45,646 bases of DNA from positions 1-45,646 of the forward strand of contig JARGGB010000020.1 of assembly GCA_029210815.1 (NCBI GenBank), given 5' to 3'. Below are positions 1-45,646 of the stretch, piece by piece. The stretch comes from Candidatus Brevefilum sp. (GTDB taxonomy: Bacteria > Chloroflexota > Anaerolineae > Anaerolineales > Anaerolineaceae). The position numbers were made by a program, and so were the translations under genes. Below the pieces are notes generated by a model. That model searched no databases and was not told the origin of the DNA. It saw nothing but the letters and a program-made list of their open reading frames with translations. Position 1 is the first letter of the stretch. The number at the start of each line of letters is the position of its first letter.

Positions 1-132
1 CGCAATTTGATCACTATGGCTTACCTTATCGCCGGAAATCTCGATTATAGCTTACCCACATAAAACAGCGAGGAACCTTTTTGTTATTTGCATAAAGAAA
101 ATTGTTTTTCATATCCCTGGCATGGAAGGCGG

Positions 133-138
133 TATACT
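133..138 (+). promoter_or_regulatory. candidate -10 box (TATACT) for the MFS permease gene
   Basis: A TATACT hexamer lies 23 nt before the ATG at 162. A GAGG ribosome-binding site lies just ahead of that ATG. No convincing -35 hexamer was found at 16-18 nt spacing. The rest of 1-161 shows no gene on the plus strand. Confidence 0.35.
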
Positions 139-161
139 TAGCAGAGTTAGCTTGAGGACTT

Positions 162-1313
162 ATGAAAACAAAATATAAAATTTATTTTTTCTTCCAATAT
201 CTCGTCATGGGGGTCATTGGCCCCTATCTGGCAGTATTTCTATATGATAAAGGCTATTCTGGCGCTCAAATTGGCTTGCTTCTGGGGGCTATGCCGATCA
301 CGATTTTGATTTTTCAGCCGATCTGGAGCTATCTGAGCGATGTTTTCAACACTCGCAAGCGCTTATTGTTTTTTGGCAGCATTGGCGCAGGGCTGGCAGC
401 ATTAGCCCTGGGATATGCCCCTTCTTTTTGGCTTGCTTTTGTTTGTGCTGTGCTTTTAGCAGCCATGCAGGCGCCGCTTATGCCGATAAGCAATGCACTT
501 GTTCTGGACTATCTGGAGGAAACCCAAAAGCCAGATGATTACAGCTTAATTCGTTTGTGGGGCTCCCTGGCTTTTGCTGTTTCAAGCATGTTGATTGGCG
601 GTCTGTTTATTGATCAACTGCTGGTTTACTTCGCCTGGTTGGTGGCAGTAATTTACTTCCTCCAGGCAGGATTGAGTCTGACTCTGTCTGAATGGGGGCT
701 TGAATATTCCCGCTCGGATTTCAAAAGACTTGATTTCCTGACAAAAAACCCCGGTTTTGCTGTTTTCTTGCTTGGGAGCGTCTTCATTGGTGCAACGATC
801 AATGTTGTTTTGAATTACCAAACGCTTTTTCTCCAATTCCTCGGCGCATCATCTTGGATGGTGGGCTCTACCATTGCTCTTCAAGCCTTGATTGAAATGC
901 CAATGATGGCGGCGGTCCCATTTTTATTAAAGCGTTTTTCAATGCGGCGCATAATCTTTGTTGGCGCCATGGTGCTGCCCATTCGTTGGCTGTCGTATAT
1001 TTTTATTAAAAATCCCAATTGGGTTTTACCGACGCAAATCCTGCACAGTGTGGCTGTGGTGGGTTTTATGGTGATTGGTGTTTCCTTCATTGACAAGCAC
1101 ATCAGCCCCAAATGGCGGGCAACGGGGCAGGGGCTGTATAATGCGGCGATGAGCGGCATTGGTGCTGCGTTGGGTGCTGGCCTTGCAGGCGTGATCTTTG
1201 ATCGTTTCGACATTCGCGCCGTCTGGCTGTTGAATTTGATCTTTGGTTTGATTGGACTGGGCTTATTGTTGATCAGTTTTAGAGGTTTCAGAAAAAGTGA
1301 AAGCCCGGAATAA
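162..1313 (+). CDS. MFS permease (MFS_1-like family)
   Basis: A polytopic inner-membrane transporter of 383 residues, close to the usual 380-400 for 12-helix MFS permeases. The protein is an almost continuous series of hydrophobic helices. The loop between helices 2 and 3 has the form SDVFNTRKRLL, matching the MFS signature GxxxDRxGRR in a degenerate way (about residues 59-69). The N-terminal start, a short Lys-rich stretch then FFFQYLVMGVIGPYLAVFLY, resembles the LacY/NupG-like and phenylpropionate-permease-like branch (Pfam MFS_1_like). The substrate cannot be told from sequence. The ATG follows a GAGG site at 5-6 nt spacing. The next gene begins about 40 nt downstream on the same strand, so the two are probably co-transcribed up to the inverted repeat at 1791-1842. 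Confidence 0.85.
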   Translation: MKTKYKIYFFFQYLVMGVIGPYLAVFLYDKGYSGAQIGLLLGAMPITILIFQPIWSYLSDVFNTRKRLLFFGSIGAGLAALALGYAPSFWLAFVCAVLLAAMQAPLMPISNALVLDYLEETQKPDDYSLIRLWGSLAFAVSSMLIGGLFIDQLLVYFAWLVAVIYFLQAGLSLTLSEWGLEYSRSDFKRLDFLTKNPGFAVFLLGSVFIGATINVVLNYQTLFLQFLGASSWMVGSTIALQALIEMPMMAAVPFLLKRFSMRRIIFVGAMVLPIRWLSYIFIKNPNWVLPTQILHSVAVVGFMVIGVSFIDKHISPKWRATGQGLYNAAMSGIGAALGAGLAGVIFDRFDIRAVWLLNLIFGLIGLGLLLISFRGFRKSESPE

Positions 1314-1355
1314 ATTTGCCCGGCATTATTTGATAAGAATTGGAAGGGTATGCTT

Positions 1356-1748
1356 ATGAAAAAACCAGAACAAAAAATTGGAACTCGTACATATCTCATT
1401 TATTTACTTGTTGGCGCTGCTTTAGGCTTGTACTATGGCTTGTTTTACAAACATCCGGGCACACCGCCATCCTATTTGATGGCAGTGATACTGGCTCTTG
1501 TTGCGGCAGGTGTTACAGTTGCGGTTCAATATTGGAAGAAAAAAGCACCCTTCAGAGATATGATGAAGGACTTCCTCAGAGTCTTTGTCATATTTGCAGT
1601 ATTTTTGGTCGGTTTGGAATTGCGAAAAGTAATTTTTGATGAATGGGGAAAAACCGTTGTTACTATCTACACCACCACCCTGGGACTGGTGCTTGGATTG
1701 ATTGTTGCCTATCAAAGGCATTCTGTTGAGGAAATAGGGAAGCGATAA
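1356..1748 (+). CDS. small polytopic membrane protein, function unknown
   Basis: A 130-residue protein with about four hydrophobic segments: a first at about residues 9-27 (starting RTYLIYLLVGAALGLYYGLF), a second around 33-52, a third around 62-82 and a last around 90-110. A short charged C-terminus (RHSVEEIGKR) follows. I do not recognise the family. Two ATGs are possible, at 1350 and 1356. I chose 1356 (MKKPEQKIG) because GGAAGGG sits 7-8 nt before it, whereas it nearly touches the ATG at 1350. It follows the MFS gene by about 40 nt and precedes a strong inverted repeat, so it is likely the last gene of a two-gene transcript. A role as a partner of the transporter is possible but unsupported. 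Confidence 0.7.
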   Translation: MKKPEQKIGTRTYLIYLLVGAALGLYYGLFYKHPGTPPSYLMAVILALVAAGVTVAVQYWKKKAPFRDMMKDFLRVFVIFAVFLVGLELRKVIFDEWGKTVVTIYTTTLGLVLGLIVAYQRHSVEEIGKR

Positions 1749-1790
1749 TTTAACGGATTTGTAAAAGCTCCCATGTTGATGTTTTAATAT

Positions 1791-1842
1791 TTAAGCCCGA
1801 TTCTTCTCAAGCTTTTTTACCTTTTACAAGAATCGGGCTTAA
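1791..1842. terminator. perfect 15-bp inverted repeat between convergent genes
   Basis: TTAAGCCCGATTCTT (1791-1805) and its exact complement AAGAATCGGGCTTAA (1828-1842) enclose a 22-nt loop containing a T6 run. It lies between the stop codons of the plus-strand gene ending at 1748 and the minus-strand gene ending at 1867. It probably serves as a bidirectional terminator, although neither side has a long uridine tract directly after the stem. Confidence 0.6.
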
Positions 1843-1866
1843 GTCTTATTAGTCGTTCTTAAAACC

Positions 1867-3639
1867 TCAGTTTAACGGTTCTAACCGTGTTACCATCTCG
1901 TCAATCACATCATAGCCGCCCTGCCAAAATTCGGACGTTGTCACATCAATGCCGGCATTGGCAAGCAGTTTAACCGGGGCGATTGAGCCGCCAGCAGAGA
2001 GGATTTTCATATAGCGGGATTTGAAGGACTCGCCCTCTTCCTGGTACTGTTTATAGAGCGAAAGCACCAGCAGTTGGCCAAAGGCATAGGCATAAACATA
2101 GAATGGCACGCCATAAATATGAGGGATCATGATCCATTCCCAGCGGAATTCATCGGATATTTCCACAGAATCGCCAAATTCGCTCTTCAGATTTTTAAGG
2201 TAGGCATCAGCCAGGTCGCTGACCTGTGCTCCCTGGGCGATCATCTCATGTGCTTCTTTTTCAAACATGGCAAAATAATTCTGACGCAGGATTGTGGCAA
2301 AGGCGTCGTCCATCTGCCGGAACAGGAGATCACGTCGGACTGCCGCGTTGGTTTCATGTGAAAGTAATTTATCGATCAGCATCATTTCGCCGAATGTGGA
2401 GGCTGTTTCAGCCAGGGGCAGGCAGGCGTGCTGCGTGAATGCGCTGTGTTCCTGTGCCATCAGTGAGTGGATGCCGTGCCCAAGTTCGTGTGCCATGGTC
2501 GCGACATCATCTGGGCGTCCCTGGTAGTTGAGCAAAACCCAGGGGGTTAACGCAGGTTCAATGGTGGCACAAAACGCGCCGCTCATTTTGCCCTTGCGCA
2601 CTTCACTGTCGACATGGTTCTCGCCCAAAATTTTCTGTGCCATATCACCAAATTTGGGATCAAATTCGTAGAAGGAGTCCAATACAATTTCTGCTGCCTG
2701 ATTGAATTCATATTTTTTATCGGATTTCTCAACCGGGGCATAGATATCATAGCGGCGAAGCTTATCCATCCCAAGCCGTTTGGCTTTAAGTTCGAAGAAA
2801 CGGTGGAAATGCTTGGCATTCTTTTTGGTGACATCTAACAGGGTTTCAACCACCTCGTCAGGGATATCATTGACCAGGTTGCGAACAGAAATTGGTCTTT
2901 TAAAGCTGCGCAAATTGAGATTTTCATTACGCCAATCCCGCGCAATAGCCTGGTAGATTTGTCCCAGGATTGGCGCATCCTGTTGATAGACACGGAATAA
3001 TTCCTGGTAGGCTCGGGCGCGTAAATCCGGGTCATCCTCCTTGACCAGGGCAGAAATCTCGCCGCGAGTCATTTCTTTTTCCTCACCGTCCACTTCTATC
3101 GTGAATGTATAACGGTTGGTGATTGAGTCATACAGCATGTTTAGGGCATTTACACCGGTCACGTCTTTGATGTTGATGATTTTTTCTTCAGGTTCGCTGA
3201 GGGTGTAGTCCTTGAAATTGCGCATAGCTTCAAGCCAGTAACGGAAATCGCCAGAAGCTTTGAGTAAGCGCTGTGCATTTTCTTCATCCAAAGCTTTCCA
3301 CCACAGGCTAAAAAAGATGATTTTGTTGCTCATTTCGGCATGGAACTGTCCAACGCGGGCAACCTCAGCCTGTGCTTTCTCATCCTGGGTATCGGCAGAA
3401 AATGCTAATTCCGCAAATCCACCCAATCGGTTTGCCAGGCGGAAAAACTTTTCATATTCGGTGATGATGTTGACGAATTCTTCTTCATTGAGTTCAGGGG
3501 AGAGCTGATCCCGGTAAGCCTCAAATTTTTCAACACCTTCTTCAATTTCCTTGAACGCTGCTTCGTAGTTGGGATCGTCAAATCCTTCAAATAGATCTTT
3601 CAGACTCCAGGCTTTTTGAGTATATGTTTGTTCTGTCAT
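1867..3639 (-). CDS. pepF: oligoendopeptidase F, M3B family zinc metallopeptidase
   Basis: A cytoplasmic zinc peptidase that cuts short peptides, probably finishing the breakdown of imported or intracellular oligopeptides. The 590 residues match the usual 590-605 of the M3B family. The zinc site HELGH is at residues 384-388, and the third ligand is probably E411 in LAETASTFGEM. The N-terminal half is helical and Glu/Lys-rich, as in the family. There is no signal peptide. AAAAGGAAAAGG just before the ATG gives a usable ribosome-binding site. The gene starts 41 nt after the stop of the CcrM-like methyltransferase on the same strand, so they probably share a transcript. I see no functional link between the two. 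Confidence 0.93.
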   Translation of the reverse strand: MTEQTYTQKAWSLKDLFEGFDDPNYEAAFKEIEEGVEKFEAYRDQLSPELNEEEFVNIITEYEKFFRLANRLGGFAELAFSADTQDEKAQAEVARVGQFHAEMSNKIIFFSLWWKALDEENAQRLLKASGDFRYWLEAMRNFKDYTLSEPEEKIINIKDVTGVNALNMLYDSITNRYTFTIEVDGEEKEMTRGEISALVKEDDPDLRARAYQELFRVYQQDAPILGQIYQAIARDWRNENLNLRSFKRPISVRNLVNDIPDEVVETLLDVTKKNAKHFHRFFELKAKRLGMDKLRRYDIYAPVEKSDKKYEFNQAAEIVLDSFYEFDPKFGDMAQKILGENHVDSEVRKGKMSGAFCATIEPALTPWVLLNYQGRPDDVATMAHELGHGIHSLMAQEHSAFTQHACLPLAETASTFGEMMLIDKLLSHETNAAVRRDLLFRQMDDAFATILRQNYFAMFEKEAHEMIAQGAQVSDLADAYLKNLKSEFGDSVEISDEFRWEWIMIPHIYGVPFYVYAYAFGQLLVLSLYKQYQEEGESFKSRYMKILSAGGSIAPVKLLANAGIDVTTSEFWQGGYDVIDEMVTRLEPLN

Positions 3640-3680
3640 TCCTTTTCCTTTTTAATAATTAGATATTTCCGACACAGGGA

Positions 3681-4808
3681 TTAATCCGGTTTTGCCGGTT
3701 TCGTTTGTTTTGATAATTCCTCGCGTACCTGCTCGCGCAGATGATCGATAGGCTGGCGCTGTTTTTCTTTTTCATCCCAGTAATACCAGACTTTCCACCC
3801 ATTGCTGGGGCCGTCATGAATGGTCTTGGCAAGCTGATGGATGGATCCCCGCTGACCGTTAAAGGAGAGCTTACCATCAGCTAGAACCTTTGCAGTCAGA
3901 GTGCCATCTGCACCGAAATACAGCAATTGTCCCGGTTCCAGCATCCCATTTTCGACCAGGTTGCCAAAGGGAACCCGTTTTTGGCGGCGTGGGTTGGGCG
4001 TGACGTAAATAGGCGGGTCAAATTCCAGCTGTACCACCTGGTTAACCCTTTTCATTGCCAGTTCTGCATATTTATTATCGATTTCAACGCCGATGAAATG
4101 GCGATGGAGCTTGCGTGCTACCGCCCCGGTTGTGCCTGTGCCAAAGAAGGGGTCCAAAATTACGTCCTCAGGGTTGGAACTGGACATGATGACGCGGTAC
4201 AGCAGCGCTTCCGGTTTTTGTGTCGGGTGTGCTTTTTCACCTTCGTCGTCTTTCAGGCGTTCTCCGCCGGTACAGATAGGGATATACCAATCGCTGCGCA
4301 TCTGCAAATCGTCGTTGAGGCCTTTCATGGCATGATAATTGAAGGTGTACCTGGCGCCTTTCTCCTTTTGCATCCAGAGCAAAGTCTCATGCGCGTTGGT
4401 ATAGCGAACACCTCTGAAATTTGGCATGGGGTTGGCTTTAACCCATACCACATCATTCAGGAACCAGAACCCGAGGTCTTGCAGTATTTTGCCAACCCTG
4501 TAGATGTTGTGGTAAGAGCCGATGACCCATAAGGTGCCGGTGGGCTTTAACACCCGGCGGCAGGCTGTCAGCCATTCCCGGGTGAATTGGTCATATTGGG
4601 CAAAACTGTCGAATTGATCCCAATCGTCATCAACGGCGTCCACCATGGTCTGGTTGGGGCGCCACAACTCACCCTCTAACTGGAGGTTATAAGGCGGATC
4701 CGCAAAAACCAGGTCCACCGAATCTTCAGGCAGTTCCTTGAGAACCTGGCGGCAATCGCCAATCAAGACCTGGTCAAGGGGCAGAGAGGGGGTATCCTTG
4801 GAAATCAT
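3681..4808 (-). CDS. CcrM-like DNA adenine-N6 methyltransferase (beta class, probable GANTC)
   Basis: Transfers a methyl group from S-adenosylmethionine to adenine N6 in DNA. The catalytic DPPY is at residues 37-40 and precedes the FxGxG SAM-binding motif DPFFGTGTTG at 219-228, the order of beta-class enzymes such as HinfI methylase and Caulobacter CcrM. From memory, long stretches resemble CcrM: the segment after DPPYNLQL with the DAVDD and WDQF elements, GSYHNI, NPMPNF, AHPTQKPEALLYRVI. The C-terminal part (about 275-360: VPFGNLVENGMLEPGQ, then GSIHQLAK, then NGWKVW) corresponds to the CcrM C-terminal DNA-recognition domain (RAMA type). The length of 375 compares with 358 for CcrM. No restriction endonuclease is adjacent, so it is probably an orphan methylase. 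It is divergent from recJ. Confidence 0.9.
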   Translation of the reverse strand: MISKDTPSLPLDQVLIGDCRQVLKELPEDSVDLVFADPPYNLQLEGELWRPNQTMVDAVDDDWDQFDSFAQYDQFTREWLTACRRVLKPTGTLWVIGSYHNIYRVGKILQDLGFWFLNDVVWVKANPMPNFRGVRYTNAHETLLWMQKEKGARYTFNYHAMKGLNDDLQMRSDWYIPICTGGERLKDDEGEKAHPTQKPEALLYRVIMSSSNPEDVILDPFFGTGTTGAVARKLHRHFIGVEIDNKYAELAMKRVNQVVQLEFDPPIYVTPNPRRQKRVPFGNLVENGMLEPGQLLYFGADGTLTAKVLADGKLSFNGQRGSIHQLAKTIHDGPSNGWKVWYYWDEKEKQRQPIDHLREQVREELSKQTKPAKPD

Positions 4809-4898
4809 TGTCTTATTTTAACGGCTTTTATTCACTTTGGGAAATAAGTCGTACTAAACAACTTGCAAGCATTGCAATGGAGAATTTGACCAATCGGT

Positions 4899-4904
4899 TA
4901 TAAT
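4899..4904 (+). promoter_or_regulatory. TATAAT -10 box upstream of recJ
   Basis: A perfect TATAAT lies 36 nt before the recJ ATG in the 132-nt gap between the divergent methyltransferase and recJ genes. TTGACC occurs only 7 nt upstream of it, so the true -35 is unclear. The expected transcript start near 4911 leaves a leader of about 30 nt containing AAGAAAGAG as a weak ribosome-binding site. Confidence 0.5.
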
Positions 4905-4940
4905 CGACTTACACGAAATTTTTATCCTAAGAAAGAGATT

Positions 4941-6674
4941 ATGACATCCGAGCCCAACCACAACCCTTTGCCTAAACGATGGAAAATTCAATCAGAGTAT
5001 CCGGAATATATCAATGATTCCCTGTCTGATTACAATGCATTTATGCGCCAACTGCTATTCAACAGGGGTATAACGGATAATCATGCGGCTGCGCATTTCA
5101 TTGCCGGTACCGTTGACCATCCAACGGATCCCTTTTTGATCAAAGATATGGACCTTGCTGTGGAAAGACTCCACCAGGCAATAATTCAAAATGAAACCAT
5201 CGTTGTCTATGGCGATTATGATGCTGACGGCGTTACCTCATCAGCCCTGGTGAAGCTCTTTCTGGATGCGCTTGGTGTTCAGGCACGGGTATATATTCCC
5301 AATCGCTATGATGAAGGTTACGGTTTGAATGATGATGCGATCCGGGAATTAGCCCAGGAGGGGACCAACCTGATCATCACCGTGGATTGCGGCGTTCGGG
5401 CAATCAAAGAAATTAGCTTGGCAAATGAATTGGGTGTGGATGTGGTTGTCAGCGACCACCACAATCCCGGATCAGAACTGCCGCCAGCTGTGGCTGTTAT
5501 TGATCCAAAGCAGGAGGGCGATTTTTATCCTGAGAAACTCCTGGCTGGCGTGGGTTTGGCTTATAAATTGACACAAGCATACCTTGAAAGGTGGCCAAAA
5601 GAAGGGGTGGATGCCGATGATTGGCTGGACCTGGTCGCGATCGGAACCGTGGCAGATCTGGCACCACTGCGTGGTGAAAACAGGATGCTGGTTAAAAAAG
5701 GGCTGGCAAAAATCCAAACCGCGCCAAGGCAGGGTGTGTATTCGCTGGCGCAGGTGGCAGGGATTGATTACCGAAAATGTGATGCGTCCAACATCGGCTT
5801 TGGCCTGGGGCCGCGCCTGAATGCAGCCGGGCGCCTGGAATCGGCGCTTATGGCTTTTGAACTATTGACTACGGATGACCCTAATGTGGCAGGAGAACTG
5901 GCGCAAAAGCTGGAGTCCTACAACAACGAACGCCAGGATATGACTCATGAGATCCGAAAGGAAGCCGCACAACGTGTTTTGGATGCGGACCCGGATGCTG
6001 TTTTGTTCTTTGCAGCAGATCCTAATTTTAGCGAGGGGGTGGTCGGTCTGGCAGCGTCTCGTCTGACAGAAGCCTTTTATCGTCCGGCGATTATCGGGCA
6101 CCGGGGCGATGAGGTCACAGTCGCATCCTGCCGTTCGATTCCAGAGTTTCACATCACCCAGGCGCTGGATGCTTGCTCAGATTTATTGGTGCGTCATGGG
6201 GGGCACGCTGCAGCCGCAGGGTTTACAGTGCGCAATGAGCATTGTGATACTCTGGTTGATCGGCTTACAGCAATTGCACAGGAACAGCTCAGCGAAGTGA
6301 TATTAGAACCGGAATTGATCATCGATCGAGAGAACAAACTGGAGCATTTGGGCGGAAAGTTCATTCCAGGAATTTTAGAAGATTTGCATCAATTAGAGCC
6401 AACTGGAAGGGGAAACCCTGAACCCATTTTTGTTTCCCGTGATGTTGCTGTGCGTTATGCCAGGTGTGTGGGAAAAGAAGGTTCACACCTTAAGTTAACC
6501 TTACAGGCAGGACGGAATATCTTCGATGGGATTGCCTTCCGCCAGGGTTATTGGATGGCGGTTATGCCTGAGCGCGTGGATATTGCCTATCGAATTGAGA
6601 TGAACGAATTCAACGGGCGCAGCACGCTGCAGTTGAACATTAAGGATATCAAGCCGGCAGGCTCAGGGGAATGA
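4941..6674 (+). CDS. recJ: single-stranded-DNA-specific 5'-3' exonuclease RecJ
   Basis: Degrades single-stranded DNA 5' to 3' in recombination and mismatch repair, in the cytoplasm. DHH-family motifs are in order: DYDADG at residues 92-97, the TVDCG aspartate at about 149, and SDHHNP with DHH at 172-174. The DHHA1 motif GGHAAAAGF is near residues 419-427, followed by a C-terminal OB-like region ending at 577. The length fits the RecJ family (about 560-580). All metal-binding residues expected in these motifs are visible. The gene stands alone, divergent from the methyltransferase gene. Its end is followed by a repeat-containing gap, not a clear terminator. Confidence 0.95.
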   Translation: MTSEPNHNPLPKRWKIQSEYPEYINDSLSDYNAFMRQLLFNRGITDNHAAAHFIAGTVDHPTDPFLIKDMDLAVERLHQAIIQNETIVVYGDYDADGVTSSALVKLFLDALGVQARVYIPNRYDEGYGLNDDAIRELAQEGTNLIITVDCGVRAIKEISLANELGVDVVVSDHHNPGSELPPAVAVIDPKQEGDFYPEKLLAGVGLAYKLTQAYLERWPKEGVDADDWLDLVAIGTVADLAPLRGENRMLVKKGLAKIQTAPRQGVYSLAQVAGIDYRKCDASNIGFGLGPRLNAAGRLESALMAFELLTTDDPNVAGELAQKLESYNNERQDMTHEIRKEAAQRVLDADPDAVLFFAADPNFSEGVVGLAASRLTEAFYRPAIIGHRGDEVTVASCRSIPEFHITQALDACSDLLVRHGGHAAAAGFTVRNEHCDTLVDRLTAIAQEQLSEVILEPELIIDRENKLEHLGGKFIPGILEDLHQLEPTGRGNPEPIFVSRDVAVRYARCVGKEGSHLKLTLQAGRNIFDGIAFRQGYWMAVMPERVDIAYRIEMNEFNGRSTLQLNIKDIKPAGSGE

Positions 6675-6699
6675 AGATTTGTGATTTTGGATATGGTAA

Positions 6700-6718
6700 A
6701 TAGTGAAAAGTGATTGGT
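6700..6718 (-). repeat. copy C of a dispersed intergenic repeat (inverted)
   Basis: ATAGTGAAAAGTGATTGGT is the reverse complement of a stretch in the copy at 7963-7989, sharing 19 nt with it. It is followed by further ATTGGTAATTGGTGATTGG-type reiterations to about 6731. The gap 6675-6949 holds this repeat, an unassigned GC-rich stretch (about 6790-6860) and the hairpin at 6916-6940. No coding region was seen there. Confidence 0.5.
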
Positions 6719-6915
6719 AATTGGTGATTGGTTGTTCTGCAAATGATTGATCTGGCATGTGGTCCTTACCAGGAACCCAAAATCAAAAGAAGTTGGGTGC
6801 GGAGCGCTTGCCTGCACAGAGCCCGCAGGGCGTAGGTGTCACCGCACCATCACGGGCATGTCTCAAATATCAACTGTGTCTGACCGAATCTATTTAAAAT
6901 TGGATGCATAAAATC

Positions 6916-6940
6916 GGCGGGATGAAGTGCGCATCCCGCC
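6916..6940. repeat. 9-bp GC-rich hairpin after the rhomboid gene
   Basis: GGCGGGATG (6916-6924) and CATCCCGCC (6932-6940) form a perfect 9-bp stem with a 7-nt loop, ten nucleotides past the rhomboid stop codon. Read on the minus strand, the stem is followed by GATTTT, so it could act as a weak terminator. The flanking CTAC resembles the end of the larger repeat at 40086-40183, so it may be a relative of that element. Confidence 0.45.
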
Positions 6941-6949
6941 CTACATGTC

Positions 6950-7624
6950 TTACCACTGCTGAACTTGTCTTGTACTGCGCTTCCCACGGAAAAATAAACC
7001 TATAAACGCACCGAACACAAAACCGCCAATGTGTGCCCAAAAGGCAGTGCCGCCCACATCTGCAGCACCCAGCGTGAGCACGCCGTTGAAAAGCTGCAAA
7101 ACAAACCACATTATCAGCACAATGCTGGCTGGAAGCATTCTCAACGTCATAAAGAAGCCCAATGGGATAAAGGTTGCCACCCGACTCCTCGGGTAAAGCA
7201 CAAGATATGCCCCAAGTGATGCCGCGATGGCACCGCTGGCACCAACGGTAGGAATTTGGGAGCCAGGGTTAACTAAAATATGTGCAATTGAAGCAACAAA
7301 ACCGCCTGCTAAATAAAATAGAAGATACTTGAAATGCCCCATGGCATCTTCGACATTATCGCCAAAGATCCATAAGTAGAGCATATTGCCGAGTAAATGC
7401 ATCAGCCCGGCGTGCATGAACATGCTGGAAAAAACATCTCGGATTTCAGACAGGTCGATCCCATCCGAAAAGCTGGCAGGGATCAATGCGAATTCATATA
7501 CTATGGATTCCTGGGCTGCACCGGCAGACCACTGTAACATAAATACAATAATGTTGACAGCAATCAGCAGGTAATTGATGATGGGTGTGCGCCTGGGTTT
7601 AATTTGATCTCGGATTGGGATCAT
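6950..7624 (-). CDS. rhomboid-family intramembrane serine protease
   Basis: Cleaves transmembrane substrates within the bilayer. The 224-residue protein has about six hydrophobic helices. The catalytic serine is Ser130 in GASG, and the histidine is His198 in WAHIGG in the last helices. The family HxxxN element in helix 2 is visible at H76 and N80 (HLLGN). No extra domain is fused. The start is well supported: AAGGAGG precedes the ATG by 7 nt. It is monocistronic on this strand. The substrate is unknown. Confidence 0.92.
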   Translation of the reverse strand: MIPIRDQIKPRRTPIINYLLIAVNIIVFMLQWSAGAAQESIVYEFALIPASFSDGIDLSEIRDVFSSMFMHAGLMHLLGNMLYLWIFGDNVEDAMGHFKYLLFYLAGGFVASIAHILVNPGSQIPTVGASGAIAASLGAYLVLYPRSRVATFIPLGFFMTLRMLPASIVLIMWFVLQLFNGVLTLGAADVGGTAFWAHIGGFVFGAFIGLFFRGKRSTRQVQQW

Positions 7625-7790
7625 TTTTAGCCTCCTTAAGGTGTATGAAATAATTATATCCCAGTGGAAAACGGTAATGAAAATTTATTAATCCCTATTG
7701 ACACTCCGCAGGCGTGATGAAAGCCGTCCTGGATTATTAAAAATCCCTGGGAAAAGATCTGTTTGAGGCAACGATCAACCACTCATCACT

Positions 7791-7810
7791 CACTTTTCAC
7801 TATCACCATC
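7791..7810 (+). repeat. copy A of the dispersed 20-nt repeat
   Basis: CACTTTTCACTATCACCATC is identical to 7970-7989. The flanks (TCATCACT before, ACGCAGACGTAAAT after) are only loosely similar to the other copy (TCACCAAT, CTGAAAACGTGAAT). Confidence 0.6.
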
Positions 7811-7969
7811 ACGCAGACGTAAATTAAGTTGCATTAGGCTATACTCGGAATCCTGGTTCTGAACACTTCACCCCCCTAACCCCCCGCAAGCGGTGGGAAA
7901 TAAACCCTTTTTGTCTAATTAATCATGAGAACTTAAATCAGGACGGGTCAACGACGATAATTCACCAAT

Positions 7970-7989
7970 CACTTTTCACTATCACCATC
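7970..7989 (+). repeat. copy B of the dispersed 20-nt repeat
   Basis: Identical over 20 nt to 7791-7810. Together with upstream bases it shares 19 nt with the inverted copy at 6700-6718. The three copies flank the rhomboid gene. Confidence 0.6.
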
Positions 7990-8115
7990 CTGAAAACGTG
8001 AATCAGGACAGGTCACGGGCCACTAACACCTAATACCCAATACCCAGTACCTGGTCTACTATCCCCAAAAATCCATGATAAAATTCTCAAAACATTCCTA
8101 ATCTTAGGGGTCACA

Positions 8116-8673
8116 ATGAACACAACACTGCCCGAAACCGCCCTGATCCTTGTTGCTATCCTTCCCAGCCAGCGTGATTTTGATATCGCGCGCCTGTTTG
8201 GATGGTATCGCATCCCGCTCAAAAGCGCGCCAAAGGTGATCTCTGTTGATTATTTAGCCTTTTACCAGACGAAAGCCTTTGGGGAAGCTGAGCGGTGGCA
8301 AATCTCATATGTAGCTGAAATTCTGGGCCACGAGTTAACCCATCGGCGTGATTTGATCAGGGATGAACCGAACCACCCCCGCGCTCAGGAGGAGTATTTC
8401 AAGATCCAGGTCGGACCAATACAAAAGCTCGAAAATCCAATTCCCGCAGGGGACTGGAAACGCATTACCTTTTTTTATACTACAGGGGAGCAATTCCAAA
8501 CTGCAAGGACCATCAACGACCTGGTCATCAAAGCGCAAGATGAACGGGAAATTTTATGGCATACCCTCAGGGAGCGGGCGCTTAAGGCAAATGAATATCA
8601 GGCTGCGAACCTGCCGAAATCGGTCATCGATCCCGCTATTTTGGCTTTGTTGGGGGAATTTGGGGCTTTTTAA
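8116..8673 (+). CDS. uncharacterised 185-aa protein
   Basis: I do not recognise the family. The protein looks real: it has balanced composition, an ATG with AGGGG a few nt upstream, and an inverted repeat just downstream. It is soluble, with no signal peptide or membrane segment. Notable elements are LPSQRDFDIARLFGWYRIP (about 16-34), VDYLAFYQTKAFGE (about 44-57) and HELTHRRDLIRDEPNHPRAQEEYFK around 73-97. HELTH superficially resembles a zinc-peptidase HExxH, but the following segment lacks a clear third ligand, so I do not call it a protease. A compact cytoplasmic nucleic-acid or nuclease-related fold is possible but unsupported. It is flanked by a repeat-rich gap upstream and by the convergent cold-shock gene downstream. 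Confidence 0.7.
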   Translation: MNTTLPETALILVAILPSQRDFDIARLFGWYRIPLKSAPKVISVDYLAFYQTKAFGEAERWQISYVAEILGHELTHRRDLIRDEPNHPRAQEEYFKIQVGPIQKLENPIPAGDWKRITFFYTTGEQFQTARTINDLVIKAQDEREILWHTLRERALKANEYQAANLPKSVIDPAILALLGEFGAF

Positions 8674-8679
8674 ATCAAA

Positions 8680-8708
8680 ACCGACCAGTTTGCGGAAACC
8701 TGGTCGGT
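8680..8708. terminator. inverted repeat between convergent genes
   Basis: ACCGACCAG (8680-8688) and CTGGTCGGT (8700-8708) form a 9-bp stem. The inner TTT and AAA can extend it. It is followed on the plus strand by the T-rich ATTATTTCTAATTTTT and preceded by AAAA. It probably ends both the gene at 8116 and, in the other direction, the cold-shock gene. Confidence 0.6.
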
Positions 8709-8738
8709 ATTATTTCTAATTTTTAGAGTCTTAGGGGA

Positions 8739-8948
8739 CTACAGGGGTTGTACGTCCTTCGCTTGCAGGCCCTTTGGACCTTGTTCCACGGAGAATTCTA
8801 CTTGCTGTTCTTCTCGCAGTGATTTGAAGCCTGAGCCCATAATAGCGGTGTGATGTACGAATACGTCGTCACCAGCTTCACGTGCGATAAAACCATAACC
8901 TTTTGCATCGTTGAACCATTTGACGGTTCCAATTTCTTTATCTGACAT
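8739..8948 (-). CDS. cold-shock domain protein (CspA family)
   Basis: A small single-stranded RNA/DNA-binding chaperone of 69 residues, the normal length of bacterial CspA-type proteins. It is a single OB-fold cold-shock domain: [15 protein letters not shown] at about residues 7-21 contains the RNP1 motif KGYGFI, and VFVHH at about 29-33 is RNP2. AAAGGAA precedes the ATG. It ends with TAG; this was the only intact gene in the window that I found stopping with TAG. Its leader is about 130 nt long, with a consensus-like promoter and a terminator-like hairpin, which suggests control at the RNA level as in other csp genes. Confidence 0.93.
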
Positions 8949-9012
8949 TCTAAATACTTCCTTTGTATGTTACTAAATTTGTTAATTTGGGGGCTAGCTT
9001 TTACTGGTAAAG

Positions 9013-9043
9013 AAAAAAAACCATCCAGTCTCCGCAAGTCTGG
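9013..9043 (-). promoter_or_regulatory. terminator-like hairpin inside the csp leader
   Basis: Read on the minus strand, CCAGACT, TGCGG and AGACTGG form a stem (one A-A mismatch) followed by ATGG and then eight T residues. It lies about 65-95 nt upstream of the csp ATG and downstream of the promoter at 9085-9112. It therefore has the shape of an intrinsic terminator inside the leader, a plausible attenuator or thermosensor. Confidence 0.6.
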
Positions 9044-9084
9044 ACGGTCGATACCTTACCAAAACTAACTCCACTTCATAGGTA

Positions 9085-9112
9085 ATAATACCATCTAAAA
9101 AAAATATGTCAA
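9085..9112 (-). promoter_or_regulatory. sigma-70-type promoter of the cold-shock gene
   Basis: On the minus strand, TTGACA (9112 down to 9107), a 16-nt spacer and TATTAT (9090 down to 9085) match the consensus at 11 of 12 positions. Transcription would start near 9078, giving a leader of about 130 nt. Confidence 0.75.
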
Positions 9113-9166
9113 ATAACTCGTTTTTAATTTTGTGATGAAACCGAATGCCAATTTTGGTTAAATTTA

Positions 9167-10424
9167 TTACTCCGTTGTCGTAAATTTATGAGCCTCTTTT
9201 AGCGCTTCTAATTCTTCCGGCAAAATCAAAGTCTCCTCTGCATAACGATAGGCAAGATTTGCATGAGCAACAGCTTCTTTATTCATTTCTTTGTTGTTAT
9301 AAGATACCAGTGTTCTGAAAGCTTTTTGAAGCCATAATGCCACCTCAATTGTGCCAGCGCCATCCCTGGAGATAGGGTTGAAGGCATCATCGAGCATATC
9401 CTTTAATGAAATTTGTGTGACAAAAACCCTGTCGGCAACAAGATTGTCTTGTTTTTCGTTGATTTCCTAGTCAACCCATATTGAAAAAAGGCGAATAAAG
9501 GATTCAATAATGTCGATGGCTGTCCCCGGGTCATTTACTGCTGAAGAAAGCGCCCGGCTGCCGATTTCAGAAAGGATGATCAATCCAAAGCGCGGATCTT
9601 CATCAAAAACCCGGTCATCATCAATTGTGAATGCGTTAAGGATGTCTACGACAGCCAATTTTATATCATTATTGTTTGATTTTTCTATGTAAGCGATTGG
9701 TTGGTCAGGCGTAAGAAACTTGCCGGGTAAAGAAATGATATTAATCTTGAGATCGAAATCCTCAGCGATTTTTTGTAAGGCAGGGACATCAATATATTGT
9801 AAATAACCGATGGCTTTAGCATAGACAGGTTCCCCGGTTTGTAGATCACTTGCTTTCATTGCCCCCATTGTGGGGTGCTGTTTGCGCCAGATTAAAGATT
9901 CTTTTGTCGCCGCTTCTGCTTTGTCGATGATATTGCCAAGCCTTCCTAAACGAGCAATGCGATCCAGCTATCGGATGAAATTCAATATAATGACAGCAAA
10001 AAAAGGATAGAGATGATAAAGAGTAGGAAACGCCCTGCGGTCCATAATATCCATTTTCTAACGCCACAATTGCCACAATGCTAAAAATAAATGCGCCGAT
10101 AAAAGAAGAAAGGGTGTTTTGTGAAATGTCATCGGCAATCACCAGCGGGAAAGAGCGTGGTGTTGCCGTGTTGCTTGCGGAAGAATAGGCGATAAGCATT
10201 GATCCTACAGCAAATGTTGCAACCCCCAGCATGCTTCCGGATGTAACCCCGAGCAAAACATCGAGGGATTTTACAGAGACCTCTGGCACAACTTCAAGGA
10301 ATTGGATCTGATCTGCCAGCTAGGCAACGATGGCAATGATTATTGAGAAAATGCAGATTACCAGGGGCTTGACCCACAAATGCTCTTTAATTCGGTTATA
10401 GAAAAATCGAATGCGATCTCGCAT
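9167..10424 (-). pseudogene. decayed DUF2254 family membrane protein gene
   Basis: Reading the minus strand from the ATG at 10424 (preceded by AAAGGAT) gives a protein of about 418 codons typical of DUF2254. It has an N-terminal helix region starting MRDRIRFFYNRIKEHLW, then the characteristic GSMLGVATFAVGSMLIAYSS and SQNTLSSFIGAFIFS segments. A later part carries DRIARLGRLGN and DPGTAIDIIESF. The frame is broken at five places. In-frame TAG codons are at 10320-10322, about 9968-9970 (probably replacing the Trp of an R-W-L-D motif) and 9467-9469. One-nucleotide deletions are apparent near 10042 (after GPQG) and in the T7 run near 9998. The intact pieces are 9846-10289, 9467-9868 and 9167-9397. 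No TAA or TGA interrupts the reconstructed frame. The original function is unknown; the family is a predicted polytopic membrane protein. Confidence 0.85.
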
Positions 10425-10605
10425 ATTCTTATCCTTTGAAGTAAATGTTTCTGAAATTATACGTCATTACGTGGGTAAAATTTTTGTTGTCTTTTAATGG
10501 TGCCCGGTTTAATTTAATAATCGGTCTGATTTCACTTATTTTGGCTTAATCTGCTAAAATCACAATATCAACAAATCTAAATTCCTTGGGTTTTGGAGGC
10601 ATCTC

Positions 10606-12027
10606 ATGGCGATATTAATAAAGAACGGCACCCTGATTACTGCCAGCGAAACATTTAAAGCAGACATACTGATTGAAGGTGAGAAAATCAGCTTGATTGG
10701 GCATGACCTGACTCACCCCAGTGCTGAAATCATAGATGCGGACGGCAAATACGTCCTGCCCGGCGGCGTCGATCCCCATGTTCACCTCGATCTTCCGATG
10801 TTTGACACCGTTTCCTCGGATGACCATTACACCGGTGGTAAAGCAGCAGCCTTTGGCGGCACGACGACCGTTATTGATTTTGTGCCTCAGGATGAGGGAA
10901 GTCTCGAAGAAAACATTCAGCGGTGGCATACGAAAGCTGATCCTAAAGCTTCAGTTGACTTCAGCTTTCATATGAACATCACCCGCTTCAACCGGGAGGT
11001 GGCAAAAGAGATTTTTACTTTGCCAGACCTGGGGATTACCAGTTTGAAAGTGTTTACAGCCTATAACAATCGTTTACGGCTTTCAGACGGAGAAATTTTC
11101 AGAGTTATGCGCCTGGCAAAGGCATCTGGTATGCTGACGCTCTTACACGCTGAAAATGGTGATGTGATAGACATCCTTATTGAAGAAGCCCTGGCTGCCG
11201 GTAATACAGACCCGATTTATCATGCAAAGACACGACCTGCATGGGGCGCTGTTGAAGCTGCAATGCGGGCAGCAGCCTTATCCGCTCAGGCAGGCGATGC
11301 GCCTTTATACCTGGTTCACATGAATACAGCCGGTGAAGTCGATCAACTCGCTTACGCGCGCGAACATGGTGTCAGGATGATGGGTGAGACCTGTCCGCAA
11401 TACCTGTTCTTCACAGATGAGGACCTGCAACGGGAAGATGGCGCAAAGTGGATTTGCTCACCGCCAATGCGGAAGGCGGCAGATAACGATCGATTGTGGC
11501 AGGGCTTATCTGACGGCACAATCCAGGTTATGTCCACGGATCACTGCCCCTTCTTTTTTGACGGCACAAAGCCTATTGATTATGAAGGCGAAAAAATTGC
11601 TATTCCAGGGAAGGAATTGGGCGCAAAGGATTTTACCAAAATACCCAACGGCCTTCCCGGGCTTGGAGATCGTATGCCGATTTTATGGACACAAGGTGTG
11701 GTTAATGGGCAGATCACACCCAATCAATTTGTGGCATTGCATGCGACCAATCCCGCGAAAATTTTTGGCCTTTATCCCCAAAAAGGTGCACTATTGCCCG
11801 GGGCAGATGCAGATATTGCCATCTGGGACCCAAACAAAGAACTTCGTTACGGTGTCAATGTCGCCCAGCATCGCACAGATTACAATCTTTACGAAGGCTG
11901 GCATCTCAAGGGCTTCCCGGTGATGGTCTTCTTGCGCGGCCAAAGGATTGTTGATGGCGATAATTGGCTGGGCGAACCAGGGATGGGGCGTTTCTTGCAT
12001 CGTCATGAAGGTGAATTTCTGAGTTGA
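10606..12027 (+). CDS. hydA: dihydropyrimidinase / D-hydantoinase (cyclic amidohydrolase)
   Basis: A cytoplasmic binuclear-metal amidohydrolase that opens dihydropyrimidine or 5-substituted hydantoin rings. The 473 residues fit the family (about 460-480). Metal ligands are visible: H58 and H60 in DPHVHLD, the carbamylated lysine K148 in TSLKVFTAY, H181 in LLHAENGD, H238 in LVHMNTAGE, and D312 in STDHCPF. The conserved GGTTT segment is at about 84-88. GGAGG precedes the ATG by 6-7 nt. The gene is followed after only 16 nt by three complex-I-like membrane genes, an unusual arrangement. It could take part in pyrimidine breakdown, but no dihydropyrimidine dehydrogenase or beta-ureidopropionase is nearby. 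Exact substrate specificity cannot be read from sequence. Confidence 0.92.
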   Translation: MAILIKNGTLITASETFKADILIEGEKISLIGHDLTHPSAEIIDADGKYVLPGGVDPHVHLDLPMFDTVSSDDHYTGGKAAAFGGTTTVIDFVPQDEGSLEENIQRWHTKADPKASVDFSFHMNITRFNREVAKEIFTLPDLGITSLKVFTAYNNRLRLSDGEIFRVMRLAKASGMLTLLHAENGDVIDILIEEALAAGNTDPIYHAKTRPAWGAVEAAMRAAALSAQAGDAPLYLVHMNTAGEVDQLAYAREHGVRMMGETCPQYLFFTDEDLQREDGAKWICSPPMRKAADNDRLWQGLSDGTIQVMSTDHCPFFFDGTKPIDYEGEKIAIPGKELGAKDFTKIPNGLPGLGDRMPILWTQGVVNGQITPNQFVALHATNPAKIFGLYPQKGALLPGADADIAIWDPNKELRYGVNVAQHRTDYNLYEGWHLKGFPVMVFLRGQRIVDGDNWLGEPGMGRFLHRHEGEFLS

Positions 12028-12043
12028 TTAATTCAAAGACCTT

Positions 12044-13660
12044 ATGATTCTTCTCATTCCTATAGGACTGCTCCTAATTGCGTCCCTGGCAATATTTATT
12101 TTATTCAACCTTCGGCCAAAATATGGGACAAGCTGGCTGATCGCTGCCATCGCGTCCATACTTGCGTGGCTGACAATTTTCTACCTGCGATTACGCCTAC
12201 CAACGACATTGGAAATCCTATCCTGGGGAGGAAGCACAAGCCAATTATGGGGTGATTTTTCGCTGCTATTAGATTACGACTCATGGCCGTATTCATTGGC
12301 ATTAATCACCATCACCCTGGCTGTTATTTTCACGGATGCTGCCAGAACTCGATACGACAGTACGCCTAAATCCTGGTCTGCCAGCCTGGCAATAGCAGCT
12401 TTAGGTTTGGTTGCAATTCAGTCGGGCACAAGTATGATGCTGATCATCACATGGGCAATTGTTGATATCCTGGAACTCATTTATTTACTGGGATTGGCAG
12501 AGGATACGCAATTCAATCATCGAATTGTCATCGCTTTCGGTGTGCGAATTATTTCAATCATTATGCTCAGCCTTGCCACGGCAATAAATTGGCAGCTTGT
12601 TGGAACAACGGATTTGACAAGCATCGCACCGGGAGCCGGCTTCCTGTTTTTGCTGGGAGCTGGATTTCGCCTGGGTGTGTTCCCGCTCAATTTACCGATG
12701 TTACAGGAACCTTCGCTGCGACGTGGCGCCGGGAATATTCTCAGGATGGCACCTATTGCAGCCAGCCTTGGTTTGCTGGCGCGATTGCCTGAAGGGATTA
12801 TTACCCCCAATTTGAGCGGCTTGCTGCCTCTATTTCATGCTTTGCTCGCTATTGCTGCCCTCTATGGTGCATTTCGGTGGGTGACATCACAAAGTGCTGT
12901 AGCCGGACGACCTTACTGGATCATTACATGGGCTGCCCTCGCGGCTGAATCTGTGATTAACGGTGCGGCAGGTGAAAGCCTGGCATGGGGTGTGGCTTTG
13001 CTCTTGTCGGGGAGTTTGTTATTCCTTTATTATCCGCGCATTCAACGAATGAATTTTTTGCTTCACTTTGGACTAATTGGGATGATTGGCTTGCCGTACA
13101 CGCCCGCTGCCAGCGGGTGGTTTGGATTAACAGCAAATGGGTTAACTTTTTGGACATTTTTATATCTACTCGCGCATGCAATGATGGTCATGGGTTATCT
13201 AAAGTTCACTCTAGAGCCAGGTGGTGAGACCAGTGTTTTAGAGTCATGGGCAAGGTTGGTATATCCTCTTGGATTGATTATCATCATTCAAGCCATTATC
13301 ACCTCAGGATTAATTGGCTGGCCAGGATCATTAATTTTAGGTGTATGGTGGCTTCCTATCCTCAGTATATTAATTATATTTGGCGCTTTCTATCTGATTC
13401 GGACAGCCGGGTTCGACACAGCAAACATAAAGCTACCCAGCAGCAGCGGTTTCACAAAAGTATTAAATTGGATCCTTCCAAGGTTAGAGCCAGTTTTCCG
13501 CCTGGAATGGGTTTACAGGCTGATATGGCGAATTGTTGCCGCCCTCAGCCGAATTTTGAAAATTTTCTCCGTAATAATCGAGGGCGAAGGGGGCATCCTC
13601 TGGACAATTTTATTGCTTGTATTATTGATTTCTCTACTATCTAGCGCGGTGGGGAACTAA
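12044..13660 (+). CDS. NuoL/MrpA-like proton-conducting membrane subunit, divergent
   Basis: A 538-residue inner-membrane protein made of about 14-16 hydrophobic helices, with the size and layout of the antiporter-like subunits of complex I and Mrp. Two landmarks fit. An acidic helix, WAIVDILELIYLLGL (about 137-151), is at the place of the conserved helix-5 glutamate. FRLGVFPLNLPM (about 207-218) corresponds to the KxPxxPFHxWLP motif of helix 7, with Arg instead of the Lys and PLN instead of PFH. There is no clear Shine-Dalgarno site before the ATG; coupling to hydA 16 nt upstream is likely. Its stop overlaps the next start (TAATG). The C-terminal part beyond residue 430 has a long amphipathic segment resembling the lateral helix region of NuoL. 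Homology is inferred from pattern; overall similarity is low. Confidence 0.75.
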   Translation: MILLIPIGLLLIASLAIFILFNLRPKYGTSWLIAAIASILAWLTIFYLRLRLPTTLEILSWGGSTSQLWGDFSLLLDYDSWPYSLALITITLAVIFTDAARTRYDSTPKSWSASLAIAALGLVAIQSGTSMMLIITWAIVDILELIYLLGLAEDTQFNHRIVIAFGVRIISIIMLSLATAINWQLVGTTDLTSIAPGAGFLFLLGAGFRLGVFPLNLPMLQEPSLRRGAGNILRMAPIAASLGLLARLPEGIITPNLSGLLPLFHALLAIAALYGAFRWVTSQSAVAGRPYWIITWAALAAESVINGAAGESLAWGVALLLSGSLLFLYYPRIQRMNFLLHFGLIGMIGLPYTPAASGWFGLTANGLTFWTFLYLLAHAMMVMGYLKFTLEPGGETSVLESWARLVYPLGLIIIIQAIITSGLIGWPGSLILGVWWLPILSILIIFGAFYLIRTAGFDTANIKLPSSSGFTKVLNWILPRLEPVFRLEWVYRLIWRIVAALSRILKIFSVIIEGEGGILWTILLLVLLISLLSSAVGN

Positions 13661-14268
13661 TGGCATCTCTATCAACACTTGCTTTTTTGATGATCGTCAT
13701 CACTGCCATGGTCATCCTTATCTTTCGAGATTGGCGCATCAACACTGCTGCTCTGACACTGCAGTATTTAGCAGTTTTTTACCTTGTGACACTCTCCTGG
13801 CCAATCGGGCTGGCGATTGTCAAATTGATTGTTGGCTGGATGGCAACTGCAGCCATTGGGCTGACCTGCCTTCGTCAGATGGATGATAGTCCCCCGACAG
13901 AATCGACATCCAGCTTATTCTTCCGTGCCCTGGCAGGTTTGATGATTATCCTGGTGATGTTTGTTATATCTTCTACGCTCCAGGATACGGTTTTCCCGAA
14001 TGTGGATTTGGTCATTATCAGGAGTGGTTTAATGCTGGTCGGGATGGCTTTGATGCAGCTTGGAACCAATGCATCGCCCTACCTGATTATCATGAGCTTA
14101 TTGAGCTTTATGGCAGGATTTGAATTAATTCATGCAGCTTTGGAGCGTTCTACTTTGTTGACCGGCTTAATGGCAAGCGTTAACCTTGGGCTTGCCCTTG
14201 TAGGCGTTTATTTCATCATGAAATCCAATGATAGGGATGAACTCCAAAAAGAAGAGGAAGGCAAATGA
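13660..14268 (+). CDS. NuoK/MrpC/HyfE-like membrane subunit
   Basis: A 202-residue membrane protein with about six or seven hydrophobic helices. The C-terminal part, from SLLSFMAGFELIHAALE to the end of the last helix (about 146-192), resembles NuoK, MrpC and HyfE. In particular GFELI matches the NuoK GIELM element, with its membrane glutamate at E155. The N-terminal helices (residues 1-70) are longer than in NuoK and fit HyfE better. The ATG overlaps the preceding stop by one base, and the gene's own stop overlaps the next start (ATGA), so translation of all three membrane genes is probably coupled. It would form the small central subunit between the two large antiporter-like proteins. Confidence 0.65.
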   Translation: MASLSTLAFLMIVITAMVILIFRDWRINTAALTLQYLAVFYLVTLSWPIGLAIVKLIVGWMATAAIGLTCLRQMDDSPPTESTSSLFFRALAGLMIILVMFVISSTLQDTVFPNVDLVIIRSGLMLVGMALMQLGTNASPYLIIMSLLSFMAGFELIHAALERSTLLTGLMASVNLGLALVGVYFIMKSNDRDELQKEEEGK

Positions 14269-15677
14269 CTCTAAGCACACCAATTCTATGGGTCATCCTG
14301 CCTTTGTTTATCAGCTTGATTACCGGTATTTTTTACCGCCGTCGAATATTGGGCATGATATTAACCTGTACAACCGGCTTTGGCTTGGGTGCTTTAGCTG
14401 CATTTTTCCCGGAAGATCTGGTAATCAGCATTGGGCCGCTGACACTTAATTTTGTCGAAAACCTGAGCATCCTTGGCAGGCAGATAAACATAAACTATCA
14501 AATCTTACCCTTTGTTGCATTTATTTATTTTTCAACCGGTCTATGGGCTGTAGGGAGTATACGGCCAAGTGTGCCAGAATCATTCCGCCCGACCAGCCTG
14601 GTTATAACAGCGCTGCTGACTGCAGCATTGGGCGTAGAGCCTTTCCTTTACGCGGCTTTGTTTATTGAAGGTGCAATCCTTTTCTCAGTTCCCATGCTTT
14701 CGCCACTGCTGTCGAAAACCCATCCCGGAATTCTACGCTTTATATGCCTTCAAACACTGGCATTACCTTTTATCCTTCTTGCAGGCTGGTTGTTAAGCGG
14801 CGTTGAAACACTGCCGCCAGACAGCCCATTAATTGTGCAAACGATGATCATATTAGGGCTGGGTATTGGGTTGTGGTTGGCTGTTTTTCCCTTCCACAGC
14901 TGGGTCCCAATGGTCAGTGAAAAAGCCCATCCGCTGCCTGTCAGTTTTGTGTTATTTATTTTCCCGACCGTCATCACATTATTCAGCCTTAATTTCCTGG
15001 ATCGTTATACATTTCTGCGAACATCCCAGGGCTTGTATCAATCACTGAGGTCTATTGGTACTTTAATGATCGTTTTAGGCGGCTTGTGGACAGCTTATCA
15101 AGATGATATTAAACGTGCCTTTGGGTTTTCAGCCTTATCTGAAACAGGTTTTTTGCTGCTGGCAATTGGGTTGGCTGACCAGGGAGGTCTGTCTTTGCTT
15201 CTAATGTTATTCCCTGCCCATGCAGTCAGTTTCTGGTTGTGGGGATTCACGCTGAGTTTGATCGAAACTCGGGCAGATTCCCGCTCAATTGAGGTTTTGC
15301 ATGGTTTTGCTCAAAGATATCCAATTATTTCAAGCGGTTTACTGGTTGCTCAATTGAGCATCGCGGGTTTGCCGCTGTTTGCCACATTCCCAGTAAAAAT
15401 TGCTTTGTTTTCAGAAGCTTTTGCTGTCAGGTCTGGTTTAGGTGTCTGGATATTTGTCGGCAGTCTTGGCCTTTTCTTTTTTAGCGTTCGGCTTTTAATT
15501 AATCTTGTAACACCCAATACAGAACAGGCTATCACAAGTTGGGTGCTGACAGAAAAGGCAAATGTTTATTTACCGATTCTTCTAACAATTCTGGCAGTGA
15601 TCATTATGGGATTGTTTCCCAATGCAATTTTGACAAATATCACCACTATCTTGACCGCCTTTGGACAACTGCAGTAA
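14265..15677 (+). CDS. NuoN/NuoM/MrpD-like proton-conducting membrane subunit
   Basis: A 470-residue protein with about 14 helices, the size of NuoN/NuoM. Family landmarks: ALFIEGAILFS (about 126-136) carries the helix-5 glutamate. VFPFHSWVP (about 206-214) matches the PFHxWLP motif. QDDIKRAFGFSALSETGFLLLAIG (about 280-303) matches the KRLLAYSSVSHxG element with its lysine. The usual helix-7 lysine four residues before FPFH is a Trp here, a change that would affect proton transfer if the subunit works as in complex I. The start overlaps the upstream stop by 4 nt. The gene ends the hydA-trio cluster. No intrinsic terminator is evident before the next promoter at about 15741. Confidence 0.82.
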   Translation: MTLSTPILWVILPLFISLITGIFYRRRILGMILTCTTGFGLGALAAFFPEDLVISIGPLTLNFVENLSILGRQININYQILPFVAFIYFSTGLWAVGSIRPSVPESFRPTSLVITALLTAALGVEPFLYAALFIEGAILFSVPMLSPLLSKTHPGILRFICLQTLALPFILLAGWLLSGVETLPPDSPLIVQTMIILGLGIGLWLAVFPFHSWVPMVSEKAHPLPVSFVLFIFPTVITLFSLNFLDRYTFLRTSQGLYQSLRSIGTLMIVLGGLWTAYQDDIKRAFGFSALSETGFLLLAIGLADQGGLSLLLMLFPAHAVSFWLWGFTLSLIETRADSRSIEVLHGFAQRYPIISSGLLVAQLSIAGLPLFATFPVKIALFSEAFAVRSGLGVWIFVGSLGLFFFSVRLLINLVTPNTEQAITSWVLTEKANVYLPILLTILAVIIMGLFPNAILTNITTILTAFGQLQ

Positions 15678-15740
15678 TATCATCCACAAAGCACACTTCC
15701 TCATCCTTTGTCATCTCAGCCAATTTTGAGAGTAATTGTG

Positions 15741-15746
15741 TATAAT
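15741..15746 (+). promoter_or_regulatory. TATAAT -10 box of the coiled-coil/selB unit
   Basis: A perfect TATAAT in the 129-nt gap after the antiporter trio, 61 nt before the next ATG. No good -35 is visible at 17 nt. It suggests that the coiled-coil gene and selB form their own transcript. Confidence 0.45.
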
Positions 15747-15806
15747 TCTTAACAATTTACTTGTAGGTTTCAGGGTAGTTCCCACCCCAAAGAAGATAGG
15801 AATAAA

Positions 15807-16988
15807 ATGGACAACTCACTCAACGAAGAACAATTACAAAAACGTGTATCCTGGTTGGATAATGAACTTCGGAATGATAAAACCGCTATTGCATCTCTGC
15901 AAAGTAAGCTCGAAAATCTTGACACTGAGAATTCCGCTTTACGATTGCGTATTGCAGATCTTGAAAGCGAAATTACCCGGATAAATACATTGATGGCACG
16001 CTTGGAGCAATTTGAATTGGATATTCATGAGCTTGAGGCAAATACAAATCGCCAATTTGATGATATCCGAAGTTCGGTTCAGGAAAAGAATATCCAATCA
16101 GAAAGGAATGAACGAGAAATTGAAGACCTCAAACCACAAGTAAGCGATCTCCGCAAAAAGATCGATGGGATCGATGAAAACAGTGAAGCTATTGATATGC
16201 GCAAAGACGAAGATATTCGTTTAACCAGGTTGATTGAAGAATTGAAGACCGAGATCAATGAAATTGGGCGCTTTGACGAAGAGTATAAACGGTCGCTGCG
16301 CATGATTGAAGACAACCGGCGTCAGGATGTTAAGCGTTTGACTGATATGCAGGGCGAAATTGCCGCTATGAGGAAGCGGCAGGATGAAATTCGTGGCAAA
16401 CAAGACCTGGTCGGCGACAATTTGCGAAAAGTTGAAACGCGGATTAAAGATCTTTTGGATGCAGAATCAGAACGGCGCGAATCACAAACTGCTTTTACTG
16501 AAAAGGTGAATATTGCCCAGGTTGAGCAGGAACGCGTTCTAAAGCAATGGGCTGAGCGTTTTGAGAAAATTGAGCAGATCACGGATGGCATTGACGAGCA
16601 ATTGATTGGCCTTCAGGAAATCAATCGATCTGTTAAGAAGTCACAAAGCGGATTGGATGAGGTTACCCAAAGATTTGAACGCCGGATAAATGAGGTCACT
16701 GAAGTGCAAAGACTTAATGAGGATCGATTCCGACAGGAATGGACAACTTTTAAATCGGATGACCAGAAACGCTGGTCAAATTATGTTTTATCGCAGGAAG
16801 AGCAGCATCGAGAAATGAGCCGGGGACTTGAGAGCCTTGGGGAGCAAATCACCAGCATGGACGAATTGTTCGAGGAGATGCAGGATAAACTTGAACAATT
16901 GGGCGGTGAGGAGCTTAAACGGATGCAATCGCTCCTGAAAACAATCCGGGAATCTATTGATGCCTACACTTATATTTTTAAAGGATAA
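15807..16988 (+). CDS. long coiled-coil protein, function unknown
   Basis: A 393-residue soluble protein that is almost entirely heptad-patterned and rich in Glu, Arg, Lys, Asp and Gln. There is no signal peptide, membrane segment or ATPase motif, so it is not an SMC protein itself. Four or five coiled-coil stretches are separated by short breaks (for example around residues 120-130 and 255-265). The C-terminus SLLKTIRESIDAYTYIFKG is less charged and may be a docking tail. AGGAA lies 6 nt before the ATG. The stop is 17 nt from selB, so the two are almost certainly co-transcribed. A scaffold or cytoskeletal role is possible, but nothing in the sequence decides it. Confidence 0.75.
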   Translation: MDNSLNEEQLQKRVSWLDNELRNDKTAIASLQSKLENLDTENSALRLRIADLESEITRINTLMARLEQFELDIHELEANTNRQFDDIRSSVQEKNIQSERNEREIEDLKPQVSDLRKKIDGIDENSEAIDMRKDEDIRLTRLIEELKTEINEIGRFDEEYKRSLRMIEDNRRQDVKRLTDMQGEIAAMRKRQDEIRGKQDLVGDNLRKVETRIKDLLDAESERRESQTAFTEKVNIAQVEQERVLKQWAERFEKIEQITDGIDEQLIGLQEINRSVKKSQSGLDEVTQRFERRINEVTEVQRLNEDRFRQEWTTFKSDDQKRWSNYVLSQEEQHREMSRGLESLGEQITSMDELFEEMQDKLEQLGGEELKRMQSLLKTIRESIDAYTYIFKG

Positions 16989-17005
16989 ACCGCAGCAAGG
17001 ATAAT

Positions 17006-18883
17006 ATGCAAGTTATTGGCACCGCAGGTCACGTTGATCATGGTAAATCGACCCTGATTAACCGGCTGACCGGCATAAATCCTGACCGATTAAAACAAGA
17101 ACAAGATCGGGAAATGAGCATCGAACTGGGCTTTGCCTGGTTCAGCCTTCCAAATGGCGAAGAAATCGGCATTATCGATGTGCCCGGTCATCGTGATTTT
17201 ATTGAAAATATGCTGTCTGGAATAGGGGGAATTGACGCAGCCCTGTTCGTGGTGGCTGCGGATGAAGGTGTTATGCCGCAAACACGTGAACACCTTGCGA
17301 TCCTGGATTTACTGCAAATCCCTGCAGGGGTTGTTGCCCTGACGAAAATTGATCTTATAAAGGAACAGGAATGGCTTGACCTGGTGGAAGCTGATCTGAG
17401 TGAAACCCTTGCGGGTACGGTGCTTGAAAATGCGCCAATTGTCAGGGTTAGTGCCCGTTCTGGTGAGGGCATTGATGCGCTGGTGCTTGCCATCCAGGAA
17501 GTGCTTGGGAAGCATCCCCATCGACCAGATCTGGGTCGTCCTCGTCTGCCGGTTGACCGCGTTTTTACCTTGTCCGGGTTTGGCACAATCGTAACAGGGA
17601 CATTGATGGATGGGACTTTAGCGGTTGGTGATTCGGTAGAAGTTTTGCCTGCAGGGATTGAAGGCAGAATTCGTGGCCTGCAAACCCACAAACAAGCAGA
17701 AGAAAAAGCCCTACCAGGCGGCCGAACAGCCGTCAACATTTCTGGCATCAGTCATGATCAGATCGAACGCGGGAATACCCTTGTCCATCCTGGAACAATT
17801 AAACCTACAAAGATGATAGATGTCTGGTGCACCCTTTTACCTGATGTCAGGGAATCTCTGAAACATAATGCGGAAATCAAATTATTTATTGGTGCTGCAG
17901 AGGTGATGGCAAGGGTTCGTCTGCTGGGGGTTGATAAATTAGCACCAGGGAAAGACGCTTTTCTTCAACTGATGCTGCAAAATCCGATTGTTGCACTTCG
18001 GCAAGATCGTTTTATCATACGCAGGCCATCACCACCTGCGACGATTGGCGGGGGCCAGGTTGTAGACCCTCACCCGGCAAAACGCCATAAGCGGTATAAC
18101 ACCGCCCGTTTGGAGGAATTGGAGCATCTTCTTGTTGGGACACCAGAAGACATCTTGCTGCAAACCGCCCGAAAGCTAGGCGCTTCCTCACTTGATGAAT
18201 TGATCAAGGCATCCGGTCTTGAAAATGACCAGGCTTCTAAAGCTGGTGATAATTTGATAAGCCAGGGGTTGCTCCTTGAGCTGAAAAATAAACAAATTCT
18301 AATGGCAGCAGATCAGTTTAATCTCTTTAAAAAACGTTTGGCTGATTCACTCGATGCATTCCACCAACAAAACCCCCTGAAAACCGGCATGCCCCGAGAA
18401 CAATTAAAATCTCAGGTTGGCATTGGCTCGACATTGTTTGACGCCATTATCAAGCAGATGCATGATGCATTAATTCTCGAAGAGATTGGTGCAAAACTGC
18501 ATTTGGTTGGGCATGAGGTGCGTTTTTCAGAGGAACAACAGAAAATGATCACAACGCTCCTTGATCAATTTGACGCAGCGCCCTTTACACCTCCTTCCGT
18601 CAAACAAAGTGAGGAATTGATTGGTGAAGAACTTCTTGCTGCATTACTTGAAACAGGTCAATTGATGCGGCCGGGTGAAGATGTTTTACTGCAGCCAAAA
18701 AGATACGATGAAATGAAAGACGCTGTCATATCACATATTCAAGCTCATGGAATTATATCGCTGGCTGAATTGCGGGATATGTTTGACACCAGTCGAAAGT
18801 ATGCCGTGGCTGTTTTGGAACAACTCGACCAGAGTGGTGTCACTATTCGACAGGGGGATGTCAGAAAGCTGCGCCGCAAGTAA
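17006..18883 (+). CDS. selB: selenocysteine-specific elongation factor SelB
   Basis: A GTPase that brings selenocysteyl-tRNA to UGA codons followed by a SECIS element. G motifs are in order: GHVDHGKST (G1, residues 7-15), DVPGH (G3, about 57-61) and TKID (G4, about 112-115). Domains II and III (about 170-340) follow. The C-terminal half (about 370-625) has the length and helical pattern of the four winged-helix repeats that bind SECIS RNA. The 625 residues are normal for bacterial SelB and longer than EF-Tu (about 395). AAGGAT precedes the ATG. selA, selD and tRNA-Sec are not in this window, and I saw no gene with a convincing in-frame UGA here. Confidence 0.94.
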   Translation: MQVIGTAGHVDHGKSTLINRLTGINPDRLKQEQDREMSIELGFAWFSLPNGEEIGIIDVPGHRDFIENMLSGIGGIDAALFVVAADEGVMPQTREHLAILDLLQIPAGVVALTKIDLIKEQEWLDLVEADLSETLAGTVLENAPIVRVSARSGEGIDALVLAIQEVLGKHPHRPDLGRPRLPVDRVFTLSGFGTIVTGTLMDGTLAVGDSVEVLPAGIEGRIRGLQTHKQAEEKALPGGRTAVNISGISHDQIERGNTLVHPGTIKPTKMIDVWCTLLPDVRESLKHNAEIKLFIGAAEVMARVRLLGVDKLAPGKDAFLQLMLQNPIVALRQDRFIIRRPSPPATIGGGQVVDPHPAKRHKRYNTARLEELEHLLVGTPEDILLQTARKLGASSLDELIKASGLENDQASKAGDNLISQGLLLELKNKQILMAADQFNLFKKRLADSLDAFHQQNPLKTGMPREQLKSQVGIGSTLFDAIIKQMHDALILEEIGAKLHLVGHEVRFSEEQQKMITTLLDQFDAAPFTPPSVKQSEELIGEELLAALLETGQLMRPGEDVLLQPKRYDEMKDAVISHIQAHGIISLAELRDMFDTSRKYAVAVLEQLDQSGVTIRQGDVRKLRRK

Positions 18884-19014
18884 TCGGTATACCCCCCCAC
18901 TTTTTCGAATAAAAAATGGAATAATACTTTCCAGGATCCCAGATCATGTTATCATTATCACGCGGAAAAAATGTTATTCTTTTGATCACTCACCAAAAAA
19001 GGAGAGCAAATTTT

Positions 19015-19953
19015 ATGACATGGAAAATCTTACTCACCGACGGTCTTGCAACCATATCCGATGAAGACTTGCGCAGCCAGGTTGAACTGGACGACAAGAA
19101 AGGGATCTCAGCCGAAGACCTGATGGGCGTCATCGCCGATTACGATGCGGTTATTGTGCGCGGTAGGACAAAAATCACAGAAGAAGTCCTTTCAGCAGCG
19201 GAGAAACTGAAAGTGGTTGGTAGAATGGGTGTAGGGGTTGATAATATTGATCTCAAAGCTGCCAAAGCCCACGGTGTTACGGTTGTCAATGCCCCTGTTG
19301 CGACCACTGTGTCTGTTGCAGAATTGACGATTGGATTAATGTTGAGTTTGATACGCTGCATTCCCAAGGCAAATGAAGGGATGAAAGCTGGACAATGGCT
19401 GAAGAAAGAGCTGAAAGGCACAGAGCTTTATCAGAAAACCCTGGGGGTGATTGGATTTGGGCATATTGGCGAAGAGGTCGGTAAACGCGCCATGGCGTTT
19501 GGTATGAAAATTATCGCCAGTGACCCGGTACGCCCCGCCGATGAAATTGAAGCTGCTGGTGCAGTCCCTGTCAGTTTTGAGGAACTGCTTGAAACGGCAG
19601 ACATGATCACCATGCATATCCCTCACATTGCAGCAACCCATTACCTGCTCAACGAAGAAACTATTAAAGCAATGAAAAACGGTGTGCGGATCATTTGTGC
19701 TGCCCGTGGCGGTGTCATTGACCAAAGTGCCTTATTGGCTGCCCTTGAAAGCGGTAAAGTCGCTGGTGCAGCCCTGGATGTTTTTGAGAAAGAGCCTCCC
19801 GGCGAGGACCCGCTTGTGATGCATCCGAATGTGATCTGCACGCCGCATATTGGTGCACAAACGGATGAAGCACAGCTGCGAGCCGGACATGATATCCTCT
19901 CAGAAGTTGTCGCAGCGCTTGAAGAAGACCCACTTCGATGGAAAGTTGCTTAA
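19015..19953 (+). CDS. D-isomer 2-hydroxyacid dehydrogenase, SerA-like (3-phosphoglycerate dehydrogenase)
   Basis: An NAD-dependent dehydrogenase of 312 residues, most like the short 3-phosphoglycerate dehydrogenases that begin serine synthesis. The nucleotide-binding GFGHIG is at residues 147-152. The catalytic arginine is R231 in CAARGGVID, the glutamate is about E260 and the histidine is H278 in CTPHIG. No C-terminal ACT domain is present, so serine feedback through ACT is not expected. An upstream in-frame ATG exists at 18946, but the start at 19015 has AAGGAGAG about 8 nt before it and begins the family fold (MTWKILLTDG). Other 2-hydroxyacids are possible substrates. It is followed after 51 nt by the M32 peptidase, probably on one transcript ending at 21583. 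Confidence 0.85.
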   Translation: MTWKILLTDGLATISDEDLRSQVELDDKKGISAEDLMGVIADYDAVIVRGRTKITEEVLSAAEKLKVVGRMGVGVDNIDLKAAKAHGVTVVNAPVATTVSVAELTIGLMLSLIRCIPKANEGMKAGQWLKKELKGTELYQKTLGVIGFGHIGEEVGKRAMAFGMKIIASDPVRPADEIEAAGAVPVSFEELLETADMITMHIPHIAATHYLLNEETIKAMKNGVRIICAARGGVIDQSALLAALESGKVAGAALDVFEKEPPGEDPLVMHPNVICTPHIGAQTDEAQLRAGHDILSEVVAALEEDPLRWKVA

Positions 19954-20004
19954 CTGGCAATCAAATAACAAAACCTGATAAAAAGAACCTATTTAAGGAA
20001 CCCT

Positions 20005-21525
20005 ATGTCTGAAGAAACTGAACTTTCACCAAAAATGAAGAAGTTAATTGAGCTCGCGGCAGAACTTGAGGACCTTGGGCATGTTAATGCCTTATTGGGT
20101 TGGGATCAGCAGACCAATATGCCGTCCGGCAGTGCCGAGGAGCGCGGCTTGCAAATGGCAGCTGTTGGACGGATCATGCATGAAAAATTTACATCTGAAG
20201 AGGTAGGTTTATTGATTGCAGACCTTGAAGAGGAAATTGGGGATTTGAATGCTGAAACCGACCAGGCACGAGCGGTTAAGGTCGCCAAACGCGAATATGA
20301 CAAGCAAACAAAAGTGCCTCTGCCTTTATTGATGGAAACAATCCAGACAACCGCCATGGCACATGGAGCCTGGGAGGAGGCTAAGTCAAAATCCGATTTC
20401 TCAATCTTCAAGCCCCATCTTGAAAAAATTGTTGATCTCCGAAAACAATATGCAGCATTGTTTGAACCTTATGACCATGTTTATGATCCTTTGCTGGATG
20501 ATTTTGAACCGGGTATGAAAACGGCTGAAGTTAAAGAAATTTTCGATATCCTTCGACCTCAGCAGGTTGAACTACTGCAGGCGATTGCAGAAAAAGAACC
20601 CCCTGATAATTCCTTCCTCAAACAGCATTTTGATGAAGAGCGACAGGAGATTATCGGTCGGTATGTCATCACCCGTTTCGGATATGACTGGAATCGCGGC
20701 CGGTTAGACCTTGCAGCGCATCCTTTTACAACGCAATTTGGGCAGGGCGATGTGCGTATCACCACGCGTTATCTGAAAGATGATGCGGGTTCAGCGCTTT
20801 TCAGCACTATGCACGAAGCTGGGCACGCCATGTACCAGCAGGGAATCCCGAGAAAGTATCGACGACATCCGTTGAGCGGCGCTGCATCACTGGCGATCCA
20901 CGAATCACAATCTCGGCTGTGGGAGAATCTCGTTGGACGCAGCAAAGAATTCTGGACATTCCTTTATCCTTCAATGCAAATGTTATTCCCACAATACCTG
21001 GCAAATGTCAGCATGGAAGACTTTTACCGAGGTATTAACAAGGTCGAGCCCTCCTTTATCCGGGTTGAAGCTGATGAAGCAACCTACAATATGCACATCA
21101 TGCTTCGCCTGGAAATTGAGATTAGCTTGATGGAGGGGACAATTGATGTGGCAGAACTTCCTGAGATTTGGAATGCAAAGATGGAAGATTACCTGGGCGT
21201 TACCCCGCCAAATGACTCGGTGGGCGTTTTGCAGGATGTTCACTGGTCGGGCGGCATGATTGGGTATTTCCCCACCTATACGCTTGGGAACCTGGCGTCT
21301 GTGCAATTATGGGATAAGATGCTTGAAACCCATCCCAACATCCCGGATGAAATTGCTCAAGGAAAATTTGACACCATTTTGGGATGGATGCGCGAAAATG
21401 TGCATCAATATGGCAGCAAGTATGAGCCGCAGGAAATCATGCTCAAAGCGACAGGCAGCAAAATCACACCGGAACCATACATCAAATACCTGAACCAGAA
21501 ATACAGCGATATTTATAAGCTGTAA
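20005..21525 (+). CDS. M32 family metallocarboxypeptidase (carboxypeptidase Taq type)
   Basis: A cytoplasmic zinc carboxypeptidase that removes C-terminal residues from peptides. The 506 residues match the usual 490-510 of M32. The zinc motif HEAGH is at 270-274, with the third ligand probably E300 in IHESQSRLWEN. The family signatures WDQQTNMP near residue 33 and DVHWSGG near 412 are present. AAGGA precedes the ATG. It lies 51 nt behind the SerA-like gene and ahead of a strong intrinsic terminator. With PepF it is the second peptide-degrading enzyme in the window. Confidence 0.94.
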   Translation: MSEETELSPKMKKLIELAAELEDLGHVNALLGWDQQTNMPSGSAEERGLQMAAVGRIMHEKFTSEEVGLLIADLEEEIGDLNAETDQARAVKVAKREYDKQTKVPLPLLMETIQTTAMAHGAWEEAKSKSDFSIFKPHLEKIVDLRKQYAALFEPYDHVYDPLLDDFEPGMKTAEVKEIFDILRPQQVELLQAIAEKEPPDNSFLKQHFDEERQEIIGRYVITRFGYDWNRGRLDLAAHPFTTQFGQGDVRITTRYLKDDAGSALFSTMHEAGHAMYQQGIPRKYRRHPLSGAASLAIHESQSRLWENLVGRSKEFWTFLYPSMQMLFPQYLANVSMEDFYRGINKVEPSFIRVEADEATYNMHIMLRLEIEISLMEGTIDVAELPEIWNAKMEDYLGVTPPNDSVGVLQDVHWSGGMIGYFPTYTLGNLASVQLWDKMLETHPNIPDEIAQGKFDTILGWMRENVHQYGSKYEPQEIMLKATGSKITPEPYIKYLNQKYSDIYKL

Positions 21526-21546
21526 AAGTCTCAACACTTAAAAGAT

Positions 21547-21583
21547 AACCAGGCGATCCACAAAGCAGATCGCCTGGTTTTTT
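21547..21583 (+). terminator. intrinsic terminator after the M32 peptidase gene
   Basis: AACCAGGCGATC (21547-21558) pairs perfectly with GATCGCCTGGTT (21568-21579) over 12 bp with a 9-nt loop. Six T residues (21578-21583) follow. Confidence 0.92.
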
Positions 21584-21666
21584 ACCGTCTTGCTTATAAA
21601 CGGCATTAAGTATTCTTTGCCCGGGATAATTACACCGGGTTTGATGTGCAGTCAGAGCTTTGCCTG

Positions 21667-21672
21667 TATAAT
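21667..21672 (+). promoter_or_regulatory. TATAAT -10 box six nt before the ATG (leaderless candidate)
   Basis: TATAAT is followed by TCACCC and then ATG at 21679. A start about 7 nt after the -10 would place the first base of the mRNA at the ATG. No Shine-Dalgarno sequence is present. The -35 is unclear. Confidence 0.55.
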
Positions 21673-21678
21673 TCACCC

Positions 21679-22419
21679 ATGGTAAAAATGCGAGCCTTGG
21701 GTTTCATCCTGCTGTTTTTTGTCCTCGTTGGATTGAGATCGCCTCTGAGCGCAGAGGCTGTGAGGGGTGCCTCCCTCAAATTGATCACCCCGGGTGAGGG
21801 GTCAATTGTGACTTCCCCTATCAAAATATCAGCGCAGGTTCAGGCCCAACCCCAGGATCTGATCCGTGTTAAATTAGTGGATCGGTCAGGCAGTGTCATC
21901 TCCCGTCAATTGTTTCTCGTGAATCCCAGCGGGGATGCAATTTTGAATTTTACAACCAGCCTGGCATTTGAAATCCCAAGAGAAACAACCGATGGTTTAT
22001 TGATGATCGCTGTTCAGGATACCAATAATCGATTGGTGGCATTGAGGTCAGCTGCACTGATTTTGCAATCCGATGGTGAAAATCTGATTAATGTGCAATC
22101 TTCAGGTTCCGATTGGCTCACAATCACAAAACCACAGCCAGGGGAGAAACTCCAGGGTGGTGCGATTGATGTTGAGGGCACCGTCATACCCCTTATTGAC
22201 CGACCTGTGTTTTTTGAGTTGATCACAAACAGCGGTGGGCAGATTGGATGGAAGCAGCTGGCTGTTGAGGATGCAGGCGTACCAATCGAATTCAATATTA
22301 CAGTGCCATACGCTTACATTACACAGGAACGTGATGTTCGCCTGGTTATTCGCCAGACGGATATCTTTTATGGGGAGAACATAATCCTGGACAGCGTGCC
22401 CATCTACCTCTCGCCGTAA
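21679..22419 (+). CDS. exported protein with Ig-like/Gmad2-like beta domains
   Basis: A 246-residue secreted or surface protein of unknown role. A signal peptide is clear: MVKMRALGF, then a hydrophobic core, with likely cleavage after LSAEA near residue 25. The mature part looks like two beta-sandwich repeats, each opening with an LxITxPxPGE-type motif: SLKLITPGEGSIVTSPIKI near residues 32-50 and WLTITKPQPGEKLQGGAI near 145-162. This is the style of bacterial Ig-like or Gmad2 domains found in Chloroflexota and Firmicutes envelope proteins. I prefer 21679 to the further in-frame ATG at 21646 because of the TATAAT just upstream. The gene converges on the L,D-transpeptidase gene, and only 65 nt separate their stops. 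Confidence 0.72.
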   Translation: MVKMRALGFILLFFVLVGLRSPLSAEAVRGASLKLITPGEGSIVTSPIKISAQVQAQPQDLIRVKLVDRSGSVISRQLFLVNPSGDAILNFTTSLAFEIPRETTDGLLMIAVQDTNNRLVALRSAALILQSDGENLINVQSSGSDWLTITKPQPGEKLQGGAIDVEGTVIPLIDRPVFFELITNSGGQIGWKQLAVEDAGVPIEFNITVPYAYITQERDVRLVIRQTDIFYGENIILDSVPIYLSP

Positions 22420-22484
22420 TAAAGGTGAGATTCCAAATCAAATGTTATTGCAGATATTGAATTAATGTGAGTATTCCCATATTT

Positions 22485-23672
22485 TTATGGGGCACCGGGA
22501 CCGTAATAATCGGGGTCCGTGGGCGTTTGACCGCTTGGGTCATGCACCCAAACAAAATCTCCTTCTTCTGCCCATTCATATAACCAGTGGGCATCCGTTG
22601 GTGATAGATTAACACAGCCGTGTGTTTCCGGATAGCCATAATAAGCCCGCCAATAGGCAGCATGCAGTGCACGTGCCTCGTCAAAGTACATTGTCCACGG
22701 TACATCCTGGAGATAATAAAAATCCGACCGATCAACCATAAAGGCACCTTGCATGGTTTCAAGCGGCTTTTTCTCATAGATATTGAACAAGCCTGGGCGT
22801 GTGAAAATGGGTTCCATCCCGGTGGAAACCAGGGTTGCAAAGATTAATTCGCCTCCCTCATATACACTCAAAGTCTGTTGAAGTAAGTTGACCTCGATCC
22901 ATCGATCTGAATCCACGCCCTCAGGCGAATTTGGATTGAGCGAAACAACTTTTGCCTTTGAGCTATCCACCCATTCGTTGGGGGCAACCTGATACCAGAT
23001 TGCTTTTTCTCCCTCTACCGTTTCATAAACCTGGACAAGTTCCTCCCGGTATAAAACATTGCCTGTTTTTTCGGTAGTATAAGATGGTCCTGAATAGGTT
23101 GGTGTTTCGTTTGCAATCCATCCGAAATCATTTTCAGGGTTTTTGAAAAATTCCAAGCCTCGAAAATCTGAATGTGCTGCTGGTGATGCCCGAAGCCACC
23201 CACCTGAAGATAATTGCAGATAGGCATTTCCGTTGTGGTCCAGCCGGTTGACATAGCTGATATACCGCATAGCGCCGGGCGGAATTTGGCTTATTGAATT
23301 GGTGCGGGCAACAGCATCTTCAAATGACCCGTATATCAGCGCGGGTTCGTCATCGGGGTAATTGATTCTTGCGATAAATACAGGCATCTCTCCCAAGGAT
23401 GCTGAGGGATGAGCAGCCGGCAGTTCCGGAATTGGGTAAGGGAAGCCAAGCTCATTAATTTTTAAGACGGTTTGGGCTGGCCCATAAAACAAGCACGTGC
23501 CGTCGTCAGGCATACCAGGTAAGCACAGGGGCGGAGGAAAATAGCTTTGTTCCTGAGCTTTTATGTCTGCTGTTTGGGTAAAAGCAAATGCCTGGTGACT
23601 TGGCATTCCTAAAAACGTTGAAAGCAGCAAGGCAGTTATAAGAATTCGTTTTAGCATTCCTTTTTTAATCAT
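22485..23672 (-). CDS. L,D-transpeptidase (YkuD family), exported
   Basis: Makes 3-3 cross-links in peptidoglycan or attaches proteins to it, outside the membrane. The protein is 395 residues from the start chosen here. The N-terminus MIKKGMLKRILITALLLS with a following AFAF site is a signal peptide. The catalytic motif HGCVN is near residues 351-355, with Cys353 the nucleophile, in the YkuD domain of the last third (about 255-375; WIEVNLLQQTLSVYEGGELI begins it). The middle has no second recognised domain. An in-frame ATG at 23702 lies upstream of the TATAAT at 23682-23687 and is unlikely to be used. The C-terminal tail after YkuD is short and Pro/Asp-rich. Confidence 0.9.
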   Translation of the reverse strand: MIKKGMLKRILITALLLSTFLGMPSHQAFAFTQTADIKAQEQSYFPPPLCLPGMPDDGTCLFYGPAQTVLKINELGFPYPIPELPAAHPSASLGEMPVFIARINYPDDEPALIYGSFEDAVARTNSISQIPPGAMRYISYVNRLDHNGNAYLQLSSGGWLRASPAAHSDFRGLEFFKNPENDFGWIANETPTYSGPSYTTEKTGNVLYREELVQVYETVEGEKAIWYQVAPNEWVDSSKAKVVSLNPNSPEGVDSDRWIEVNLLQQTLSVYEGGELIFATLVSTGMEPIFTRPGLFNIYEKKPLETMQGAFMVDRSDFYYLQDVPWTMYFDEARALHAAYWRAYYGYPETHGCVNLSPTDAHWLYEWAEEGDFVWVHDPSGQTPTDPDYYGPGAP

Positions 23673-23681
23673 AGAAAAATA

Positions 23682-23687
23682 ATTATA
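23682..23687 (-). promoter_or_regulatory. TATAAT -10 box nine nt before the L,D-transpeptidase ATG
   Basis: On the minus strand TATAAT is followed by TATTTTTCT and ATG at 23672. The predicted start is about 3 nt before the ATG, so the mRNA would be nearly leaderless. TTGCCC lies 19 nt upstream as a poor -35. Confidence 0.5.
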
Positions 23688-23937
23688 CCTAAAATTGTCC
23701 AAATTAGGGCAAGTCGAAGATTCCCAATTATCGTATTAATTCTTGCCATTTTATACTATCTACCTGGTTCATTTCAACCTTTTCTGCCGTTATTGTCAGC
23801 CATGGAAGAAAAAATCTCATCAATCGAAAAGAAGTATGAGATGTACTTTATCCAATAAGGTTTTTTAGGACATGCCCCTTTCAATTTTGGAGGATGAGAA
23901 AATCCTTTTTAATATTTATTTTTACCGTAAATTCCAC

Positions 23938-23943
23938 TATAAT
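23938..23943 (+). promoter_or_regulatory. TATAAT -10 box for the candidate small RNA
   Basis: A perfect TATAAT without a good -35, about 90 nt upstream of a strong terminator stem on the same strand. No open reading frame lies between them. Confidence 0.5.
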
Positions 23944-23949
23944 GGCATT

Positions 23950-24062
23950 AAGTGAAAACATAAGCATTTAATGAAGCTCACCCGGTGTGAGCGGACTTTT
24001 CTGCAAGGTAATTTAATCTACCTGAAACGCCGCCTGGCATCTTTGCCGGGCGGCACCTTTTT
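23950..24062 (+). ncRNA. candidate free-standing small RNA, about 113 nt
   Basis: The segment between a TATAAT box (23938-23943) and an intrinsic terminator folds into consecutive local hairpins. CATTAA/TTAATG (23946-23951 with 23968-23973) begins slightly before the estimated start. GCTCAC/GTGAGC (23976-23981 with 23987-23992) has a CCGGT loop. AGGTA/TACCT (24006-24010 with 24019-24023) follows. Last is the terminator GCCGCCTGGCA/TGCCGGGCGGC (24029-24039 with 24044-24054) followed by ACC and T5. There is no start codon with a ribosome-binding site, and the next gene is convergent, so it is not a riboswitch for a downstream gene. I could not match it to tmRNA, SRP RNA, 6S RNA or a known riboswitch class. 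Confidence 0.5.
24029..24062 (+). terminator. intrinsic terminator of the candidate small RNA
   Basis: An 11-bp GC-rich stem with one G-T wobble and a 4-nt loop (TCTT), followed by ACC and TTTTT. On the minus strand the stem is not followed by a T-run, so it is oriented for plus-strand transcription, even though it lies only 11 nt past the convergent phzF-like stop. Confidence 0.85.
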
Positions 24063-24073
24063 GAGATACTGCA

Positions 24074-24865
24074 TTACACGAATAATTCTGCCTGGAAAAT
24101 TATTTTGGAATCACCAGTGATGCGCACACGGTCTTCGAGAAGACGCAAATGAAGAGAGCCGCCGCGCTTTGATGCTTGAAACGCTTGCATATCTGTTTTA
24201 CCTAATTTTTTCGCCCAATAAGGTGCCAGCAGGCAATGCGCTGATCCTGTAACAGGGTCTTCATCCACACCCAGCTGCGGGGCAAAAAAGCGCGAGACAA
24301 AATCAATTTCATCATCTTCACTTTTTGCTGTGATGATCACTTCCGGCATTGGCAGTGTTTTAAGTGTGGAGATATCGGGTTGCGCATCTCGTACAGTTTG
24401 CTCGTCGATTGCTTCGAACAGGTAATAATTCCCGGAAAACACTGCATCAATGGGATGAAAGCCCAAAATTTGGGGAATCCTTGTGTCAATGGTTATCCCT
24501 TTATAAGCCATGGCAGGAAAATCGAGCTCAACTGCGCCATCTGCCCAACGGGCGGAAAGTTCACCGCTTCGTGTATTGAATTTGATGAGCTCATCACGAA
24601 GTTCTGGATGTCGTTCAAAAAGCACCCGTGCACTTGCCAGGGTGGCATGCCCGCATAAATCAACTTCTGTGGTTGGGGTGAACCAGCGCAACCGCCATGC
24701 GTCGCCTTCGGGCAGGAGATACGCTGTTTCAGAAAGGTTCATCTCGGCGGCAAGGGCTTGCATCCAATCATCTGGCTCTTCACACTCCAGCAGACATACG
24801 CCCGCCGGGTTGCCGCGAAAGGGTTCTTTTGTAAAAGCATCGACTTGATATATTTTATGAGACAT
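24074..24865 (-). CDS. PhzF-family isomerase-like protein
   Basis: A cytoplasmic protein of 263 residues in the PhzF/diaminopimelate-epimerase-like fold. PhzF itself isomerises a phenazine precursor, but most members have unknown substrates. Family landmarks: YQVDAFTKEPFRGNPAGV at residues 5-22, the catalytic glutamate in MNLSETAYL (about 40-48), CGHATLA near 71-77, and the C-terminal DPVTGSAHC near 201-209. The start at 24865 has AAGGAGG 7 nt upstream; a longer in-frame reading from 24913 lacks such a site. It follows livF after 87 nt on the same strand and may be read through from the liv operon. No phenazine genes are present, so the PhzF name should not be taken as a function. Confidence 0.88.
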   Translation of the reverse strand: MSHKIYQVDAFTKEPFRGNPAGVCLLECEEPDDWMQALAAEMNLSETAYLLPEGDAWRLRWFTPTTEVDLCGHATLASARVLFERHPELRDELIKFNTRSGELSARWADGAVELDFPAMAYKGITIDTRIPQILGFHPIDAVFSGNYYLFEAIDEQTVRDAQPDISTLKTLPMPEVIITAKSEDDEIDFVSRFFAPQLGVDEDPVTGSAHCLLAPYWAKKLGKTDMQAFQASKRGGSLHLRLLEDRVRITGDSKIIFQAELFV

Positions 24866-24952
24866 AAGATCCTCCTTAACAATTATTATAAACTTGTATG
24901 GTTTCCCTAACACAGGAACGTTTATATCTCATTTGAAAAGTTCTGTTGGCTG

Positions 24953-25654
24953 TTATCCCCCCAGGTAGGATTCCTTAACGATTGGATTTTTCATCAATTC
25001 CTCAGCATCCCCGGATAAAGTCACCTTGCCTGTTTCGAGCACATAAGCTCGATCAGCAATCGAAAGCGCCATATTTGCATTCTGTTCGACAAGTAAAATG
25101 CTCACGCCTTGCTGGTTGATATTTTGAATGACTTCAAAAATCTGCTCTACCAGAAGGGGCGCTAAGCCCATAGAGGGTTCGTCCATTAATAACAGGAGGG
25201 GATCAGCCATCAATGCGCGTCCTATGGCAAGCATTTGCTGTTCTCCACCCGAAAGAGTCCCTCCCATTTGTCGTTGGCGTTCTTCTAGACGGGGAAATAT
25301 GCTGAATACTTTATCAATATTGTTCTTTACCCGGATTTTATCGTGGATTGTATATGCTCCCATTTCAAGATTCTCGTAAACAGTCATCCGTGTAAAAATT
25401 TTTCGCCCTTCGGGAACCTGAACAATGCCCATCTGAACAATTTGAGGGGCAGAGATTTTTGTTAGATCTTGATCTTTGTAGTTTATTTCCCCTGAGACAG
25501 GATGAATAATTCCGGAAATTGTATTAAGCGTTGTACTTTTCCCAGCGCCATTGGCACCAATCAGGGCAACAATTTCACCCTCATCAAGATTGAAACTGAT
25601 ATCCTTTAAGGCATTAATTGCGCCATAAAAAACTTTTAGATTCTTAACTTTTAG
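24953..25654 (-). CDS. livF: branched-chain amino acid ABC transporter ATPase LivF
   Basis: One of two ATPases energising the Liv importer, at the cytoplasmic face of the membrane. It is 233 residues, as in other LivF proteins. Walker A GANGAGKS is near residues 34-41, the signature LSGGEQQML near 135-143, Walker B LLLMDEPS near 154-161, and the switch histidine is replaced by a glutamine, as in VEQNAN of LivF. The start at 25654 (MLKVKNLKVFYG) is the family start and overlaps the end of livG by 11 nt; a 14-residue longer reading from 25696 is unlikely. Confidence 0.93.
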   Translation of the reverse strand, partial: LKVKNLKVFYGAINALKDISFNLDEGEIVALIGANGAGKSTTLNTISGIIHPVSGEINYKDQDLTKISAPQIVQMGIVQVPEGRKIFTRMTVYENLEMGAYTIHDKIRVKNNIDKVFSIFPRLEERQRQMGGTLSGGEQQMLAIGRALMADPLLLLMDEPSMGLAPLLVEQIFEVIQNINQQGVSILLVEQNANMALSIADRAYVLETGKVTLSGDAEELMKNPIVKESYLGG

Positions 25655-26465
25655 CATTATTTGTTTTCTTCCGGTTAAATTTCTTTGTGATTTCATCCAC
25701 GCCAGGGCCTAAGTAAGCTTCGATCACACGCTGATCAGATTGGATTTCAGCCGGTTTTCCTTCTGCAATTTTTTGCCCATGATCTAACACAGTAATGATG
25801 TCTGAAATATCCATAACAACCCGCATATCATGTTCAATTAACAGGACTGTCATTTTACGTTCATCTCTTAAGATCCTGATTAAGGAGGTCATTTCAGCCG
25901 TTTCCTGTTGATTCATACCCGCTGTGGGTTCATCCAGCAGTAATAATTTCGGTTGACTGGCAAGTGCGCGGGCAATTTCTAATCTGCGCTGAGCACCATA
26001 TGGCAAGTTAAAGGCCGGGATGTCTGCCAGGTCCGATAAGCCTAAGAAATCAAGAAGTTCATATGCATATTGAAGCGCCTGGCTTTCTTGCTGACGATAA
26101 TGCTTGTTCCTAAGAATTGATTCAACCCACATTGAATTCATCCGTGGATGCTGACCAACAAGCACATTTTCAAGGCTTGTCATTTTATTAAATAAGCGAA
26201 TGTTTTGATAGGTTCGTGATATTCCCAGTTCACATATTTTGTGGGTAGGTAATCCTTTAATCTTCTTCCCGAAAAAATTGATCTCCCCTTCAATCGGTAC
26301 ATAAAAACCAGATACACAATTAAACAGGGTGGTTTTCCCGGCACCATTTGGGCCAATAATGCTTGAAATTGATTGTTCAGGAACAACAAGGTCAACCCTA
26401 TCTACCGCAGTTAACCCTCCAAAAGACATAGTGACGTTTTGGGTTTCAATAACTGGAAGTTTCAT
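25644..26465 (-). CDS. livG: branched-chain amino acid ABC transporter ATPase LivG
   Basis: The second ATPase of the Liv importer, 273 residues. Walker A is GPNGAGKTT near 38-46. The signature is LPYGAQRRLEIARAL near 157-171, the LivG variant in which LSGGQ becomes LPYGxQ. Walker B is LLLLDEPTAG near 178-187, and the switch histidine is in LIEHDM near 217-222. A Lys/Asn-rich tail of about 15 residues follows the core. The ATG overlaps the livM stop by 4 nt (ATGA), so translation is coupled. Confidence 0.94.
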   Translation of the reverse strand: MKLPVIETQNVTMSFGGLTAVDRVDLVVPEQSISSIIGPNGAGKTTLFNCVSGFYVPIEGEINFFGKKIKGLPTHKICELGISRTYQNIRLFNKMTSLENVLVGQHPRMNSMWVESILRNKHYRQQESQALQYAYELLDFLGLSDLADIPAFNLPYGAQRRLEIARALASQPKLLLLDEPTAGMNQQETAEMTSLIRILRDERKMTVLLIEHDMRVVMDISDIITVLDHGQKIAEGKPAEIQSDQRVIEAYLGPGVDEITKKFNRKKTNNAKS

Positions 26466-28030
26466 ACCTTCTCCTCCAGATTATCCTCACCCAAAGAATT
26501 TGAAAATGTTGCCATTTTGCCCTTCTTGCTATTCTGACCTGGCCACAATCCCTCGGGTCTTACAATCATCATCACAACAAGCAGAGCGCCAAAAGCAAGC
26601 AGACGATAATCTGCTAATTCCCGTAATAATTCCGGCAGGCCTTTAAGAACAAAAGCGCCTAAAATAATGCCGGGTAAACTACCCATACCGCCTATGATAA
26701 CAATACATAACACATTAACAGAGACCATCAAGGCAAAGTCTTCTGGACCGGTGAACTGATTGCGAGACGCAAAAAGCGCACCGCTTAATCCTGCAAATGC
26801 TGCACCTAATAATAGGGCGAGAATTTTATATTTGTAGGTATCTACTCCTGTTGCCTGAGCCACAGTTTGATCTTCGCGAATGGCAATCCAGGCACGCCCT
26901 GTACGGGAATCTTTCAGACGTTTGGCTATAAATAAACCTGCCAATACCAATAACATCAGAAGGTGCATGTAATTGACATCAGAGAAAACATGCCCCCGCC
27001 AAATAGGTTGACCAACATTCGTAACGCCCTTGGGACCGTTTGTTAAAGGTGTGAGCAAATCACTCCTGATCAAAATTCGAACAATTTCTCCAAAGCCGAG
27101 AGTAACAATGGCAAGGTAATCACCGCGCAATCTCAAAATTGGCAAGCCCAACAGCAATCCTGTCAGTATGGATACTAATGTGGATAAACCAACCGCCACC
27201 CACAGGTTGAGACCAACTGCATGTGGCTCTGGAGCGGTTAACAAGGCGAATGTGTATGCACCAGTTGCAAAGAAGGCAACATAACCCAGTACAAGTTGGC
27301 CAGAGAAGCCAACAATAATGTTCAAGCCTAAGCCCAAGAGGATATAGATGGCTACGGTCCCCATGATGTAATTCCAGTAAGATCCCCAGACAAGCGGCAA
27401 AAAATATAATCCAATGCCAACCAGAATAATCAATCCAGCCTGGAAAAGTTGATTGCCTACCAATGAGTGGAAATTTTTTTTGTCAGACCAATCAATAATC
27501 TGCGATTTTATGCTTTTCAATTTATTGCGAAGACCTGTCAGCATCGTGAGGGTTTTTCTTGCCAATGCGCCCACCAAACTAAAAACCGTAAAATACAATA
27601 AATATGTTTTGGAAGCAGCAATGGGGGTGCTGTAGAATAATAAGTAACCCAGCTGTGATGCCCCTAAATTGGGCAAATAGGCTCGAAAATCAACACCCTC
27701 CATATGGAAACTGCCGACAATGTAAATAACAGTCCCCACGATCAATCCGGCTAATATGCCACCTGTTAATCCCCGGAATAAAACATCTGTCCAGGGAGGG
27801 TTTGAACCTTTTTTAAGCGTTACAAGTCCTGTAAAAAGCCCTACCAGCGCAATGAAAATTAATAAATTTCCCACCGGCAATCGAGTTTCATTATTTAGGA
27901 CTTGTGGATTTCCCAGAATATCGCCAATGATATTTGCTGCAACGCTTGTAAAACCAATTAAGATCAAAAATGTAAAAATGATAGCTGTAATCAAACCTGC
28001 ACGCAGGCCGTCCTTTATCGCTGTGATCAT
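26462..28030 (-). CDS. livM: branched-chain amino acid ABC permease LivM with extra N-terminal membrane domain
   Basis: A membrane-spanning permease of the Liv importer. The canonical LivM part starts near residue 195 (GLIILVGIGLYFLPL, then IYILLGLGLNIIVGFSGQLVLGYVAF). It contains the cytoplasmic loop with RTGRAWIAIREDQTVAQATGVD near 385-406, which contacts the ATPases. Residues 1-190 are additional: about four to five hydrophobic helices, including GLITAIIFTFLILIGFTSVA and ILAGLIVGTVIYIVG, then a Lys-rich linker before the permease core. The total of 522 residues is far above the 300-420 of most LivM proteins. Its ATG overlaps the livH stop by one base. Confidence 0.9.
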   Translation of the reverse strand: MITAIKDGLRAGLITAIIFTFLILIGFTSVAANIIGDILGNPQVLNNETRLPVGNLLIFIALVGLFTGLVTLKKGSNPPWTDVLFRGLTGGILAGLIVGTVIYIVGSFHMEGVDFRAYLPNLGASQLGYLLFYSTPIAASKTYLLYFTVFSLVGALARKTLTMLTGLRNKLKSIKSQIIDWSDKKNFHSLVGNQLFQAGLIILVGIGLYFLPLVWGSYWNYIMGTVAIYILLGLGLNIIVGFSGQLVLGYVAFFATGAYTFALLTAPEPHAVGLNLWVAVGLSTLVSILTGLLLGLPILRLRGDYLAIVTLGFGEIVRILIRSDLLTPLTNGPKGVTNVGQPIWRGHVFSDVNYMHLLMLLVLAGLFIAKRLKDSRTGRAWIAIREDQTVAQATGVDTYKYKILALLLGAAFAGLSGALFASRNQFTGPEDFALMVSVNVLCIVIIGGMGSLPGIILGAFVLKGLPELLRELADYRLLAFGALLVVMMIVRPEGLWPGQNSKKGKMATFSNSLGEDNLEEKV

Positions 28031-29127
28031 TAGACTTTGTCCTCCTTCAATGTTTCACCCAGCAATCCCGATGGTCTAAAAATCAGCACCAAAATTAAAA
28101 TCGTGAAAGCAATCACATCTTTAAGCTGAAAATCAATACCCAAGATTGCTGGTCCAAGGGATTCCAGCAGTCCTAACAACATGCCCCCGACCATAGCGCC
28201 AGGAATATTACCCACACCGCCCAGAACTGCAGCGGTAAAAGCTTTAATTCCCGGGATAAAACCAACATAGTGATTAAATAAGCCGTTGTGTATTCCCCAC
28301 ATGACGCCTGCTGCCCCAGCCAAAAAACCGCTAATAATAAAAGTTTTGCTGATAACAGCATCAACATCAATTCCCATCAGGGCGGCTGCCTGTTTATTTT
28401 CAGCGACAGCTCGCATTGATTTTCCCAATCTGGTTTTCTTAACCAGGATTAAAAGTCCTGCCATTAAAAGTATTGAGAGAATAAATGAAAATGTCCCTGT
28501 GTAAGTGAGCATCACCGATTTTTCACCAACAGGGATCATCCAACCCGTACCACGCCATAATAAATCCGGGTTCGTATATTGACGTCGCTGTGGTCCGAAC
28601 AATAATTGTGCGGCATTTTGTAGAAAGATTGAAGCACCAATAGCACTGATCAGGGGAATCAGACGTTGTGCGCCCCGTAAGGGCCTGTAAGCAATTTTTT
28701 CAAGAAGATATCCAATCAGGGCGGAAACACTTGCACCGACAAAAAACGTAATTACCAGGGCAGGGAAGGGATAAGCATTTAATAAACTCAGGCTTTGGTC
28801 TCCACTTCCTGGCGCAGAAATGGCAGCGAAGGCTTCCAAAACAAAATACCCAGCGAAGGTCCCGAGCATCATCACCTCACCATGCGCGAAATTTATCATA
28901 AACAAAATGCCATAAACAAGTGTATAGCCAATTGCAATTAGTGAGTAAATCCCGCCAATCACCAAACCGGTAATTAAAAACCGCATCCAGGTATCTGGTC
29001 CGTAAGAGCCCTGGATGCTTGTTGTTTGCAATATACGCCAAAGCAGGTAAACGGCAACAATCAACCCCGCAATGTATCTTAGCGCAGTACCCCATGTGAT
29101 GTTGAGGTTTTGAAATTTCTTTATCAT
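28030..29127 (-). CDS. livH: branched-chain amino acid ABC permease LivH
   Basis: The partner permease of LivM, 365 residues with about eight to nine helices. The LivH core begins near residue 48 (FLITGLVIGGIYSLIAIGYTLVYGI), with the family segment INFAHGEVMMLG near 78-89. The coupling loop LGKSMRAVAENKQAAALMGID is near 232-252. The first 45 residues add one helix (about 13-31) not found in all LivH proteins. The start follows a weak site in AAATAATTT-rich DNA, 81 nt downstream of the livK stop, with a long palindrome between. Confidence 0.93.
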   Translation of the reverse strand: MIKKFQNLNITWGTALRYIAGLIVAVYLLWRILQTTSIQGSYGPDTWMRFLITGLVIGGIYSLIAIGYTLVYGILFMINFAHGEVMMLGTFAGYFVLEAFAAISAPGSGDQSLSLLNAYPFPALVITFFVGASVSALIGYLLEKIAYRPLRGAQRLIPLISAIGASIFLQNAAQLLFGPQRRQYTNPDLLWRGTGWMIPVGEKSVMLTYTGTFSFILSILLMAGLLILVKKTRLGKSMRAVAENKQAAALMGIDVDAVISKTFIISGFLAGAAGVMWGIHNGLFNHYVGFIPGIKAFTAAVLGGVGNIPGAMVGGMLLGLLESLGPAILGIDFQLKDVIAFTILILVLIFRPSGLLGETLKEDKV

Positions 29128-29156
29128 AAATAATTTCCAAGGGTGTATTTTTTAAT

Positions 29157-29186
29157 CGATGGGGAGGTAAATTTACCTCCCCATCG
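29157..29186. repeat. 30-nt perfect palindrome between livK and livH
   Basis: Bases 29157-29186 are fully self-complementary, opening CGATGGGGAGG and centred on AAATTT. In RNA they would form a very stable hairpin. Neither strand has a T-run directly after the stem (A-rich DNA follows in both directions), so it is not a standard intrinsic terminator. It may protect the 3' end of livK mRNA or limit read-through, raising receptor levels over permease levels. Confidence 0.8.
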
Positions 29187-29208
29187 AAAAAACAAAAGCA
29201 AAATTATC

Positions 29209-30468
29209 TTATTCGAGGGGTAACCAGACTCTGTCTACCACCTGATAGAAGGTTGGTCCTGAAGCATTGCATTCGCCTACTTCATCGCACTTGACCAATC
29301 CGGTTAAGCCTACATAATTACTATTTCTGACAGCCTCAACAAGGGCACCACGTGGGACAAAAAGATTGTTGCCTTCCACAAATGCAACCTTCTCAATAGC
29401 TGCAATCAATACACCGCCTGTATCAAAAGCTGACCAGGAAAAAGCGCTGAGTTCACCTGCCTCAACACCAAATTGCTCGCCATATTGCTGGTCAAACGCT
29501 GATTTCTCCTCGGAATCAGGGGGCACCAAAGAAACAGCAATGGCACCCTCGCCGTTAGCTCCGGTCTTATCTGTAAACTCTACACCATAAGTACCATCAC
29601 AACCAAAGAATAACACATCATCCAATCCAGCCTGAGACCACTGGTTCATCATCACAATCGCTTCAGCAGCATAACCACCGAAGTAGACCGCCTCAGGCCC
29701 AGTTGAAGCAACCGCAGATAAGGGTGCTACATAATCTGCCTCACCTGGTGTGATGGCTTCATATGCCACCACCTCACCTCCCAATGCTTCAAATTCTGCC
29801 TGAACAACATCGGCAAGTCCCTGGCCATACGAGCCGCCGTCATGCATCACTGCAATCTTTGAAAAACCGAGTTGACTAAACAGCAGATTAGCTGCAAACA
29901 TTCCTTGATCAGCATCCGTAAAAGCGAGCCTGTTGAATACCTTAGAACCTTGTTGCGTGAGACCCGGTTCAGTAGCGGAAGGTGACATCATTGGCAGGCC
30001 GGCTTTTTCATAGATTGGCATAGCTGCCTCTGTGGAACCGGAGAATATGTGACCGGCTATTGCCACAACCGTCGGATCGGTTACCATCTTGTTGGCGACA
30101 GCAGCACCAGCTTCTGGTGCGCCGCCAGTGTCTTCAGCAACCAGTTCATAAGTCCAACCCTCAAAACCATCATCTACTTGCAGTGCCAGCGAGACACCCT
30201 GGCTGATGTCCGTGCCGAACATGGAATAATCACCCAGTAAGGGAGCGCCCATGCCAATTTTTATGGTTTCACCCTGGGGGATGACAGCACAACCAAATGC
30301 ATCGTCCAAACACGCCTGTGGCAAGCCGTCCACTTCTTCGACTGATTCTACGGGCTCATCCGTTTGTTCTTCTTCAGCAGTCGCTGGCTCCTCAATGGGC
30401 TCGGGTGCACAAGCGGATAAGCTTACTAAAAGCACAATCATCAATATCAAAAAATTTTTAAATTTCAT
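29209..30468 (-). CDS. livK: branched-chain amino acid ABC transporter substrate-binding lipoprotein LivK
   Basis: The extracytoplasmic receptor of the Liv importer, 419 residues. The N-terminus MKFKNFLILMIVLLVSLSAC is a lipoprotein signal with lipobox LSAC and acylated Cys20. An acidic Glu/Thr-rich linker (about 21-50) follows, then a type I periplasmic-binding fold starting at IKIGMGAPLLGDYSMFG (about 70-86). The ligand-facing features of the Leu/Ile/Val-binding family, such as GHIFSGSTEAA (about 138-148), are present. The exact ligand (branched-chain amino acid, amide or urea) cannot be fixed by eye. AGAGGAG precedes the ATG. It is the first liv gene of the cluster. Confidence 0.92.
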   Translation of the reverse strand: MKFKNFLILMIVLLVSLSACAPEPIEEPATAEEEQTDEPVESVEEVDGLPQACLDDAFGCAVIPQGETIKIGMGAPLLGDYSMFGTDISQGVSLALQVDDGFEGWTYELVAEDTGGAPEAGAAVANKMVTDPTVVAIAGHIFSGSTEAAMPIYEKAGLPMMSPSATEPGLTQQGSKVFNRLAFTDADQGMFAANLLFSQLGFSKIAVMHDGGSYGQGLADVVQAEFEALGGEVVAYEAITPGEADYVAPLSAVASTGPEAVYFGGYAAEAIVMMNQWSQAGLDDVLFFGCDGTYGVEFTDKTGANGEGAIAVSLVPPDSEEKSAFDQQYGEQFGVEAGELSAFSWSAFDTGGVLIAAIEKVAFVEGNNLFVPRGALVEAVRNSNYVGLTGLVKCDEVGECNASGPTFYQVVDRVWLPLE

Positions 30469-30491
30469 TTACTTCTCCTCTGATTAACTTA

Positions 30492-30533
30492 TTAATCGAT
30501 ATTTTCTAAAAAACCTTTGATCAATTGAGCCAA
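30492..30533 (-). other. possible 13-codon leader peptide before livK
   Basis: A strong Shine-Dalgarno sequence AAGGAGG (complement of 30545-30551) has no annotated gene. Eleven nt after it a TTG opens a short frame reading MAQLIKGFLENID, which stops 23 nt before livK. It contains two Leu and two Ile codons. No terminator lies between it and livK, so a classical attenuator is not evident. Confidence 0.2.
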
Positions 30534-30567
30534 TTTTCAGTGAACCTCCTTAATAACAAGATTGGGA

Positions 30568-30603
30568 TAAAAAAAAGCCACCCCTGGTTGGGTGGCTTTT
30601 TTT
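30568..30603. terminator. bidirectional intrinsic terminator upstream of livK
   Basis: GCCACCC (30577-30583) and GGGTGGC (30590-30596) form the stem, flanked by a run of A before and seven T after, so it works on both strands. On the minus strand it ends the transcript of the 34-aa gene at 30631-30735 and isolates the liv operon. Confidence 0.85.
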
Positions 30604-30630
30604 GATTAATCGATCTACTTCTTTCTAACT

Positions 30631-30735
30631 TTAGCCATTATTTTCCCAACCGAGAACTGGTGCTTTACCATAATACAAGTAATAAAGCACCCACATAATG
30701 AAGATAATAACCATTATACCAATGAATTTTGTCAT
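30631..30735 (-). CDS. 34-aa single-span membrane protein
   Basis: A small gene with the features of a real one. ATG at 30735 has AGGA six to seven nt upstream, and a perfect TATAAT lies at 30769-30774. A terminator follows 28 nt after the stop. The peptide begins MTKFIGIMVIIFIMWVLYYL and ends YYGKAPVLGWENNG. Residues 4-21 form one hydrophobic helix with aromatic residues at its C-terminal edge, and the short tail is polar. I do not recognise it; small proteins of this kind often bind larger membrane complexes, but no partner is evident. Confidence 0.6.
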   Translation of the reverse strand: MTKFIGIMVIIFIMWVLYYLYYGKAPVLGWENNG

Positions 30736-30758
30736 TATTATCCTAGCAGTTGGGTAAT

Positions 30759-30774
30759 TGTCAAAGATATTATA
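30759..30774 (-). promoter_or_regulatory. promoter elements for the 34-aa gene
   Basis: Minus-strand TATAAT (30774 down to 30769) gives an expected transcript start near 30762 and a leader of about 27 nt. A separate TTGACA (30764 down to 30759) stands 16 nt before GATAAT (30742 down to 30737), but that second promoter would start inside the gene. The TATAAT is the better fit. Confidence 0.45.
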
Positions 30775-30952
30775 TATGAAATTGATCAAGATAAATCACA
30801 AAAATCTCACTTTTTTGTAAACAATTGATTAACAGGGGTTAATTGTTCAAATTAAAATTGTTGGTGCCTTTCCCAATCGAGCGAGTTTTTAAATATTTTG
30901 TGAAAAAGACACATTTGAGCCCAAATTATTGGTAAGGAATGAGCTGTTCACG

Positions 30953-30989
30953 AAAAAATACCCCGGGAGCATTTCAACCTCCCGGGGTA
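30953..30989 (-). terminator. intrinsic terminator of the eRF1-like gene
   Basis: TACCCCGGGAG (30959-30969) pairs perfectly with CTCCCGGGGTA (30979-30989), 11 bp with a 9-nt loop. On the minus strand six T residues follow (30958 down to 30953). Confidence 0.92.
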
Positions 30990-31012
30990 GGGATATTGAT
31001 AGTTTAAATCCT

Positions 31013-32110
31013 TTAATAACGCAAAATTGCTGCAATATTGCCTGCTTCTTTCAATGGCTCAACATCCTCCAATACTTTCACCTCGGCGTTGTTTTTCAAT
31101 GTATCTCGCACAGCTAATTCAACTGCTGTGTTAATTCGCTCAAATGTATCACCGCAGAATGGACAGGTGTCTAATTCCTGCGTTGTCAGCAGTCCGCAGC
31201 CTTTGCAGCGGAAGCCTTCCTGCTCAAATTCCTGGCTGACCAGCAAAATTCTAACACGACCTTCATGAATTGCATTCATTGTATCAATTAGACCAATCAC
31301 ACCATTGCTGCCTTTAGCAGCCAGGGTAACAGCCTGGTCCACCAAAAATTTGTTAACTTTCTTTTGGGCATCCAGGGCTTCTATTGTTGTTTGTTCCAAA
31401 ACTTCAGAATGGCTTGCAAGCATGCTCATTGGAAATTCACCCACAATAAGTGACTGCCACGATTTGGGCAGTTCATCTTTGAAACGGGCAATATTATCAT
31501 CCGTTCCACCGATCATGATCCGGCGGATGTGGTGATGTTCAAAGAAGTCCGTTGCTTCACTGATTACTTCTTTGATATTTCTCTCAATAATATTTTCAAC
31601 ATTACCGCTGGCATCCGCGCCGCCCATACGCCCGTGCATGGCATTGCCGCCGCCACGTTTTGTTTGTTTCACCTCATCACCGGTGAAACCTTCCAGCTCG
31701 CTTAGTTCACCTAAATTGAACGAAAAGAATCGGGCACCTTCTTTATCGACCAAAACAACCCCCCATCCAGTAAAGGTGTCTAATAAATTTACTAATGGAC
31801 GGATCGTCGGATGTTTTCCAACATAAACCTTATCCGGTAAGGACACATTGAATTGATAGGTTTTGAAAAAATCGACTGCTTGATCTGAAAATACTGCCAA
31901 GCCCTTTGCAGCCCAATCGTACTCAAGATTAACATAATGTTCGATTGCTTGAACATCTTCTGGGAGGTCAATCGCTTTCAATAAGTTTCGGAGCCGAAGT
32001 TTTGATGCTTCGGTATTCATATCGGTAGGATCCGTACTCAGGTAAAGGCTTACAACCAGGTTTTCTGCGGAATAGTCCAAAAGCGCCTGCAGGTCTTTTT
32101 CGGAAAACAT
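31013..32110 (-). CDS. eRF1-like protein with zinc ribbon (baeRF family 10 type)
   Basis: A 365-residue cytoplasmic protein built like bacterial relatives of archaeal/eukaryotic release factor 1 (baeRF; family 10 is my best match from memory). An N-terminal alpha/beta domain starts with LQALLDYSAENLVVSLYLSTDP. A middle domain near 120-215 contains WGVVLVDKEGARFFSF, then ADFFEHH-like DFFEHHHIRRIMIGG. The C-terminal domain near 225-330 resembles an L7Ae-like fold. A zinc ribbon follows (CKGC, then CPFC near 305-325). The Gly-rich insert KRGGGNAMHGRMGGAD near 155-170 takes the place where eRF1 has its catalytic GGQ, but no GGQ is present. GGAGG lies 6 nt before the ATG at 32110; the ATG at 32122 overlaps that site. 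A role in ribosome rescue or stress is inferred from the family. Confidence 0.72.
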   Translation of the reverse strand: MFSEKDLQALLDYSAENLVVSLYLSTDPTDMNTEASKLRLRNLLKAIDLPEDVQAIEHYVNLEYDWAAKGLAVFSDQAVDFFKTYQFNVSLPDKVYVGKHPTIRPLVNLLDTFTGWGVVLVDKEGARFFSFNLGELSELEGFTGDEVKQTKRGGGNAMHGRMGGADASGNVENIIERNIKEVISEATDFFEHHHIRRIMIGGTDDNIARFKDELPKSWQSLIVGEFPMSMLASHSEVLEQTTIEALDAQKKVNKFLVDQAVTLAAKGSNGVIGLIDTMNAIHEGRVRILLVSQEFEQEGFRCKGCGLLTTQELDTCPFCGDTFERINTAVELAVRDTLKNNAEVKVLEDVEPLKEAGNIAAILRY

Positions 32111-32238
32111 ATTTGCCTCCATTGGTATTGTGAAATTATTAAGGTGAGTGCCTGATCTGCATGATCAAGCTTAATATAATTTTATCTTAAACCAAATTCT
32201 TTATCAAAAATTTAGAAGAACACTGTCATTATTAATTA

Positions 32239-32271
32239 GAAAAAACGCCGCAGTTTTTGGGCTGCGGCGTT
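32239..32271 (-). terminator. intrinsic terminator of the htrA-like gene
   Basis: AACGCCGCAG (32244-32253) pairs with CTGCGGCGTT (32262-32271) over 10 bp with an 8-nt loop. On the minus strand the stem is followed by TTTCTAATT, and the stem's own end adds two more T residues. Confidence 0.85.
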
Positions 32272-32279
32272 GTCAACGA

Positions 32280-33479
32280 TTATCGCACGGATGCAGGTCT
32301 TTCACCCAGCACCACGCTGAAATCCATTTCCTCGCCATCTCTCAAGACGGTTAAGGTGATATCATCACCCGGTTTTTTGTTGAGCATCATGTAACTCAAC
32401 ATATCGCTGAACTGGAGCATTTCACGCCCATCTACGCCAATGATCAGATCACCGCCAGCAAACATCCCCTGTACTTGCGTGGGTTGATTGCCTGCCCTGA
32501 TGCCCGCCTGATCAGCAGGACCGCCCGGAACAATTTCAGCCACGTAAGCGCCTGTTGCCTGGGATAAGCCTAAAAATTCAGCCTGTGTCAAGGATAATGA
32601 TGAAAGCGCAGATAAACCTAAATAAGGATAATTATAGGTACCGCCTTCTTTTAGTGCGGGCAGAACAAGTCTTAAAATATTGGATGAGACGGCAAAACCG
32701 ATACCTGTATTGGCAGCGCCGCCTTCCAGCGTGCTCCCGCTAGTTTGAATAGCACGGTTGATACCAACCACTTCGCCGTTCAAATTCAATAAAGGACCAC
32801 CCGAATTACCGGGGTTGATGGTAGCATCTGTTTGAATCAAGTCACCTGCTGAAAAATATGAGCCCGATTCGGTCTGCCGAATGGATTCAAGTGTGCGTCC
32901 GCGAGCAGAGACGATGCCCGTTGTCATTGTGCCGCTTAATCCATAGGGGTTGCCGATGGCAATCACCGTTTGCCCGACGAGCACCCGGTCAGAATCTCCC
33001 AGTGTTAAGGGATAAAGCGCATCCGGGTCAACATCAACCTGAATAACTGCCAGGTCGGAATCCAGGTCTTCACCGATGACCTCGCCAAATACTTTTAAGC
33101 CGCTTTGGAAATGGACTTCCACTTCCTCAGCGCCATCGACCACATGGTAGTTGGTCACAATATGACCTTCTTTGTCGATGACAAACCCTGATCCAAGTCC
33201 CCCGCCAAATTGCGAGTAAACCTGGATAGATACCACACCCGGGCTGACCTGGTTATAAAGGTTGACCAGTGCGTCTTCCATCAAGACCTTATTTGGTATT
33301 AATACCTCCGTCATTTGAGTAACTTCGGTTTCCGGTCGGACTTCAACAGCCTCTTCTGGAATAATCGGTGTTGATTCCATTTGCCTTGTGAAGAAGGGCA
33401 AGCTTGGGATAGAACAAGCCATCATTGCCAAAATCAAAACACTAAGAATTAACCATAGTCGAAATTTGCGTGATTTCAT
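32280..33479 (-). CDS. HtrA/DegP-like serine protease with one PDZ domain, lipoprotein
   Basis: An envelope quality-control protease, 399 residues. The N-terminus MKSRKFRLWLILSVLILAMMAC looks like a lipoprotein signal with Cys22, although the lipobox is weak (MMAC). A 40-residue low-complexity linker leads to the trypsin-like domain (about 70-275). The triad is H112 in TNYHVVDG, D142 in SDLAVIQ and S226 in GNSGGP. One PDZ domain occupies about 290-395 (AGIRAGNQ, then GDLIIGVDGREM). A single PDZ makes it DegS-like in layout. AAAGGAAA precedes the ATG. Divergent from the LysM lipoprotein gene, with an 8-bp inverted repeat in the shared gap. Confidence 0.93.
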   Translation of the reverse strand: MKSRKFRLWLILSVLILAMMACSIPSLPFFTRQMESTPIIPEEAVEVRPETEVTQMTEVLIPNKVLMEDALVNLYNQVSPGVVSIQVYSQFGGGLGSGFVIDKEGHIVTNYHVVDGAEEVEVHFQSGLKVFGEVIGEDLDSDLAVIQVDVDPDALYPLTLGDSDRVLVGQTVIAIGNPYGLSGTMTTGIVSARGRTLESIRQTESGSYFSAGDLIQTDATINPGNSGGPLLNLNGEVVGINRAIQTSGSTLEGGAANTGIGFAVSSNILRLVLPALKEGGTYNYPYLGLSALSSLSLTQAEFLGLSQATGAYVAEIVPGGPADQAGIRAGNQPTQVQGMFAGGDLIIGVDGREMLQFSDMLSYMMLNKKPGDDITLTVLRDGEEMDFSVVLGERPASVR

Positions 33480-33566
33480 GTCTTTTTCCTTTCTTTCTCA
33501 ATACACCATCTTAGCCCAAAATCGTTAGATGGGTATTAACGATCAGGATCATGGATTAAAAAACGT

Positions 33567-33588
33567 TTTAAGACCGAAATGTCTTAAA
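33567..33588. promoter_or_regulatory. inverted repeat in the htrA-lysM divergent gap (operator candidate)
   Basis: TTTAAGAC (33567-33574) and GTCTTAAA (33581-33588) form a perfect 8-bp inverted repeat around CGAAAT, about 90 nt upstream of htrA and 185 nt upstream of the LysM gene. There is no T-run, so it is more likely a protein-binding site than a terminator. Confidence 0.35.
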
Positions 33589-33687
33589 TTATCCTTCGGT
33601 TTTCAATAAGCTTAAGTTTATACAATTCGCTGAATTTTTCAAATGTGTGTCAATAGTTTGACTAAGTTTGCCCACCTGAGGCTAACC

Positions 33688-33716
33688 TTGACGCTAAAAT
33701 CGGATTATGCTACTAT
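33688..33716 (+). promoter_or_regulatory. promoter of the LysM lipoprotein gene
   Basis: TTGACG (33688-33693), a 17-nt spacer and TACTAT (33711-33716) with TGC directly before it (extended -10). The predicted start near 33723 leaves a leader of about 50 nt containing GAAGGAG before the ATG. Confidence 0.6.
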
Positions 33717-33772
33717 CCTATTAACATCATATTCAGAAAATTTATATCTTTTCAAAAGAAGGAGATACAGCA

Positions 33773-34372
33773 ATGACCAAAAAAATAGGGATTGTCATTG
33801 TCAGCCTTGTGCTTTTCTCCCTGGTACTTTCTGGGTGTAAAATGCCCGCTTCAAAGGCCCCAGAAACACCAACGGGTGAGATTAAAACCACCCCCATTGT
33901 CATTCAAACCGATGCTCCTGCAATGGTCACACAAACAGAAGTGGCAAAAACAGCAGAGGCAACATCCGGGGAACCTGGAACAGGTCCTACAAGTACACCT
34001 GAACCCACAAGAGTTATTGCTGTTCCCACCGTTACTCGACCTGCAGAATATACTCTTCAAGAAGGCGAATACATCTATTGTATTGCCAGGCGTTTTAACG
34101 TCGCTCCTGCGGACATTCTGGAGGCAAATGGGCTTGGTGAAAATGATCTCTTAAGCCCGGGTGATACTCTGGTTATTCCGCAAACCAGTTCCTGGGAAGG
34201 AGCAGGACGTGTTCGAAATCCACACCCGGATACCTACACCGTTGATCCAGGCGACAATATTTACTCGGTTGCCTGTTATTATGGAGATGTCTCACCGGAG
34301 GCGATCATTGCAGTCAACGAATTAGAAGAGCCCTATGATCTCACTCCCGGGCAAACACTGCAAATTCCATAA
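33773..34372 (+). CDS. lipoprotein with two LysM domains
   Basis: An envelope lipoprotein of 199 residues that probably binds peptidoglycan or another glycan. The signal peptide ends in lipobox LSGC with Cys22. A Thr/Pro/Glu-rich linker spans about 25-90. LysM 1 starts at YTLQEGEYIYCIARRFNV (about 93-110) and LysM 2 at YTVDPGDNIYSVACYYGDV (about 151-169); each ends in an LxPGxxLxIP motif. Both repeats carry a cysteine in their first helix region (IYCIARRF and SVACYYGD), which could form a disulfide. GAAGGAG lies 8-9 nt before the ATG. No catalytic domain is fused. The gene has its own promoter and terminator. Confidence 0.88.
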   Translation: MTKKIGIVIVSLVLFSLVLSGCKMPASKAPETPTGEIKTTPIVIQTDAPAMVTQTEVAKTAEATSGEPGTGPTSTPEPTRVIAVPTVTRPAEYTLQEGEYIYCIARRFNVAPADILEANGLGENDLLSPGDTLVIPQTSSWEGAGRVRNPHPDTYTVDPGDNIYSVACYYGDVSPEAIIAVNELEEPYDLTPGQTLQIP

Positions 34373-34404
34373 GGTTAGGAAGCAAACTAAAATCCAAACC
34401 AATG

Positions 34405-34441
34405 AGCTGCGCTTGTCAATTTTATAAAAGCGCAGCTTTTT
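34405..34441 (+). terminator. intrinsic terminator after the LysM gene
   Basis: AGCTGCGCTT (34405-34414) pairs with AAGCGCAGCT (34428-34437), followed by a T-run to 34441. The next ATG is 19 nt away, so the Nudix gene needs read-through or its own promoter inside this region. Confidence 0.85.
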
Positions 34442-34459
34442 AGTTAAATGAGGCTCAAA

Positions 34460-34990
34460 ATGGACAATCGAATCATCAAGAAAGAATATCATTATCGTGG
34501 ACATGCTTTTGATGTTTCCAAGGTTTATGTCAAATTACCTGATGGTCGTGAGCGAGGTTATGACCTGGTGGAACACGGTGATTCAGTAACCATTGTGCCC
34601 GTTTCTGCGGATGGTCTACTTTACTTCGTCACCCAGCACAGAATAGGCGCCGGTCAAGAGCTTTTGGAACTGCCAGCAGGTGTGCTCGACAAAAACGAAA
34701 AGCCAATTGTTGCTGCCAATCGAGAACTGCAGGAAGAAATTGGCAAAGCTGCTGGCGAACTCCAGGAACTGGGTGGTTTTTATCTTGCCCCCGGCTATAC
34801 CGATGAATACATGCTTGTTTATCTTGCAACGGGTTTGTATGAGTCACCCCTTGACCCCGATGATGATGAATTTCTACAAATCATCACAATGCCAGTTGAG
34901 GAAGCTTATCAAAAGGCTTATTCCGGAGAAATATCCGACGGAAAAACACTGGCTTCCTTATTGCTTGCAAAACCCTTTCTCATTCCTTAA
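34460..34990 (+). CDS. Nudix hydrolase, ADP-ribose pyrophosphatase-like
   Basis: A cytoplasmic pyrophosphohydrolase, probably splitting ADP-ribose or a related nucleoside diphosphate derivative. It is 176 residues. The Nudix box is complete: from G74 of GVLDKNE to the REL, EE and G of NRELQEEIG at about 87-95, following the consensus G-x5-E-x7-RE-x2-EE-x-G. The preceding LLELPAG and following ELGGFYLAPGYTDE are typical of the ADP-ribose group. I prefer ATG 34460 because GAGG lies 7 nt upstream; the ATG at 34448 overlaps that site. Confidence 0.9.
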   Translation: MDNRIIKKEYHYRGHAFDVSKVYVKLPDGRERGYDLVEHGDSVTIVPVSADGLLYFVTQHRIGAGQELLELPAGVLDKNEKPIVAANRELQEEIGKAAGELQELGGFYLAPGYTDEYMLVYLATGLYESPLDPDDDEFLQIITMPVEEAYQKAYSGEISDGKTLASLLLAKPFLIP

Positions 34991-35219
34991 TTCTTATTTT
35001 TGAACTGCCTTATCGCAAGGTTTGATAATGCTGCTGTGTCTATAAAAGCATACGGACATGACATGACTCAACAGCGAATGTGAAAAAAATAACATAAAAA
35101 TTCCCCAGAATCAGGTTATACTTAATAGTTGGATAAGTCCAAATAGATCAACCTGGTATTATCCCAATTTTTTTTGCAAATCACTATTTGTTCTACAAAT
35201 AATTAAAGGAGAATATTTA

Positions 35220-38200
35220 ATGAAACGTCAAATGGTAATGACTGATGCCAACGAAGCAACGGCCTGGGTCGCTTACCGGTTGAACGAGATAATCGCGATC
35301 TACCCGATCACGCCCTCGTCTCCGATGGGTGAGTATGCCGATGCTTGGTCGGCACAAGGTATTCCTAATATCTGGGGAACTGTCCCGGATGTTACAGAAA
35401 TGCAAGCCGAGGGTGGCGCAGCAGGCGCAGTCCATGGTGCGCTGCAAGCTGGCGGCCTGACCACAACCTTCACCGCTTCCCAGGGTTTGCTGTTGATGAT
35501 CCCCAATATGTACAAAATTGCCGGCGAACTGACCGCAGCAGTGTTCAATGTCAGTGCCCGTTCTGTGGCAGCCCAGGCGCTTTCAATTTTTGGCGACCAC
35601 ACAGATGTGACCGCTGCACGCGCTACTGGCTTTGCAATGCTTGCCAGCGGCTCCGTCCAACAAGCACAGGATATGGCGCTTATCGCCCAGGCAGCGACCC
35701 TTCGCAGCCGTGTGCCTTTCCTTCACTTTTTTGACGGCTTCCGAAGCTCCCATGAGATTTCAAAGATCGAACGCCTGGATGAGGCAGATCTTGCCGCCTT
35801 GATCGATGATGATTTAATTACACAGCATCGTGCTCGCGCGCTTTCACCTGATCATCCAGTGCTGCGCGGTACCGCCCAAAACCCCGACGTTTTCTTCCAG
35901 GGTCGTGAAACGGTCAATCCCTTCTATGATAAGACCCCTGAAATTGTCCAGGATGTGATGGATCAATTTGCGAAGCAGGTTGGGCGCTCCTATCACCTAG
36001 TTGATTACATTGGTGCCCCAGATGCTGAGCGAGTGATTGTATTAATGGCTTCCGGAACGGAAACAGCAGAAGAAACCGTAAAACATCTTGCAGCAAAGGG
36101 TGAGAAAGTAGGCGTGCTTTCCGTTCGCCTGTATCGACCTTTCTCTGTTAAGCATATGATGGAAGCATTGCCCAAGACCGTTAAGGTCATCGCGGCACTT
36201 GACCGTACTAAGGAACCGGGCGCCAGCGGTGAGCCCCTTTATTTAGATATTGTCAATGCTGTTGATGAGGGGATGGAATTGGGTATTGCACCATTTGACA
36301 TGAAACCAAAGGTGATTGGTGGACGTTACGGTCTTTCCTCGAAGGAATTTACACCTGCGATGGTCAAAGGTGTCTTTGATGAAATGAGCAAAGAAAAACC
36401 CAAGAAACACTTTACTGTCGGTATTTATGACGATGTTACCCACACCAACCTGGATTGGGATCCTAGCTTTGAAATTTTGGGTAAGGACGTTGTCCAGGCA
36501 ATGTTCTATGGTCTCGGTGCAGATGGCACCGTCAGCGCGAATAAGAACTCGATCAAGATCATTGGTGAAGATACAGATAATCATGCCCAGGGTTACTTCC
36601 AGTATGACTCGAAGAAATCCGGGGCAGTAACAGTTTCTCACCTGCGCTTTGGACCTGATCCCATTCGGGCGCCGTATCTTATCGCAGAGGGTGAAGCGGA
36701 TTTCCTCGCCTGTCACCAATTCTCCTTCCTTGAAAAATTTGACATGCTCAAGTTTGCCCGACCCGGCGGCATTTTCTTGCTCAACAGCATCTATGAACCT
36801 GAAGAGGTTTGGGATCACCTCCCGGCAAAAGTCCAGGAAGCATTGATCAAGAAAGACCTCCAATTCTATGCTATTGATGCTTACAATGTTGCCGAAAAGA
36901 CCAATATGGGTCAGCGCATCAATACCATCATGCAGACCTGTTTCTTTGCAATCTCCGGCATCCTGCCGAAAGATCAGGCGATTAAAGAAATTAAGAAATC
37001 GATCAAAAAGACCTATGGTAAGCGCGGTGAAGCTGTTATTAAACAAAATTATGCCGCTGTTGACAGCGCAGTTGAAAATATGGTCAAGATTAACGTGCCT
37101 GACAAGGTCACCAGTGAAATCCCCATGCTAGCGGCCGTTCCTGAAGCAGCACCTGAATATGTGCGCGATGTGCTGGGTAAGATCATTGATCGGCGCGGCG
37201 ATGATGTCAAAGTGAGTGAGATGCCCGTTGATGGCAGTTTCCCCACAGGTACCACCCAGTGGGAAAAACGCAATGTCGCCCTTGAAATCCCAGTTTGGGA
37301 ACCCGATTTATGCATTCAGTGCGGCAAGTGTGCATTTGTTTGTCCGCACGCCTCGATCCGTACCCTTGTTTATGAAGACTCTTATCTTGAAAACGCACCG
37401 GAGACCTTCAAATATACCAATGCGAAGTTCCGTGAATTCCGTGACGGCTGGTCCTTCACTGTCCAGGTAGCACCAGAAGACTGCACCGGTTGCGGCATGT
37501 GTGTTGAGAGTTGCCCTGCGAAAGACCGCGAGAACCCGAGCCGAAAAGCGATCAATATGGCACCGCAGCCCCCAATCCGAGAGCAAGAAGCAGAAAATTG
37601 GGACTTCTTCAAGTCGCTGCCCTACCCGGATCGCAAAAGCTTTACCCCGCACACCGTCAAGAATTCTCAGCTCCTGGAGCCCTTGTTTGAGTTCTCGGGT
37701 GCCTGTGCAGGTTGTGGTGAAACACCCTATATCAAACTTGTGACCCAGCTATTCGGCGATCGCATGGTGATCGCTAACGCTACGGGTTGTTCTTCAATTT
37801 ACGGCGGCAACCTGCCTACAACACCTTATACCTTCAACGCAGATGGCCGCGGTCCTGCCTGGTCTAACTCCTTGTTTGAAGACAATGCTGAGTTTGGTCT
37901 GGGTATGCGGCTGACAATAGATAAGTTTGTTGAATTCGCCAATGAATTGTTAACCAAGATGTCTGACGAGGTTGGAAAAGACCTGGCAGATGCGATTTTG
38001 CATGCCAGCCAGAAGACGGAAGAAGAATTAGAAGCACAGCGAGACCGTGTAAAACAGCTTAAAGAAAAACTTGAAACGCTGAACACCCCTGCTGCCCGCA
38101 ACCTGCTGTCCCTTGCCGATTACCTTGTGCGCAAGAGCGTATGGATTTTTGGCGGCGACGGTTGGGCTTACGACATCGGCTACGGTGGTTTGGATCATGT

Positions 38201-38795
38201 TCTTGCCTCCGGACGTGATGTTAACGTGCTTGTACTTGACACCGAAGTTTATTCCAACACCGGCGGTCAATCCTCCAAGGCAACCCCCCGTGCTGCAGTG
38301 GCAAAATTCGCTGCTAACGGGAAAGACCTGCCCAAGAAAGACCTGGGCATGATGGCAATGTCTTACGGTTACGTTTACGTCGCCCGTGTGGCTATGGGTG
38401 CCAGCGACCGCCAGACCCTGCAAGCAATCCGTGAAGCGGAAGCTTACGAAGGCCCATCGCTGATCATCGCATATTCACATTGTATTGCCCACGGCATCAA
38501 TATGAAGCTTGGTCTGCAGCAGCAGGACCTGGCAGTTAAATCTGGTGTTTGGCCGCTCTATCGTTACAATCCTGAATTGGCTGCGGTGGGTGAGAATCCC
38601 CTGTCGGTTGACTCGAAAGAACCTACGGTATCGGTTGAAGAATACGCCTACAATGAAACGCGTTACCGCATGCTCTTGCAGAGCAATGAGGAACGGGCTG
38701 AAATGTTGATGCAAAAAGCTAAGAAAGATGCTGCCAGCCGCTGGAACCTTTACCAGCAAATGGCGGATATGCATTACACTAAGCCCGAAGAATAA
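35220..38795 (+). CDS. nifJ: pyruvate:ferredoxin (flavodoxin) oxidoreductase, homodimeric
   Basis: Oxidatively decarboxylates pyruvate with CoA to acetyl-CoA, CO2 and reduced ferredoxin, a central step of anaerobic fermentation. The 1191 residues cover all domains of the fused single-chain enzyme. Domain I is at the N-terminus (IIAIYPITPSSPMGEYAD near 23-40), with the gamma-type domain after about 420. The ferredoxin-like domain has two 4Fe-4S motifs, CIQCGKCAFVCP near 700-711 and CTGCGMCVESCP near 755-766. The thiamine-diphosphate domain starts at ACAGCGE (ligands of the third cluster, near 828-834) and carries GDGWAYDIGYGGLDH and VYSNTGGQSSKATP. AAAGGAG lies 8-9 nt before the ATG. The gene is followed by an intrinsic terminator and then the DHOD-like gene. 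Confidence 0.96.
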   Translation: MKRQMVMTDANEATAWVAYRLNEIIAIYPITPSSPMGEYADAWSAQGIPNIWGTVPDVTEMQAEGGAAGAVHGALQAGGLTTTFTASQGLLLMIPNMYKIAGELTAAVFNVSARSVAAQALSIFGDHTDVTAARATGFAMLASGSVQQAQDMALIAQAATLRSRVPFLHFFDGFRSSHEISKIERLDEADLAALIDDDLITQHRARALSPDHPVLRGTAQNPDVFFQGRETVNPFYDKTPEIVQDVMDQFAKQVGRSYHLVDYIGAPDAERVIVLMASGTETAEETVKHLAAKGEKVGVLSVRLYRPFSVKHMMEALPKTVKVIAALDRTKEPGASGEPLYLDIVNAVDEGMELGIAPFDMKPKVIGGRYGLSSKEFTPAMVKGVFDEMSKEKPKKHFTVGIYDDVTHTNLDWDPSFEILGKDVVQAMFYGLGADGTVSANKNSIKIIGEDTDNHAQGYFQYDSKKSGAVTVSHLRFGPDPIRAPYLIAEGEADFLACHQFSFLEKFDMLKFARPGGIFLLNSIYEPEEVWDHLPAKVQEALIKKDLQFYAIDAYNVAEKTNMGQRINTIMQTCFFAISGILPKDQAIKEIKKSIKKTYGKRGEAVIKQNYAAVDSAVENMVKINVPDKVTSEIPMLAAVPEAAPEYVRDVLGKIIDRRGDDVKVSEMPVDGSFPTGTTQWEKRNVALEIPVWEPDLCIQCGKCAFVCPHASIRTLVYEDSYLENAPETFKYTNAKFREFRDGWSFTVQVAPEDCTGCGMCVESCPAKDRENPSRKAINMAPQPPIREQEAENWDFFKSLPYPDRKSFTPHTVKNSQLLEPLFEFSGACAGCGETPYIKLVTQLFGDRMVIANATGCSSIYGGNLPTTPYTFNADGRGPAWSNSLFEDNAEFGLGMRLTIDKFVEFANELLTKMSDEVGKDLADAILHASQKTEEELEAQRDRVKQLKEKLETLNTPAARNLLSLADYLVRKSVWIFGGDGWAYDIGYGGLDHVLASGRDVNVLVLDTEVYSNTGGQSSKATPRAAVAKFAANGKDLPKKDLGMMAMSYGYVYVARVAMGASDRQTLQAIREAEAYEGPSLIIAYSHCIAHGINMKLGLQQQDLAVKSGVWPLYRYNPELAAVGENPLSVDSKEPTVSVEEYAYNETRYRMLLQSNEERAEMLMQKAKKDAASRWNLYQQMADMHYTKPEE

Positions 38796-38825
38796 AGTTT
38801 TGAATTAGGCAGTTTTGACAAGTAT

Positions 38826-38865
38826 AATAATGGTGATGGACAGCTGTTCATCACCATTATTTTTT
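38826..38865 (+). terminator. intrinsic terminator after nifJ
   Basis: AATAATGGTGATG (38826-38838) pairs perfectly with CATCACCATTATT (38849-38861) over 13 bp with a 10-nt loop, followed by TTTT. The downstream DHOD-like gene would be read at reduced level or from its own promoter. Confidence 0.88.
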
Positions 38866-38911
38866 AGGAATTAGATTAGATTCACTCAATAATTTCAATG
38901 ATGGAGGAATA

Positions 38912-39916
38912 ATGATTGAACTGAAGACCAAATATCTTGGACTTGAATTGAAGAACCCCTTAGTCGCATCAGCATCAGCGCTTTCAAAGAAGACATCCTA
39001 TGTTAAGCAAATGGAAGATGCTGGCGTCAGCGCCGTGGTGATGTACTCGCTTTTTGAAGAACAAATCACACATGACAGCCTGGCATTTAATTATTTTATG
39101 GAGCGTGGCACAGATCGCTTCGCCGAATCCCTTGATTATTTCCCGGACCTCGACAGGTACAATGTTGGACCTGATCAGTACCTGGAGCAAATTCAGCACA
39201 ATAAAGAGGCTGTGGATATCCCGGTCATTGCCAGCTTGAACGGCGTTTCTAATACGGGTTGGATTAAGTACGCTCAAAAGATGGCAGAAGCTGGGGCGGA
39301 TGCGCTGGAATTGAATACGTATTACATTTCAACCAGCCCTGATGTCACCTCTCAGCAGCTGGAAGATAATTATGTTGAACTTGTCAAAGCGGTGTGTGAA
39401 AACGTCGATATCCCTGTATCCGTGAAGTTAAGCCCGTTCTTCTCGGCTTTGCCAAACCTGATTCGCCGACTTGAAGACGCTGGTGCTGAGGGTTTTGTCC
39501 TTTTCAACCGTTTCATTCAACCTGACCTGAATATTGAAAAACTTGAAGTGGACACCACTTTGCATCTTTCAACTTCAGAAGAATTACTCCTGCCCTTACG
39601 CTGGGTGGCATTGTTATACGGACGCACTGGTGCCGATTTAGCATTAACAAGCGGCGTGCATAATGGTGTCGATTTGGTTAAATCCGTGATGGCTGGCGCT
39701 GATGTCGCCATGGTTTCCTCTGAATTCGTGGCTAAGGGTGTGGGTCGTGCGACTGAAATGCTGGCGGAAATGGAAAATTGGATGACGGCTTATGAATACG
39801 ATTCTGTTGCGAAAATGCGCGGCAGCATGAGTCAGAAGAATGTAAGCAATCCCGCCGCATTTGAACGGGCAAATTATATGAAAGCCCTGCAGTCTTACGA
39901 TAATAAACTGCCGTAA
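38912..39916 (+). CDS. dihydroorotate dehydrogenase-like flavoprotein
   Basis: A 334-residue FMN-type TIM-barrel protein of the dihydroorotate dehydrogenase superfamily. It opens with LKTKYLGLELKNPLVASAS, the usual start of these proteins. It also carries ALELNTYYIS and the phosphate-loop region GVHNGVDLVKSVMAGADVAMVSS (about 250-272). The group is often annotated as DHOD-like and in my recollection commonly lies beside nifJ in anaerobes, as here. The catalytic Cys/Ser loop of true PyrD is not obvious, no pyrK or other pyr gene is adjacent, and the true substrate is uncertain. GGAGGA precedes the ATG. Confidence 0.82.
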   Translation: MIELKTKYLGLELKNPLVASASALSKKTSYVKQMEDAGVSAVVMYSLFEEQITHDSLAFNYFMERGTDRFAESLDYFPDLDRYNVGPDQYLEQIQHNKEAVDIPVIASLNGVSNTGWIKYAQKMAEAGADALELNTYYISTSPDVTSQQLEDNYVELVKAVCENVDIPVSVKLSPFFSALPNLIRRLEDAGAEGFVLFNRFIQPDLNIEKLEVDTTLHLSTSEELLLPLRWVALLYGRTGADLALTSGVHNGVDLVKSVMAGADVAMVSSEFVAKGVGRATEMLAEMENWMTAYEYDSVAKMRGSMSQKNVSNPAAFERANYMKALQSYDNKLP

Positions 39917-39983
39917 ATCCGTTAAAAAACTAAAGCTGATAAGTTTGCACTGTACATAATTATCAGCCATAAAAACAGGAAAT

Positions 39984-40022
39984 AAGGACTGAGATCTTAT
40001 TTGATAAGGACTCAGTCCTTTT
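39984..40022 (+). terminator. intrinsic terminator after the DHOD-like gene
   Basis: AAGGACTGAG (39984-39993) pairs with CTCAGTCCTT (40011-40020) over 10 bp, followed by two more T. A second hairpin, GCTGATAA (39935-39942) with TTATCAGC (39960-39967), lies just before it without a T-run. Confidence 0.75.
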
Positions 40023-40085
40023 CGTTTAAGCTTGATTCCTTTATGAGAATGTTGAAAATTGTAATTAATAATGACCAATTTCCCC

Positions 40086-40183
40086 GTAGGGGCAACCCTG
40101 CTTAAGCCCCCAACGATTTTCTGGGGCAGTGGTTGCCCAGCCCGAAGGGTGCACGCGAGGCAGACATGGAGGTCTGCCCCTAC
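40086..40183. repeat. 98-nt palindromic intergenic repeat (MITE-like)
   Basis: The segment begins with GTAGGGGCA (40086-40094) and ends with TGCCCCTAC (40175-40183), perfect 9-nt terminal inverted repeats. Inside are further inverted pieces: GGGCAACC near the left end against GGTTGCCC at about 40130-40138, and GGCAGACATGGAGGTCTGCC near the right end. There is no coding potential. It fills the gap between the DHOD-like gene and the convergent MFS gene. Confidence 0.75.
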
Positions 40184-40228
40184 ATATTGTATCGAAGATT
40201 TTTTCTTAGAATTTAGAAGAAGAAACTT

Positions 40229-41509
40229 TCAAGCTTGGATTTTCTTTTTCTTCCCTCGTAAAAAGAATACGTAGTACATCCCAATGGCGAGGATATATAA
40301 AGAAATGGTCCCGATAAATGGGGGGCTAAAGCCGTAATTGACCTGCATCCACCCACTGACCACCGGGCTGAAGGCGCGACCAAAGCTGTGTACCATGCTA
40401 TTCAAGCTGGCTACCATGGCACGTGATTCTGAATCGACCTGCTCCATCACAAAAGTCTGGTAAACAGGGGAGCTCATGTTCATCAGGGTTAACCGCACAA
40501 AATAAGCCAGGGCGCTCAAGCCGAACACTGGCGAGAAGCCTAAAAGCACCAGGAAAGGTATCGAAATAGCCTGGGAATAAACAACTACTTTCATTTTGCC
40601 ATAGCGATCCGCAAAGGCGGGCGCGAGGATCAGACCGAAGCCCATTGCCAATGATCCCCAGGCGAACATCGTGCCGATCACAGGATCGGGCTGCTTGTGG
40701 ACATTACTGAAGAAAATATTCATAAAGGGCATAATTAAACCCGCACCGATCGAGGTGATAAACATCGGCAGCAATAATTTTGTCAGCATCCCGGGATGTT
40801 CACGTGCATAGCTGATCGGTGCAAATGCGGATTGCTGTTCAAAGGGAATTTTATTTCGTTTAAGCATCAGGCGCGGGATGACTGCGAAGATCACCAATAT
40901 GCCGGAAACACCTATCGCCCAGGCATAAGCTTGTGAACTGACCGCACTCACGTTCAGAGAATCGCCAAACCAGGTGGGTAGAAAGCCGCCAACCCAATCG
41001 CCGACTGAAAAAGCTGCCATGCGCAGCCCTGAGCTGATGCTGAACAAGTAGGTCCTTTCGATTTCACCGCTGTTTTCCATCAGGAAGGGTCCGCTTGTGA
41101 CACCCCCAAGGCTTGAGCCAACGCCCATCAAGATGTTTGTGATAATAAGAATGGGAACTGATGGGGCTGTTACCATCAACAAGATTGATGCGCCAATAAC
41201 AAGCCCAGAAATGACCAGGGATAACTTCCTCGCAAGCACATCAGCCAAATACCCCATTGGCAGTGCAGCGATCAACACGGACATGCTGCTTACGGTCGAA
41301 AGCAAGCCCATAAAAGTTTCGTCATAGCCCAGGCTGCGTAGAAAAAAGTTGAATAGGATGCGGTGGATTCCGAAGCCCGCACCGTAAATCATGATGCTGA
41401 TCAGGTATTTTCGGGCATTTGGACTGAAAGCACGCACGCGCGCAATGTAAGTCTTGACAACGCCGGCGTTTTCGGTATCGTTGATTTCTTCTTGTTGTAG
41501 CGACGCCAA
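40229..41509 (-). CDS. MFS transporter
   Basis: A 426-residue, roughly 12-helix inner-membrane transporter, probably an exporter. The MFS signature between helices 2 and 3 reads MGYLADVLARKLSL (about 99-112). A hydrophilic N-terminus of about 30 residues precedes helix 1. The start is TTG at 41509, with AGGGGA 6 nt upstream and the preceding regulator stop only 2 nt away; no ATG fits better. Translational coupling to the ArsR-type regulator and the shared promoter suggest that the regulator controls this transporter. The substrate is unknown. The C-terminus is a short Lys-rich tail (RGKKKKIQA). Confidence 0.85.
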   Translation of the reverse strand: MASLQQEEINDTENAGVVKTYIARVRAFSPNARKYLISIMIYGAGFGIHRILFNFFLRSLGYDETFMGLLSTVSSMSVLIAALPMGYLADVLARKLSLVISGLVIGASILLMVTAPSVPILIITNILMGVGSSLGGVTSGPFLMENSGEIERTYLFSISSGLRMAAFSVGDWVGGFLPTWFGDSLNVSAVSSQAYAWAIGVSGILVIFAVIPRLMLKRNKIPFEQQSAFAPISYAREHPGMLTKLLLPMFITSIGAGLIMPFMNIFFSNVHKQPDPVIGTMFAWGSLAMGFGLILAPAFADRYGKMKVVVYSQAISIPFLVLLGFSPVFGLSALAYFVRLTLMNMSSPVYQTFVMEQVDSESRAMVASLNSMVHSFGRAFSPVVSGWMQVNYGFSPPFIGTISLYILAIGMYYVFFLRGKKKKIQA

Positions 41510-41511
41510 TA

Positions 41512-42570
41512 TTATTCCCCTGGTAAGTAGTCCTCTAAGTTCTTCATGGTTGTTTTTAAACCCTCTAAGCGGATCGCATAACGTCTTTCAGCTCGAGGGG
41601 AGATGGTGACAAAGACCAGCCCAGCCAGACGCAAATTTTGAAGATGATGGATCACTGTCGGTGGGCGCAAGCGCAATATTTTTGCCAATTCGCCCGGTGT
41701 TGAAGGGCCTTCCAGCAAATAGCGTAAAATTCGAAGTCTTGTAGGATCAGCAAGGGCTTTCAGCGAATTCAACAATTCTTCAGGCACAAGCTCACCCGGT
41801 ACCAAAGTCTTCCCCTTGGGGCGCGCACCAAACAGAATGATACCTTTATCATCATCCAGACGGTTGTAAAACATGAAAGGCGCACTCCAAAATGAAGGTG
41901 CCATAATCAGCTCTGAGACTTCTGAAATCCAGTCCATGCGAACGCCTTCGGACAAGGCTTCTATCAGGCTTAAGGGATCTTTTTCCTCTGCCATGGCCTG
42001 TGCTTGTTCCAGGGCTTTATCCTGGGCTGGAATGATACGGGGTTCTTCTTCGAGGAAAAAGTTGCTGACATATGTTTTTAATGCCTCAAGAAAGTTTTCG
42101 CCAAATGTTTTACGATCAGACCAGGCATCAAAAATGGCTCGGCCAAATGATTTTGTGTACCTGGCTGGGTTGAACATGGTTTCTTTAATTCTCGTTTCAA
42201 GGTTAGTCGTTAACCGCTGCTTTCCATCCAGTGAGAGCAAACACTCTTGATAGGCTTCTATTCTTGGATTAATTCGGTTACCAAAAGTAATGGCGGGCAG
42301 GCGATCTTCTGGCGCAAGCTTTTCCAAAGCTGAAATCGCCGCTTTTGAATCTTTAGGCTCAGGAAGACTGTAAAGCCATGGCAAGGGCACACCTAAAAAA
42401 TCCTGGTAATGCTCTAAAACATCCCGCATTGGGATTGGCATGCGAGAGCGAACGCCTGCTGCCCATGAAGGGCGCAGACCGAATTCATCCGGACGATGAA
42501 GAATGTACAGGCTGACAAAAAGATCGTAAGCGCCCCCTTTATCCCAGGAAATCGCATGTTTTTGATTCAT
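41512..42570 (-). CDS. ArsR-type winged-helix transcriptional regulator with large N-terminal domain
   Basis: A 352-residue DNA-binding regulator. The C-terminal quarter is a winged helix of the ArsR class: LKALADPTRLRILRYLLEG near 270-288, then TPGELAKILRLRPPTVIHHLQNLRLAGLV (helix-turn-helix, near 291-319). No metal-binding ELCVCDL-type cysteines are present, so it is not a typical metal sensor. The N-terminal 250 residues (from the ISWDKGGAYDLFVSLYILH start) form an alpha-helical domain seen in longer ArsR-like proteins, probably for ligand binding or dimerisation. GAGGTGA precedes the ATG. Two palindromes sit at its promoter, suggesting autoregulation, and the MFS gene follows 2 nt behind. 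Confidence 0.85.
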   Translation of the reverse strand: MNQKHAISWDKGGAYDLFVSLYILHRPDEFGLRPSWAAGVRSRMPIPMRDVLEHYQDFLGVPLPWLYSLPEPKDSKAAISALEKLAPEDRLPAITFGNRINPRIEAYQECLLSLDGKQRLTTNLETRIKETMFNPARYTKSFGRAIFDAWSDRKTFGENFLEALKTYVSNFFLEEEPRIIPAQDKALEQAQAMAEEKDPLSLIEALSEGVRMDWISEVSELIMAPSFWSAPFMFYNRLDDDKGIILFGARPKGKTLVPGELVPEELLNSLKALADPTRLRILRYLLEGPSTPGELAKILRLRPPTVIHHLQNLRLAGLVFVTISPRAERRYAIRLEGLKTTMKNLEDYLPGE

Positions 42571-42644
42571 GATTTCACCTCACTTCATTGAAATAATTTG
42601 AATTTTTATAGTGATTCAATAATGTGTTTAGTGTAGATAAATAC

Positions 42645-42673
42645 CTAATATTTTATTAGATATTAGTCTAATA
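42645..42673. promoter_or_regulatory. double palindromic operator for the ArsR-type regulator
   Basis: CTAATA-TTT-TATTAG (42645-42659) and TATTAG-T-CTAATA (42661-42673) are two perfect palindromes built from the same hexamer in both orders, one base apart. They cover the -10 and expected start region of the minus-strand promoter, an ideal place for a repressor. Confidence 0.75.
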
Positions 42674-42688
42674 AAGAATGTTTGTCAA
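42660..42688 (-). promoter_or_regulatory. promoter of the regulator-MFS operon
   Basis: Minus-strand TTGACA (42688 down to 42683), a 17-nt spacer and TAATAT (42665 down to 42660). The -35 is perfect and the -10 matches four of six. The right-hand palindrome overlaps the -10. Confidence 0.65.
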
Positions 42689-42801
42689 GGGGAATTGTGG
42701 TTGAAAGACCAGGTCGATAGAAGAAAATCAAGTCTCTTAACAATCGTGTCTTGGGGTGTTAGAATCATTAGGCCTAAATCGCGTTGAAATGGAGCGCATT
42801 T

Positions 42802-44211
42802 ATGAAACTATTTAAAAAATTCAAGAACAACTTTCCCAAGGATTGGATAACGCGTTCTATATTAACCGTTGTGGTTCTTGTCAGTGTGGTAGGTGCATTT
42901 TTCCTGTCAGAGGCAGTGGGCGGCTATGTTGCCAGGACCACAGCTTTTTCGCTGCCCGGAGATCCGCTTGTAAAGGAGCCAGAAGTTGAAGGCACGCCTG
43001 GTGAGAATTCAGAAAGTGAAGTGGTGCAAAATCCCCAGATTGACCTGCCAGATCCCGACCCCTGGGACGGGACCAGCCGCGTGAACATCTTACTTCTTGG
43101 CTTAGATATACGCGATGAAGAGGATTTTGACGAAGCACCTCGATCTGACACAATGATCTTATTGTCCATGGATCCCCTCAATAATACTGCGGCTGCGATT
43201 GCAATCCCGCGTGATTTATGGATACCTATCCCCGGTTTCAGCTACCAGAAAATTAATGTTGCTTATCGATTTGGCGAATTATATGACATCCCTGGCGGCG
43301 GCCCAGCTTTGGCATCAAAGACGGTAGAGTCATTACTCGGTGTTCCGATTGATTTCTATGGACAAATTGATTTTCAAGCCTTTGTCGATTTTATTAACCA
43401 CATTGAAGGTCTCAGGTTTACTTTTGAGGAGCCGATCACCCTCGACCGTCGCGGTAAATGGAATACGGTGACGCTTGACCCCGGTACCTACGCTCTGGAT
43501 GGTGAGTACGTCCTGGCGTATGCGCGAGATCGTCACTCAGAGGGTGATGATTTTGACCGCTCAAGCCGTCAAATGGAAGTCATCCTCAAAATCCGTGAGC
43601 GCATCTTGGAGTTCGATATGCTGCCGACTCTTGTAAAAAACTCACCAGCGATTTATGATGACCTTTCTACCGGCATCCGTACCAACATGAGCCTCAACCA
43701 GGCGGTACAACTTGCCTGGAAGGCTATGGAGATTCCACGCGAAAATATTGAGATGGTGGTGATCGGACCGGAATATGTCACTCTTGAAAAATCACCGGAT
43801 GGACTGGATATCCTCCGACCAATCCCCGACAAAATTCGTTTGCTGCGGGACCAGGTGTTAAGTTCAGGCGGCGTTTTAAGCCCGGTATCCAATGAGGATC
43901 TATTGACATTGGTGGCAGAAGAATCGGCACGGATTACTTTATTGAACGGCAGCTACCAGGGTGACCTGGCAGATGTCACAGCACAGTGGTTCCAGGAGCA
44001 AGGTGTGAAGGTTCTGGGGACTGGATTTGCAAACCCCACATCTGTTTCAACGGTGACCATGCAGGGAGCAACCCCTTATGCCCTGCGGTGGATCTCAGAA
44101 AACTTTGGCATGACATCCGGGCAAATCAGGCACGATTTTTCGCCTGATGGAGAGATGGATATCATCCTGATACTGGGTGATGACTGGGCGTCAAATAACC
44201 CAATGCCCTGA
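42802..44211 (+). CDS. LytR-CpsA-Psr (LCP) family cell-wall polymer ligase
   Basis: Transfers lipid-linked anionic or other polymers to cell-wall acceptors outside the membrane. It is 469 residues. A short basic N-terminus and one helix (about 18-40) anchor it. The LCP domain spans about 85-270: RVNILLLGLDIRDEE, then RSDTMILLSMDP, AAIAIPRDLWIPIPG (the arginine-aspartate site) and INVAYRFGE. ALDGEYVLAYARDRHSEGDDFDRSSRQ carries the further conserved arginines. A LytR_C domain (ARITLLNGSYQ, about 372-460) closes the protein. ATG 42802 has GGAG 8 nt upstream; a TTG at 42784 in the same frame is less likely. Confidence 0.92.
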   Translation: MKLFKKFKNNFPKDWITRSILTVVVLVSVVGAFFLSEAVGGYVARTTAFSLPGDPLVKEPEVEGTPGENSESEVVQNPQIDLPDPDPWDGTSRVNILLLGLDIRDEEDFDEAPRSDTMILLSMDPLNNTAAAIAIPRDLWIPIPGFSYQKINVAYRFGELYDIPGGGPALASKTVESLLGVPIDFYGQIDFQAFVDFINHIEGLRFTFEEPITLDRRGKWNTVTLDPGTYALDGEYVLAYARDRHSEGDDFDRSSRQMEVILKIRERILEFDMLPTLVKNSPAIYDDLSTGIRTNMSLNQAVQLAWKAMEIPRENIEMVVIGPEYVTLEKSPDGLDILRPIPDKIRLLRDQVLSSGGVLSPVSNEDLLTLVAEESARITLLNGSYQGDLADVTAQWFQEQGVKVLGTGFANPTSVSTVTMQGATPYALRWISENFGMTSGQIRHDFSPDGEMDIILILGDDWASNNPMP

Positions 44212-44652
44212 CATCTATAAATTTAGCAGGCTGGAAAAATTAGCAAAATCCAGATGAGCAATTACGATAATCTGTCGGTGATTTGGCTGGGATTGAAGTC
44301 CGATCCTGGAAATTGATACATTAATAAGAAACAACAAAGATTTTTTACTGAATTATATAGACCCTCACCTAACCTCTCCCTGAGGGAGAGGGATTTTTTA
44401 ACTGTCCACAAGTTTTATAGTTTTTCTACTGTTTGTTTAGATTTGACGATATTTGATTTAACACCTCCACTTAACCTCGTATAAAGATAAAGGTGTTTGT
44501 CTCCCTTCTCCCCGTGGGAGAAGAGTTGGGGATGAGGGCTGATCGCTAAAATCAACACATTTATAAGAATCGACGAAGGTTTTTTGCCGACTTATATGGT
44601 CCCCTCATCTAAACTCGTCATAAGATAGCGATATTTTTCCCGCAGCGTTCTT
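44212..44652. other. 441-nt gap with degenerate repeats and no gene
   Basis: Two related blocks, about 44316-44377 and 44548-44613, share ATAAGAA...CGAAGG/CAAAGA, then TTTTTT, then TTATAT(A/G)G, then CCCTCA(C/T)CTAA. A partial third, about 44470-44510, matches the end of the second block (AAC/ACTCGT, ATAAAGATA/ATAAGATA). A CTCCC/GGGAG hairpin-rich part lies at 44500-44530. No reading frame with a start site was found. Confidence 0.55.
44373..44399 (+). terminator. terminator-like hairpin downstream of the LCP gene
   Basis: CCTCTCCC (44373-44380), loop TGA and GGGAGAGG (44384-44391) form an 8-bp stem, followed by GA and TTTTTT. It is embedded in the repeat block and lies about 160 nt after the LCP stop. 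Confidence 0.55.
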
Positions 44653-45069
44653 TTATAGATTCTTTTTCATAAAATGGAGAGTGTGACCAGGTGGAAAATC
44701 TTCAAGTTTGCCAAATTCCTGGTAACCAAATTTCTGATAAAATCCCGGTGCCTGGAAGCTGAAGGTGTCCAGGTAAGCATATTGGGCACCTCTATTACGA
44801 CCTTCTTCCTATGCCATTTCTAAGAGCTTGTGACCGTATCCCTTACCACGCAGGTCTTCAGGCAGCCACATCAGGCTGATGTAAAGCCAGTTCCAATAGG
44901 TCATTCCAATCACACCACCCAGAACCTCGCCATCGGGATTTTCCAAAACAAAACATAAATTCTTGCCCTGATCATCACCAGCCATTTTAGTGTTGTATTC
45001 GGTGATACCCCCACCAATGACCTCCCAGGCGGGTTCTTCGCGATATTTAATGATAATCTTCTTATCCAT
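44653..45069 (-). pseudogene. GNAT-family N-acetyltransferase gene interrupted by one TAG
   Basis: From ATG 45069 (AGGAGA 5 nt upstream) the frame runs to TAG at 44809-44811 (codon 87). It then continues in the same frame to TAA at 44653, for 138 codons in total. The first part contains the acetyl-CoA loop LPEDLRGKGYGHKLLEMA. After the TAG, EEGRNRGAQYAYLDTF and APGFYQKFGYQEFG complete the usual GNAT fold (beta 5 and helix 4). Without the TAG it would be a normal, full-length GNAT protein; CAG to TAG is the simplest change. As written, the product lacks the last third of the fold and is probably inactive unless the TAG is read through. Confidence 0.8.
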
Positions 45070-45278
45070 ACGATCTCCTGAGCTCACCTAACCCTGATTA
45101 ATGTTGTTGAAGTACAAATATTTTTATCTGACAAGATAACTTTATGATATCTTTTGATAATTGCAAGTTCCTGTTTCATACAAATAAAATTTCTGTTTGT
45201 AGGATGTGTAGAATAAAATTACCGAATTTGTCCTAAAATTATCTGATTTCTATTATTTGCATTAAAAATCTTAAAGGT

Positions 45279-45284
45279 TATAAT
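45279..45284 (+). promoter_or_regulatory. TATAAT -10 box six nt before the ATG (leaderless candidate)
   Basis: TATAAT is followed by CCGTTT and ATG at 45291, the same spacing as at 21667-21679. TTTGCA lies 17 nt upstream (TTGCAT at 16). No Shine-Dalgarno site fits. Confidence 0.6.
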
Positions 45285-45290
45285 CCGTTT

Positions 45291-45646
45291 ATGCCTAAAA
45301 AGAAACTGAACAAGATCCTGATGATCTTTTTAATTGGATTTGGTGCTATTGCACTGATGCTTGCGATTTATTTCCTACCGCCTGTGCATGACCGTTTATC
45401 CTGGCGAATCGCAAATTTACGCGCCAGTATTTTCTATTATTTCAACCCACCGGACGAAGTGGCATTTTCTCCAGCCCAGCAGGCTGAGATGGAAGCCATC
45501 GTCCGCCAAACACAAACAGCCATGGCACCGACCCCGACTCAAACCCTTGAGCCGAGTATTACCCCCACCAATTTCATCAGTCCCACCCCGACTCAAACCC
45601 CTTCGCCGACGCCATCTCCAACAACGATCCCGGATTCTGTTCGCCT
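45291..45646 (+). CDS. membrane-anchored protein with Pro/Thr-rich linker, cut by the window end
   Basis: Only the first 118 codons are present. The sequence starts MPKKKLNKILMIFLIGFGAI and has one hydrophobic helix at about residues 8-28. A segment HDRLSWRIANLRASIFYYFNPPDEV (in parts 34-58) follows, then from about residue 72 a Thr/Pro/Gln-rich linker with repeated PTPTQT motifs. The frame is open to the edge. In Chloroflexota such N-termini often precede a C39-like papain-fold peptidase domain; that is my recollection and cannot be checked here because the domain is outside the window. The start is supported by the TATAAT just upstream. Confidence 0.65.
   Translation, partial: MPKKKLNKILMIFLIGFGAIALMLAIYFLPPVHDRLSWRIANLRASIFYYFNPPDEVAFSPAQQAEMEAIVRQTQTAMAPTPTQTLEPSITPTNFISPTPTQTPSPTPSPTTIPDSVR

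Follow-up and report, generated by a model that had tools for sequence, protein, structure and literature searches.

The window analysed here, a 45,646-nucleotide stretch of a Candidatus Brevefilum sp. contig (JARGGB010000020.1, family Anaerolineaceae), contains a run of three genes at positions 12044-15677, designated A, B and C, followed by gene D and by a gene for the elongation factor SelB (Table 1). The initial annotation had described a coupled trio, and this is borne out by the open reading frame positions and by the overlapping junctions (TAATG between A and B, ATGA between B and C). Promoter and terminator scans recovered 16 promoter-like sites (shuffle mean 11.9) and 15 terminator-like sites (7.2 in shuffles), and a PHROGs search returned nothing useful.

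Table 1. Genes and key codons of the trio locus, in window coordinates.
Feature	Coordinates	Strand	Description
Gene A	12044..13660	+	ORF, 538 aa; predicted NuoL/MrpA-type antiporter-like subunit
A codon 141	12464..12466	+	Asp in TM5
A codon 209	12668..12670	+	Arg, end of TM7, canonical lysine column
A codons 513-517	13580..13594	+	EGEGG motif preceding the last TM
Gene B	13660..14268	+	ORF, 202 aa; 7 helices; no recognised family
Gene C	14265..15677	+	ORF, 470 aa; predicted NuoN-type antiporter-like subunit without the TM7 lysine
C codon 204	14874..14876	+	Trp, canonical TM7 lysine column
C codon 378	15396..15398	+	Lys, canonical TM12 column
Gene D	15807..16988	+	Coiled-coil protein of 393 aa, mostly found just downstream of the trio; candidate soluble partner
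SelB elongation factor gene	17006..18883	+	SelB winged-helix and beta-barrel domains

The trio is confirmed, and it recurs across many Anaerolineales. Gene A is present in 61 of 71 genomes of the order; of these 61, 16 were already in the sample and 34 of the other 45 were added to it. A, B and C are adjacent in 79/80 named loci and in 34/34 loci from more divergent Anaerolineales genomes. Among the 114 loci chosen for A, B and C follow it on the same strand in 113 (the exception, L152, lies at a contig end), so that the linkage goes beyond chance. Residues were counted after short sequences (below set limits) and those sharing the same final 150 residues had been dropped; 99 A, 97 B and 96 C proteins remained, and the addition of those from the 34 divergent loci gave 132 A, 131 B and 129 C. 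Loci L090-L092 (genomes G009, G010 and G046) lie outside these counts, and alignment columns are less sure in the divergent set (e.g. three Gly and one His at A209). The trio is a widespread, predicted membrane complex of Anaerolineales of which the literature searched, judged by title and the start of the abstract, gave no account, which is weak evidence of novelty.

Profile searches with A gave no meaningful Pfam or NCBIfam match, and its assignment comes from structure and profile-profile comparison. The AlphaFold model of A (pLDDT 88.6) contains some 16 transmembrane helices; Arg209 lies at the end of helix 7, helix 12 is broken, and the C-terminal part has a short lateral segment and then a final TM helix, preceded by the EGEGG motif (E513 in 127/132, G517 in 120/132), a pattern that also served for scanning for A. 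Foldseek matched the model with E 7.8e-13 and probability 1.00, the top match being a 493-residue chain of an MrpA-MrpD model, VIA gave Z 34.5 (482 residues aligned, rmsd 3.6), and hhalign against the L, M, N and Hyf subunits reached 98.3% (E 1.1e-14). The model and these comparisons agree with the earlier description of a NuoL-like protein of roughly 14-16 helices, and support a predicted NuoL/MrpA-type antiporter fold for A. Profile A1 also picked up NuoL genes in two genomes (1e-8 and 3e-7), and a second A profile did not. Kinship of A to cytochrome bo3 subunit 2 (E 0.0015) was rejected, the match being partial and the structure pointing elsewhere. A-like proteins without B or C nearby occur in G010 and G046.

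Protein C matches PF00361 (Proton_antipo_M) at 1.3e-25, scores 90.2 bits against the NuoN model TIGR01770, under its cut-off of 332.6, and is placed beside NuoN-type proteins with bootstrap 70 in a midpoint-rooted tree of 27 proteins in which MrpD was not sampled. The Pfam match, profile comparison and tree concur with the NuoN-like character first proposed for C, and support its assignment, by sequence, as a putative NuoN-type antiporter-like subunit. A and C thus fit the complex I/PF00361 antiporter-like superfamily, A by fold and hhalign comparison and C by profile.

Protein B is the least familiar of the three. Its AlphaFold model is confident (pLDDT 94.4) and has 7 helices, with the conserved Lys55 (126/131) and Glu155 (122/131) within helices and Glu162 (127/131) at a helix end. 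It had been called NuoK-like on account of a GFE glutamate; this residue, E155, is real and conserved, but kinship to NuoK lacks profile or fold support. The PF00420 profile did not match the window's B or three other B proteins, although it matches E. coli NuoK and HyfE, and hhalign of B against NuoK and HyfE gave 0.2% and 0.5%, respectively. B as a NuoK or NuoJ orthologue is not supported by these tests. Foldseek with the B model found nothing at E <= 1e-3, and the best VIA score was Z 7.7, in a list whose leading entries included unrelated helical chains and pointed to no clear family, so that B may have a distant kinship. The lone lead comes from the N-terminal half of B, which matches MbhD weakly (E 0.056).

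Downstream of the trio, D adjoins it in 76/80 named loci and 28/34 divergent loci, and is kept where SelB is missing beside the trio (locus L053 and genome G253). It is not adjacent in L055, L155 and 6/34 divergent loci, in two of which (L188 and L203) the contig ends soon after C. D is a coiled coil in which profile searches recognised no catalytic domain. Inserts between C and D resemble glycosyltransferases, as read from sequence. The SelB gene lies near the trio in 71/80 named loci, and is probably a conserved neighbour and not part of the complex. A functional tie to selenocysteine was rejected, since G253 keeps A-B-C-D with no SelB next to it and its genome has no SelA match.

The surroundings of the trio were searched by tblastn (25 queries, NuoE not among them; E 1e-5) at 109 + 37 loci, reaching no more than about 10 kb to either side and often stopping at contig ends, with nine contigs occurring twice among the 109. 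No NuoH, NuoCD, NuoB, NuoI or Hyf catalytic subunit was found in these loci, by queries that detect canonical clusters; HyfC, HyfG, HyfH and HyfI likewise had no match beside the trio, and each was found in at least one control cluster. The E. coli NuoJ query was silent even in control clusters that hold NuoJ, and the NuoF, NuoG, HyfA and HyfJ queries matched in no control, so for these five subunits absence near the trio is not established. At the genome level, PF00146 (NuoH) had no match in five near-complete genomes of the window's family (G253, G320, G334, G357 and G387), nor had PF00346 (the 49-kDa subunit) in the three that were within that search (G357 and G387 were outside its sample). 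The only PF00361 match recognised in G253, G320, G334 and G387 is trio gene C, and G357 has none at all, though its C is present; the profile overlooks divergent members (A throughout, and in G357 also C), so that ‘only match’ means only recognisable match. MrpE (PF01899), the only one of MrpB, C, E, F and G covered by the search, was found in 0/8 family genomes searched, the window's included. In G743 and G771 a separate Mrp-like operon with MrpE lies near the trio, which is kept too, so the trio is not simply an Mrp substitute.

The initial annotation had noted that no redox subunit lies beside the trio, and none of the detectable Nuo or Hyf queries contradicts it, nor does the window's genome contain MrpE. 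Its stand-alone idea had been set against the possibility that orthologues always sit inside a nuo, hyf or mrp operon, and they did not do so across the 109 + 37 loci. The absence of redox genes near the trio, the absence of NuoH in five genomes, and C as sole recognised PF00361 protein in four support a stand-alone trio and not an operon remnant; a truncated nuo, hyf or mrp operon was ruled out by the neighbourhood tblastn together with the PF00346, PF00146 and MrpE genome searches. On another explanation, the trio would serve as membrane arm to a complex I, a group 4 hydrogenase or an Mrp system, with the genes for the remaining subunits lying at other sites. A PF00346 protein occurs somewhere in 67/71 genomes of the order, the same-family genomes G202 and G271 have several PF00346, PF00146 and PF00361 matches, and a group 4-like cluster lies apart from the trio on contig 42 of the window's genome. 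That cluster, however, as read from sequence, holds its own L, M, N, K and H and redox-type genes, and the NuoH, PF00346, MrpE and neighbourhood results above all count against remote subunits, an explanation that is largely refuted already and that we hold to be very improbable. The earlier suggestion of a module recruited by a distant enzyme is thereby unlikely for complex I- or hydrogenase-type arms; for a soluble partner of another kind it is possible.

In canonical antiporter subunits, a TM5 glutamate pairs with a TM7 lysine, and the central lysine takes up a proton that is released by a TM12 lysine or glutamate. The first reading of the window had found the helix-7 lysine altered, to Arg in A and Trp in C; these residues are Arg209 and Trp204, and the families confirm the change: the A column (209) is Arg in 128/132 and never Lys, and the C column (204) lacks Lys in all 129 (109 Leu, 13 Trp), versus Lys in 5/5 canonical controls. 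The canonical TM5 glutamate column of A (138) is uncharged, with no acid in 132, and residue 141, one helical turn further, is acidic in nearly all (128 Asp and 3 Glu of 132); A also has Arg234 in TM8. Its TM12 column (Trp359), placed by counting from a shared proline since the profile alignment has a gap there, is Trp in 89 and Arg in 4 of 132, with no Lys or Glu, and a Lys or Arg lies within residues 355-363 in 27/132. C has Glu at TM5 (Glu135) in 96/129 and Arg or Lys in the TM12 column in 105/129; a basic residue (Lys, Arg or His) occurs at 200-208 in only 3/129 C proteins and at 231-242 in 4/129. Arg209 in A combines with Arg or Lys at TM12 in C at 104/127 loci with both proteins. For LysTMH7 and LysTMH12, PMC7419157 reports absolute conservation and an essential role, and in engineered modules replacement of the middle lysine or of the terminal lysine or glutamate blocks conduction, according to PMC11496545. 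C without the middle lysine and A without the terminal one should therefore not conduct alone by the known route.

The trio is probably an ion transporter of its own. Tentatively, and at a little under even chances, we favour the reading that the three proteins assemble into a single free-standing complex in the membrane, a secondary transporter belonging to the complex I/Mrp superfamily that has no redox arm and moves ions by a charge relay shared between subunits; assembly, ion movement and route are all what we infer. A would supply the charged first half (Asp141 in TM5, Arg209 in TM7 and Arg234 in TM8, with a TM12 column that is mostly Trp), B would supply Lys55, Glu155 and Glu162, and C, nearly devoid of basic residues near TM7 and TM8, would supply the TM12 Arg/Lys and usually the TM5 glutamate, so that the relay might cross subunits from the TM5-TM8 half of A through B to the TM12 half of C. 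The arginine would act as a fixed electrostatic gate, and not as a proton carrier, because it stays charged. Such a complex could exchange cations for protons or simply conduct (Na+ or H+), with an existing ion gradient as its driving force; isolated antiporter modules are described in PMC11496545 as conducting protons without the rest of complex I. This reading draws on the adjacency of the trio, the A fold, the C homology, the absence of recognisable redox partners and residue conservation. Against it stand the published results on the middle and terminal lysines, the uncharged TM5 column of A, the incomplete conservation of Glu135 and of the TM12 charge in C, and the solitary A-like proteins. 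A fuller version, which we think unlikely, would make the trio a natural, self-contained minimal transporter and a branch separate from both Mrp and complex I, with half-channels split between A (TM5-TM8, on a fixed Arg) and C (TM12) and the hitherto unrecognised 7-TM protein B bridging them; if true, it is widespread in Anaerolineales and in some species the sole recognisable system of the superfamily in the cell.

DabB is a membrane anchor and energiser for DabA, and the trio could similarly anchor and energise a soluble partner, with D the best candidate, or another enzyme, and ion flow driving conformational or chemical work in the partner. The position of D beside the trio, with its retention in G253, fits such a role, as does the half-loss in A, which is similar to that of DabB2; according to PMC13144422, DabB2 keeps the cytoplasmic half-channel and its partner helps form the periplasmic half. 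However, D lacks a recognised catalytic domain and is not always adjacent, and no other gene is consistently linked in the loci inspected; we rate this as rather unlikely. Alternatively, the trio may no longer transport ions and may instead work as a scaffold in the membrane, as a sensor or as a regulatory channel, in which case the missing lysines would mark the decay of a pump. The scarcity of basic residues at 200-208 and 231-242 in C, the lysine-free TM12 column of A and its uncharged TM5 glutamate column are all as expected from decay. Yet a decaying channel should not keep charges strongly constrained throughout the order, as seen for D141 and R209 of A (128/132 each) and for K55, E155 and E162 of B, and this explanation seems to us quite improbable.

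Compared with complex I, A shares the NuoL/ND5 fold, including TM15, the lateral segment and the last TM, and C groups with NuoN-type proteins, whereas the trio has no redox arm and no NuoH, B is not recognisable as NuoK, the TM7 lysine is replaced in A and C, and the TM12 lysine is apparently missing from A. Mrp (CPA3) resembles the trio in having no redox arm and in placing a large NuoL/MrpA-like subunit next to a large NuoN-like one. By contrast, Mrp has seven subunits to the trio's three genes, MrpE is absent from the window's genome, and neither large trio subunit keeps both LysTMH7 and LysTMH12, the residues called absolutely conserved in PMC7419157. DAB2 (DabA-DabB) likewise includes a NuoL-like protein that is not part of complex I, and in which PMC13144422 describes a short lateral helix and an altered ion pair, but the trio has two antiporter-like subunits and a 7-TM protein, no DabA was noticed among the inspected neighbours, and DabB2 retains the TM7 lysine (Lys235). 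The gene order of the HyfD-HyfE-HyfF segment of hydrogenase-4/FHL (large, about 200 aa, large; HyfE 216 vs B 202 aa) is the same, but HyfE carries PF00420 (8e-18) and B does not, the B-HyfE hhalign value is the low one given above, and HyfC, G, H and I are not matched near the trio.

The coupling of ion movement to remote events in complex I is a matter of debate, and a large part of that debate concerns which of the buried residues it cannot do without. The trio is a natural three-protein relative of complex I that seems to work alone, and that keeps strongly constrained charges while dropping or replacing residues described elsewhere as absolutely conserved. If it moves ions, it could show on a small scale what the antiporter-like fold requires; if it moves none, it shows other uses of that fold. 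Na+ may be the coupling ion; the ATP synthase c-subunits of G334, G320 and G387 carry an E-T...Y pattern, which we take to resemble the Na+ motif.

Genes A, B and C, whose ORFs meet at TAATG and ATGA junctions, form a trio that clearly belongs to the complex I/Mrp superfamily. C is matched by the Pfam family PF00361 (Proton_antipo_M) over residues 190-399 (1.3e-25), and its top NCBIfam model is NuoN, at 90.2 bits, far under the model cut-off of 332.6. A and B have no meaningful match in Pfam, NCBIfam or PHROGs. By hhalign, C matches canonical L/M/N/Hyf subunits with 99.7% probability (E 9.8e-26), and a profile of 29 A sequences matches a set of 15 such subunits with 98.3% (E 1.1e-14). In a 27-protein tree, ten sampled C proteins form a single clade (bootstrap 100), which adjoins NuoN-type proteins (bootstrap 70). 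One A profile (A1) also matches NuoL genes in ordinary nuo clusters of two genomes, G664 (1.3e-8) and G689 (2.9e-7), neither of which was recovered by a second A profile.

The trio and neighbouring features of the window
Feature	Coordinates	Strand	Description
gene A	12044-13660	+	ORF, 538 aa; NuoL/MrpA-like
gene B	13660-14268	+	ORF, 202 aa
gene C	14265-15677	+	ORF, 470 aa; NuoN-type
gene D	15807-16988		directly 3' of the trio; coiled coil
SelB gene	17006-18883		after the trio and D
upstream gene	8116-8673		about 185 aa; no Pfam match
overlapping ORFs	9467-10289	-	adjacent, 133 and 147 aa

The AlphaFold model of A (58 sequences; mean pLDDT 88.6, pTM 0.88) has as its first Foldseek match in the PDB a 493-residue chain of an MrpA-MrpD model (E 7.8e-13, probability 1.00), followed by E. 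coli NuoL chains, and is aligned by VIA-align with the ND5 chain 7ar9_L over 482 residues (Z 34.5, 3.6 A). The predicted fold follows NuoL in its arrangement, although its lateral part is short: it comprises helix 7 (196-210), which ends with Arg209, helix 12, which is broken (334-348 and 356-362), TM15 (436-454), the lateral segment (469-513) and a final helix (515-537).

B was described as NuoK-like in the initial annotation, a kinship that the family comparisons do not bear out. Unlike E. coli NuoK (4.8e-24) and HyfE (8e-18), which carry PF00420, the window's B and three other members of its family are not matched by this profile. By hhalign, B scores 0.2% to NuoK, 0.2% to NuoJ and 0.5% to HyfE; a Foldseek search retrieves no solved structure (E <= 1e-3), VIA gives no clear family (best Z 7.7), and MbhD of Mbh hydrogenase weakly resembles the N-terminal half (E 0.056), so B is assigned to none of these families. 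Its confident model (pLDDT 94.4) contains 7 helices, and three of its charged residues are strongly conserved: K55 (126/131) and E155 (122/131), both within predicted helices, and E162 (127/131), modelled just past one.

The three genes are conserved together. Among 146 relatives of A in a scan of genome contigs, 80 were kept, with titles naming Chloroflexi/Chloroflexota, Anaerolineae/Anaerolineales or named members, and one Herpetosiphon sp. These loci contain B in 80 cases, C in 79, D in 76 and SelB in 71, the sole locus without C (L152) being a contig end. A further 34 more divergent loci of the order all contain A, B and C together, with D in 28 and SelB in 24. Overlap between the ORFs of B and C is seen in 109 of 113 loci and is exactly 4 bases long in 88 of these. 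A is present in 61 of 71 genomes evenly drawn from the order of the window (completeness at least 90), the draw that supplied the 34 divergent loci, in 40 of 396 from the class (single-sequence query), and in 40 of 400 from the phylum (profile), the last including two canonical NuoL genes and two A-like genes without nearby B or C (G010 and G046). The trio is therefore chiefly a feature of Anaerolineales, a few other families of the class also having relatives. At the G010 and G046 loci (L091 and L092) neither B nor C adjoins the A-like gene, and in L091 the ORF that follows it resembles a coiled coil.

No recognisable redox partner accompanies the trio. Searched by tblastn with 25 queries (Nuo, Hyf and own-genome subunits), 109 trio loci and 37 further loci (two of them A-only) show no relatives of NuoH, NuoCD, NuoB, NuoI, NuoK or the Hyf catalytic subunits. 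In three canonical clusters used as controls, the same queries gave 15, 16 and 19 matches. The NuoJ, NuoF, NuoG, HyfA and HyfJ queries were silent in these control clusters too, making their non-matches at trio loci uninformative. Beyond this, the search hit only MrpA-like genes, which lie on the opposite strand some 4-5 kb upstream in L196, L197 and L199, three loci from one family; of these genomes, the two searched have an MrpE match about 10 kb from the trio. NuoH (PF00146) is not matched in any of five near-complete members of the window's family (G253, G320, G334, G357, G387), nor is the 49-kDa-type subunit (PF00346) in the three of them in the order sample. G253 (99% complete, one contig), G320, G334 and G387 each have one PF00361 match, which its coordinates place at gene C, and G357 has no match at all; because this profile never picks up A, nor C in G357, C is to be read as the sole recognisable gene rather than the sole gene. 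Complex I-type genes are present in G202 and G271 of the same family, so the absence of complex I is not family-wide. The window's genome and the other genomes of its family searched (0/8 in all) have no MrpE match. Contig 42 of the window's genome holds a cluster of L, M, N, K, H, B, C, D and I type genes by sequence reading, with L, M and N also matched by PF00361 and H and D by their profiles, so the arm recognised in this genome comes with membrane subunits of its own. This cluster (locus L035, 5016-13635) is group 4-like, with NuoH, I, D, C, B, A, N, M, L and K type genes; its large subunit shows two CxxC motifs, as in [NiFe] hydrogenases, and the cluster's 556-aa L subunit diverges strongly in the tree.

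Canonical proton carriers are described as a Lys-Glu/Asp ion pair, a central Lys and a distal Lys/Glu (PMC9271201), and LysTMH7 and LysTMH12 of Mrp and complex I are called absolutely conserved and essential (PMC7419157). The TM7 column in the trio is Arg in A (128/132, Lys 0) and mostly Leu (109) or Trp (13) in C, with Lys in none of 129. Five canonical proteins aligned with C have TM5 Glu, TM7 Lys and TM12 Lys or Glu in 5/5 each. C retains Glu in the TM5 column (96/129) and Arg/Lys in the TM12 column (105/129), with any Lys/Arg/His in 3/129 at residues 200-208 and 4/129 in the TM8 stretch 231-242. In A, residue 138, the canonical TM5 Glu column by profile alignment, is never acidic, and Asp141, one turn beyond, is acidic in 131/132; Arg234 (114/132) lies one turn ahead of the canonical TM8 lysine column (238). 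The A TM12 column, set by counting from a shared proline where the profile alignment is gapped, is Trp in 89/132 and Arg in 4, and some Lys/Arg occurs at residues 355-363 in 27/132. Arg209 of A and the TM12 Arg/Lys of C co-occur in 104/127 loci. The trio departs from complex I, Mrp and hydrogenase-4 in residue and subunit features checkable here; judged by titles and abstract starts, no description of A-B-C was found in the literature searched.

Isolated complex I antiporter modules are reported to conduct protons, and to be blocked by replacement of the middle lysine or the terminal lysine/glutamate (PMC11496545). By this rule neither A, without the terminal Lys/Glu, nor C, without the middle lysine, should conduct alone. 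Because the charged positions are strongly constrained across the order, the preferred reading is that the three proteins assemble, with A and C sharing one charge relay that B would bridge between subunits, and that the trio may exchange or conduct ions, driven by a gradient. DAB2 offers a natural case in which another protein would supply a half-channel: its DabB is NuoL-like and has a path that DabA has been proposed to complete (PMC13144422). The same case also supports a rival arrangement, in which the real client of the trio would be a soluble partner, perhaps D.

D has no recognised domain, and has a conserved start (EQ..KRL.WLD) and C-terminal stretch (ERRINE...MQRL.EDR.RQEW..FK.DDQKRW). 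No SelA match occurs in G253, where SelB is gone from the trio's side and A-B-C-D is kept. Glycosyltransferase-like genes, identified by sequence reading, adjoin C or separate C from D in seven loci from several families (L183, L184, L188, L189, L198, L200, L201). Two small genes precede a, c and b in the F-type ATP synthase operons of G334 (L211) and G320 (L215), and the c-subunits of both, and of G387 (L213), have an E-T...Y pattern, reminiscent of N-ATPases with Na+ ligands. The upstream gene recurs ahead of A in 14/114 loci, and its relative directly abuts the A start in L196, L197 and L199. The overlapping ORFs on the minus strand resemble one frameshift-split membrane-protein gene.
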